From the NCBI GenBank assembly GCA_030917925.1, contig JAUPTV010000227.1, positions 1 to 41,507 on the forward strand: a DNA stretch of 41,507 nt, written 5' to 3'. This document shows, one piece after another, positions 1-41,507 of the stretch; within the stretch, counting starts at the first letter, position 1, and each line of letters starts with the position of its first letter. Both the position numbers and the translations under genes were made by a program. A model generated the notes under the pieces. It did no database searches and had not been told where the DNA came from. It saw only the letters and a program-made list of their open reading frames with translations. The stretch is from Pseudomonadota bacterium (GTDB lineage: Bacteria > Pseudomonadota > Gammaproteobacteria > Competibacterales > Competibacteraceae).

Positions 1-1026
1 GCCAGTCATGCTCGCTGGCAGGAATACGACGCGGGCGGGGTGTTTCTGATTGACACCCCCGGCATCAACGAAGTCGCGGGGGAAGAGCGGGAGCAGCTCG
101 CCCATGAAGTAGCCAGCCGCAGCGATCTGGTGCTGTTCGTGGTTGATGGCGACATTACCGACACCGAAATCAAAGCATTGCGGCTGGTGAAAGAGGCAGC
201 GCAGCGACTGGTGCTGGTGCTGAACAAGGTGGATCGCTACACCCCGAAGGACCGCAAATTGTTGCTGGATACGTTGCGCCAGCGCACCGAGGGCCTGATT
301 CTGCCCCAGGATATTCTGACCGCTGCCGCGCAACCTGCCGAGCGCATCGTGATTCTGGTGGATGCGGCCGGCAACGAAACTGAAACCCGGCGTTGCCCGG
401 CCCCGAGCGTCAATGAATTGCGCGAGCGCATCTGGGACATTCTCAACGCTGAAGGCAAGACCATGGCGGCGCTCAACGCCGGATTGTTCGCTGGGCGCTT
501 CTCGGACCGCCTGACCCGCGAGATCATCGCCATTCGCCACGATCTGGCGGAAAAAGTGGTGCGCAACTACTGCCTGGCCAAGGGCGTCGCGGTGGCGCTG
601 AACCCGATCCCAATTGCCGACATTCTGGCGGCCATCGCCACCGATGCGGCGATGATTCTCCATCTCAGCCGGGTATACGGCCTGCCCATGACCCGTAGCG
701 AAGCCGGTTCACTGCTCAAAACCATTTCCGTTCAACTGGCGTTTCTGATTGGGACGGTGTGGTTGATGAATCTGGCAGCGGCGGCGTTGAAGGGCGTGAG
801 TCTGGGGTTATCGACGTTCGTGACTGCCGGGGCGCAGGGGGCGGTCGCCTGGTACGGGACTTATGTGGTGGGCAAGGCCGCTGAACAGTATTTCGCCCAA
901 GGCAAATCCTGGGGCGAGGGCGGGCCGAAGCGGGTCGTGCAGGACATTCTGGACAGTTTGGATCGGGAATCGCTGCTGGCGCAAGCGCGGGATGACATCC
1001 TGGCCCGCTTGAAGCCGCTGTTATGA
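1..1026 (+). CDS. GTPase with C-terminal DUF697 domain (5' end outside window)
   Basis: The frame is open from the first base, so the gene begins upstream of the window and 341 C-terminal residues are visible. The G3 motif DTPG and the G4 motif NKVD are present. The P-loop (G1) must lie upstream. The second half is alanine/leucine-rich with hydrophobic segments (around AVALNPIPIADI and LAFLIGTVWLMNLAAAAL), as in DUF697 proteins related to YcjF and to Era-like membrane-associated GTPases. These are thought to act at the inner membrane; the substrate or partner is unknown. The stop overlaps the next start by 4 bp (ATGA), implying translational coupling with the DUF3301 gene. Family assignment is fairly secure; cellular role is not. 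Confidence 0.85.
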   Translation, partial: ASHARWQEYDAGGVFLIDTPGINEVAGEEREQLAHEVASRSDLVLFVVDGDITDTEIKALRLVKEAAQRLVLVLNKVDRYTPKDRKLLLDTLRQRTEGLILPQDILTAAAQPAERIVILVDAAGNETETRRCPAPSVNELRERIWDILNAEGKTMAALNAGLFAGRFSDRLTREIIAIRHDLAEKVVRNYCLAKGVAVALNPIPIADILAAIATDAAMILHLSRVYGLPMTRSEAGSLLKTISVQLAFLIGTVWLMNLAAAALKGVSLGLSTFVTAGAQGAVAWYGTYVVGKAAEQYFAQGKSWGEGGPKRVVQDILDSLDRESLLAQARDDILARLKPLL

Positions 1027-1346
1027 ACTTCTATCTTCTCATCAGCTTTCTGCTCGTCATGGGCATTGGCCTGTGGTTCTGGCGGGACAGTCTCGGTGCC
1101 CGCGAGCAGGCTCGCGCTGCAAGCGCCCGCGCCTGTCAGCAAAGCAACGTGCAACTGCTGGACGATACCGTGGCTCTGGAACGCTTGTGGCCGCGACGTG
1201 ACCACAATGGCCGGTTGAAGTGGGAGCGGCTGTATGTCTTTGAATTCACCGATACCGGGCATCGCCGCCAGACCGGCAGCGTGTTGCTGGTCGGTTGGCG
1301 GGTGGAGGTCGTGCAGATGGAAGGTGGGGATTTACTCGTACCGTGA
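1023..1346 (+). CDS. DUF3301 family small membrane-anchored protein
   Basis: This 107-residue protein has an N-terminal hydrophobic helix (residues 4-21, rich in L/I/F/W) followed by a soluble part. It carries features typical of DUF3301: a Cys-Gln-x-x-x-Val-Gln-Leu-Leu-Asp stretch around residues 38-47 and a central R-R-D-x-N-G-R-L segment. Function is unknown for the family. It probably sits in the inner membrane as a single-pass protein. Its start overlaps the upstream GTPase stop, so the two are probably co-translated. A hairpin terminator follows 17 bp after the stop. Confidence 0.85.
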   Translation: MNFYLLISFLLVMGIGLWFWRDSLGAREQARAASARACQQSNVQLLDDTVALERLWPRRDHNGRLKWERLYVFEFTDTGHRRQTGSVLLVGWRVEVVQMEGGDLLVP

Positions 1347-1363
1347 GAAGGGGCGTCAAAGCA

Positions 1364-1390
1364 AAAGGCCTGTCATGTGCACAGGCCTTT
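1364..1390. terminator. Hairpin between converging genes
   Basis: A perfect 10-bp inverted repeat, AAAGGCCTGT / ACAGGCCTTT, flanks a 7-nt loop. It lies between the stop of the DUF3301 gene (+) and the stop of the repeat-protein gene (-). The A- and T-containing ends make it plausible as a bidirectional terminator, although the T tracts are short. Confidence 0.7.
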
Positions 1391-1421
1391 GAGTGAGATC
1401 AGAATTCCGAATATCTTGGAT

Positions 1422-2351
1422 TCAAGCCACGTAGGAGTACTGCGGCTCGTTAGCTGACTCGTTGACTGACTCGTACATGCTTCCATAGTAGTCAGCTATT
1501 TTTTGTGCGTATCGGGCTGAATAAACCGCCGTAGCCAGTTCATCCACTTGTGGATTCTTTGAAGCAGCGGCCACCGCGAGTGGTGAACCTGAAGTGTTTT
1601 GAGAAGATGAAGCCGTTTCGGAACCCGAGTTCGCGGCATAAGTATCTAACAGGCTTTGCTGCGATTGCCCGGTATAAACCGCGTTCGCTAGCGCATCTAC
1701 TTGTGGATTATCGGAAATGGCTGCCACTGCCAACGATGGACCGGCGTTTGGCGAAGAGGTCGAGGATGCCGAACCCGAACTGTTGTTGGTGTAGGTGTCA
1801 ATCGTCGCCTGGGCTTGCTGTGCGGTATAAACCGCCGTGGCCAGTTGATCGACCTCTTCGTTGTCAGAGATCGCCGCGACCGCTAACGGTGAACCCGAAG
1901 AGCTTTCAGACGATGAACCCGAACCCGAACTGCTATTGGTGTAGGTGTCAATGGTTGCCTGGGCTTGCTGTGCGGTATAAATCGTTGTGGCCAGTTGATC
2001 GACGTCTTCGTTGTCGGAGATGGCCGCGACCGCTAGCGGTGAACCTGAAGAGCTTTCAGATGATGACGCCCCACTGCCAGAATTGGCGGTGTATGTGTCA
2101 ATCACACGTTGCGCCTGCTGCGACTGATAAATGGTCGTCGCCAACTGATCGACTTGATCGTTGCTGGATACCGCAGCAACCGCCATCGGGCTATCAATGA
2201 CCTTTTTCGCAGCCGCCAGTTTTTTGGCCTCGTCGGAAATCGAAACCTCACTGGGAGGAATCGGCGAGGGCAACTGCGCTGGACGCTCGGGGCGCGGATT
2301 GGCAAGAACGGAAGCCGTAACTTGAGGAGTATTATTTATACTGGAAATCAT
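1422..2351 (-). CDS. Serine-rich protein with five roughly 50-residue repeats, function unknown
   Basis: This 309-residue protein is not assigned to a known family. After an N-terminal segment rich in Pro (residues 20-34) comes a short SISDEAKKLAAAK stretch (37-49). That stretch resembles a motif seen in the N-termini of FlgM and other small proteins, which is only a loose similarity. Residues 54-290 are five repeats whose conserved core reads (M/L)AVAAxSxNxxVDxLAxxxY, then Q and DTY. They are spaced 50, 50, 51 and 51 residues apart and separated by Ser/Gly/Asn-rich linkers. There is no signal peptide or membrane segment. A good Shine-Dalgarno (GGGAG, 10 nt upstream) supports the ATG. Codon-level similarity between repeats 2 and 3 is high, suggesting recent duplication. 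It lies downstream of recC where recB or recD might have been expected. Confidence 0.75.
   Translation of the reverse strand: MISSINNTPQVTASVLANPRPERPAQLPSPIPPSEVSISDEAKKLAAAKKVIDSPMAVAAVSSNDQVDQLATTIYQSQQAQRVIDTYTANSGSGASSSESSSGSPLAVAAISDNEDVDQLATTIYTAQQAQATIDTYTNSSSGSGSSSESSSGSPLAVAAISDNEEVDQLATAVYTAQQAQATIDTYTNNSSGSASSTSSPNAGPSLAVAAISDNPQVDALANAVYTGQSQQSLLDTYAANSGSETASSSQNTSGSPLAVAAASKNPQVDELATAVYSARYAQKIADYYGSMYESVNESANEPQYSYVA
1482..2192 (-). repeat. Five tandem units of about 150 bp within the repeat-protein gene
   Basis: The five protein repeats are mirrored in DNA with a period of 150-153 bp. Units 2 and 3 (about 1740-2042 on the + strand) are nearly identical over long stretches, including the shared linker coding for GSSSESSSGSPLAVAAISDN. 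Units 1, 4 and 5 are more diverged. All length differences are multiples of 3, so the frame is kept. Confidence 0.85.
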
Positions 2352-2437
2352 GTTTTTATGTCTCCCGAGGCAGGGTTATATTTCCAATTGTAGATCATTT
2401 TTATCAACCAATTCAAAAAAATCTTGTACAAACGCGC

Positions 2438-5400
2438 TCAAGTTGCTGCTTCACGTTTACCCTTACCCGCTGGCGGTTCAGCCACGGGAATCTGTTCAAA
2501 CAGGGGTCCAAATACCGCCATTGTCAGCGTTGTAAACTCCTCATCCAGCGGATCGGTATCCCCGAACGCCAGTTGATAATAAGCATTCTCCCGCTCCGCC
2601 GTTCCAGGCCGCCGTTCTTCCCCTTCCCAGGCTCGATGCGCCGCCCATAACGCTTTATCCGTATCCGGCTCCTGATCCTTGCGCAGCCGTTCCATATAGG
2701 CCAGCCCGCTCTTCGGGAAGAAATGCAGCAAGCGCCGCGTTCCTTGCCAGTAGGCGTCCAGCAATCCCTGCAACAACACGTCCGGCTGCTCCACCGGTGG
2801 CAGCGTGACCAGTTGATCCTCCGCCACCCAGTGGCTTTCCCGCACACCCTCCTCCAAGTCCATCGCATTCAGCGCCAGATGATGCAGCCACAACTTCAGA
2901 TAATCCCCGGCCTTCATTTTCGCCAGCCGGTAGCCCACCCACCCGGCCTTGGTCATCCCGGTCAGGCGACCGGTCAGGCGAAATTCCCCCAGCATCAAAT
3001 CCAGTTCCAGCGGGGCCTGACCCCGGCGCGGAAAGACCCGCCCCAATCGCCCAGCGAACCGCTCGACCCGTTCGTAAGCGCCAGCAAAGACACATTCCCC
3101 AACCTGGCCATGCGGCAACGCGCCGGTCGCCCGCAGAATCGTCTCCATGTCCGCCGCTGGCCGCTCCTCGCGATAGAGTTCCAGCATCTCATCGAGCATC
3201 TGATAACTCTCCAGCGCATCCGGCACGAACGGCTCGCGGGTTTCCAGCGCCTCTTCGCCCTCATCCACCCGGACGCCCAGCCGCTCCCGCAACAGCCAGC
3301 GAGCGGGATTTTTGAAAAACTGCGTCAAGCTCTCCAGCGTGACCCAGCGCAACGCCGGTTCCGGTTCCGCCAATTCCCCCGACAACAGCGCTGCCGCATC
3401 GCGCTCGCCGCGTCCAGCCTGGCGACTGGCTTCAATCCATTCCTGGGCATAGCTGAACAGTCGCGAGTCGCCGGTGAAATAGCGCCGGCTGAACGGTTGC
3501 AGGGGGTGGCGGGTTACCAACTGCGCACTGGGTCGTTGGCCATCGGCAGTTTTGAAGCTGCGATCCACAATATCCAGCAACTCGCTGACCAGCACTGAAG
3601 GCGGCAACACCGCATTGTCGCGGATGTTCTGCCCGACATAGCTCAGATAGAAACAGCGGCGGGCGGATAGCAGCGTTTCCAGAAACAGATAGCGGTCATC
3701 CCGTCGGCGGGAGCGGTCGCCACGGTGGAAGGCGCTGGCCATCAGATCAAAACCGACCGGCCGGTTGGGGCGCGGATAGGCGTCGTCATTCATGCCGATC
3801 AGGCAGACCACCGCAAACGGAATACTGCGCATCGGCACCATCGCGCAACAGGTGACGCCGCCGCCGAGGAATCGGCCCGCGCCGCTTTCCGGCGTATCCA
3901 ACGCTTTCCGCAACGCCGATTTCATCACCGACAGCGACACCGGTTCGGCGAATCTGGCCAGTTCCGCCTCGTCCCCCAGCGTCGCCAGCGCCGAGCGAAT
4001 CAGTTGCAATTCGTTCTCTTCCCGCTCGCGGGCGTCGAAAAATCGCTCCAGCACGCCGTACAGCGTCGTGACCCATTCCCCCGGCGGGCGCTGTTGCCGC
4101 AAGCCGTGATGCAGCCCGAACAACTCATCCAGAAAGCTTTGCAACCCGCCCAACGCCTGCGCCTCGCCGCCTTCAACCTCGTCATAAGGCAAAATACCCG
4201 CGTACAACTCCCGCCCCTGACCGGGCAGCGCGTAACCGAGTAACAGCCGATCCAGTCCGGCCTGCCAGGTATGTTCCGCCGTCACCGGCAAATTCCAGTC
4301 GCCCTTGATGCCGGCGTTGATCCCCCAGCGAATGCCGACCTCCCGCACCCAATAGCGGATGCGCTCCAGATCATCCTCATTCAAGTTGAAACGGCGCTGC
4401 ACGGCAGGCGGTTCGAGCAAACTCATCACCTGCGCTGCGTCAAACCGTTCCCCGCTCAGATCGAGCAACTCAAAAAACGCCTCCACCAGCGGATTCTCGA
4501 CCGGCAGGCCCTGATCCGCGATGCTGAAGGAAATGCGCCGTTCGCGGGGGGCGGCATCGAACACCGCTTCAATCAACGGGCCATAACGGGCAATGTCCGG
4601 GGCCATCACGATCACATCGGAAGGCCGCAGGTGGCGATGCGCCGCGAATAGCGCCAACAACTGGTCATGCAGCACTTCCACTTCCCGCATTGGCCCGTGG
4701 CAGACCTGCACCTGGAACGAATGATCGTCAGGCCGCAGCGGCAACGGCGGATACTCCGGAGTTCCCCGTTCCCGCAAATGGAGAATATCGGCCTGCAAAT
4801 GGTGCAACAGATCATGACCTGCCGGTTCGGCGAACCCTTCCCATTCGACCCGCGCATAGCCCTGCAACAGATCAATAAAATCCCGGCCCTGCTTGCCCAG
4901 CGACGCCAGCAGCGGATGACCGACGGTCAGATATTCCGCTTCCGGGTCAATCTCCTCACCCAGGCGAGCCAGATCACGTTCGGCCCGGATATCGCCCCAA
5001 TATTCCTGACAGGGATTGAGCAGCAGCAGATGCACATCGACAAAGCGCCCCAGTTCCGCCAGCAAATCCAGATACAGCGGCGGCAACGCGGACAGTCCCA
5101 CCAGCGTCACCCGTTCCGGCAGGCGGTGGCGATCCACCTCGCCCTGTTGCAGCGCCTGGCGAAAGTGCGCCTGCACCTGGGTCCGATGCATTTCGCCAGT
5201 CGCGCTACTGCTTGCCAGCAACCGTCGCCACAATTCCGCTTGCCAGTGGCCCTCCTGACCTTCCTCCCAGCGGCTGATCCAGTCCGGTCGGTAGACTAGA
5301 TACTGGTCGAAACAGTCAGCGATGCGGCAAGCCAGCTCGTAACGGCGAAAGTCATCCCGGCCATCGCCCAGCCAGGCCCGCACCGGGGCAAAGCACGGTT

Positions 5401-5710
5401 CATCGCCGAGGTCGGCCAGCAGCGCCATCACCCGCCAGTTCAACACCGTCCGGTCAAAGGCCGAAGTCGACGGCAGTCCGTGCAGAACCCGCCGCGCCAT
5501 TTCCCAGAGAAACGTCGCCGGGAACTGAAATTCGATATGCGCACAGATCCCCAACCGGTCCGCCAGCCGCAGCGCCAGCCAGCGGGCCAGGCCATTGCTC
5601 TGTGTGACAATAATTTCCCGCGCCAACGGCGACCGCAACGGTTGCTGGAGCAGTTCGGCCAGTCGGTCGGTCAGGGCTTCAAGATGGTTACTTTGGTGGG
5701 TATGGAACAT
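2438..5710 (-). CDS. recC: Exodeoxyribonuclease V subunit gamma (RecC)
   Basis: At 1090 residues it is close to E. coli RecC (1122). RecC is the subunit of RecBCD that scans for Chi and splits the duplex, and has an inactive nuclease-like C-terminal fold. The N-terminus (SNHLEALTDRLAELL, then IIVTQSNGLARWLALRLAD and a P-A-T-F-L-W segment) matches the family well, as does the IPFAVVCLIGMNDDAYPR region near the middle. Its start lies 40 bp inside the upstream DUF721-like gene, and no strong Shine-Dalgarno is visible, which points to translational coupling. recB and recD are not adjacent on either side in this window, which is unusual for a recBCD locus. Confidence 0.96.
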   Translation of the reverse strand: MFHTHQSNHLEALTDRLAELLQQPLRSPLAREIIVTQSNGLARWLALRLADRLGICAHIEFQFPATFLWEMARRVLHGLPSTSAFDRTVLNWRVMALLADLGDEPCFAPVRAWLGDGRDDFRRYELACRIADCFDQYLVYRPDWISRWEEGQEGHWQAELWRRLLASSSATGEMHRTQVQAHFRQALQQGEVDRHRLPERVTLVGLSALPPLYLDLLAELGRFVDVHLLLLNPCQEYWGDIRAERDLARLGEEIDPEAEYLTVGHPLLASLGKQGRDFIDLLQGYARVEWEGFAEPAGHDLLHHLQADILHLRERGTPEYPPLPLRPDDHSFQVQVCHGPMREVEVLHDQLLALFAAHRHLRPSDVIVMAPDIARYGPLIEAVFDAAPRERRISFSIADQGLPVENPLVEAFFELLDLSGERFDAAQVMSLLEPPAVQRRFNLNEDDLERIRYWVREVGIRWGINAGIKGDWNLPVTAEHTWQAGLDRLLLGYALPGQGRELYAGILPYDEVEGGEAQALGGLQSFLDELFGLHHGLRQQRPPGEWVTTLYGVLERFFDAREREENELQLIRSALATLGDEAELARFAEPVSLSVMKSALRKALDTPESGAGRFLGGGVTCCAMVPMRSIPFAVVCLIGMNDDAYPRPNRPVGFDLMASAFHRGDRSRRRDDRYLFLETLLSARRCFYLSYVGQNIRDNAVLPPSVLVSELLDIVDRSFKTADGQRPSAQLVTRHPLQPFSRRYFTGDSRLFSYAQEWIEASRQAGRGERDAAALLSGELAEPEPALRWVTLESLTQFFKNPARWLLRERLGVRVDEGEEALETREPFVPDALESYQMLDEMLELYREERPAADMETILRATGALPHGQVGECVFAGAYERVERFAGRLGRVFPRRGQAPLELDLMLGEFRLTGRLTGMTKAGWVGYRLAKMKAGDYLKLWLHHLALNAMDLEEGVRESHWVAEDQLVTLPPVEQPDVLLQGLLDAYWQGTRRLLHFFPKSGLAYMERLRKDQEPDTDKALWAAHRAWEGEERRPGTAERENAYYQLAFGDTDPLDEEFTTLTMAVFGPLFEQIPVAEPPAGKGKREAAT

Positions 5711-6429
5711 GAGGGGTCCATAGTCGATACGGGTTCTGCCCAGCGGGCCAGCCGCCGCAGCGCCGCACTCAAACGTGGGTCGGTTTCATTACGGGCGATT
5801 TCTTCGAGACTGCGGGCGGCTTCCCGGGGCAATATCCGGCGTCGCGACGTCGGGGCTGGAGGAGGTGCCGCGAGTGGCGCAATGTGAACCTGCGGCTTGG
5901 GCAGCTTGATGCCGAGTTCCAGGCCCAGCGCCTCGCGGATCGCGTAGAGTTCATAACGCAGGCGGACCGCCCAGACCCCCGATTCCGTCTGCACGGTCCA
6001 AGCGTCCTGATCGAGGCGAATGAGCACCACATGGTCGCGCAAGTCGAGACGCAGATACGCCTTGAACAGCCGCTCCAATTTCGCCCACTGATCCACCCGC
6101 GCTAACAGTGTCCCCAGTTTTCCAGAACACTGGCGCAAACCCTCGCCCACGGCGGGAATAGCGAATGCCGACGAAGCCGGGCGGGTCAACGGTTTATCAG
6201 GACGGGTTTCCACCAGCCGGACATAAGCGGGCGCAGTCTCGGTCACCCGCGCCGGTCTCGATTCAACCACGGGACGCACTTCAGCCACGGATTCCGGTTC
6301 CGGTTCCGGTTCCGTGCCATAACCGCCGCGCAGCATTTTCAGCAAATAGGCGGTATTTTTTCGGCCAATCGCCCGGCGGTCGCTATCGAGTTCAAGGGCG
6401 GCTTTATGCTCGTCGTCGTTCATGTCCAT
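5671..6429 (-). CDS. DUF721/DciA-like protein
   Basis: This 252-residue protein has a low-complexity N-terminus with an EPEPEPE run (residues 40-46). A central domain (about 105-180) resembles DUF721: a Leu-rich helix, then LRLDLRDHVVLIRLDQDAW, then a Trp followed by VRLRYELYAIREALG and a closing VHIAP strand. In other bacteria DUF721 is the core of DciA, a loader/activator of the DnaB helicase at the replication origin. The C-terminal 60 residues are Arg/Ala-rich and have no family match I recognise. Its last 40 bp overlap the recC start, so the pair is probably one transcript. The domain call is moderate; a role in helicase loading is inference only. Confidence 0.6.
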   Translation of the reverse strand: MDMNDDEHKAALELDSDRRAIGRKNTAYLLKMLRGGYGTEPEPEPESVAEVRPVVESRPARVTETAPAYVRLVETRPDKPLTRPASSAFAIPAVGEGLRQCSGKLGTLLARVDQWAKLERLFKAYLRLDLRDHVVLIRLDQDAWTVQTESGVWAVRLRYELYAIREALGLELGIKLPKPQVHIAPLAAPPPAPTSRRRILPREAARSLEEIARNETDPRLSAALRRLARWAEPVSTMDPSCSIPTKVTILKP

Positions 6430-6448
6430 GACTCAACTTGCTCACTGG

Positions 6449-9148
6449 CTACCCGGTTAACGACAGGTTCACATGCAGAACGCCAGGGTCATCGGGCGTT
6501 GACTGGACTTTGAAATTGAGCGCCCGGTTCAGTCGCAGCATCGGTTCATTCTCCCGCAACACCTCGCCGTAGAGTTCCTTGAAGCCGCGCTGTTTGGCGT
6601 ATTGAATAATATAGCGCATCAACATCGGTCCCAGCCCAATGCCGGTCATGGCGCGATCAACCAGCACCGCATACTCAGCTCTTTCCATATCCGGATCGGC
6701 GTTGCAGCGCACTACCCCGGAAATCTTCGCCTTGCCCGGCAGGTTATCCGGATCGGTCACGACAAACGCCATTTCTCGCTCATAGTCGAGTTGGGTCAAC
6801 CGCGCCGCCATTTCATGCGACAGTTCCCGAATCGGCTGAAAAAACCGCATCCGCACATCTTCCGCCGGTAACCGTTTGACGAGTTCCTGCAATTGCGGTT
6901 CGTCCTCGGGCAGGATGGGGCGAATCAGGAAGGCCCGGCCATCCGGCAAGTTGAAACGCCGCTCCAGTTCCTTGGGGTATGGGGAAATGGCCAACCGCTT
7001 GGTCGCCGGTTCGGGATTAGCTTCAATCAACAGATTCGCGTCCAGGGCCAACAGCCCGTCTGAACTAACCCAGACCGGATTGATGTCCAGTTCAACGACC
7101 TCGCCGAGATCCACTACCATTTGCGAAATCTTGATCAGGGTCAGCGCCATGGCGTCCAGATCAACCGGACGGCCCCGACTGGTACTGAGTCGGCGATACA
7201 GCCGGGTCCGCCACATCAAATCACGCGCCAGTTGCATGTTCAGCGGCGGCAGGGCATAGGCAATATCGTCAATCGCTTCGGCTTCAGTGCCGCCCTGCCC
7301 GAAGAAGATCACCGGGCCAAACCGCTTGCCGGTGCGCACTCCCATCATCAGTTCGTAGGCACTGTTTCGATATTGCATCGGCTGCACGGCGAAGCCATCA
7401 ATGGCGGCATCTGGAGCTAACTCACCCACGCGCTTGAGCATTTCCGTAGCGGCGACCAGCACTTCCAGCGGGTTTTTCAACCCAAAGGTCACTCCGCCGA
7501 CATCGGACTTGTTAACGATATCCGGCGAGAGAATCTTCAGCGCCACCGGTCCCTTCATACTCAGCGCCTGTTCGGAAGCCGCTTCCGGGGTTGAAGCAAA
7601 ATGCAGGGGGACCGTGGAAATTTCATACGCCGTCAACACTTGACTGGTTTCGTAGGCGTTCAGCCGATGACGACCGGCGGTCAAGGCAATCTGAATAATG
7701 CGGCGGGCGGTTTCCACATCCGGCGTGAATCCTTCGGGAATCGAAGGCGGCGTCTCGATCAGCAGCGCCTGATTGCGCCGGTACTGCGCCAACCGGCTGA
7801 ACGCCTCAACGGCATCGCCGGGGGTTTCGTAAGTGGGTAGTTGGGCGTTTTTGAAACAGTCGCGGGCGGAATCCACCGATCCCTCGCCCAGCCAGCAGGT
7901 CATCACCAATCGCCGACTCTTGGCAGCGCGGACGACGACAGCTTGCGCACAGTCGAGGGAACGACCCATCGATGTCGGCGCATGCAGCACCAGTATCCCG
8001 TCGGTTCCCGGTTCCTGTAGCAACAGATCAAGCGCCTTGCCGTACTCTTCGGGACCGGCGGTATCGCCCAAATCGACCGGATTGTCGATGGGATAACCGG
8101 GCCGACAGGCTTGCGTGACCTGTTCACGGGTGGCAGCGCTGATCTCGGCCAAACGACCATCGCGCCGCAACAGCTTATCACTGGTCATCAGCGCCAGACT
8201 GTAGCTGTTGCTGATGATGGTCAGCCGGTCACTGTAGACCGGCTTGGCGGTCGCCAGCGTTTCGGCGGCACCAAACAACTGCTCAATGTTATCCACCCGC
8301 AGAATGCCGGCGCGCTGGAACACTGCATCGTAGACCGCATCTTCAACTGACCCGGCGCGAAAATCATGGGGTTTCAGCACAATCACCGGCTTGACGCGGG
8401 CGGCGGCGCGGGCGGCGGAGACGAACTTGCGCCGCCGGCGAGTGTGTTCCATATACATCAGGATCGCCCGGGTTCCATGATCGCGCAGCAGGTAATCCAT
8501 CAGATCGCCCAGATCGATATCCCAGCGAACGCCCACCGAGATGACATGGGAAAAGCCGATATTGCGGCTGTTGGCCCAGTCAATCATGCTGCGCATCACA
8601 GCCGCCGACTGGCAGATCAGGGCGATTTGTCCCGCCAGCGGCCGCTGACTGCTTAAACTGGCGTTGAGATTCGCCGCCGGCACCGCATAGCCCAGATGAT
8701 CCGGCCCCATGACCCGCAGCAGGTGTGATTTGGCCGCGCCCAGAATTTGTTGCTTCAACGCTTCCCCGTGGTCCGGATACTTTTTCAGCAGTTCCTGACT
8801 CACCAGTGCCTCATGGTCGCCGCGATGATCTTGCAGGATTTCGCGGCTCAGCAACAAGGCAGCGCGGGTCCCGCGTTGACCCAGTTGACTAATCAGGTCA
8901 GGAGCCTGTTCAAGGGGCGTCGTCAGAATCGCCAATTCCGGCACCACGGGCAAACTGGCGACATCGGGGTAGGCCAGAACTCCGGCTATCGAGCGCTGAT
9001 CGGGATTGACCGGCATCACGGGTCCCTTGAAGCCGCCTTCGATCAAGTTGAACTCCACCGTCGCATCAGGACCGCCGGGCGACTTGCCGCGACCAATGAC
9101 CGCGATGGAACGCGGTTTGAACAGGTATTGGAGATTGCGAATGGTCAT
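6449..9148 (-). CDS. pat: Pat-type protein lysine acetyltransferase (acyl-CoA synthetase-like plus GNAT)
   Basis: At 899 residues it matches the length and order of E. coli Pat/YfiQ (886). An N-terminal CoA-binding Rossmann domain (starting YLFKPRSIAVIGRGKSPGG) is followed by a succinyl-CoA-ligase-like region, an ATP-grasp region (about 480-700, GPVALKILSPDIVNKSDVGG) and a C-terminal GNAT domain (about 730-899). The GNAT motif A is readable as AMTGIGLGPMLMRYIIQYAK. Pat uses acetyl-CoA to acetylate lysines and is best known for switching off acetyl-CoA synthetase. The acsA-like gene is its divergent neighbour, so a regulatory pairing is likely. An NDP-forming acyl-CoA synthetase activity is not excluded by sequence alone. 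Confidence 0.9.
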   Translation of the reverse strand: MTIRNLQYLFKPRSIAVIGRGKSPGGPDATVEFNLIEGGFKGPVMPVNPDQRSIAGVLAYPDVASLPVVPELAILTTPLEQAPDLISQLGQRGTRAALLLSREILQDHRGDHEALVSQELLKKYPDHGEALKQQILGAAKSHLLRVMGPDHLGYAVPAANLNASLSSQRPLAGQIALICQSAAVMRSMIDWANSRNIGFSHVISVGVRWDIDLGDLMDYLLRDHGTRAILMYMEHTRRRRKFVSAARAAARVKPVIVLKPHDFRAGSVEDAVYDAVFQRAGILRVDNIEQLFGAAETLATAKPVYSDRLTIISNSYSLALMTSDKLLRRDGRLAEISAATREQVTQACRPGYPIDNPVDLGDTAGPEEYGKALDLLLQEPGTDGILVLHAPTSMGRSLDCAQAVVVRAAKSRRLVMTCWLGEGSVDSARDCFKNAQLPTYETPGDAVEAFSRLAQYRRNQALLIETPPSIPEGFTPDVETARRIIQIALTAGRHRLNAYETSQVLTAYEISTVPLHFASTPEAASEQALSMKGPVALKILSPDIVNKSDVGGVTFGLKNPLEVLVAATEMLKRVGELAPDAAIDGFAVQPMQYRNSAYELMMGVRTGKRFGPVIFFGQGGTEAEAIDDIAYALPPLNMQLARDLMWRTRLYRRLSTSRGRPVDLDAMALTLIKISQMVVDLGEVVELDINPVWVSSDGLLALDANLLIEANPEPATKRLAISPYPKELERRFNLPDGRAFLIRPILPEDEPQLQELVKRLPAEDVRMRFFQPIRELSHEMAARLTQLDYEREMAFVVTDPDNLPGKAKISGVVRCNADPDMERAEYAVLVDRAMTGIGLGPMLMRYIIQYAKQRGFKELYGEVLRENEPMLRLNRALNFKVQSTPDDPGVLHVNLSLTG

Positions 9149-9194
9149 CAGGGGGTCTCGGTCAGGGAGCGTGGCCAGTGCGGTTATGTTAATC

Positions 9195-9226
9195 GCTACC
9201 TCGCGACCTGGCTACCTCGCTACAAT
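9195..9226 (+). promoter_or_regulatory. Direct repeat and possible -10 in the pat/acsA intergenic region
   Basis: The 119-bp gap between the two divergent genes holds a perfect direct repeat, GCTACCTCGC, at 9195-9204 and 9211-9220. The 16-bp spacing is about one and a half helical turns. It is followed at once by TACAAT (9221-9226), which could be a -10 element for acsA. No convincing -35 is visible, so an activator-dependent promoter is possible. This is a weak call. Confidence 0.3.
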
Positions 9227-9267
9227 GAGCACCTCCATCGACGATAGCCATGCCCTGTGAGGCGCCC

Positions 9268-11019
9268 ATGCCCTGGAATCTGATTCCCAAGACCCTGAAC
9301 GCTGATCAACCCGCGCCCCATCTGGCCGATTACGCTGCCGCCCGGGCGACATTCTCCTGGGCCGACGCCCGCGCCGAGTTAGCGGGTTTACCTGATGGCG
9401 GTCTGAATATCGCCTTTGAAGCGGTGGATCGGTGGGTTGCTACGGGTCAGGGCAATAGCGTGGCGCTGCGCTGGCTGGGTAAAAAGGGCGAGCGGCGTGA
9501 TTTCAGCTACGCCGAACTGGCCCGGTTGAGCAACCAGTTCGCCAACAGTCTGGAACGGCTGGGCATCCGGCCCGGCGACCGGGTGTGTGTACTGGCTGGA
9601 CGCATTCCCGAGTTATACATCACCGCGCTAGGTACGTTGAAAGCGGGAGCCGTGTTCTGTCCGCTGTTCTCCGCTTTTGGCCCGGAGCCGGTGCGAGTGC
9701 GGTTGGCCAACAGCCGGGCGCGGGTGCTGGTGACGACCTCGCTGTTGTATCAGCGCAAAGTGCAGGCGCTGCGTCCGGTATTGCCGGATTTAGCATCGGT
9801 TTTGCTCACTGATAGCGATAACGACGAACCGGGCCTCCATGCTTTCCATGCCCTGCTCGACGCGGAATCCGACCACCGACCGCTTCCCTGCACCCAGCCC
9901 GAAGATTGGGCATTGCTGCACTTCACCAGTGGCACTACCGGCGCACCCAAGGGGGCGATCCATGTTCACGAAGCGGTGGTGGCTCATCGCTGGACTGGGC
10001 GGATGGCGCTGGATTTGCGGCCCGGCGACATTTATTGGTGTACCGCCGATCCCGGTTGGGTCACGGGCGTTTCCTACGGCATCATCGCGCCGCTGACCAA
10101 TGGCGCTACCCTGGTGGTGGACGAAGCTGAATTTGACGTGCGGCGCTGGTACGCGATTCTGGAGCAGGAACGGGTCAATGTCTGGTACACCGCGCCGACC
10201 GCCATTCGCATGTTAATGAAAGCCGGTCCGGAACCGGCGCGGGGACTCGATCTCCGTGCGCTGCGCTTTATGGCCAGCGTGGGTGAACCCTTGAATCCCG
10301 AAGGCGTGGTGTGGGCGGTGGAAACACTGGGCCAGCCCTTCCACGATACCTGGTGGCAAACCGAAACCGGGGCGATCATGATCGCTAACTATCGTAGTCA
10401 AGACATCCGACCCGGCTCGATGGGACGGCCACTGCCCGGCATCGATGCCGCCATTGTTCAACGCCGACCGGACGGCAGCGTCGACTTTCCGATGCCCGGC
10501 GAGGAGGGTGAATTGGCGCTACGGGTGGGCTGGCCGTCAATGTTCCGGGCCTATCTGGATGATGAACCGCGCTACCAGCAATGCTTCGCCGGAGACTGGT
10601 ATCTGACCGGCGATCTGGCGACTTGTGATGCGGACGGCTATTTCTGGTTTGTAGGCCGCAATGACGACGTGATCAAGACGGCGGGCCACCTGATTGGCCC
10701 GTTTGAAGTGGAGAATGTGTTGCTGGAGCATCCTGCGGTGGCCGAGGTCGGCATGATCGGCAAACCGGATGAATTTGCCGGCCAGATCGTGAAAGTCTTT
10801 GTGTCCCTGAAACCGGGCTATGCGCCGGGCGATACGCTGCGTAAGGAATTGATCGGCTTCGCCCGCACCCGGCTGGGACCGGCGGTCGCGCCACGCGAAC
10901 TGGAATTTATAGACGATCTGCCCAAAACGAGAAGTGGCAAAATCATGCGCCGACTCTTGCGCGCCCGCGAACTGGGCTTGCCGCTTGGGGATCTATCGAC
11001 GCTGGAAGGTGAGTCCTGA
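9268..11019 (+). CDS. acsA: Acetate--CoA ligase (AcsA-type, AMP-forming)
   Basis: This adenylate-forming enzyme converts acetate, ATP and CoA to acetyl-CoA. Motifs: the P-loop [22 protein letters not shown], the hinge [20 protein letters not shown] and the C-terminal [11 protein letters not shown]. The lysine in GKIMRR is the catalytic residue that Pat acetylates in the family. The ATG at 9268 is preferred over one 18 bp upstream because GAGG lies 5 nt before it, giving 583 residues, near the 572 of Bacillus AcsA and shorter than the 650-residue Acs form. A divergent pat gene lies upstream and an acyl carrier protein gene downstream. A related acyl substrate (e.g. propionate) cannot be excluded. 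Confidence 0.88.
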
Positions 11020-11145
11020 AGAAACGATTGCTTGCTTTTTAAAAGCAGGAATGCTTAACTTGATGTTGCGGCGCAACATGCCGACCGATAAATACAACAG
11101 ATGCCGGATATTGAGCTCCCGGACTTGAAAGTAAGGAAAATGGCT

Positions 11146-11409
11146 ATGAATACGATTAACCATGAGCAGATTCGCACCACGATTCTGCGGACGCTCAACG
11201 ATGTCGCTCCGAACGCCGATACCCAGGCGATCAACCCCGATATCAGCTTTCACGACCAACTGGAACTGGACTCGATTGACTTTCTGCGGCTGATGATGAG
11301 CCTGGAGAAAGAACTCAACGTGACCATTTTCGACTTTGACTACCCAAAGCTATCCACGCTGAAGGGTTGCGAGCACTATTTGACCGAACGGATCGGCATG
11401 AACGCCTGA
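11146..11409 (+). CDS. Acyl carrier protein
   Basis: This 87-residue acidic protein has the phosphopantetheine attachment motif LDSIDFLRL, with Ser43 as the expected modified residue, followed by a typical helix MSLEKELNVTIFD. The ATG at 11146 is chosen over upstream ATGs at 11140 and 11101 because AAGGA ends 8 nt before it. It lies about 125 bp downstream of acsA on the same strand. It is probably not the housekeeping AcpP, since no fab genes are near. It may serve the adjacent acyl-activating enzyme or an unlinked pathway; that is inference. Confidence 0.85.
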   Translation: MNTINHEQIRTTILRTLNDVAPNADTQAINPDISFHDQLELDSIDFLRLMMSLEKELNVTIFDFDYPKLSTLKGCEHYLTERIGMNA

Positions 11410-11418
11410 TGACCGGGG

Positions 11419-11721
11419 TTAGAGATGATCGACTTCCACCACACTGTAGAGGCTGACCGAAGGCGGTGCCTCTACTACATATTCTCCGAAGCGGTGGACC
11501 AACTCGCGAAACCGGGCGCTCTCATAGTGCATCTCCAACGCTTCCTGACCGGTCCAGCGTCCGACCAGCAGTAGCGTGTTGGCGTCCAGGATGTCCTGAT
11601 AGCAGCCATATTCCAGACAGCCGGTTTCTGCCCGCGAATAGTCAACCAGCGCCTGCGCCAGATTCAATAGCGACGATACAGCACCGGAGCGCGCCTGGAA
11701 TTTTGCAAACGTCATGAGCAT
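11419..11721 (-). CDS. ABM-domain (antibiotic biosynthesis monooxygenase-like) protein
   Basis: This 100-residue single-domain protein has the ferredoxin-like pattern of the ABM/YgiN superfamily: MTFAKFQARSG at the start, SRAETGCLEYGCYQD in the middle, then LLLVGRWTGQEALEMHYES. Members include quinol monooxygenases and stress proteins, usually dimeric and cytoplasmic; the substrate cannot be told. AAGGA lies 8 nt upstream of the ATG. It converges on the ACP gene, with 9 bp between stops. A terminator-like hairpin stands about 40 nt upstream of its start. Confidence 0.8.
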   Translation of the reverse strand: MLMTFAKFQARSGAVSSLLNLAQALVDYSRAETGCLEYGCYQDILDANTLLLVGRWTGQEALEMHYESARFRELVHRFGEYVVEAPPSVSLYSVVEVDHL

Positions 11722-11760
11722 GGCGGGATTCCTTTACAGAGCACAGCGTCAACGGGGATC

Positions 11761-11796
11761 AGAAAAGAAAAGGACCGATCAACAGGGATCGGTCTT
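11761..11796 (-). terminator. Minus-strand intrinsic terminator or attenuator
   Basis: Read on the minus strand, GACCGATC pairs with GATCGGTC across the 6-nt loop CCTGTT, and CTTTTCTTTTCT follows at once. The 8-bp GC-rich stem with a U-rich tail is a good intrinsic terminator. It lies between the promoter at 11938-11965 and the ABM-domain gene. Confidence 0.75.
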
Positions 11797-11931
11797 GGAA
11801 GTGCGAACAGGGTGCTATTGAGCTAAAACATCAGGACGATGCTTCGTGCGGCGGATTATAGTTATTTGGCCTGCCACACCCCCTCCTTTAGTGGTTACTG
11901 GCCGGGTATCAGGCACCCGATCCTTATTATG
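11764..11931 (-). ncRNA. Candidate small RNA or regulatory leader
   Basis: The 334-bp stretch from the ABM-gene start to rnpB holds no credible gene. It does contain a strong minus-strand promoter and, about 165 nt downstream, a terminator hairpin. The transcript between them would be either a free small RNA or an mRNA leader that ends in an attenuator before the ABM gene. A second TATAAT lies inside it near 11859. I do not recognise its sequence as a known RNA family. Confidence 0.4.
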
Positions 11932-11937
11932 GGCGGC

Positions 11938-11965
11938 ATTATACCGGGCGCATTTAATCCCGCAA
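11938..11965 (-). promoter_or_regulatory. Sigma70-type promoter downstream of rnpB
   Basis: On the minus strand TTGCGG (11960-11965) and a perfect TATAAT (11938-11943) are separated by 16 bp. Transcription would start near 11931 and run toward the hairpin at 11761-11796 and the ABM-domain gene. Confidence 0.55.
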
Positions 11966-12055
11966 CTTTTTTATTGAATTGAATAGCGTCGTTCTGCCAG
12001 GAAAAAGCCGGACGCACGGGTTCTCGGTACCGTGTGCGCCTGACACGAAAAAAGT

Positions 12056-12410
12056 GGGAACCGGCCTGTAAGCCGGGTTCTGTCGAGGACGGCCATTCAT
12101 CTGCGACGCTTGTCGCCAAGCGCCTGTAGCGACCTACCCAGGAGCCGTGCGGACCACACGTGAATGCTCCTCTATTTGGTCTTGCTCCGGGCGGGGCTTG
12201 CCGTGCCGCGTCTGTTGCCAGCCGCGCGGTGCGCTCTTACCGCACCTTTTCACCCTTGCCGGCTCCCGCAAGCGGGAACGTAGGCGGTTTGTTTTCTGTG
12301 GCGCTTTCCGTCAGTTTGCACTGCCCAGGCGTTACCTGGCGCCCTGTCCTGTGGAGCCCGGACTTTCCTCCATACCGCAATGCGATACAGCGACCGTCCA
12401 GCCGGTTCCC
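12056..12410 (-). ncRNA. rnpB: RNase P RNA, bacterial type A
   Basis: This is the catalytic RNA of RNase P, which trims tRNA and tmRNA 5' leaders. Diagnostic blocks on the minus strand: GAGGAAAGTCCGGGCTCC (12353-12370), AACAAACCGCC (about 12283-12293), the P12-like arm around 12240-12280 with GGTAAGAGCGCACC, and ACAGAACCCGGCTTACAGGCC (12063-12082). The 5' GGAACCGGC and 3' GCCGGTTCC can pair to close the molecule. A run of six T follows at 12048-12053. Length of about 355 nt is normal. It sits just downstream of rsmI on the same strand, a common gammaproteobacterial arrangement. End coordinates are estimates within a few bases. Confidence 0.96.
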
Positions 12411-12448
12411 AATAACTAGTGTCTACCGCTGCACGAGACTTGGCAAGA

Positions 12449-13306
12449 CTAAAGTTGCTCTTTGTCGCCCAGTTGCAACGCCAATTCGTACAGCGCCTTG
12501 CGTTTCAGGCCAGTAGCCTTGACGGCGACAGCCACGGCTCGACCCATCGGCAATTCCTCCAGCAGTGCGGTCAACAATCGGCGAACTTCCGGGGTATCGA
12601 CTTCGGTGAGTACGGCTGACGCGCCCTGGACGAGCACCACAAACTCACCACGGACCCGGTGGGGATCAGTGTCCAGCCAAGCTACGAGTTCACCGAGAGG
12701 CGCACCATGAACCTCCTCGAAACGCTTGGTCAGTTCGCGGGCGATCACTGCCGGACGCTCTGCGCCCAATACTTCGGCCATGTCCGACACGGTTTCGGCG
12801 ATCCGGTGACTGGCTTCCAGAAATACCAGGGTCCGCTCTTCACCAGACAGGGTTTGCAGGCGCTGGCGGCGCGCGGCAGATTTGGCGGGGAGAAAGCCTT
12901 CAAAGATGAAACGATCCGTCGGCAGGCCCGCGACCGACAAGGCGGCCAAAAGGCTGCTGGGTCCCGGAATCGGAATCACTTTCAATCCCTGTTGGCGCAG
13001 TTCGCGCACTAGGGGAAAACCCGGATCGCTGATCAGCGGGGTGCCCGCGTCGGACACCAGCGCCAGCGACTGACCGTCCCGCAGGCGCACCGTGACCTGC
13101 TCGATGCGGGCGTGTTCATTGTGTTCATGCAGGGAAAACTGGGGGGTATCGATCCCGAAATGCGCCAGTAACTGGCCGGTGTGCCGGGTATCCTCGGCAG
13201 CAATGGCGTCAACTTCCCGCAAGATGCGGAGCGCACGGGCGCTGATATCTTCCAGATTGCCAATGGGCGTCGCCACCACATACAAAGCGCCAGATTCAAG
13301 AGTCAT
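12449..13306 (-). CDS. rsmI: 16S rRNA (cytidine1402-2'-O)-methyltransferase RsmI
   Basis: It methylates the ribose of C1402 in 16S rRNA using S-adenosylmethionine. Motifs: YVVATPIGNLEDIS at the N-terminus, AEDTRHT, SDAGTPLISDPG, and IPIPGPSSLLAALSVAG, all typical of the tetrapyrrole-methylase fold of this family. The start at 13306 gives 285 residues, the usual length; a longer frame (to 13414) would add 36 residues lying in the coding region of the previous gene. It overlaps the end of the wbpM-like gene by 11 bp and is followed by rnpB. Confidence 0.95.
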   Translation of the reverse strand: MTLESGALYVVATPIGNLEDISARALRILREVDAIAAEDTRHTGQLLAHFGIDTPQFSLHEHNEHARIEQVTVRLRDGQSLALVSDAGTPLISDPGFPLVRELRQQGLKVIPIPGPSSLLAALSVAGLPTDRFIFEGFLPAKSAARRQRLQTLSGEERTLVFLEASHRIAETVSDMAEVLGAERPAVIARELTKRFEEVHGAPLGELVAWLDTDPHRVRGEFVVLVQGASAVLTEVDTPEVRRLLTALLEELPMGRAVAVAVKATGLKRKALYELALQLGDKEQL

Positions 13307-15290
13307 TCTGTCGCCACAACCAGTCTTCAATGCCGTTCTCCGGCTGGTACTCTGCCACCAGCATCTGCAGGACCTCCCGCACCGCCGAATAGTCGAAACT
13401 ACGCGCGGCGACATCCAGTTGATCGAGTCCCGCCTGAATCGTGGGCCATGGCGGATGCCCTTCGCGGGCGCGGCGGATCATGGGATGCGCCGTCGGCAGA
13501 TCGTCGTTGCCGATCAGCAGTTCCTCGCGCAATTTTTCGCCGCTGCGCAGGCCGGTGAACTGAATTTCGATATCACCGTCCGGATGGGCATCATCCCGTA
13601 CCGTCAACCCTAAGAGATGGATCATTCGGCGCGCCAGATCGGTGATGCGCACGGGTTCGCCCATATCCAGCAGTAACACCTCCCCGCCTTGAGCCAGTGC
13701 GCTGGCCTGAATCACCAGTTGCGCTGCTTCCGGGATGGTCATGAAATAGCGCTCAACGTCAGGATGCGTCACGGTGACCGGCCCGCCCCGGCGAATCTGC
13801 TCGCGAAACAGCGGGACGACCGAACCGGAGGAATCCAGGACATTGCCGAACCGCACCATGCACAACCGGGTTACGCCACCCGCACTGGCTAGTCCTTGCA
13901 GAATCAATTCCGCCAAGCGTTTGGTCGCGCCCATCACGTTCGTTGGCCGCACGGCCTTGTCGCTGGAAATCAGCACAAACGTTTCAACCCCGGCCGCCAT
14001 CGCCGCTTCCGCAGCGTACAAGGTGCCAAAGACGTTGTTGCGCACCCCTTCGATTGGATTATGTTCGACAATCGGGACGTGCTTATAGGCGGCGGTGTGA
14101 TAAACCGTCTCGACGCCAAACCGTTCCAACACGACCTGCAGGCGGCGGCGGTGAACGACGGAACCCAGCAGCGGGATCACTTCAATGCGCGGTAAACCCA
14201 GGTTGTTGAGTATGGCTTGCAATTCCTGCTCAATGACATACAGCGCATATTCGGAACGCTCAAACAGCACCAGTCGGCGGGGGCGCAGTAGCAAAATCTG
14301 CCGACACAGTTCCGAACCAATCGACCCGCCAGCGCCGGTGACCAGCACGGTTTTTCCGTGAACCCGCGCCCGCAATAAATCCAGGTTCGGCTGGACGGAA
14401 TCGCGACCCAGGATATCCTCAACCTCAATTTCACGGAATTCATCAATCCGCCGGACGCCACTGGTCAATTCCCCCAGGGTCGGCAATGCCATCACCCGCA
14501 CCGGCAACCCGGCCAGCGCTTCCAGAATCTCCCGGCGGCGCTGGTGCGAGGCCGATGGCAGGGCCAGCAGAATCAGGCCAGCGCCATGACTGGCAATCAG
14601 GCGCGGTAATTTGGACGGTGCCCGCACTTTCAGGCCCAGAATCACGCTGCCCCACAGTCGCAATTTATCGTCAACAAAAACCACTGGTTCGAATTCGGTG
14701 CTGTAACGCAGAGCTTGAACCAGTTGTACGCCCGCATCGCCGGCACCATAAATAATCACCGGCGTTCGGGGTACGCTCAATCGGAACCGGCGACGCAAAT
14801 AGCGACGCAGCAACAATCGTCCGCCACCGACCAGGGCGATCAGCACCAGCCAGGCAATCAGCCAGGAAGAGCGGGGTACAATGCCCTCGCGCAGAAATAC
14901 CCACACCGCCATCATCAGCAGGATGCCGGCGCTGGCGCCCAGGACGATGGCATGGAGCAGGCTCTCGTCGGCATACCGTAGAATGGGCCGATACAACCCG
15001 GCCAGCGCGAAAGCCGGGATGAGCATGACGACGGCTAGCGGAAACAGCCAAACGACTTCCTGCAATAGCGCTGGCCACATTTCGCCCAAGCGAATGGCGA
15101 ATGACGCCCACACTGCGATCAACACAGCGAGGGCATCACCGAACACCAGAAGGGCGCGGCGCAGAGCGGCAGGTAAATTGAGGAATTGTTCCAAGTTGGC
15201 GAACTTCCTCCCCCCTGGGCGAGGGAGGGCTGGAGTTAGGGAAGTGGTCAGCGTATTTTTAAACCGTTTTTCCAACGGCGCGAGGTTCAT
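13296..15290 (-). CDS. WbpM/CapD-family membrane-bound nucleotide-sugar 4,6-dehydratase
   Basis: The 664-residue frame matches the size of Pseudomonas WbpM, a UDP-GlcNAc 4,6-dehydratase used for O-antigen and glycan sugars. Four N-terminal membrane helices (about residues 45-160) precede a first Rossmann motif (YGAGDAG). The catalytic NAD domain follows with [13 protein letters not shown] and the [17 protein letters not shown] segment. There Met and Lys take the place of the usual Tyr and Lys, as in WbpM-type enzymes. The true start is uncertain. The ATG at 15290 lies inside trpE, and the next 30 codons run through a repeat-like sequence. A TTG at 15194 behind GGAGG would give 632 residues. 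It sits oddly among rpe-gph-trpE-rsmI, with no other glycan genes nearby. Confidence 0.88.
15207..15246. repeat. REP-like GC-rich inverted repeat
   Basis: CCTCCC (15207-15212) pairs with GGGAGG (15223-15228), and the flanks read as the common dispersed palindrome type found between genes in proteobacteria. It lies in the 5' part of the wbpM-like frame just after trpE. That suggests this part may be untranslated spacer and not protein. Confidence 0.45.
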
Positions 15291-16764
15291 CCAGTCCGTG
15301 TTCCGCCAGCGTCGCGGCCCGGAACAGGGCGCGGCCCTTGCTCATCGTCTCTTCCCACTCACTTTCCGGCACGGAATCGGCCACAATGCCGGCACCGGCC
15401 TGGACATGCAGCATCCCGTCCTTGAGAACCGCCGTGCGGATCGCAATCGCGGTGTCCATATTGCCCGACCACGACAGATAGCCGACGGCCCCGGCGTAGA
15501 CCCCGCGTTTAACCGGCTCCAGTTCGTCAATAATTTCCATGGCGCGAATCTTGGGGGCACCGCTGACCGTTCCGGCGGGGAAAGTCGCCCGCAAGGCGTC
15601 GAGAACGTTGAGATCCGGCCGCAACCTGCCGTTCACATTGGAAACGATGTGCATGACATGGGAATAGCGCTCAATTGCCATGTTCTCGGTCAACTGGACG
15701 CTGCCAATTTCGCAGACCCGGCCCACGTCATTGCGGCCCAGGTCGATCAGCATCAGATGCTCGGCCCGTTCCTTGGGATCGGCCAGCAATTCGGCTTCCA
15801 GCGCCTGATCCTGTTCTTCCGTTGCGCCGCGCCGCCGGGTGCCGGCAATCGGCCGGACGGTCAACAATCCATCTTCCAGCCGCGCCAGAATTTCCGGGGA
15901 AGAACCGACGATGTGGAAATCGCCCAGATTCAGGAAATACATGTACGGTGAGGGATTCAGCCCACGCAGCGCCCGGTAGAGATCCAGCGGCGCGGCCCGG
16001 AATGGCGCACTGAGCCGCTGCGACAGCACCACCTGCATACAATCCCCGGCCAGGATGTAATCCTTGATCCGCCGCACGGCGTTTTCAAAACCCTCCTGCG
16101 TGAAGCCGGACACAAATTCGACCGGTCCCGCATCCGAACGGGGATTCGCCGGGGTATAGAGCGAACGCCCCTCGCGCAGCTTCGCCACCCACTGATCCAG
16201 CCGCAACTGGGCGCGGGCATAGGCCCGTTCCACTGCGGGATCGACCAGAGTGATCAGGTACAGCCGCCCAGCCAGATTGTCGAACACCACCAGGTCTTCG
16301 GAGACCAGCAGCAGAATATCGGGATTATCCAGTGGATCGGGATTCGCCTGCTCCGCCAGTTTCGGTTCGATATAGCGGATCGTGTCGTAGCCAAAATAGC
16401 CGACCAGTCCGCCAATGAAGCGCGGCAGACCTTCGCCGGTCGCGGGTACCCGGTAGCGGCTCTGGAAGTCCTGAATCCAGTTGAGTGGATCGGCGCAGGT
16501 CAGTGAATCGACGATTTCTCCAGCGTGTTCGACGGTGATGCGGTGGCCGCGCACCCGGATAATTTTGCGGCACGGCAAGCCGATGATGGAGTAACGGCCC
16601 CATTTTTCGCCGCCCTGCACCGATTCAAACAGGTAGCTGTAGGGCGCATCAGCCAGCTTGAGATAGGTGCTGAGTGGGGTATCGAGATCAGCCAGCACTT
16701 CGCGGGCGACCGGAATGCGGTTGAAGCCTTCGTCAACCAGGCGCTTGAAGTCGTTCGGGGTCAT
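15259..16764 (-). CDS. trpE: Anthranilate synthase component I
   Basis: This 501-residue enzyme makes anthranilate from chorismate and ammonia (or glutamine via TrpG), the first step of tryptophan synthesis. The N-terminal [19 protein letters not shown] carries the LLES-like tryptophan feedback site, here LFES. The chorismate-binding domain shows [28 protein letters not shown] and the [18 protein letters not shown] signature, and ends with [11 protein letters not shown]. trpG, trpD and trpC would normally follow; here the wbpM-like gene does. It sits 10 bp downstream of gph in an rpe-gph-trpE run common in gammaproteobacteria. Confidence 0.97.
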
Positions 16765-16774
16765 GGCATGGTGC

Positions 16775-17461
16775 TTAGAGGGGTTTCATTAGCAAGGCGG
16801 GCAGGTCAGCGATGGAGTCAATCACCGCGTCGGGCTGGGCGTCGCGGATATCGTAGCCATGATTGTAGCCGTAGGGCACACAGACCACCGGGCAACCAGC
16901 GTTGCGAGCGGCGCCCACATCGTTGAGCGAATCGCCGACCATAAGGCCCTCGGCAATCGCGATGCCCAGCCGTTCCGCGCACAAATGCAGGGCGTCCGGG
17001 GCGGGTTTGGGATTGGGCGTACATTCCCCGCCGACTACAGTAGTGAAAAATTCGCTAATGCCGAGTTTGTCGAGCAGGGGCCGGGCGAATTCAGCCGGTT
17101 TGTTGGTCACGCAGGCCATGGGGATGCGGGTGGCGCACAACGCGGCCAGTCCCTCACGAGCGCCGGGATAGAGGGCGCTGTAAACGCTGATGTGATCGGC
17201 GTAAGCGGCTTTGTAGAGTGGTTTGGCGCGGGCGAACAGGGCGGGGTCGGCCTGGCTGCCGTCCATTTCGCCAACGAGGGCACGGCGGATCAAGTTGTCC
17301 ATACCGTTGCCGACCCAGGTGCGCACCTGCGCTTCTTCGCGACGGGGCAGGCCGAGTTGCCGAAGCATGACATTGAGCGCGGCAGTCAGGTCAGGAACGC
17401 TGTCGACCAGGGTGCCGTCGAGATCGAAAAAAATCGCCGTAATATTTTCAAACCTGTTCAC
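16775..17461 (-). CDS. gph: Phosphoglycolate phosphatase
   Basis: This HAD-superfamily enzyme of 228 residues removes phosphate from 2-phosphoglycolate arising from DNA repair or RuBisCO oxygenation. Motif I is [11 protein letters not shown] with nucleophile Asp13 and acid/base Asp15; motif II/III is [10 protein letters not shown]; motif IV is [16 protein letters not shown]. The alpha-helical cap domain is present. Its start overlaps the end of rpe by 4 bp, so the two are translationally coupled, and trpE follows 10 bp later. Confidence 0.95.
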
Positions 17462-18132
17462 GAATTCACCTTGGCCAGTTCCGCCCGCATAGCGGCCATT
17501 GTGGCGCGGTAATCGGGACTATTGAAGATCGCTGAACCGGCGACGAAGGTATCTGCTCCGGCTTCGGCAATAGCGCGGATATTGTCAATTTTGACCCCGC
17601 CATCGACTTCCAGCCGCATGGCATGGCCGCTGTCATCAATCAGACGGCGGGCTTCGCGCAACTTGTTCAGCGTACCGTTGATAAAGCTTTGACCGCCAAA
17701 GCCGGGATTGACCGCCATCAACAACACCATATCCACTTTATCCATGACGTACTTGAGGCAGTCCAGCGGCGTTGCCGGATTGAAGACCAGCCCGGACTGG
17801 CAGCCGCAATCCCGAATATGTTGGAGAGTGCGGTCGATGTGTTCACTGGCTTCGGGATGAAAGGTAATGTAGGTGGCGCCCGCCATAGCGAAGTCGGGAA
17901 TGATGTGATCGACCGGCTTGATCATTAGGTGGGCATCGATGGGCGCGGTGACGCCGTGCTTGCGCAGCGCAGCGCAGACGATGGGGCCGACGGTCAGGTT
18001 GGGGACATAGTGATTGTCCATGACATCGAAATGCACCAGGTCGGCGCCTGCCGCCAGCACCGCGTCCACTTCCTCGCCCAACCGTGCGAAATCGGCGGAC
18101 AGAATGGACGGAGCGATCAGGTAATCCCGCAT
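17458..18132 (-). CDS. rpe: Ribulose-phosphate 3-epimerase
   Basis: This 224-residue TIM-barrel enzyme interconverts ribulose 5-phosphate and xylulose 5-phosphate in the pentose phosphate pathway. Metal-binding and catalytic positions are seen in [26 protein letters not shown] (His34, Asp36), IDAHLMI and LEVDGGVK. The loop [12 protein letters not shown] is a family signature. It is the first gene of the rpe-gph-trpE run. The upstream region contains TATAGT (18165-18170) as a possible -10. Confidence 0.97.
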
Positions 18133-18320
18133 GGCTTGGCAACCCTCGTGAAGGAGTAATTGCCACTATAGTATCAAAGTCATCGCCGGTCGGCGCATCC
18201 CTCGCGCCTGCTAGCGGGAGAGCAGCGAGGCGCAGAGCGCGGGATTGTGGCAAAAAGTAAAATATCCTGTAATCGCGAGGTCAGCCATGCACTGTTGAGC
18301 GTTGACGCTATCCTCAATGT

Positions 18321-18382
18321 CTGAATCACGGATGGCGCGGATTTTTGGTGTAACCGGATCATCCGTTGAATCCGTGATTCAG
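18321..18382. repeat. 13-bp perfect inverted repeat in the rpe/typA intergenic region
   Basis: CTGAATCACGGAT (18321-18333) and ATCCGTGATTCAG (18370-18382) are exact reverse complements around 36 bp of spacer. The spacer itself holds partial copies (GGATCATCCGTTGA). It looks like a small dispersed palindromic or MITE-like element, because its size and lack of a T tract do not fit a terminator. The rest of the 380-bp gap (18133-18512) shows no gene; only the typA promoter candidate stands out. Confidence 0.6.
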
Positions 18383-18464
18383 ATCCAGGGAATATCGTGT
18401 ATTTGCCCGCACGCCTTGGTCACAGGAAAATTTACATAAGGAAATCCATCAGCGCATTCTCGGC

Positions 18465-18470
18465 TATAAT
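18465..18470 (+). promoter_or_regulatory. Possible -10 element of typA
   Basis: A perfect TATAAT lies 43 bp upstream of the typA start. No good -35 is seen at the right distance, so the call is tentative. Confidence 0.4.
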
Positions 18471-18512
18471 GCTGCCCCTGATTCTGATTGATAGCCACTG
18501 TGTGACTGAACC

Positions 18513-20333
18513 GTGATTGAAAAACTTCGCAATATCGCCATTATCGCCCACGTCGACCATGGCAAGACCACGCTGGTGGACAAGCTGCTGCAACAAGCCG
18601 GCACTCTCAACGAGCGGGCCGCGCCGGTTGAACGGCTGATGGATTCCAATGACCTGGAGAAAGAACGCGGGATTACCATTCTCGCCAAGAACACCGCCCT
18701 GCGCTGGCGCGACTACCGGATCAACATCGTCGATACGCCCGGCCATGCCGATTTTGGCGGCGAAGTGGAACGGGTGCTGTCGATGGTCGATTCAGTGCTG
18801 CTGCTGGTTGACGCGGTGGATGGCCCGATGCCGCAAACCCGTTTTGTCACCCAGAAAGCCTTCGCCATGGGCTTTCGGCCCATCGTGGTCATCAACAAGG
18901 TGGATCGGCCCGGTTCCCGCGCCCAGTGGGTGCTGGATCGCACTTTCGATCTGTTCGACCGGCTGGGCGCAACGGATGAGCAACTGGATTTCCCCGTCGT
19001 CTACGCTTCAGCGCTGCACGGTTACGCCAGCCTCGAAGATCAGGCGCGTTCCGGCAATATGGACCCACTGTTCGAGACGATTGTGGAACACGTTTCCGCG
19101 CCGGATGTGGACCCGGATGGCCCGTTTCAAATGCAGGTCAGCTCGCTGGACTACAACAATTATGTCGGGGTGATCGGCATTGGCCGCATTCGCCGGGGCA
19201 AGGTGAAAACCAACACGCCGGTCGTGATTCTGGACCATCAGGGCCGCCGTCGTAATGGCCGTATCCTGCAAATTCTCGGCTTCCAGGGACTGGAGCGCAT
19301 CGAATTCCCCGAAGCCTCCGCCGGCGATATTATCGCGTTCACCGGCATTGATGGCCTGGGCATTTCCGACGTGATCTGCGACCCGAACACGGTCGAATCG
19401 ATGCCGCCGCTCAAGGTCGATGAGCCGACCATGAGCATGACCTTCCAGGTCAACACCTCGCCGTTCGCCGGGCGTGAAGGCAAATACGTTACCAGTCGCC
19501 AGTTGCGAGAACGGCTCTCTCGGGAATTGATTCACAACGTCGCGCTGCGCATCGAAGACAGCGATGATCCCGATAAATTCAAGGTTTCCGGGCGCGGCGA
19601 ACTGCATCTGTCGATCCTGATTGAAACCATGCGCCGCGAGGGCTATGAATTGGCGGTCTCGCGCCCGGAAGTGATTGTCCGCGAGATTGACGGCGAACTT
19701 TGCGAACCCTATGAACAGCTCACCGTGGACGTCGAGGAACAGCATCAGGGCGCGGTGATGGAAAAGCTGGGTGAGCGGCGCGGCGACCTGCTGGATATGC
19801 AGCCCGACGGCAAGGGCCGGGTGCGGCTGGATTATCTGATTCCGGCGCGTGGTCTCATCGGCTTCCAGACCGAATTTCTGACTACCACCTCCGGAACCGG
19901 GCTGATCTACCATGTATTCGACCGCTATGCGCCGGTCAAAAAGGGTTCCATTGGCGCACGCCTCAACGGGGTGCTGATCGCCAACGCCACCGGCAAGGTG
20001 CTGGCTTACGCCCTGTTCAATCTTCAGGAGCGCGGGCGAATGATGGTCAGTCCCAGCGATGAAGTGTACGAAGGCATGATCGTCGGCATTCATTCCCGCG
20101 ACAATGACCTGGTGGTCAATCCGCTCAAGGCCAAGCAACTCACTAACATCCGCGCTGCCGGTTCTGATGAGAACATTCTGCTGACCCCGCCGGTGCGGAT
20201 GAGTCTGGAACAGGCGCTGGAATTCATCGATGACGATGAACTGGTCGAAGTGACCCCCAAATCCATTCGGGTGCGCAAGAAACTGCTGCTGGAGCATGAG
20301 CGCACGCGGGCCGGACGCAAGGAAAATGCTTGA
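18513..20333 (+). CDS. typA: Ribosome-associated GTPase TypA/BipA
   Basis: This 606-residue translational GTPase helps 50S assembly and stress or cold adaptation. It begins with a GTG, and the N-terminus [19 protein letters not shown] aligns residue for residue with the known family start. G motifs: AHVDHGKTT (P-loop), [15 protein letters not shown] and a YASALHG-like G5. The elongation-factor-like domains II and III follow, with [18 protein letters not shown], then the BipA-specific C-terminal domain. No strong Shine-Dalgarno is visible. The next gene follows 19 bp after the stop. Confidence 0.97.
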
Positions 20334-20352
20334 AACGCTGAGGGATTGAGGC

Positions 20353-20634
20353 ATGGCCCATATCGTTATTCATCGCGAGCACACGCTGACGCTTGACCAA
20401 GCGCGTGAAATGGCCGAGGCACTGGTAGGCGAATTGGCCGAACGCTATGACATCAGCCACCACTGGCAGGAGCATTCCTTGTGTTTTGAACGCTCTGGAG
20501 TCAGTGGGCAGATTGATCTGGAACCCGGACTGATTCGGATCAGTCTACGGCTGGGTTTTCTGTTGGTCACGCTGAAATCGCGACTGGAGCAGGAAATTCA
20601 CCGGCAACTGGATGAGCGGTTAGGTTCGGCTTGA
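20353..20634 (+). CDS. Polyhydroxyalkanoic acid system family protein
   Basis: This 93-residue protein matches the PHA-system (PHA_gran_rgn) family: an N-terminal IVIHREHTLTLDQARE, then LAERYDISHHWQEHSLCFERSGV, and a C-terminal GFLLVTLKSRLEQEIHRQLDE. Members are found near polyhydroxyalkanoate genes and are thought to be granule-associated or regulatory; the mechanism is unknown. It supports a PHA-storing host. Its last 37 bp overlap the convergent FFLEELY-type gene. Confidence 0.8.
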   Translation: MAHIVIHREHTLTLDQAREMAEALVGELAERYDISHHWQEHSLCFERSGVSGQIDLEPGLIRISLRLGFLLVTLKSRLEQEIHRQLDERLGSA

Positions 20635-21368
20635 TCGCCCGGCGTCTCCGCCAGCGCCAACGGTTGCGGATGGCCGGTACGCAGGCGCTCCATGAGGTCT
20701 TTTTCGCGGCGGGTAATCGTGGCGATAAACGTCCCGGCGTCGGCTCCCATCTGGCGGAAGGCGTGAAAGCCGGTCTCCAGAAAATGGTGCAACTCCCCGA
20801 CTCCCGCTAACCGCGCTGGCGTTTTGGCCAGCTTCAGCGCTGTATAAATAAAGTGTTTGCGCACAATGTTTTGCAGATCCTGGCCCAGTTGTTCAACCAG
20901 ATCAATCTGACGAGCGCGCAGTTCATAGCGGGCGCACTGGCGATAGGCGGCGATATACGTTGCTTCGTCCAGTGCTTCCTGAAAGCGGAAATCGCTGACC
21001 AGGGTCCGCGTCATCTCGGCATCGAGTTCGTAGGACAGGGCATTCAACTCCAGCGCCAGCGCAGTGGTATGGAGTACCCCGGCGGGTAAAATCCGGGTCA
21101 GCATGGGGACGATGCGCGCCAGTTCCTGTTCGCGCTGGTGGAAATCCCGGTCGCCATACAGTTCCTCCAGAAAAAATTCTGCGGCGGGCCGGTAGCGGGC
21201 GCTATTCAGCAAATCGGCATGAGTGCGGGCCAGGCGCGCCGACTGCCAGTGCCGCAGGCGTTTGAATTCCTGTTCTATCCCGAGCACGCCGCCTTGGTGA
21301 AAAGCCTGACTGCGGCGTAACTGTTCGAGCAGTGTCGTGGCGTTGTCGGAGGGGGCTTGATGGCTCAT
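20598..21368 (-). CDS. Conserved hypothetical protein with FFLEELY motif
   Basis: This 256-residue, mostly helical soluble protein has no signal peptide. The segment RPAAEFFLEELYGDRDFHQRE (about residues 60-80) is characteristic of an uncharacterised proteobacterial family that I recall being named after this FFLEELY motif. It is followed by MLTRILP and ALELNALSYELD. The function is unknown. The 3' end overlaps the end of the PHA-system gene on the other strand by 37 bp. It is monocistronic, reading away from ssrA. Confidence 0.7.
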   Translation of the reverse strand: MSHQAPSDNATTLLEQLRRSQAFHQGGVLGIEQEFKRLRHWQSARLARTHADLLNSARYRPAAEFFLEELYGDRDFHQREQELARIVPMLTRILPAGVLHTTALALELNALSYELDAEMTRTLVSDFRFQEALDEATYIAAYRQCARYELRARQIDLVEQLGQDLQNIVRKHFIYTALKLAKTPARLAGVGELHHFLETGFHAFRQMGADAGTFIATITRREKDLMERLRTGHPQPLALAETPGDQAEPNRSSSCR

Positions 21369-21434
21369 GCGGAAATTGTGGGGTCGATTCGCCGCAGATG
21401 CAACCGGAGTGCGGAGAGCGTGCCGAAATCAGAC

Positions 21435-21468
21435 AAAAAAAGGGTCCGGAGATGAATCCGGACCCTTT
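21435..21468 (-). terminator. Intrinsic terminator of ssrA
   Basis: On the minus strand AAAGGGTCCGGA pairs with TCCGGACCCTTT (12 bp) across the loop TTCATC and runs into a tract of seven T. It starts 9 nt after the CCA end of tmRNA. Confidence 0.92.
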
Positions 21469-21493
21469 ACGTTAGTTGGTGGAGGCGGGGGGA

Positions 21494-21760
21494 CAGTAAC
21501 CCCATCATTTTCATGATGGACTGGACTATTCCTTCATCTGGCGATTTACCAGAGGATGGCGTTTATGGAAGTGTGGGACTTCCATCCTAGTGATTCATGG
21601 ATGCCTGACCAGCATCTGTAGAACCCTATGAGTCTCTAGCGGGCTTAGTCGTTTCCGATTCACCCGACGGCGTTGGCGTATCCCGAAAATTTGGGACTTA
21701 GCGTTCACCGTTTGAGCCATCTTTTCCGATAGACATCGCTGTCTATGGCAACCATTTCTA
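21494..21760 (-). other. Group I self-splicing intron (267 nt, IA-like) in the T-loop of tmRNA
   Basis: On the minus strand, P1 forms between exon CGAT plus intron TA and intron TGGTTG with a GAAA loop, placing a U-G pair at the 5' splice site after 21761. The intron ends in G (21494). P2 is ATAGAC/GTCTAT. P3 is GATGGC (21716-21721) with GCCATC (21555-21560). P7 is GACT in the R-like GAGACT (21631-21636) with AGTC in the S-like AAGGAATAGTCC (21524-21527). P8 is TCTGG/CCAGA, and P9 is CCATCAT-GAAA-ATGATGG. Between P7 and P3 lie two extra hairpins (GATGC/GCATC and ATGGAAG/CTTCCAT), the P7.1/P7.2 pattern of subgroup IA. There is no internal ORF, so it has no endonuclease of its own. Confidence 0.92.
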
Positions 21761-21986
21761 ATCGAACCCCCGTCCGCAGATCCTCTGCCTTCGGCCCTAC
21801 ATGCTTAGCCTGGTCTTTGATTTAACCTTTCGCAACCCGACCGGCAGGACGGCGAACGGCGGTTCCGGTGAGTTTTAGCCCCTCCCCCCCGGACAGGTTC
21901 GGTAGCGAGCTTGTGTTAGTCGACCCCTGAATGCCCCGAAGGACTCCGGACCTCACAAGCAAGTTCCGGTCAGAGGCTAGCGGGCT

Positions 21987-22019
21987 TTAAGCCGCCAGAG
22001 CGTAGCTGTCGTCGTTGGC
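21987..22019 (-). other. tmRNA tag reading frame (ANDDSYALAA)
   Basis: The codons GCC AAC GAC GAC AGC TAC GCT CTG GCG GCT TAA encode the ten-residue degradation tag ANDDSYALAA. It ends in the ALAA recognised by ClpXP. It aligns with the E. coli tag ANDENYALAA, differing at two positions, and lies in the expected place after the pseudoknot-1 region. Confidence 0.93.
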
Positions 22020-22125
22020 AACTATGATTTACAGCCAGTTTAACGAGGTGAGCTGCATCCTCGGCATGCGCCTTGGGTTTTGCAATCCCCGTCGAAACCA
22101 AGATCGCCCCCGTAGGTAAGGAGTT

Positions 22126-22154
22126 ATGATAGCCCCGCCGTGGAAAAGTTCCAA
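22126..22154 (-). promoter_or_regulatory. ssrA promoter
   Basis: On the minus strand TTGGAA (22149-22154) and TATCAT (22126-22131) are separated by 17 bp. The start would be near 22119, leaving a short 5' leader for RNase P to remove. It lies in the 47-bp gap between smpB and ssrA. Confidence 0.7.
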
Positions 22155-22158
22155 GCAT

Positions 22159-22629
22159 TTAACGATCCCGCATCAGCCGCTGCTTGTCGCGATCCCAATC
22201 CCGATCCTTCTCGGTCGCCCGCTTGTCGTACTCCTTCTTGCCCTTCGCCAGACCAATATCCAGCTTGGCGCGGCTTTTCTTCCAGTACAGTTTCAGCGGG
22301 ATCAAGGTATAGCCCTTGCGCTCGACCGAACCGATCAACCGGCTGATTTCCTCCCGGTGCAACAGCAACCGGCGCGTGCGGGTCGGGTCAGCCTGGACGT
22401 GAGTTGAGGCGGAGACCAGCGGCGAAATATGGCAGCCGAACAGAAACGCTTCGCCGTTTTGCAGCAGCACATAACTTTCCTTCAGATGGGCGCGGCCCGC
22501 CCGCATACTTTTCACTTCCCAGCCTTGCAGCGACAAGCCCGCCTCAAAGTGTTCTTCGATAAAATACTCGTGATACGCTTTCTTGTTGCCGGCGATCTGA
22601 CCGCTCGGCGCTGAGTTTTTCTTGCTCAT
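22159..22629 (-). CDS. smpB: SsrA-binding protein SmpB
   Basis: This 156-residue OB-fold protein binds tmRNA and brings it to stalled ribosomes. Motifs: [20 protein letters not shown] at the N-terminus, [19 protein letters not shown], and [24 protein letters not shown], then the basic C-terminal tail [18 protein letters not shown], which enters the empty mRNA channel. It lies directly upstream of its partner ssrA on the same strand. It is divergent from ratA with about 130 bp between starts. Confidence 0.98.
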
Positions 22630-22757
22630 ATAAGGAACCCTGTGGGTGTACCAGCGCTCTCAGCCCAGTACGCCATGCTTGAGGACTGGCGCAAATTCAA
22701 CCAAACTGGCGTGGCGAAAGTCCAATAATACGATAATGCCGCAACGGAGATCGGGTC

Positions 22758-23195
22758 GTGGCCACTGTGAAGAAAAGTGCGCTGGTGATGTATTCAGCAG
22801 CGGAAATGTATAACTTGGTCAATGACATCGAAAGCTACCCACAGTTCCTGCCCTGGTGTCGATCCGCCCAGGTCGTCCTGTGCGGCGAAGATGAATTGCG
22901 GGCGACGATTGAAATGGCCAAGGGTGCGGTGCATAAAACCTTTACCACCAGCAACCGGATGCAACAGCACAAAATGATCGATATCCGCCTGCTGGAAGGC
23001 CCGTTCCAGCGACTGGAGGGCTACTGGCGCTTTGAACCGCTGCGGGTTGACGCCTGCAAAATCTCCCTGGATATGGAATTTGAATTTTCCAGCGCCCTAT
23101 TGCGCAAGGTGGTGGAGCCGGTATTCAAGCAAATCGCCAATTCACTGGTGGACGCCTTCTGCAAACGAGCGGTGGATCTCTATGGAAAACGCTAA
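22758..23195 (+). CDS. ratA: RatA/COQ10-family START-domain protein
   Basis: This 145-residue protein matches the polyketide-cyclase/START family of RatA and Coq10: SALVMYSAAEMYNLVNDIES, YPQFLPWCRSAQVV and LLEGPFQRLEGYWRFEP. E. coli RatA was reported to block 70S association, while the Coq10 relatives bind ubiquinone; the sequence cannot decide between these roles. A GTG start with GGAG 8 nt upstream is used. The adjacent smpB and rnfH reproduce the well-conserved smpB-ratA-rnfH neighbourhood. The next gene overlaps by 14 bp. Confidence 0.93.
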   Translation: MATVKKSALVMYSAAEMYNLVNDIESYPQFLPWCRSAQVVLCGEDELRATIEMAKGAVHKTFTTSNRMQQHKMIDIRLLEGPFQRLEGYWRFEPLRVDACKISLDMEFEFSSALLRKVVEPVFKQIANSLVDAFCKRAVDLYGKR

Positions 23196-23532
23196 TTCCA
23201 CCCAACCTGCGGCGACGCTCCCCATCGAAGTCGCTTATGCCACGCCCAGCCGGCAGATCATTATTCCGGTCGACGTTCCCGAAGGCGCAACGCTGGAGCA
23301 AGCGATCATTCAGTCGCGCATTCAGGAACAGTTCCCGGAAATTCAGCCAGCGACCGCCAAAGTGGGCATTTTTGGCAAACTCAGCAAACTGTCCGCAACC
23401 GTCCGCGCCGGCGACCGGATTGAAATTTACCGTCCGCTGATCGCCGATCCCAAAGCCGTGCGCAAACAGCGCGCCGCCGAAGGCAAACGGATGCGCAAGG
23501 GCGGCGGCGATTTGGAGACCGAGGGCGGTTAG
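23182..23532 (+). CDS. rnfH: RnfH family ubiquitin-like protein
   Basis: This is a 116-residue beta-grasp protein (UPF0125/RatB). Motifs: IEVAYATPSRQIIIPVDVPEGATLEQAI, VGIFGKLSKLSATVRAGDRIEIYRPLIADPKAVRKQRA, with the YRPLxxDPKxxRxxRA segment diagnostic for the family. The start ATG at 23182 lies inside the end of ratA; a longer open frame upstream overlaps ratA and is not credible. The C-terminus is Lys/Arg/Gly-rich. The role is unknown; it is genetically linked to ratA. Confidence 0.93.
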   Translation: MENANSTQPAATLPIEVAYATPSRQIIIPVDVPEGATLEQAIIQSRIQEQFPEIQPATAKVGIFGKLSKLSATVRAGDRIEIYRPLIADPKAVRKQRAAEGKRMRKGGGDLETEGG

Positions 23533-23855
23533 TTAGCCGCCTCTTCAAAGTTAGTCAGCGTGTCGCCGCTGAAAAACAGCGTGACGCGGCGCTGCTCGCT
23601 AATGTTGCCACCCTGGCCATACTGGTAGTAATAATCCCAGCGGTTCTGATGAAAGGGATCGGCGATCAACGGCGTTCCCATCAGGCGCTGAACCTGTTGG
23701 CGAGTCATGCCAGTTCGCAACTGGGCGATCAGGGTCTGGTCGATATAATTGCCCTGGCGCACCGGAACGGTATAAAAGCTGGGCAATAGCGATTCACAAC
23801 CTGCCGTCAGCGACAGAAGCAGGATACCGGTGGCGCGTAGGGAAATGTGCGGCAT
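23529..23855 (-). CDS. bamE: Outer membrane assembly lipoprotein BamE
   Basis: This is a 108-residue SmpA/OmlA family lipoprotein of the BAM complex, which inserts beta-barrel proteins into the outer membrane. A signal peptide with the lipobox LTAGC predicts acylation at Cys20. The SmpA fold is recognised from RQGNYIDQTLIAQLRTGMTRQQVQRLMGTPLIADPF and RWDYYYQYGQ. It is divergent from fur, a conserved gammaproteobacterial pairing, and its 3' end meets rnfH with a 4-bp overlap. Confidence 0.96.
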   Translation of the reverse strand: MPHISLRATGILLLSLTAGCESLLPSFYTVPVRQGNYIDQTLIAQLRTGMTRQQVQRLMGTPLIADPFHQNRWDYYYQYGQGGNISEQRRVTLFFSGDTLTNFEEAAN

Positions 23856-23947
23856 GGAGGGCGAAATCCGGGTTGCTGATAAACGTGGGTCTAATCATAG
23901 CGCACCAGGGCAACCCTTGGCGAAGCGCAATCACCGGAGAATGCCGC

Positions 23948-24397
23948 GTGGGATCGAAAGAACTCAAACAGGCGGGTCTGAAAGTCACCCTGCCGCGCAT
24001 GAAAATTCTGAAAATGCTGCGACAGGATAAGGACAGTCCGCATCTGACCGCTGAAGTGATCCACCGTATGTTGGCCGATTCCGGCGAAGATATTGGATTA
24101 CCAACTGTGTATCGGGTATTAAGTCAGTTTGAAGCGGCCGGGCTAGTCAAACGCCATTACTTTGAGAGCGGTCAGTCAGTGTTTGAACTCGATCAGGGCG
24201 AACATCATGACCATATCCGGTGCCTGGACTGCGGACGGATCGAGGAATTCTGCGATGAGGAAATTGAACGGCGGCAACGGATGATCGCCGAGCGACTCGG
24301 CTTTGCCCTGGTCGAACACCGCCTGCTCCTCCACGGCCATTGCCTGCGCACCGACTGTCCGCATCGCCCGGACACGGATCAGGCGCTTGCCGGGTAA
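23948..24397 (+). CDS. fur: Ferric uptake regulator Fur
   Basis: This 149-residue metal-dependent repressor has a winged-helix DNA-binding half (LKVTLPRMKILKML, HLTAEVIHRML, GLPTVYRVLSQFEAAGLVKRH). It also has a metal/dimer half with HHDHIRCLDCGRIEEF and a second Cys pair in CLRTDCPH. The GTG at 23948 with GGAGA 7 nt upstream is preferred to an ATG-started longer frame, because the family starts just before KELKQAGLKVT. With Fe(II) it represses iron uptake genes; no clear Fur box was seen in the short bamE/fur gap. It is the last gene before the mobile-element cluster. Confidence 0.95.
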   Translation: MGSKELKQAGLKVTLPRMKILKMLRQDKDSPHLTAEVIHRMLADSGEDIGLPTVYRVLSQFEAAGLVKRHYFESGQSVFELDQGEHHDHIRCLDCGRIEEFCDEEIERRQRMIAERLGFALVEHRLLLHGHCLRTDCPHRPDTDQALAG

Positions 24398-24408
24398 GCG
24401 GTTGTCGA

Positions 24409-24655
24409 TCAGACCATCGCGCCGTCATGCACAATGCGGCCGTCCTTGAAGCACACCAGGCGGTGGGCATAGTGCGCAATATCCGCCTCATGCGTGGCCA
24501 GAATCAGCATAATGCCCTGCTCCCGATTGAGTCGGGTCTGGGCATCGAGATTTCCGGTCGGCTCATCGGCCAGAATCAGCCGTGGCTGGTTGGCCAGCAC
24601 CCAGGCAATGGCGACTCGTCGTTGTTGGCCTTCGCCCGCCGGCCGGAGAACAACT
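24409..24655 (-). pseudogene. Decayed ABC transporter ATPase (LolD/MacB type), C-terminal part only
   Basis: The readable part includes a damaged signature (PAGEGQQRRVAIA in place of LSGGEQQRVAIA), an intact Walker B plus D-loop (LILADEPTGNLD), and the H-loop region (LILATHEADIAHYAHRLV). The roughly 15-20 residues normally found between GNLD and LNREQG are deleted. Walker A and the N-terminal half are absent: upstream sequence switches to an IS110-type tail in another frame. It is therefore a truncated, internally deleted remnant. Confidence 0.8.
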
Positions 24656-24673
24656 GGGTTTAAGGTCAAGCGT

Positions 24674-24751
24674 TCAGGCGGCTTTTCGATGTTTTTCATC
24701 CCAATGCGCGTGGTCGCGAAGCATGGCATTAAGAATCGTCAACCGCTTGCG
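24674..24751 (-). mobile_element. 3' remnant of an IS110-family transposase gene
   Basis: On the minus strand a frame ending in TGA at 24674 reads RKRLTILNAMLRDHAHW and then DEKHRKAA. This matches the usual C-terminus of IS110-family transposases (RKLLTILNAMLRD and variants). Similarity stops abruptly at about 24751, where the left end of the IscB element seems to begin. Only about 26 codons remain. The call rests on one short but distinctive motif. Confidence 0.55.
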
Positions 24752-24781
24752 CGGTCAATCACCCCGCCCTAAAGGGCGAGG

Positions 24782-25033
24782 CTTGTGGTGGCTAAAACCG
24801 CAAGTCTAGGTTGACCAGACTCAGCCCAGAACATTGGGCTATGTTGTGTACAGGTTCAAGACTCACCTTGGGGCGCTTCCTCAACTCCAAGCTCTGAAAG
24901 TCCTGGTTGCAGACACGCTGAGGGTCAGCACGAAACGGATCGGGACGCGATGCCGGTACCCAACCTTGTCGAGGGGAGCGAGGCCGCAAGGCTTCCGTCA
25001 CCAGGCGCGTAAGCGCATTGTCGGAGAAGAACG
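24782..25033 (+). ncRNA. Probable omega-RNA (HEARO-type) of the IscB element
   Basis: IscB uses a non-coding RNA encoded just upstream of its ORF, with the guide at the RNA 5' end reaching into the element's left flank. The 250-bp stretch before iscB is unusually structured. Hairpins include AGTCTAGG-TTGA-CCAGACT (24803-24821) and AGCCCA-GAACAT-TGGGCT (24823-24840), with further pairings toward the iscB start. No coding gene fits. The 5' boundary and guide are not fixed by inspection; the guide would fall near 24735-24765. Confidence 0.65.
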
Positions 25034-26407
25034 ATGGCTGTTTTTGTTTTAGATCGACACCAGAAACCGCTGATGCCGTGCAGCGAAAAGCGGGCGAGAA
25101 CGCTCTTGGCGCGAGGTCGCGCACGGGTGCATCGACTGCTGCCGTTTTCAATTCGACTGGTGGATCGGACGGTCAACGAAAGTGTTTTACAACCGGTCAA
25201 AATTAAACTTGATCCGGGAAGCAAGACGACGGGAATGGCTTTGGTGCGTGAATCTAAAAGGGTTGACGACGTAACGGGTGAGATTCACGCGACGGTTCAC
25301 GTTTTGAATTTGTTTGAGCTTCATCATCGCGGGCAACAGATTAGCGATACCCTGACCGCCCGGCGGCAAAGGCGAAGGAGGCGGCGTGGAAACCTACGCT
25401 ATCGAAAGCCCCGGTTCCTGAATCGTGGAAACAAAAGCAAAGGCTGGATCGCCCCCAGTCTGCAACATCGGGTCGATACGACCTTGACGTGGGTGAACCG
25501 CTTGACCCGTTTAGCGCCGATCACCGGGATCGCTCAGGAATTAGTCCGGTTTGATCTACAGCAGATGGAAAACCCGGAGATGTGTGGAATCGAGTATCAA
25601 CAAGGCACCCTTGCAGGTTACGAAACCCGTGAGTATTTGCTGAACAAATGGGGTCGGGAATGCGCCTATTGCGGGGCAAAAAATGTTCCTTTGCAAATGG
25701 ATCATATTCAGCCGAAGGCGCACGGGGGAAGTGACCGAGTTTCTAATTTGACGTTGGCCTGTCAACCCTGCAATCAGCGGAAAGGCGCTCAAGACCTCCA
25801 CGTCTTTTTAGCGAAAGACCCGCAGCGCCTCGCCCGGATTCAAGCGCAAGCGAAACGACCGTTAAAAGATGCGGCAGCGGTGAATACGACCCGCTGGACA
25901 CTGTTCCATGCGCTACAATCCACCGGATTACCGGTCACCACGGGGTCTGGGGGCTTAACGAAGTTTAACCGGATGCATTTAGGAATACCTAAGACCCACG
26001 CGCTGGATGCGGCGTGTGTCGGGTCTATTGACACTTTAAGTGATTGGGAAAAGCCCACCTTGACGATTAAAGCGACTGGGCGAGGAAGCTATCAACGAAC
26101 CCGACTGAATGCCTTTGGCTTTCCCCGAGGTTATTTAACTCGGCAGAAGCGGATTAAAGGTTTTCAGACCGGCGACCTGATTAAAGCCGAAGTGACGAAA
26201 GGGAAAAAAATCGGCACCTATACCGGACGGGTCGCGGTTCGCGCCTCGGGAAATTTCAATATTCAAACGGGACACAGCGTGATTCAGGGTATCGGCTATC
26301 GCTGCTGCCAAGTGCTTCAACGGGCTGATGGGTACGGTTACTCGCCACTCGGCACACCCGAAAAAGAAGCCGAACTTCGTTCGGCCCACTATCCCTCCCC
26401 GGCCTGA
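25034..26407 (+). CDS. iscB: IscB RNA-guided HNH/RuvC nuclease
   Basis: This 457-residue protein has the full IscB layout: the PLMP domain (KPLMPCSEKRARTLLARGRA, residues 11-30), RuvC-I with Asp60 in IKLDPGSKTTG, an Arg-rich bridge helix (about 108-124) and RuvC-II with Glu169. The HNH domain has CAYC (210-213), MDHIQP (Asp223, His224) and a CQPCN pair (243-247). RuvC-III is KTHALDAACVG with His322 and Asp325, and a C-terminal target-adjacent-motif-interacting region follows. All catalytic residues expected for both nuclease sites are present. IscB proteins are the ancestors of Cas9 and cut DNA guided by omega-RNA. GGAG lies 7 nt before the ATG. The stop codon falls in the loop of the right-end hairpin, 27 bp before leuB. 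Confidence 0.94.
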   Translation: MAVFVLDRHQKPLMPCSEKRARTLLARGRARVHRLLPFSIRLVDRTVNESVLQPVKIKLDPGSKTTGMALVRESKRVDDVTGEIHATVHVLNLFELHHRGQQISDTLTARRQRRRRRRGNLRYRKPRFLNRGNKSKGWIAPSLQHRVDTTLTWVNRLTRLAPITGIAQELVRFDLQQMENPEMCGIEYQQGTLAGYETREYLLNKWGRECAYCGAKNVPLQMDHIQPKAHGGSDRVSNLTLACQPCNQRKGAQDLHVFLAKDPQRLARIQAQAKRPLKDAAAVNTTRWTLFHALQSTGLPVTTGSGGLTKFNRMHLGIPKTHALDAACVGSIDTLSDWEKPTLTIKATGRGSYQRTRLNAFGFPRGYLTRQKRIKGFQTGDLIKAEVTKGKKIGTYTGRVAVRASGNFNIQTGHSVIQGIGYRCCQVLQRADGYGYSPLGTPEKEAELRSAHYPSPA

Positions 26408-26416
26408 AGGCTGGGG
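26397..26416 (+). repeat. Right-end hairpin of the IscB element
   Basis: CCCCGGCC pairs with GGCTGGGG across a TGAA loop (8 bp with one G-T). The iscB stop codon TGA lies in the loop. Such subterminal hairpins are recognised by Y1 transposases in IS200/IS605-type elements. Confidence 0.7.
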
Positions 26417-26434
26417 TCTCTCGCGGAAAATCTG

Positions 26435-27508
26435 ATGACCTCCAAGATTCTGATTCTCCCCGGCGATGGCATCGGCCCGGAAATCGTCGCCGAGGCGGTG
26501 AAAGTACTGGAATGCCTGCGCCAGGAACACGGCCTCGATATCACGCTGGATTATGGCCTGCTGGGCGGTGGCGCGGTGGATGTGCTCGGTTCGCCGTATC
26601 CCGAGGCAACCCGTCGCCAGGCGCAGGACGCCGATGCAATTCTGTTGGGCGCGGTCGGCGGGCCAAAGTGGGAGTCGCTGGACCGGCCGCAGCGCCCGGA
26701 AAGCGGTCTGCTGGCCCTTCGCACCGATCTGCAATGCTTCGCCAATTTGCGCCCGGCTATTCTCTACCCACAACTGGCTGTTGCTTCCTCGCTGAAACCG
26801 GAACTGGTCGCCGGGCTGGACATGCTCATTGTTCGCGAGTTGAACGGCGGCATTTACGTCGGCCAGCCACGCGGTATCCGCACACTGGAGAATGGCGAGC
26901 GCGAAGGCTTCAACACCATGGTTTACCGTGAATCGGAGATTGAGCGCATTGCCCGGATCGCCTTTGAGGCAGCCCGTCAGCGGCAACGCCGGGTGTGCTC
27001 AGTGGACAAGGCCAACGCCCTGGAAGTGTCTGAACTGTGGCGGGAAGTGGTTGAACGGGTTGCCAAAGATTATTCCGACGTAGCCCTTTCACACCTGTAT
27101 GTGGATAACGCCGCCATGCAACTGGTGCGTGCGCCGAAACAGTTTGATGTGCTCGTGACCGGCAACCTGTTCGGCGATATTCTGTCTGATTGCGCGGCCA
27201 TGCTGACCGGTTCAATCGGCATGTTGCCGTCGGCATCGATGAATGCACAGGGCAAGGGGTTGTATGAACCAATTCACGGCTCCGCGCCGGATATTGCCGG
27301 CAAAGGCATCGCCAATCCACTGGGGACGATTCTGTCAGTGGCGATGCTGCTGCGCTATAGCCTGAATCAGCCGGAACTGGCGGAGCGGGTGGAACATGCG
27401 GTCGGGCAGGTACTGGATCAAGGATTGCGCACCCTGGATATTACCGCGACCGGTATGACCGCGGTGGGTACCCAAGCCATGGGCGATGCCGTAGTGGCGG
27501 CGCTGTAG
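26435..27508 (+). CDS. leuB: 3-isopropylmalate dehydrogenase
   Basis: This 357-residue enzyme carries out the third step of leucine synthesis, oxidising and decarboxylating 3-isopropylmalate with NAD. Motifs: [43 protein letters not shown], the Arg/Tyr active-site segments [14 protein letters not shown] and [11 protein letters not shown], Lys in SVDKANALE, and the metal/NAD region [23 protein letters not shown] plus [14 protein letters not shown]. leuC and leuD, usually just upstream, are replaced by the IscB element. The native leader seems lost: the element's right end is about 8 bp before the ATG, and only GCGGA serves as a possible weak Shine-Dalgarno. Confidence 0.97.
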
Positions 27509-27578
27509 TGAAGGTTCGATCATCGCGTTTTGGGGCGGAAGCGACCGCCTTGGGCAAATTTAATATTGAGGCAAGATA

Positions 27579-28694
27579 ATGATCAAGCGTACAGGTCTGA
27601 TCGGTTGGCGAGGCATGGTCGGTTCCGTGCTGATGGAGCGGATGCGGGCGGAAAATGATTTCGCCCTGATCGAACCGGTGTTTTTCACCACGTCCAATGT
27701 GGGGGGGCAGGGGCCGGCGATTGGCCGCGAGACGCCGCCGTTGAAGGATGCCCGGTCGATTGAGGAATTGAAGGCGCTGGATGTCATCATCACTTGCCAG
27801 GGCGGCGATTATACGAATGAGATTTATCCGCAACTGCGCGCCGCTGGTTGGCAAGGCTACTGGATCGACGCCGCCTCCGCGCTGCGCATGAAAGAGGATG
27901 CCGTCATCATTCTCGATCCGGTCAATCGCCAGGTCATTCAGAACGCGCTCGCCAAGGGTGTCAAGGACTACATCGGCGGCAACTGCACGGTGAGTCTGAT
28001 GCTGATGGGCCTGGGCGGACTGTTCGCCCACGGACTGGTGGAATGGATGAGCGCCATGACGTATCAGGCCGCCTCCGGGGCTGGTGCGCAGAATATGCGG
28101 GAACTGATCCAGCAGATGGGTGTGATTCATGGTGCTGTCGCAGATCGGCTGGATCAACCGGCTTCAGCGATTCTGGAAATTGATCGTATGGTCGCCGACA
28201 CCCTACGCTCCGGCACTTTCCCCACCGAACATTTTGGCGTCCCGCTGGCCGGCAGTCTGATCCCCTGGATCGACAAGGCCATGGATAACGGCCAGAGTCG
28301 CGAAGAATGGAAAGGGCAGGCCGAGACCAACAAGATTCTGGGCCGGGCCGATCAACCCATTCCCGTTGACGGTCTTTGCGTTCGGGTAGGCGCGATGCGT
28401 TGCCACAGTCAGGCGCTGACCATCAAGCTGACCCGCGATGCCCCGCTGGATGAGCTGGTTGAGATGATCGGCAGCGCCAATGACTGGGTGAAGGTTGTGC
28501 CCAATGAGCGGGAACGGTCGATCCGCGAACTCACGCCCACCGCTGTGACCGGGACGTTGAATGTTCCCGTGGGCCGGTTGCGCAAGCTTAATATGGGACC
28601 CCACTATCTGGGCGCGTTCACCTGCGGCGATCAACTGTTGTGGGGTGCCGCCGAACCCCTGCGGCGGATGCTACGGATGCTGCTGGAAGCCTGA
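27579..28694 (+). CDS. asd: Aspartate-semialdehyde dehydrogenase
   Basis: This 371-residue enzyme reduces aspartyl phosphate to aspartate semialdehyde with NADPH, the branch point to lysine/diaminopimelate, threonine and methionine. The N-terminal [17 protein letters not shown] is the gammaproteobacterial form of the NADP loop. The catalytic Cys136 is in GGNCTVSLM and the acid/base His276 in [15 protein letters not shown]. Length agrees with E. coli Asd (367). It follows leuB by 70 bp and precedes fimV, the common leuB-asd-fimV order. Confidence 0.98.
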
Positions 28695-28875
28695 TTTTTT
28701 TGCCCGCTTCCCGGTATCCAAATCGCAGAAATGCGCTTTAGAGAGTATCTTTTAATGAAGCTTTGAACCCAACGGCGGTTTGAAGCAAAAAAGCCGCTGG
28801 CCCGGTTATCGCCGGCGACATCCATGCCAATCCCGCCGGGACCATGACCCTCCGGCGGCGGAAGGGAGACAGGTC

Positions 28876-31167
28876 ATGTCGACCAGGATATTACTCCAAT
28901 TACTACTGTTAGCCGGGCTGGCAGCGCCACTGGGCGCATTTGCTTTAGGCGTTGGTCCGCTCACCGTCCGCTCAGCGCTCAATCAGAATTTTGAGGCCGA
29001 AATTCCCCTGATTGTGAACAATCCCGCCGAACTGGTGGGGTTGACTGCGGATTCCATTCGGATTCCGCTTCAGCAAGTGTTCACCGATATGGGCGTCGAA
29101 CGGCTGGAATTCCTCTCAAAACTGCGTTTTGCAGTTCAAACCACCCCCGGCGGCCCCAGCTTCATCAAGGTGACTTCGGTCCAACCGATTCGCGAACCCA
29201 GCTTCGACCTTTTAGTTGAAGTGGTGTGGCCGCGTGGTCGGTTGTTGCGGACGTTCCCGGTACATCTCGACCCTGAGTTATACGCGGATCGCCAAGCCCC
29301 ACCGCCCCCACAGGTGGAGGCGCTGCCGGTTCAAGCGCCAGCCGAGGCGTCACCCGTTGCTGAAGCGCCTGGCGCACCGTCTGCACCACCGGTCAGCTTT
29401 GAGAACGCCTCGCTCTACGGTCCGGTCAAGCGGGGTGAAAATCTGACGCGCATTGCCGAGAAGGTGCGTCCATCGCCTGCCATCAGTGTACCGGATATGA
29501 TGGCGATTCTGGTCGCGGGTAATCCTCAAGCGTTCAGCAATGGCAATCCCAATACGCTGCGCGTCGGCGCGACCCTCAGAGTGCCCTCGCCACAGGCGCT
29601 GGGGATGACTGGCGAGCCGGTTTCAGCGCCAGTTCCCGACATCGCAGCGGTAACTCCAGCCGAACCGCAAACCAGCCCGCTGCCATCGCCGGACGAACCG
29701 CCTGCGCTAATCACCCCGTCGATTACAGAAACCCCGTCGATTACAGAAACCCCGCCGGTTGCAGAAACCCCACCGGTTGCAGAAACCCCATCGATTACAG
29801 AAACCCCGCCAACCTCACTGGCCCCGCCACAGGAGATCATTCCGCAAGCGACGGTGCCACTGGAAGCGCCGCCGCCCGTGGTGGATACCAAGCCCCTGGA
29901 GCCGCCGCCGCCCGTGGTAGATACCAAGCCCCTGGAGCCGCCGCCGCCCGTGGTAGATACCAAGCCCCTGGAGCCGCCGCCGCCCGTGGTAGATACCAAG
30001 CCTCTGGAACCGGATGCCCCACTGCCTGCGGCGAAGCCGGTCATGCCGCCTCCGGAAACCGGTATGGACTGGTTGTCCAATCCGGTGGTTTGGATTGCCA
30101 TTGCCTTGATCGTGTTCGCCGTGGGCGCGGTCTTGTTATTGCCGCTCCTCCGGCGTCAGGCGCGTCCGAAAACCACAGCGATCATGGAGGAAGAAGCGCT
30201 GCATGAGGGCACGATAGCAACAGACGAGATCGCCGCCGCCGAACCCCGGACTTCGGTGCGCAAGCCCGAAGTAAAATCCAGAAAACCGGTTCAGTCTGCG
30301 GTTGAAGAGACTACAGCTACACCGCCGCCAGTCGCCGAACCCCCGGCCAAACCCGCCGTTAAGCCGGTGCCCAAGGTAGCTGCGCCGCCGCCCAAACCCA
30401 TCGATGAGTTATTGAAGGATATTGATTTCAGTCTGGGTGATGAGCGGTCGCAACCGATCACCGACGGAAAAGGCGCTTCACGCGGCGGCGCGGCGCGACG
30501 GATGCCCGATACCGAACCTCCTACCGCATCGGTGACCCGGACCAATGCGCCGTTGCCGCCGGTAGCGCCCGTGAAGCCGATCCAACCGGCACCCATTCCG
30601 GCTCGGGTTCCAACTCCGGAGTTGGAGCCACTGTCGGAATTACCCTCTGGATTACAATTGGACAGGCTGGAGTTTGATCTGGGCGATCTGGGATTAGAGT
30701 CCACCCGCAAGCCAGCGGAGTTGCCGCCGCTGGAGCTGAAACCCGCCACCCGGTCCGCGCCTGCCGACGATTTAGCGGCAACCATCGATTTGAACTTGCC
30801 AGGTTTTGAACCCATGAGCCGGTCCACAACGGCTGCGAAACCTGAGCAACCCAAGGCATCGGATTTCAAATTCGAGTTTACCGACGTCAGCCAGCAGTCC
30901 GGCAACGAGAATATGGCGCTGTTGGAGGATGAGTTACGCAGCTTTGGCGATGGCGGGTTCGATCTGGGCAAGATGGAACTCAGTCTACCGCCGGGCGGCG
31001 GTGGCGATACCGGCACCGATTATGTCGAAACCAAGCTGGATTTGGCCGCGGCCTATCTGGACATGGGCGACCAGGTTGGCGCTCGCGGTCTGCTGGATGA
31101 TGTTCTCAAGGAAGGTGATGCGGCGCAGAAGCAGCGCGCCGAGGATCTACTCAAGAAACTGGGCTGA
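28876..31167 (+). CDS. fimV: FimV/HubP-like pole-organising peptidoglycan-binding protein
   Basis: FimV-type proteins sit in the inner membrane at the cell pole and organise type IV pili and polar structures. The start at 28876, with GGGAG 7 nt upstream, gives 763 residues with a signal peptide ending near GAFALGVGPLTVRSALNQ. The N-terminal FimV domain is followed by a LysM motif (about residues 175-235: YGPVKRGENLTRIAEKV to LRVGATLRVP). A Pro-rich part with two tandem repeat arrays comes next, then one membrane helix (NPVVWIAIALIVFAVGAVLL), an acidic cytoplasmic part, and the conserved C-terminal FimV motif VETKLDLAAAYLDMGDQVGARGLL. It is the third gene after leuB and asd. Confidence 0.9.
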   Translation: MSTRILLQLLLLAGLAAPLGAFALGVGPLTVRSALNQNFEAEIPLIVNNPAELVGLTADSIRIPLQQVFTDMGVERLEFLSKLRFAVQTTPGGPSFIKVTSVQPIREPSFDLLVEVVWPRGRLLRTFPVHLDPELYADRQAPPPPQVEALPVQAPAEASPVAEAPGAPSAPPVSFENASLYGPVKRGENLTRIAEKVRPSPAISVPDMMAILVAGNPQAFSNGNPNTLRVGATLRVPSPQALGMTGEPVSAPVPDIAAVTPAEPQTSPLPSPDEPPALITPSITETPSITETPPVAETPPVAETPSITETPPTSLAPPQEIIPQATVPLEAPPPVVDTKPLEPPPPVVDTKPLEPPPPVVDTKPLEPPPPVVDTKPLEPDAPLPAAKPVMPPPETGMDWLSNPVVWIAIALIVFAVGAVLLLPLLRRQARPKTTAIMEEEALHEGTIATDEIAAAEPRTSVRKPEVKSRKPVQSAVEETTATPPPVAEPPAKPAVKPVPKVAAPPPKPIDELLKDIDFSLGDERSQPITDGKGASRGGAARRMPDTEPPTASVTRTNAPLPPVAPVKPIQPAPIPARVPTPELEPLSELPSGLQLDRLEFDLGDLGLESTRKPAELPPLELKPATRSAPADDLAATIDLNLPGFEPMSRSTTAAKPEQPKASDFKFEFTDVSQQSGNENMALLEDELRSFGDGGFDLGKMELSLPPGGGGDTGTDYVETKLDLAAAYLDMGDQVGARGLLDDVLKEGDAAQKQRAEDLLKKLG
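29719..29808 (+). repeat. Five 18-bp tandem repeats in fimV
   Basis: Five head-to-tail 18-bp units encode SITETP, SITETP, PVAETP, PVAETP, SITETP. Two variants alternate (TCGATTACAGAAACCCCG and CCGGTTGCAGAAACCCCA). The period keeps the frame. Confidence 0.9.
29860..30003 (+). repeat. Four 36-bp tandem repeats in fimV
   Basis: Four direct copies of a 36-bp unit, starting at 29860, 29896, 29932 and 29968, encode LEPPPPVVDTKP (LEAPPPVVDTKP in the first). Copies 2-4 are nearly identical, so copy number may vary between strains without breaking the frame. Confidence 0.93.
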
Positions 31168-31184
31168 TTTTCCAGCCTGCCCCT

Positions 31185-31213
31185 GCCCTCCCCTCCCCCA
31201 CAAGGAGGAGGGC
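31185..31213. repeat. GC-rich inverted repeat between converging fimV and mltD-like genes
   Basis: GCCCTC-CC-CTCC (31185 on) can pair with GGAGGAGGGC (31204-31213). There is no strong T tract, so it resembles a dispersed REP-type palindrome more than a terminator, though it may stop transcription in either direction. Confidence 0.45.
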
Positions 31214-31235
31214 ATCCGTTTTGAGGGAAACGGGA

Positions 31236-32468
31236 TTAACGCAACCGGGCTGTGGATACCGGTTCGGCCAGGACCAGCGCCCGATCCGCCGCGCCCCGTT
31301 GCGCCAACCGTATCATGGTCCCTGCCGGCAGCCAGACCATCGTTCCTGCCGGCAGCGGGATGCGTCCGCTCTGCGCCGGGGGATTCCAGGCCCGGTTCAG
31401 GGCGGCCAATTCACTGGAGTTCACCTCGTAATAACTGGCCAGGGTGGAAACAGCTACCGTTTGCCGGAGCCGAATCCGGTCCAGATTCAGCGGCGATTCG
31501 TAACTAAGACCTTCCGGGAAGAACTGTTGCGGATTGCGGGCAATGTTACGCGCCGCCAGGAATTCGGTATAGAAATTCCGTGAGGCAAAGCCAAAACTCT
31601 TTCCCGAATAGTTTTTCACGATGGCCGCCATGTCATCGCCCCATTCGCTTTTCGCCCGCGCCATGCCGCCGACCCCGTGATTGTAAGACGTGATCGCCAA
31701 TGGCCAACTATCCAGACGGTTGTGGGCTTTCCCCAGATATTTCGCCGCGCCCTGAGCGGAGGCTACCGGATCGCGTCGCTCGTCGACTGCCGTATTCATC
31801 ATCATGAATTGCCGGGCTGTTGCGGGCATGAATTGCCACATGCCTACCGCGCCTACCGAAGATGCTGCATGGTTTTGGAAAGAAGATTCGACATGCGGCA
31901 GATAGGCTAGATCTTCGGGCAGGCCCGCCTCGCGGAACACCTGACGGAACACGGAATCATAGCGGCCGCTGATTTCCAGACCGCGCTTGAACCGCTCGCG
32001 CATCCCGCGCTGGTTGCGCAACCGGTCACTCGCGCCAGCCATTGCTCCAGGCCCGCCGGTACTCGACTGAATGCGGTTCGCTAATGCTTGCTCGTTGGGC
32101 GTTAGCGGCGCACGAGCGGCAGTTTTGGATTCCAGTTGACGGAGGGCCGTATTAAGACCTTCATAACGCAACTTGAGATAGGTCTTCTGATCCGCGGAAT
32201 AACCTTCCCCGACCTCGCCGGGCAGGGTAATCACTTCATAAATCAGATCCATATAGCGGTTGTCGTGCAACGCAATCTGACTGCGCCCCCACACCGCATA
32301 GACGTTCTGCCAGAAAGCGATCTGCGGCTGTAAAGCAGGCGGCACAGGGAAGACCGCATCATGGCTTGCGATGGGAATTCTGGCCGGCGGCGGCGCGGGT
32401 GGGCTGGCGCAAGCCGCCAGTACCAGCGTGGTCAGAATGATCGAAAATACGCGCAGTCGCAGTCGCAT
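31236..32468 (-). CDS. MltD-like membrane-bound lytic murein transglycosylase
   Basis: This lipoprotein of 410 residues starts at the ATG at 32468, chosen because it gives a signal peptide with lipobox LAAC (Cys at about 20) and a GGGGGAAG stretch upstream. The SLT domain shows LPEDLAYLPHVESSFQNHAASSVGAVGMWQFMPATAR, with the Glu of HVESSF as catalytic residue, and later SYNHGVGGMARA. Such enzymes cleave the glycan backbone and release anhydro-muropeptides at the inner face of the outer membrane. The C-terminus has one LysM-like segment (TVAVSTLASYYEVNSSELAALN) instead of the several repeats of E. coli MltD. Confidence 0.9.
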   Translation of the reverse strand: MRLRLRVFSIILTTLVLAACASPPAPPPARIPIASHDAVFPVPPALQPQIAFWQNVYAVWGRSQIALHDNRYMDLIYEVITLPGEVGEGYSADQKTYLKLRYEGLNTALRQLESKTAARAPLTPNEQALANRIQSSTGGPGAMAGASDRLRNQRGMRERFKRGLEISGRYDSVFRQVFREAGLPEDLAYLPHVESSFQNHAASSVGAVGMWQFMPATARQFMMMNTAVDERRDPVASAQGAAKYLGKAHNRLDSWPLAITSYNHGVGGMARAKSEWGDDMAAIVKNYSGKSFGFASRNFYTEFLAARNIARNPQQFFPEGLSYESPLNLDRIRLRQTVAVSTLASYYEVNSSELAALNRAWNPPAQSGRIPLPAGTMVWLPAGTMIRLAQRGAADRALVLAEPVSTARLR

Positions 32469-32584
32469 GAGTGCTTCCCCCTTTGGTGGCGCGATGAAAG
32501 AAACCGGCGGTTCGTTCGTTCTTGTTTTGAACATCCCGAACCGGTGCTACTACAAAAAATCATTGATTATTAAGTTTTCCTGAT

Positions 32585-33346
32585 TTACCGGGGCAGTACG
32601 CCGGAAAAATTCAAAGCCCAGCGGCCATCGCTGCCCGGCGGTCCCAGCAGATTCATGGCCTGGCGCAACGCTTGATTACCGGGGTCGCGAACCGACGCCT
32701 GACCGTTGAACCGGTAACGGCCATCCGGCAGCAGGCTGAATGCGCCTTCCAGCGCCAGCGGTCCGTCATGATCCTGAATAACGCCCTGTACGCCTTCCGG
32801 GTCAGCCGGGGTCAGTTGCGCGGTAAAATCACCCAGCGTCAAGGGCTGACCCAGCGTTACGCGCAGATTCAGCAAATGGACGACGCCATCCGCCGCCAGT
32901 GGCTGACCTGCCGGGTTCAGACGGACTTCACGCAGGTTAAAATCTGCTACGCCCTGCACCGGCCATTGCGGTTGGCCCATAGCGATGGCCAGTTCGGTGA
33001 GGCGCAGGTTCCCGGTGAATTCCCGAAGGCGCCGCTGACGCGCCGGGTTGATCGCGGCTTTTCCAGCCAGCTTAATATCCGGATCATCGGTCTTCACATG
33101 AAATTCCAGCCAACCGGTCAATAACGCCAGTGGCCGCCAGTCCCAGTTCAGTTGATCAATCTGCGCGCCATGCCAACTGACGCCGCTCGCTACGCCATTC
33201 GTCGCGCCGCCCTCAACCGTTTGCACCCGCAATCCCGGAATCTGCTCGGTGAGCGGGTCGATGAGCATCGTCGCCGGGGCCAGCCACAGCAGGAACCCCA
33301 GGAACGCCAGCAGGCCCAGCGAACCGTAGCGCAGCGCATTTTTCAT
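32585..33346 (-). CDS. gspN: Type II secretion system protein N
   Basis: This 253-residue protein has one N-terminal membrane helix (LGLLAFLGFLLWLAPATMLI) and a periplasmic domain with the GspN pattern GVSWHGAQIDQLNWDWRPLALLTGWLEF and a C-terminal GRWALNFSGVLPR. GspN is an accessory inner-membrane component found in some type II systems; its exact job is unclear. It is the last gene of the gspG-N run and overlaps gspM by 4 bp. Confidence 0.92.
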   Translation of the reverse strand: MKNALRYGSLGLLAFLGFLLWLAPATMLIDPLTEQIPGLRVQTVEGGATNGVASGVSWHGAQIDQLNWDWRPLALLTGWLEFHVKTDDPDIKLAGKAAINPARQRRLREFTGNLRLTELAIAMGQPQWPVQGVADFNLREVRLNPAGQPLAADGVVHLLNLRVTLGQPLTLGDFTAQLTPADPEGVQGVIQDHDGPLALEGAFSLLPDGRYRFNGQASVRDPGNQALRQAMNLLGPPGSDGRWALNFSGVLPR

Positions 33347-33825
33347 GGTCGGGTTCCCTGAAGGATCAGCCGGGCATTGACCAGACCGGAGATTTCGGTG
33401 CGATCAACGCTCAAATTGATGAGGACGATGGGATGTTCACGTTCCAGGGTTCCAATCCACGGGAGTAGTTTGTCGAACTCGACGGCATCCAGGCGGGCGC
33501 TCAGCTTATCCTCGCCTTGCGGGGTAATCTGTTTTAGGGCTGCGCCCAATCCTGCCGCTCGTGCGGTCTGATCGACCACGGTCAACAAGGAACGACCGTC
33601 ACTTCTGGGCCGCGCCGTTCCGCTTAGTCGTTGAATGTCCTGAGCGGCTTGCTGCATCCAGGCCAGGTCAGCGCGCTGTTCAGCGACACTCTGCTGGAGT
33701 CGGCGATGGCTGACCTGGAACGGTTCCCAGACCAGCACATAGATCAGGACAGCCAGCGTAACCGCCAGGCCGCCGCTAACCAGGGCGCGTTCACGGGTGG
33801 CGAGGCTCTCCCACCAGGCTTTCAC
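33343..33825 (-). CDS. gspM: Type II secretion system protein M
   Basis: This 160-residue bitopic inner-membrane protein starts WWESLATRERALVSGGLAVTLAVLIYVLVWEPF, a family-typical cytoplasmic tip plus helix, then a coiled coil and a ferredoxin-like periplasmic domain. It partners GspL in the assembly platform. It overlaps gspL and gspN by 4 bp on each side, so translation is coupled. Confidence 0.93.
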   Translation of the reverse strand: MKAWWESLATRERALVSGGLAVTLAVLIYVLVWEPFQVSHRRLQQSVAEQRADLAWMQQAAQDIQRLSGTARPRSDGRSLLTVVDQTARAAGLGAALKQITPQGEDKLSARLDAVEFDKLLPWIGTLEREHPIVLINLSVDRTEISGLVNARLILQGTRP

Positions 33826-35006
33826 GAGGCAACCTTTTTTAGCGTCACTTTACTTTCCATCCGTCCTTCGCGCTGCGTCGTGCGAATTTCCGCCCGCAGT
33901 CCGGGTTGTTGCTCCAGTTGTTGCCGGAGTTGATCCAGCACTGCCGGGTTGCCGCCCTCCAGCGCCAGATCAAGTTGCCCTTCACGATAGCTGACGCCGC
34001 GCAGGGTGATGTCGGGAAACCGCACCAGAGGTTGTGCGCCCTGATGGAGCAATTCCAGAAACGCCCCGCCTGTGGTCCCGGCCGGAGCCAACTCCCGTAA
34101 TCGGGTTTCCAGTTGAACTTTGGGATTCACAATCCGGGCCGCACCCGGAACCGCGTCCTTGTAGACCTGTTCCATGGCGGCGCGCAAAGCACTGTGTTCC
34201 CGTTGCAGTCGCCCATGTTCCCAGAGTAATCCGATCCCCTGGACGAGGAGCCACACGCTGGCCAGGATCGCTGCCGACCGCCAGGGTCGCAACCGGCGTT
34301 GCCACTGCATCTGTCGGCTGTAGGGGCCTTGCAGCAGATTCAGGACAGCATCAGGCCGATAGCCAACGGCGAATAAGGGCAGCGGTTCGACCAGTTCACT
34401 TTCAATCTGCCGGGCCACATCCAGCGTCAGGGGCGGCGGATTCCCCCAGATGCGCAAGCGCTGCGGTTTAGCATTGCCCGCTTCCACCAGCGCCTGGTGC
34501 AGAAACAGCTCCAGCGTCTCCGGGTCGGTGACGAAACCTTCCCAGCGGCCGGTGCGCACCACGACCCGCAAGCCTTCGGCCAGGAGACTCCATTCCCCAT
34601 CTTGCCAGGGCAGGAGTAGCGGCTCGGGAATCACGGCAAGCGGGGTGAGTCCGGCCTGGGCAACGGTTTCCAGCCAACCGCGCAGTACCGCGTGATCGAC
34701 CGTCGCCACCGGCAGATGATCGCCATCCGGGGCTTGACCCAGCGCAAAGTGCAGGGTCTCAATGTCGTCGGCCAGTTGATCTTCCAGGGCGTAAGGTACC
34801 GCGCGCGCCCACAAGGCCCGTTTGCGGCCCGGCAAGGGAATGCGATGCAGGGTAATGGCTTCTCCCGGCGCTGCGAGCATCCAGCGGGCGCTACCCGCCT
34901 GACTGGCCAGTTCGGCCAGGGGGCCACGCTGGACGGCACCATCCGGGCGCAACCATTCCGCCTGATCAGGGGAGCGCAACCGGAAAAAACTCAAGGGAGC
35001 GGGCAC
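33822..35006 (-). CDS. gspL: Type II secretion system protein L
   Basis: This 394-residue protein has a cytoplasmic actin-like domain that docks the GspE ATPase (FFRLRSPDQAEWLRPDG at the start, RKRALWARAVPYALEDQLADDIETLHFALG as the conserved core). A membrane helix (AAILASVWLLVQGIGLLWEHG, about 265-285) and a periplasmic domain follow. gspE itself is not in the window. It starts 6 bp after gspK and overlaps gspM by 4 bp. Confidence 0.95.
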   Translation of the reverse strand: MPAPLSFFRLRSPDQAEWLRPDGAVQRGPLAELASQAGSARWMLAAPGEAITLHRIPLPGRKRALWARAVPYALEDQLADDIETLHFALGQAPDGDHLPVATVDHAVLRGWLETVAQAGLTPLAVIPEPLLLPWQDGEWSLLAEGLRVVVRTGRWEGFVTDPETLELFLHQALVEAGNAKPQRLRIWGNPPPLTLDVARQIESELVEPLPLFAVGYRPDAVLNLLQGPYSRQMQWQRRLRPWRSAAILASVWLLVQGIGLLWEHGRLQREHSALRAAMEQVYKDAVPGAARIVNPKVQLETRLRELAPAGTTGGAFLELLHQGAQPLVRFPDITLRGVSYREGQLDLALEGGNPAVLDQLRQQLEQQPGLRAEIRTTQREGRMESKVTLKKVAS

Positions 35007-35012
35007 GGGGTC

Positions 35013-36074
35013 TTAATCCTGGTGGCCAAAACTGCGTCGCAGGACGCGAACGCCATTTTCGTCACGAAAAATCATACTGTATAACATTGCGCGGCCATCG
35101 CCCACCCGGGCTTCGGCCTGCAATAAAAAATATTGGCTGTCGACGCTCAGCAGCGCTTTAGTCGGCGCGTCCAGCGTGATTTTCACCGCATTCATCCATT
35201 CATCCACGTTTTCGTAACCCTCGGCGGGACGCTCTTCCAGCGAGCGTTCCAGATCAGCCAGTTCCAGTTGGTCGTCAAGCGCCGCCAGAATCAGCGCCGG
35301 CGCGGTATTGACATTGAGCGCGACGCCGGGCGGCAAGGCGCACACCAGTGGTGCCAGTTTATCGTAAATTTCCCGGTCTACGCCCTTGACCAAGCGCAAT
35401 TCGGAAACATGTGAGAAGGGTTGGTTGGCGGCCAGATAGGGCGGGTTCAGCACCGTATAATCGCTATCCTCAGCGCCATCCGGGAACAGCGCATCCGGGT
35501 CGGGATCAATCCAGTCAGCCATGGCCTGCGCCAGTTCCGGTTTCAGCTCCAGTCGGGTTAGCAGGCGCTGTAGGAATTGAAGTTGCGCTTTGTCGAGTCC
35601 CGCCTTGCCGGCAGCGGGCGATGAGGGAATAGCTGGAACGGGCCGTTCAGGGGCGGACGGTAGATTGGATGCCGGGTTTTCGGGATTTCCCGTGTCTTGC
35701 GGGGGCCGCCATAGATTGTTGAGATTGAAGCAACCCTGCAAATCGCGGATTTTTCCCGACAGAACGCCCTCATCAACCGGCAGCGTTGCGGGCAGATTGG
35801 CCCAGACTTCGCCGGGGTGGTCGATCTGATTGTCCTGCCGGTCGCGCATCAGCACGAGTCCCGCCCATTGTTCAATGCCCAGCGTATAGAGCCGAGCCTG
35901 CTGCTGGTGTTGCAGAACGGTACTGCGGCGGATGGCGATTTGCTGCACGGTGGCCAGGCTGATCGCGGTCATGCTGGCCAGAAAGACAATCAGCAGGACG
36001 GTAATCAGCGCCACACCAGATTGACGGTGCGCCAAGCGGTCAACCGGACAACGGCAACAGGCGGGTAATCGCAC
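35013..36074 (-). CDS. gspK: Type II secretion system minor pseudopilin K
   Basis: This 353-residue minor pseudopilin of the pseudopilus tip has a prepilin leader with cleavage before VALITVLLIVFLASM. As usual for GspK, Glu at position +5 is missing. The large globular domain includes the LQGCFNLNNL segment and helix-hairpin-like LRLVKGVDREIYDKLAPL. The GTG at 36074 has a strong GGAGG 6 nt upstream but lies within gspJ. A TTG at 36035 would give a shorter, more typical leader, so the start is uncertain. Confidence 0.94.
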   Translation of the reverse strand: MRLPACCRCPVDRLAHRQSGVALITVLLIVFLASMTAISLATVQQIAIRRSTVLQHQQQARLYTLGIEQWAGLVLMRDRQDNQIDHPGEVWANLPATLPVDEGVLSGKIRDLQGCFNLNNLWRPPQDTGNPENPASNLPSAPERPVPAIPSSPAAGKAGLDKAQLQFLQRLLTRLELKPELAQAMADWIDPDPDALFPDGAEDSDYTVLNPPYLAANQPFSHVSELRLVKGVDREIYDKLAPLVCALPPGVALNVNTAPALILAALDDQLELADLERSLEERPAEGYENVDEWMNAVKITLDAPTKALLSVDSQYFLLQAEARVGDGRAMLYSMIFRDENGVRVLRRSFGHQD

Positions 36075-36660
36075 CCCAGTCCTCCAGCGTCAGCGTAATT
36101 TCCACCGCACGCGGCGGCAGATTCGGATCCGACCGTTGATCTTCAGCGCTTTGATCCGCCGGCGGGGGCCAGTCATTCCGCCATTCATCCTCCTGGTCGA
36201 GAAATCGCGCCCGAAATTCCTGCACCTGATCCAGCAGCAGCGTCTCGCGTGGCGCAACGGCACCACCGCGATCCAGCACATCCCAATGCAGTCGCCACAA
36301 GCGGCCCTCTCGCAACCGGTAGGCGACCCGTTGCAACGTCGCCCGCGATTGACCCAGGGGATTATCCCAGCCGGCGCGGGTCAGAATCAGCACGTCATCC
36401 AGCAAATCCCCGCCGCGCAGCGCCGGTTCAGGATCGCCATACTCATCGCGAATGCCGCGCGGCGTCGCTTGTTGAATATCCTGAACCAGGCGAAACACGG
36501 CCAGTTGCACGTCCGCCAGCCGCCGGTTTTGCGCTTCCACCGCTGCACGGGTGAACAGCACACTCCGCAACCCGCTATAGGCAGCAGTCGCCATGATCGC
36601 GAATACCGCGAGGGCGACCAGCAATTCCAGCAGGGTAAAGCCGCGCACGGTCAATTTCAT
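36040..36660 (-). CDS. gspJ: Type II secretion system minor pseudopilin J
   Basis: This 206-residue protein has a short leader and the class III prepilin site RG-FTLLELLVALAVFAIMATAAYSGL. The GspJ core has the VFRLVQDIQQATPRGIRDEYG segment and the late VQEFRARFLDQEDEWRNDWPP. It works with GspI and GspK at the pseudopilus tip. Its start overlaps gspI by 4 bp. Confidence 0.95.
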   Translation of the reverse strand: MKLTVRGFTLLELLVALAVFAIMATAAYSGLRSVLFTRAAVEAQNRRLADVQLAVFRLVQDIQQATPRGIRDEYGDPEPALRGGDLLDDVLILTRAGWDNPLGQSRATLQRVAYRLREGRLWRLHWDVLDRGGAVAPRETLLLDQVQEFRARFLDQEDEWRNDWPPPADQSAEDQRSDPNLPPRAVEITLTLEDWGAITRLLPLSG

Positions 36661-37091
36661 GGTGTTTTTGGCGTCGGCGGTGGCCGGGCGGCAGGATCAT
36701 TGGGATTTTGCGCGGGCGGTTCTTGTGGGGGATTAGCCCTGAAAGCGGTCAGCGTACTCAATGCCGGGCCATTCTCGACCGAGCGAACCGTGACGTCCAA
36801 GCGGCGCAGATCAGGGTCATCGGTTTTGACGAAGCGGCTTTCCCATAGCCAGGCGCGATTGGCCAGATCGGCGCTACCCCGCACGATACCCTCATCCGGC
36901 CAGGGTTCGGCGGCCAGCAACTGTTCATTGACCTTGTTGAGCGCCACCCAACTGGCGAAGGTCTGGTCGCGCAACCAGGCAGTGCTGGCAATGCTTTGCG
37001 TAGCCGCGTTGATGATCGCGCCCATAGCGATGGCCAGCACCGCCATGGCGACCAGCACTTCCAGCAGGGTGAAGCCAGATGGACGCTTCAT
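36657..37091 (-). CDS. gspI: Type II secretion system minor pseudopilin I
   Basis: This is a 144-residue minor pseudopilin with the leader MKRPSG and cleavage before FTLLEVLVAMAVLAIAMGAII. The conserved TFASWVALNKVNEQLLAAEPWP region matches the family. The C-terminus is unusually Pro-rich (PPQEPPAQNPNDPAARPPP). It overlaps gspH and gspJ by 4 bp on each side. Confidence 0.95.
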   Translation of the reverse strand: MKRPSGFTLLEVLVAMAVLAIAMGAIINAATQSIASTAWLRDQTFASWVALNKVNEQLLAAEPWPDEGIVRGSADLANRAWLWESRFVKTDDPDLRRLDVTVRSVENGPALSTLTAFRANPPQEPPAQNPNDPAARPPPTPKTP

Positions 37092-37600
37092 CGGGTCACT
37101 TCCCCGACCGTCAACCGGCCCATGGCGTCGCCCGCAACCCGATACAAGGGCGCATCCAGCGCTGGATCGTCTACGAAGCGGAATACCGCGACAAACTCGG
37201 TGGCTTCACCGCTGTTCAGCAACAGAACCTGGGGGAAATCGGTTTTTTCGAGCGGTGCGGGCCGGTTATCGACCCACAGGCCGAGCGTCAGATCTTCGGG
37301 TAACTGACGGTGAATCAGGGTCTCGGTCGCCTCGGGCGGTTCCCAGTGACCTTTTTCACTCAGGGTCAGAATGGCATAACCCTGCCGGCTAAACTGAATG
37401 CCGCGTATCTCCCCACTGAGAATCGCCTCCTGCTGCTGCAACGCCATCAGCGCCGCCAGTCGCTGACCTTCTTCCAGCAAACGATCCCGGGGTCCGCCAC
37501 CGATCGACAGCACTGCGAAACTGGCCAGGATACCGATCAGCACCATGACCACCATGATTTCGATCAACGTGAACCCGCGTCTCGATCCGGGCATTGCCAT
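37088..37600 (-). CDS. gspH: Type II secretion system minor pseudopilin H
   Basis: This minor pseudopilin has the prepilin site RRG-FTLIEIMVVMVLIGILASFAVL and the GspH-type EEGQRLAALMALQQQEAILSGEIRGIQF stretch. An ATG at 37600 (170 residues, leader MAMPGSRRG) is preferred over an in-frame TTG at 37609; another ATG at 37594 is also possible. It overlaps gspI by 4 bp and follows gspG after 19 bp. Confidence 0.93.
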   Translation of the reverse strand: MAMPGSRRGFTLIEIMVVMVLIGILASFAVLSIGGGPRDRLLEEGQRLAALMALQQQEAILSGEIRGIQFSRQGYAILTLSEKGHWEPPEATETLIHRQLPEDLTLGLWVDNRPAPLEKTDFPQVLLLNSGEATEFVAVFRFVDDPALDAPLYRVAGDAMGRLTVGEVTR

Positions 37601-37619
37601 AACTACCAACCACTAATGC

Positions 37620-38087
37620 CTATTCATCCAGATTCCAGTTGCCGATATCCGCATCGATACCCTCGCCGCCCGACTGTCCGTCGGCGCCCAGCGAATAGAT
37701 ATCCAGTTGGCCGTGTTGACCGGGGCTGAGATATTGGTACGGTTTGCCCCAGGGATCCTTGGGCAATTTGTCCAGATAGCCACCTTCCTGCCAGTGTGCG
37801 GCGTCAACCGGTTTCTGCACCAGCGCTTCCAGACCCTGTTCCGTCGTCGGGTAGCGGAAATTGTGCAGCCGGTACAGATCGAGCTGATTCTTGATGACGC
37901 GGATATCCTGCTTGGCCTTGACCACCCGGGCCTTATCCGGGTTATCCATAATGCGCGGCACGACGACGGCGGCCAGGATGCTGAGGATCACGACCACGAC
38001 CATGACTTCAATCAACGTGAAGCCGCGCAGTCGGCGACGGGTCAGCCATCGCGTTGATCGGGGATTGACAGGCATAAGCGTCTCCAT
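37620..38087 (-). CDS. gspG: Type II secretion system major pseudopilin G
   Basis: This 155-residue major pseudopilin forms the pseudopilus shaft. The prepilin site is RRLRG-FTLIEVMVVVVILSILAAVVVPRI with Glu at +5. The family core reads KAKQDIRVIKNQLDLYRLHNFRYPTTEQGLEALV, and the calcium-loop/C-terminal segment LDKLPKDPWGKPYQYLSPGQHG is present. It is the first gsp gene of the run and follows metW. gspC, D, E and F are not in the window. Confidence 0.97.
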   Translation of the reverse strand: METLMPVNPRSTRWLTRRRLRGFTLIEVMVVVVILSILAAVVVPRIMDNPDKARVVKAKQDIRVIKNQLDLYRLHNFRYPTTEQGLEALVQKPVDAAHWQEGGYLDKLPKDPWGKPYQYLSPGQHGQLDIYSLGADGQSGGEGIDADIGNWNLDE

Positions 38088-38116
38088 GATTGATTAACCC
38101 GGCAGAGAACTCGCCC

Positions 38117-38710
38117 TCAGGCGCGTCCCAGTCGGTACAGGGCGATCTCACCCAGCAGATTGGGCCACAGTCGCGGGCCGAGCCAGGGGCGATGCGAGTG
38201 GTCAAGGACCATGCGCTGCAAAATGTCAATGCGCTTGGTTCGACACAACTCCTCAAAATCGCGGAGGGTGAACAGGTGAACGTTGGGGGTGTTGTACCAT
38301 TGATAGGGCAGGGTCTTGGCGACCGGCATCAGACCTTGCAAACCGACCTGGAGCCGGCAGCGCCAGAATCCGAAGTTGGGAAAGGTGACAATGCCTTGCC
38401 GACCCACCCGCAACATTTCATCCAATAACCGTTCAGTATGCCGGACCGCCTGCAAGGTCTGCGTCATGATGACATAGTCAAAACTGCTATCGCAAAAATC
38501 CTCCAGCCCCGCTTCCAGATCGGCATGAATCACGTTCACGCCGGTCTGAATGCATTTGACGATGTTGGCGGTGTCGATTTCCAGGCCATAGCCGTTCACC
38601 TGCCGGTGTTCATGCAGATAGGCCAGCAGAGCGCCGTCGCCACACCCCAGATCCAGCACCTGAGCGCCGGGGCGAATCCAGTCGCTGATTAACTCCAGTT
38701 CAGGACGCAT
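38117..38710 (-). CDS. metW: MetW methyltransferase-like protein
   Basis: This 197-residue class I methyltransferase-fold protein has the motif [16 protein letters not shown]. The family-specific [14 protein letters not shown] and [22 protein letters not shown] segments follow. MetW occurs with MetX and is needed for homoserine acyltransferase function in several proteobacteria, probably as a partner and not as a classical methylase. Its start overlaps the metX stop by 11 bp. Confidence 0.96.
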
Positions 38711-39860
38711 GAGCGTTCACCTCGCGGGCGACCCGGATCAAATAGCTGCGCAATATTTCGTGGTACAAGGGAATCGGCATCAGAAAGGCGTCATGACCGT
38801 ATTCCGAGGGCAGTTCGGCGTAGCTGACTTCCCGCCCCGCCCGCACCAGCGCCCGCACAATTTCCCGCGAACGGGCCGGCGAAAATCGCCAGTCACTGGT
38901 GAAGGAGATGACCAGAAATCGCGCCAGCGCCCGGTGGAAAGCGGCGGACAGATCCCGGTCGAAATCCGCTGCCGGGTCGAAATAATCGAGAGTCTTGGTC
39001 ATCAGCAGATAGGTATTGGCGTCGAAGCGGTCCACGAAAGCCTTGCCTTGATGGCGCAGATAACTTTCCACTTCAAACTCGGTATCAAAGTTGAAGTTGG
39101 GCCGACCTTCGCGCAACTCACGGCCAAACTTGGCGCGCATCCCTTCTTCGGACAGGTAAGTGATATGGCCCAGCATCCGGGCGATCATCAGCCCCCGGCG
39201 CGGCACGACGCCGAAGTCGTAATAGTGCCCGTAATGGAAATCGGGATCGGACAGAATCGCCTGTCGCGCCACTTCGTTAAACGCGATATTTTGCGCTGAA
39301 AGGCGCGGGGCGGCAGCAATGACCAGCGCATGGCGCACCCGGTCCGGAAAGGAGATCGTCCATTGCATGGCCTGCATCCCGCCGAGGCTGCCGCCCATAA
39401 TGGCCGCCCATTGTTGAATGCCAAGGCGATCAGCCAATCGCGCCTGGCTGTGCACCCAGTCCTTGACCGTGACGATGGGAAAGTCCGGGCCATAGGGCTT
39501 GAGATTTTCCGGATTGATCGCGGTCGGGCCGGTAGAGCCTTTGCAGCCGCCCAGGTTGTTGCAGCACACCACGAAGAACTGGTTAGTGTCGATAGGCTTG
39601 CCGGGACCGATGCAGTTATCCCACCAGCCAGGCTTGCTCAGGTCAGCATCTTCATGGTAACCCGCAACGTGGTGATCGCCGGACAGGGCATGGCAAATCA
39701 GCACCGCGTTGCTGTGGTCGGCGTTCAGCGTCCCATAGGTTTCATAAACGAGGTCGTAATTCGCCAACGTCCGGCCACAGTCCAGCGCCAGCGGCTCGTC
39801 AAAATAGAGGGTCTGGGGGGTAATCAGACCCACGGAATCGGGGGGAAACGAGGCGGCCAT
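38700..39860 (-). CDS. metX: Homoserine O-acyltransferase MetX
   Basis: This alpha/beta hydrolase enzyme transfers an acetyl or succinyl group to homoserine in methionine synthesis. The start at 39860 (386 residues) has AGGAG 5 nt upstream; the longer frame adds 88 unlikely, Arg-rich residues. Motifs: [24 protein letters not shown], the nucleophile elbow [12 protein letters not shown], then [17 protein letters not shown] and GHDAFLMP containing the catalytic His. Acetyl versus succinyl preference cannot be settled by eye. Co-occurrence with metW in gammaproteobacteria often goes with succinyl transfer. Confidence 0.95.
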
Positions 39861-39966
39861 GGTTCTCCTGACCGTGATGTTTTGTCCTTGAGGGATCGGG
39901 CAAAAGGGAGCTAAGTCTAATCGGCACGGGGAGCCGGGGCAACGGGGCCACTGCGCATCGAGGTAC

Positions 39967-40824
39967 TCACTTTTTAGAAGTACGGGGAAAAGCGGGGCGT
40001 TTCGAGGCCGGGTGGCGTGGCGATGCGGGCCGAACCGGCTTCGTGCGGGATGCCGGACGCGGTTCCGGCTCCGGTTCCGGTTGCAGGTTTGGCGTATTGC
40101 CGACCGCCTTCTGCAACTCGTCAATCTGCCCCTCGTTCAACTCATCCCAATGTCCCGGATGCAAGCCCCGCCGCAGCGTAATCGGTCCATAGCGCACCCG
40201 GACCAACCGGCTGACCGCCACGCCCTGTGACTCCCACAACCGGCGCACCTCGCGATGACGTCCTTCCCGCAGGATGACGTGATACCAGTGATTCGCCCCT
40301 TCGCCGCCCGCTTCACGAATCTGGTCAAAGCGGGCCATGCCATCTTCCAGGGGTACGCCTTCCTGCAATTGCTGGATGGTTGCCGGCGCTACCTGACCCA
40401 GAATACGCACGGCATATTCCCGCTCAATCTGCGACGAGGGATGCATCAACCGGTTGGCCAGTTCCCCATCATTGGTCAGCAGCAACAAACCCTGGGTATT
40501 CAAATCCAGCCGGCCTACAGCAATCCAGCGGCTATCGCGCAAGATCGGCAGCCGTTCAAAGATCGTTGGGCGACCCTCGGGATCACTGCGGCTGGTCACT
40601 TCACCCACCGGCTTGTAGTAGGCCAGCACCCGGCGCTTTTGCCCGAAAGCGCGGACTTGTAGCCGTTGGCCATCAATGTCAATCCGCTCGGCACCGTTCA
40701 CTTGTACGCCCAGTTGGGCCGGGACGCCGTTGATGGTAATGCGGCCCTGGCGAATCCAGTCTTCGATCTGGCGGCGGGAACCTTGACCGATACGGGCCAG
40801 GAATTTTTGTAAACGTTCAGACAT
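39967..40824 (-). CDS. rluB: 23S rRNA pseudouridine2605 synthase
   Basis: This is an RsuA/RluB-family enzyme of about 285 residues. An N-terminal S4 RNA-binding domain ([21 protein letters not shown]) precedes the catalytic domain with the [27 protein letters not shown] motif; its GRLD Asp is the nucleophile. The segment [29 protein letters not shown] is typical of RluB/RluE. The C-terminal tail is low-complexity (EPEPEPRP, then Arg/Pro/Ser-rich). The start at 40824 has GGAG 7 nt upstream and overlaps scpB by 8 bp; a longer frame lies within scpB and is rejected. scpA-scpB-rluB is a common order. Confidence 0.95.
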
Positions 40825-41452
40825 GGAAAGGCTCCGGGGGCGGCAGGGACGGTGGGGGCAGTGTCGAATCGACAGGGGCGGCAGCGCGGCGCTCCAGATC
40901 AGCGCCAATGGCGTCCAAATCACGCGGCGCAGCCAGGGGCGGCAATTCGCTCAGGCTTTTCAAACCGAAATAATCCAGGAAGTCGCGGGTCGTCGCATAC
41001 AGCGCCGGACGGCCCGGCACTTCACGGTGGCCGATCACCTTGATCCAGTCGCGATCCTGCAAGGTCTTCATCATACTACTGCTGAGGCTGACGCCGCGCA
41101 CTTCTTCGATCTCGCCACGGGTAATCGGCTGACGGTAAGCGATCAGCGCCAAGGTTTCCAGCAGCGCCCGCGAGTAATGCGCCGCCCGCTCCTCCCAGAG
41201 GCGCGAGACCCAGGGGGTAAAAGTTCCAGGTACTTGCAGGCGGAACCCACTGGCGACTTCGGCCAGTTCCATACCGCGCCCAGCGTAATCTGCCGCCAGT
41301 TTCACTAGCGCATTGCGCAATACGTCGCGTTCCGGCCGCTCGCTTTCTGGAAACAGGGCCAGCAGTCGATCCAGCGACAGCGGTTCGCCCGCTGCCAACA
41401 GCACGGCTTCCAGGATGATTTTCAATTCCGGCATGAAAGGTCTATCACTCAA
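40817..41452 (-). CDS. scpB: Segregation and condensation protein B
   Basis: ScpB is a winged-helix protein that dimerises on ScpA within the SMC-ScpAB condensin, which helps chromosome segregation. The 211-residue frame shows LKIILEAVLLAAGEPLSLDRLL, RALLETLALIAYRQPITRGEIEEVRGV and DRDWIKVIGHREVPGRPALYATTRDFLDYFGLKSL. The TTG at 41452 overlaps the scpA stop (TTGA). An ATG at 41434 (205 residues) is the alternative. The C-terminus is Pro-rich. It is co-transcribed with scpA and rluB. Confidence 0.95.
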   Translation of the reverse strand: MSDRPFMPELKIILEAVLLAAGEPLSLDRLLALFPESERPERDVLRNALVKLAADYAGRGMELAEVASGFRLQVPGTFTPWVSRLWEERAAHYSRALLETLALIAYRQPITRGEIEEVRGVSLSSSMMKTLQDRDWIKVIGHREVPGRPALYATTRDFLDYFGLKSLSELPPLAAPRDLDAIGADLERRAAAPVDSTLPPPSLPPPEPFHV

Positions 41453-41507
41453 ATCCGCCGCCGCAGATGAATCGGGGCAAAGGGTTCGATCTGCACCAGT
41501 TCCAGCA
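41449..41507 (-). CDS. scpA: Segregation and condensation protein A (last codons only)
   Basis: On the minus strand the frame from the window edge reads LELVQIEPFAPIHLRRRI and a TGA stop at 41449. The length, position just before scpB and 4-bp overlap fit the ScpA C-terminus, the winged-helix end that binds the SMC head. Nearly all of the gene lies beyond the window. Confidence 0.75.
   Translation of the reverse strand, partial: LELVQIEPFAPIHLRRRI

Follow-up and report, generated by a model that had tools for sequence, protein, structure and literature searches.

How does an intron that encodes no protein come to sit in the T-loop of a bacterial tmRNA gene, and by what means could it reach other such genes? 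This question is raised by a 41,507-nt contig from a member of the Competibacteraceae (Gammaproteobacteria; JAUPTV010000227.1, assembly GCA_030917925.1), the whole of which we call the window. What is new in our analysis is the location of a mobility gene in this system: a LAGLIDADG gene that lies beside tmRNA, outside the intron.

The interrupted tmRNA gene and its neighbors in the window are arranged as follows:

22159 to 22629, minus strand: smpB, encoding the protein partner of tmRNA (Pfam SmpB, E 2.9e-60)
21761 to 22111, minus strand: tmRNA (ssrA) 5' exon, 351 nt (Rfam RF00023; ARAGORN on the joined exons)
21494 to 21760, minus strand: group I intron, 267 nt, starting TAGAAA and ending ACTG with the terminal G at 21494 (sequence; RF00028; covariation; empty site in relatives)
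21477 to 21493, minus strand: tmRNA 3' exon, TCCCCCCGCCTCCACCA (sequence; ARAGORN on the joined exons)
21439 to 21468, minus strand: terminator-like hairpin directly 3' of CCA (position)

Once the insert is removed, the tmRNA gene is complete and runs from 22111 to 21477 on the minus strand. The 5' exon holds the 5' strand of the acceptor, the tag ANDDSYALAA, the pseudoknots, the T-stem and TTCGAT, and the 3' exon supplies the last T-loop base, the 3' strands of the T-stem and acceptor, and CCA. The gene for SmpB lies directly upstream, with 47 nt between the two. The RF00023 match (163.6 bits) ends in the T-loop at the insert; ARAGORN finds no tmRNA in the unjoined window and calls one, with the tag ANDDSYALAA, when the exons are joined. 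This call was rejected as a test of the exact boundary, because joins shifted by 1-2 nt are called as well. The argument for the terminator-like hairpin is its position rather than its count (one found, 0.9 expected in shuffles). In the genome to which the window belongs, a single tmRNA scores above the cut-off, and there is a single group I match at E <= 0.001.

Two genomes of the same genus, G004 and G005, provide the empty site: their uninterrupted genes read GGACGGGGGTTCGATTCCCCCCGCCTCCACCA, identical to the joined exons across the 32-nt junction, and share 93.5-94.6% identity with the window's exons over the whole gene. Three things set the boundary: the U-G pair in P1, the terminal G, and these uninterrupted genes. 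A repeated T at the junction allows one alternative register, which is ruled out by the final-G rule. The preliminary description of this locus had the tmRNA T-loop split by a group I intron at 21494-21760, and those coordinates are exact. Insertion falls between TTCGAT and T, which is T-loop internucleotide position 7 in the numbering used in the sections of PMC11915505 drawn on here.

A misbinned contig was considered and rejected. Where a full BipA match exists in the same genus (three genomes), the contig's BipA is 91-93% identical to it, compared with 87-91% for the sister genus; the tmRNA exons are 93.5-94.6% identical within the genus versus at most 92.9% for the sister genus. By both measures the contig fits its genome.

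Several observations on the surroundings stand apart from the intron. The smpB gene is upstream of tmRNA in the window and in the sister genus, unlike in G005, G004 and G001 (L020, L023 and L025), where the ~1.5 kb fetched upstream of tmRNA held no good smpB match. In G016 (L022) the tmRNA end is CTCCAAAA and the CCA tail is not encoded. About 3 kb from tmRNA, on the plus strand at 24754-26407, a HEARO RNA (105.3 bits) is followed by an RRXRR-HNH protein, a pair that we take to be IscB with its guide RNA. At 12053-12409 on the minus strand lies a class A RNase P RNA of the usual bacterial kind (335.3 bits).

The 267 inserted nucleotides show the full fold of a group I intron, with these main helices:

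21749 to 21764, minus strand: P1, exon CGAU and intron U (21764-21760) with GGUUG (21753-21749); 100% of cells paired in 13 introns
21729 to 21746, minus strand: P2, AUAGACA/UGUCUAU; both-side changes in 6/7 pairs
21555 to 21721, minus strand: P3, GAUGGC (21721-21716) with GCCAUC (21560-21555); both-side changes in 2/6 pairs, none broken
21524 to 21634, minus strand: P7, GACU (21634-21631) with AGUC (21527-21524), pseudoknotted with P3; placed by RF00028 alignment position
21565 to 21585, minus strand: P7.2-type hairpin, AUGGAAG/CUUCCAU (sequence comparison)
21502 to 21519, minus strand: P9, CCAUCAU GAAA AUGAUGG; both-side changes in 5/7 pairs

We assigned the structure by hand from P1 to P9, with the P7 pseudoknot, as 54 pairs, and examined it in an alignment of the window intron with 12 others (13 of 15 rows; L063 and L255 were dropped because MAFFT moved P3' by one column). 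In this alignment 99.3% of cells pair and 26/54 pairs change on both sides, a level of covariation reached by 0/500 shuffles. Sliding the pairing partners by 1-3 columns leaves 31-44% of cells paired, a comparison that favors the assigned structure, since it was derived from the window sequence. The U-G wobble of P1 at the 5' splice site (columns 10 and 21) is invariant across the 13 introns; P4 and P7 are also invariant and carry no covariation signal either way. Folding energy has a z of -3.24. The group I core is present (P3-P8, with a pseudoknotted P7 and conserved J8/7), as are the U-G pair at the 5' splice site and the terminal G, and chance is ruled out by the exact empty site together with covariation.

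These results bear out a group I intron as proposed in the preliminary description, including its P7.1/P7.2-type hairpins. Of the Rfam models that it named as a check, the one for tmRNA matched at 163.6 bits, and the one for group I introns (RF00028, Intron_gpI) matched weakly, with 26.4 bits (E 1.5e-4) where the curated cut-off is 50. The same description had the intron lacking an ORF, and this holds in that a LAGLIDADG profile found no match at E <= 10 among window ORFs of at least 40 aa. In a looser tblastn of the window, the best matches shown were fragments of 11-24 aa (best E 0.018), where the same search gave 9e-9 for a decayed endonuclease remnant in another genome, G196.

Intron-form tmRNA genes were reportedly described by Williams in 2002, and the window intron alone is an ordinary example of this already known kind. 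The preliminary description called such introns rare, which was too strong: in the sections drawn on here, Nawrocki, Petrov and Williams 2025 (PMC11915505) count 883 intron-form genes among 97,179 unique tmRNA sequences, all interrupted in the T-loop and most at position 7, with position-7 introns in 21 phyla. A LAGLIDADG gene lies inside the intron in 36 of the 883, leaving ~96% without one. Like the genes described in those sections, the window's is restored as a tmRNA by joining the exons, and its intron has the insertion at position 7, the U at -1, the terminal G, the short length and the usual lack of an endonuclease gene inside. The partial text used of a further paper lists the 287-nt tmRNA group I intron of Clostridium botulinum as previously shown to self-splice (PMC2729099). 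That bacterium belongs to a different phylum from the window's, whose intron would be expected from its fold to self-splice.

Among 59 genomes near the window's, a DNA match to the intron was found in four, the window's own and G020, G025 and G029 of the sister genus. The window intron is 86-87% identical to these three; between the window and the sister genus, identity is 89-93% for tmRNA exons (89-91% and 91-93% in two alignments) and 81% for smpB. Within the window's genus, all three genomes with a tmRNA match other than its own are uninterrupted (G001, G004 and G005), and two incomplete genomes gave no tmRNA match. The sister genus also includes two uninterrupted genomes, G013 and G035, and one, G032, for which there was no tmRNA match. 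From these sequences, the presence of the intron in the window's family could reflect vertical descent with losses.

Over a larger distance the picture includes movement. A T-loop intron pattern matched in 18 of 369 genomes of the class, a sample we take to be Gammaproteobacteria since the match coordinates of G082 are those of G407, the genome of the named locus L114; 13 of these matches close a T-arm and were taken as real, and the five that do not were rejected as chance. In another pattern scan, 11 of the 210 matches listed were kept as tmRNA-like. The 13 intron genomes are a floor, as the pattern fixes subsite and length, and five more introns turned up later, that of G230 seen in its 3' part only. 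In G343 and G368, which belong to different families, the introns are 98.1% identical and the tmRNA exons 88.4%, a mismatch that points to horizontal movement. Across 22 genes, the correlation between intron identity and exon identity is weak (rho 0.20). The downstream endonuclease region of G343 and G368 is only 68-80% identical, so in this pair of genomes the intron was not transferred jointly with the endonuclease.

The means of spread, left open in the preliminary description, now has a testable answer in the LAGLIDADG gene that relatives carry beside tmRNA or in the intron. Two of the three closest introns found, those of G020 and G029, are 648 nt long and contain an antisense ORF for a 136-residue LAGLIDADG protein. 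This ORF replaces the loop of the P7.2-type hairpin, which is short in G025 and in the window. With the 136-residue protein as query, matches were found in 15 of 32 genomes. Three of these are G020, G029 and G072, the last on a contig that has no tmRNA; the rest are 12 loci just 3' of an intron-bearing tmRNA, where the gene is on the tmRNA strand and outside the intron (G082 and G407 being one place among the 12). A profile built from alignment A2 matched in 17 of 369 class genomes. Sixteen of them have a match immediately downstream of a tmRNA 3' end, both lying on one contig. The exception is G072, whose gene is split between two contig ends, one piece lying 50 nt past CCA.

The association with the intron is strong. 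An endonuclease gene or remnant lies just 3' of tmRNA, outside the intron, in 11 of the 13 pattern-found intron genomes (nine on one contig, G072 across two contig ends, and G196 as a remnant with five stops); the window's genome and G127 have neither, and the searches made of the G025 genome gave no gene of the tmRNA-linked family. Profile matches occur in 10/13 intron genomes versus 7/356 others (Fisher p = 4.6e-13), and five of those seven are also intron-bearing (G142, G352, G230, G093 and G222). In G116 and G051 a broken gene lies beside an uninterrupted tmRNA. Of 23 rows, 18 have the start of the domain 37-97 nt from CCA and four have it at 130-221 nt; in one the distance is unmeasurable. 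A second gene piece lies 2.5 kb away in G093.

Some of these loci have further structure. On contig C29 of G051, two broken endonuclease copies at 150574 and 158969 (L290 and L292), ~8.4 kb apart, each follow a tmRNA-like 3' end, and the arrangement looks like an island in an uninterrupted tmRNA. Beyond the endonuclease gene of L276 (G082, at 1985) and of L288 (G222, at 1960) there is another T-arm with a tmRNA 3' end, GGGTTCGATTCCCGCCGCCTCCACCA, this one uninterrupted, as though a single unit made up of intron, 3' exon and endonuclease had gone in and displaced the old 3' end.

All 11 aligned members of the protein family match Pfam LAGLIDADG_3, and 8/11 match LAGLIDADG_1. Among PDB entries the profile matches I-MsoI best, at E 1.7e-12 for an engineered single chain and 2.5e-5 for the native protein. 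Judged by substitutions between the G020 and G029 genes (dN 0.02, dS 0.12), the endonuclease gene is under purifying selection; in six older pairs dS is saturated or above 2. For the endonuclease of L114, AlphaFold gave a low-confidence model (mean pLDDT 56), whose Foldseek matches to I-MsoI, I-CreI and I-CvuI mildly back a predicted I-MsoI-like fold. I-MsoI and I-CreI are intron-encoded in rRNA genes. They share with the tmRNA-linked proteins one LAGLIDADG motif and a length of about 150 residues, whereas the Gammaproteobacteria proteins are, unlike them, mostly encoded outside the intron.

The same family occurs in Clostridia. In a sample of 391 genomes from the class of G424 (L069, Lachnospiraceae), endonuclease matches were found in 16, of which 12 are at tmRNA or its 3' end, nine by model and three by eye. 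Six of the nine tmRNAs found by model are interrupted and three are not; by eye, a tmRNA 3' end or remnant is seen in L377, L385 and L387, that of L385 truncated. No tmRNA was found near the gene in the genomes G571, G609, G730 and G802 (4/16). The gene faces tmRNA from the 3' side at nine Clostridia loci and in Clostridium sp. L070, and several Clostridia copies have internal stops or are fragments.

Viral contigs add a further set, for which the best 80 of 146 relatives were kept and 26 of the 28 best counted as loci (L298 and L315 were taken as duplicates, and not all of the 26 are independent). A tmRNA or permuted-tmRNA match is found at the gene in 21/26, with those of L316, L318 and L319 below the Rfam cut-off; three more loci have a group I match, so that 24/26 have a tmRNA or a group I intron. 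L299 and L305 have no tmRNA near the gene. In 13 weaker-scoring viral relatives there was no tmRNA (0/13), and three had a group I match. At six loci (L297, L301, L302, L316, L319 and L323) a T-loop intron holds the gene in antisense orientation and both T-arm halves are seen; at L311 and L314 the gene lies beside an uninterrupted T-arm. Beyond bacterial genomes and viral contigs, 23 phage records had matches, below 60% identity, and plasmids gave no endonuclease relative at E 1e-5. There was no match in the phylum of G416 (6 genomes only) or in seven further genomes reached via chance loci.

Other RNAs were seen near these viral loci, namely Pistol ribozymes within a few kb of the endonuclease/tmRNA loci L316, L319 and L323, and a GOLLD RNA within a few kb of L322. 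On a 165-kb viral contig (L184, IMGVR_UViG_3300030508_000013), positions 12381-12838 of the minus strand hold a permuted tmRNA with a 236-nt T-loop group I intron. The permuted-tmRNA model scores it at 40.4 bits (cut-off 47), and with its exons joined ARAGORN calls a permuted tmRNA with the tag ASNDSTYDQRLAA. A tmRNA both permuted and intron-bearing is absent from the forms tabulated in the sections of PMC11915505 drawn on here.

Where its placing can be resolved, the gene keeps to the T-arm in both normal and permuted tmRNAs. Normal tmRNAs have their T-arm at the 3' end, with the gene 3' of it or within the intron. Permuted viral tmRNAs carry the T-arm at the 5' end, and five of them have the gene 5', at 12-81 nt from the T-loop in L296, L300, L304 and L306 and at about 69 nt in L307. 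The T-arm was not located in the permuted viral loci L303, L310, L312 and L317; in L303, L312 and L317 the match to the permuted model spans the gene. The T-arm forms an inverted repeat. The protein carries a single LAGLIDADG motif and resembles I-MsoI, which is a homodimer. From sequence, we infer that the T-arm is the target of the endonuclease. In the reading that we think likely, a tmRNA-specific LAGLIDADG family found in Gammaproteobacteria, Clostridia and phages recognizes the T-arm, sits at the nearest dispensable spot and mobilizes ORF-less introns in trans; the inverted repeat would suit a homodimer, the window intron would be an orphan, and the sister genus would have captured the gene in its intron.

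Such an arrangement looks like collaborative homing, in which an ORF-less group I intron is paired with a free-standing endonuclease gene adjoining the interrupted gene (Hausner 2014, PMC3984707; PMC10448857). In the parts of those papers drawn on here the described cases are phage genes, whereas the interrupted gene here is one for a chromosomally encoded bacterial RNA. In the window's genome no endonuclease gene lies beside the interrupted gene, so that pair is lacking. The sections of PMC11915505 drawn on here describe LAGLIDADG genes inside introns and do not mention genes beside tmRNA or an antisense orientation. In the open-licence PMC literature, we found no publication on an endonuclease gene beside tmRNA.

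With good confidence, we therefore describe the window intron as a putative self-removing group I ribozyme of a mostly ORF-less tmRNA intron family that would be spread by tmRNA-linked LAGLIDADG homing, the window copy being an orphan or having homed in trans. Judging from its fold, the intron would leave the tmRNA precursor with the help of a guanosine cofactor and the T-loop would be rejoined. The single-motif endonuclease would cleave uninterrupted tmRNA genes in or close to the T-arm; repair templated by an intron-bearing copy would then install the intron. The window's lineage may then have lost the endonuclease and kept the intron by splicing alone, or its copy may have homed in trans. 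As no endonuclease of this family is found in the window's genome, nothing shows that this copy ever had one; with G025 lacking it as well, an orphan or trans-homed copy is most likely, and the window intron is probably an orphan.

Alternatively, the intron may be an ORF-less element that is vertically inherited and repeatedly lost, the endonuclease of relatives being irrelevant to the window copy. Descent predicts an intron identity (86-87%) between that of smpB (81%) and of the exons (89-93%), and no endonuclease was found in the window's genome. We nonetheless consider this unlikely, given the three uninterrupted same-genus genomes and, elsewhere in the class, introns at 98.1% against exons at 88.4% with a rho of 0.20 over 22 genes. 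It is quite unlikely that the endonuclease is instead a passenger of islands that attach at the tmRNA 3' end, and that it cuts there and not in the T-loop, its link to the intron being a shared address. The two G051 copies ~8.4 kb apart, the truncated tmRNA end by the gene in L385 and the second uninterrupted T-arm and 3' end after the gene in G082 and G222 are in keeping with this, as is the frequent use of tmRNA as a genomic island site (PMC11915505, in the sections drawn on here). Yet five permuted viral tmRNAs have the gene at the other end, again beside the T-arm, the T-loop introns of G020, G029 and six viral loci contain homologues, and the intron association within one class is strong (p = 4.6e-13).

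Two further explanations were considered. Reverse splicing into tmRNA followed by reverse transcription, with no endonuclease involved, would fit a window intron that has no endonuclease ORF, and our pattern, which admitted one T-loop subsite only, cannot show that introns are confined to it; however, this route does not predict an endonuclease gene or remnant linked to 11/13 pattern-found introns, and we judge it very unlikely. As follows from tRNA biology, the intron must leave for the T-arm to work, and the preliminary description suggested that splicing could gate ribosome-rescue capacity, tying it to GTP and magnesium, which would make the intron regulatory. No result of this analysis supports that role, which we regard as extremely improbable: sporadic presence, uninterrupted same-genus genes and the 883 scattered examples counted in the sections of PMC11915505 drawn on here fit a selfish element instead.

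The position of the tmRNA-linked endonuclease gene has consequences for how these introns are studied. In the sampled Gammaproteobacteria, a search inside introns alone overlooks a gene whose start mostly lies 37-97 nt beyond CCA. T-arm cleavage by the enzyme, if real, would explain how ORF-less tmRNA introns spread across the 21 phyla given in the sections of PMC11915505 drawn on here, and collaborative homing would extend from phage genes to a bacterial chromosomal RNA gene. The free-standing, captured, decayed and lost stages of a homing endonuclease would then be comparable at one site.
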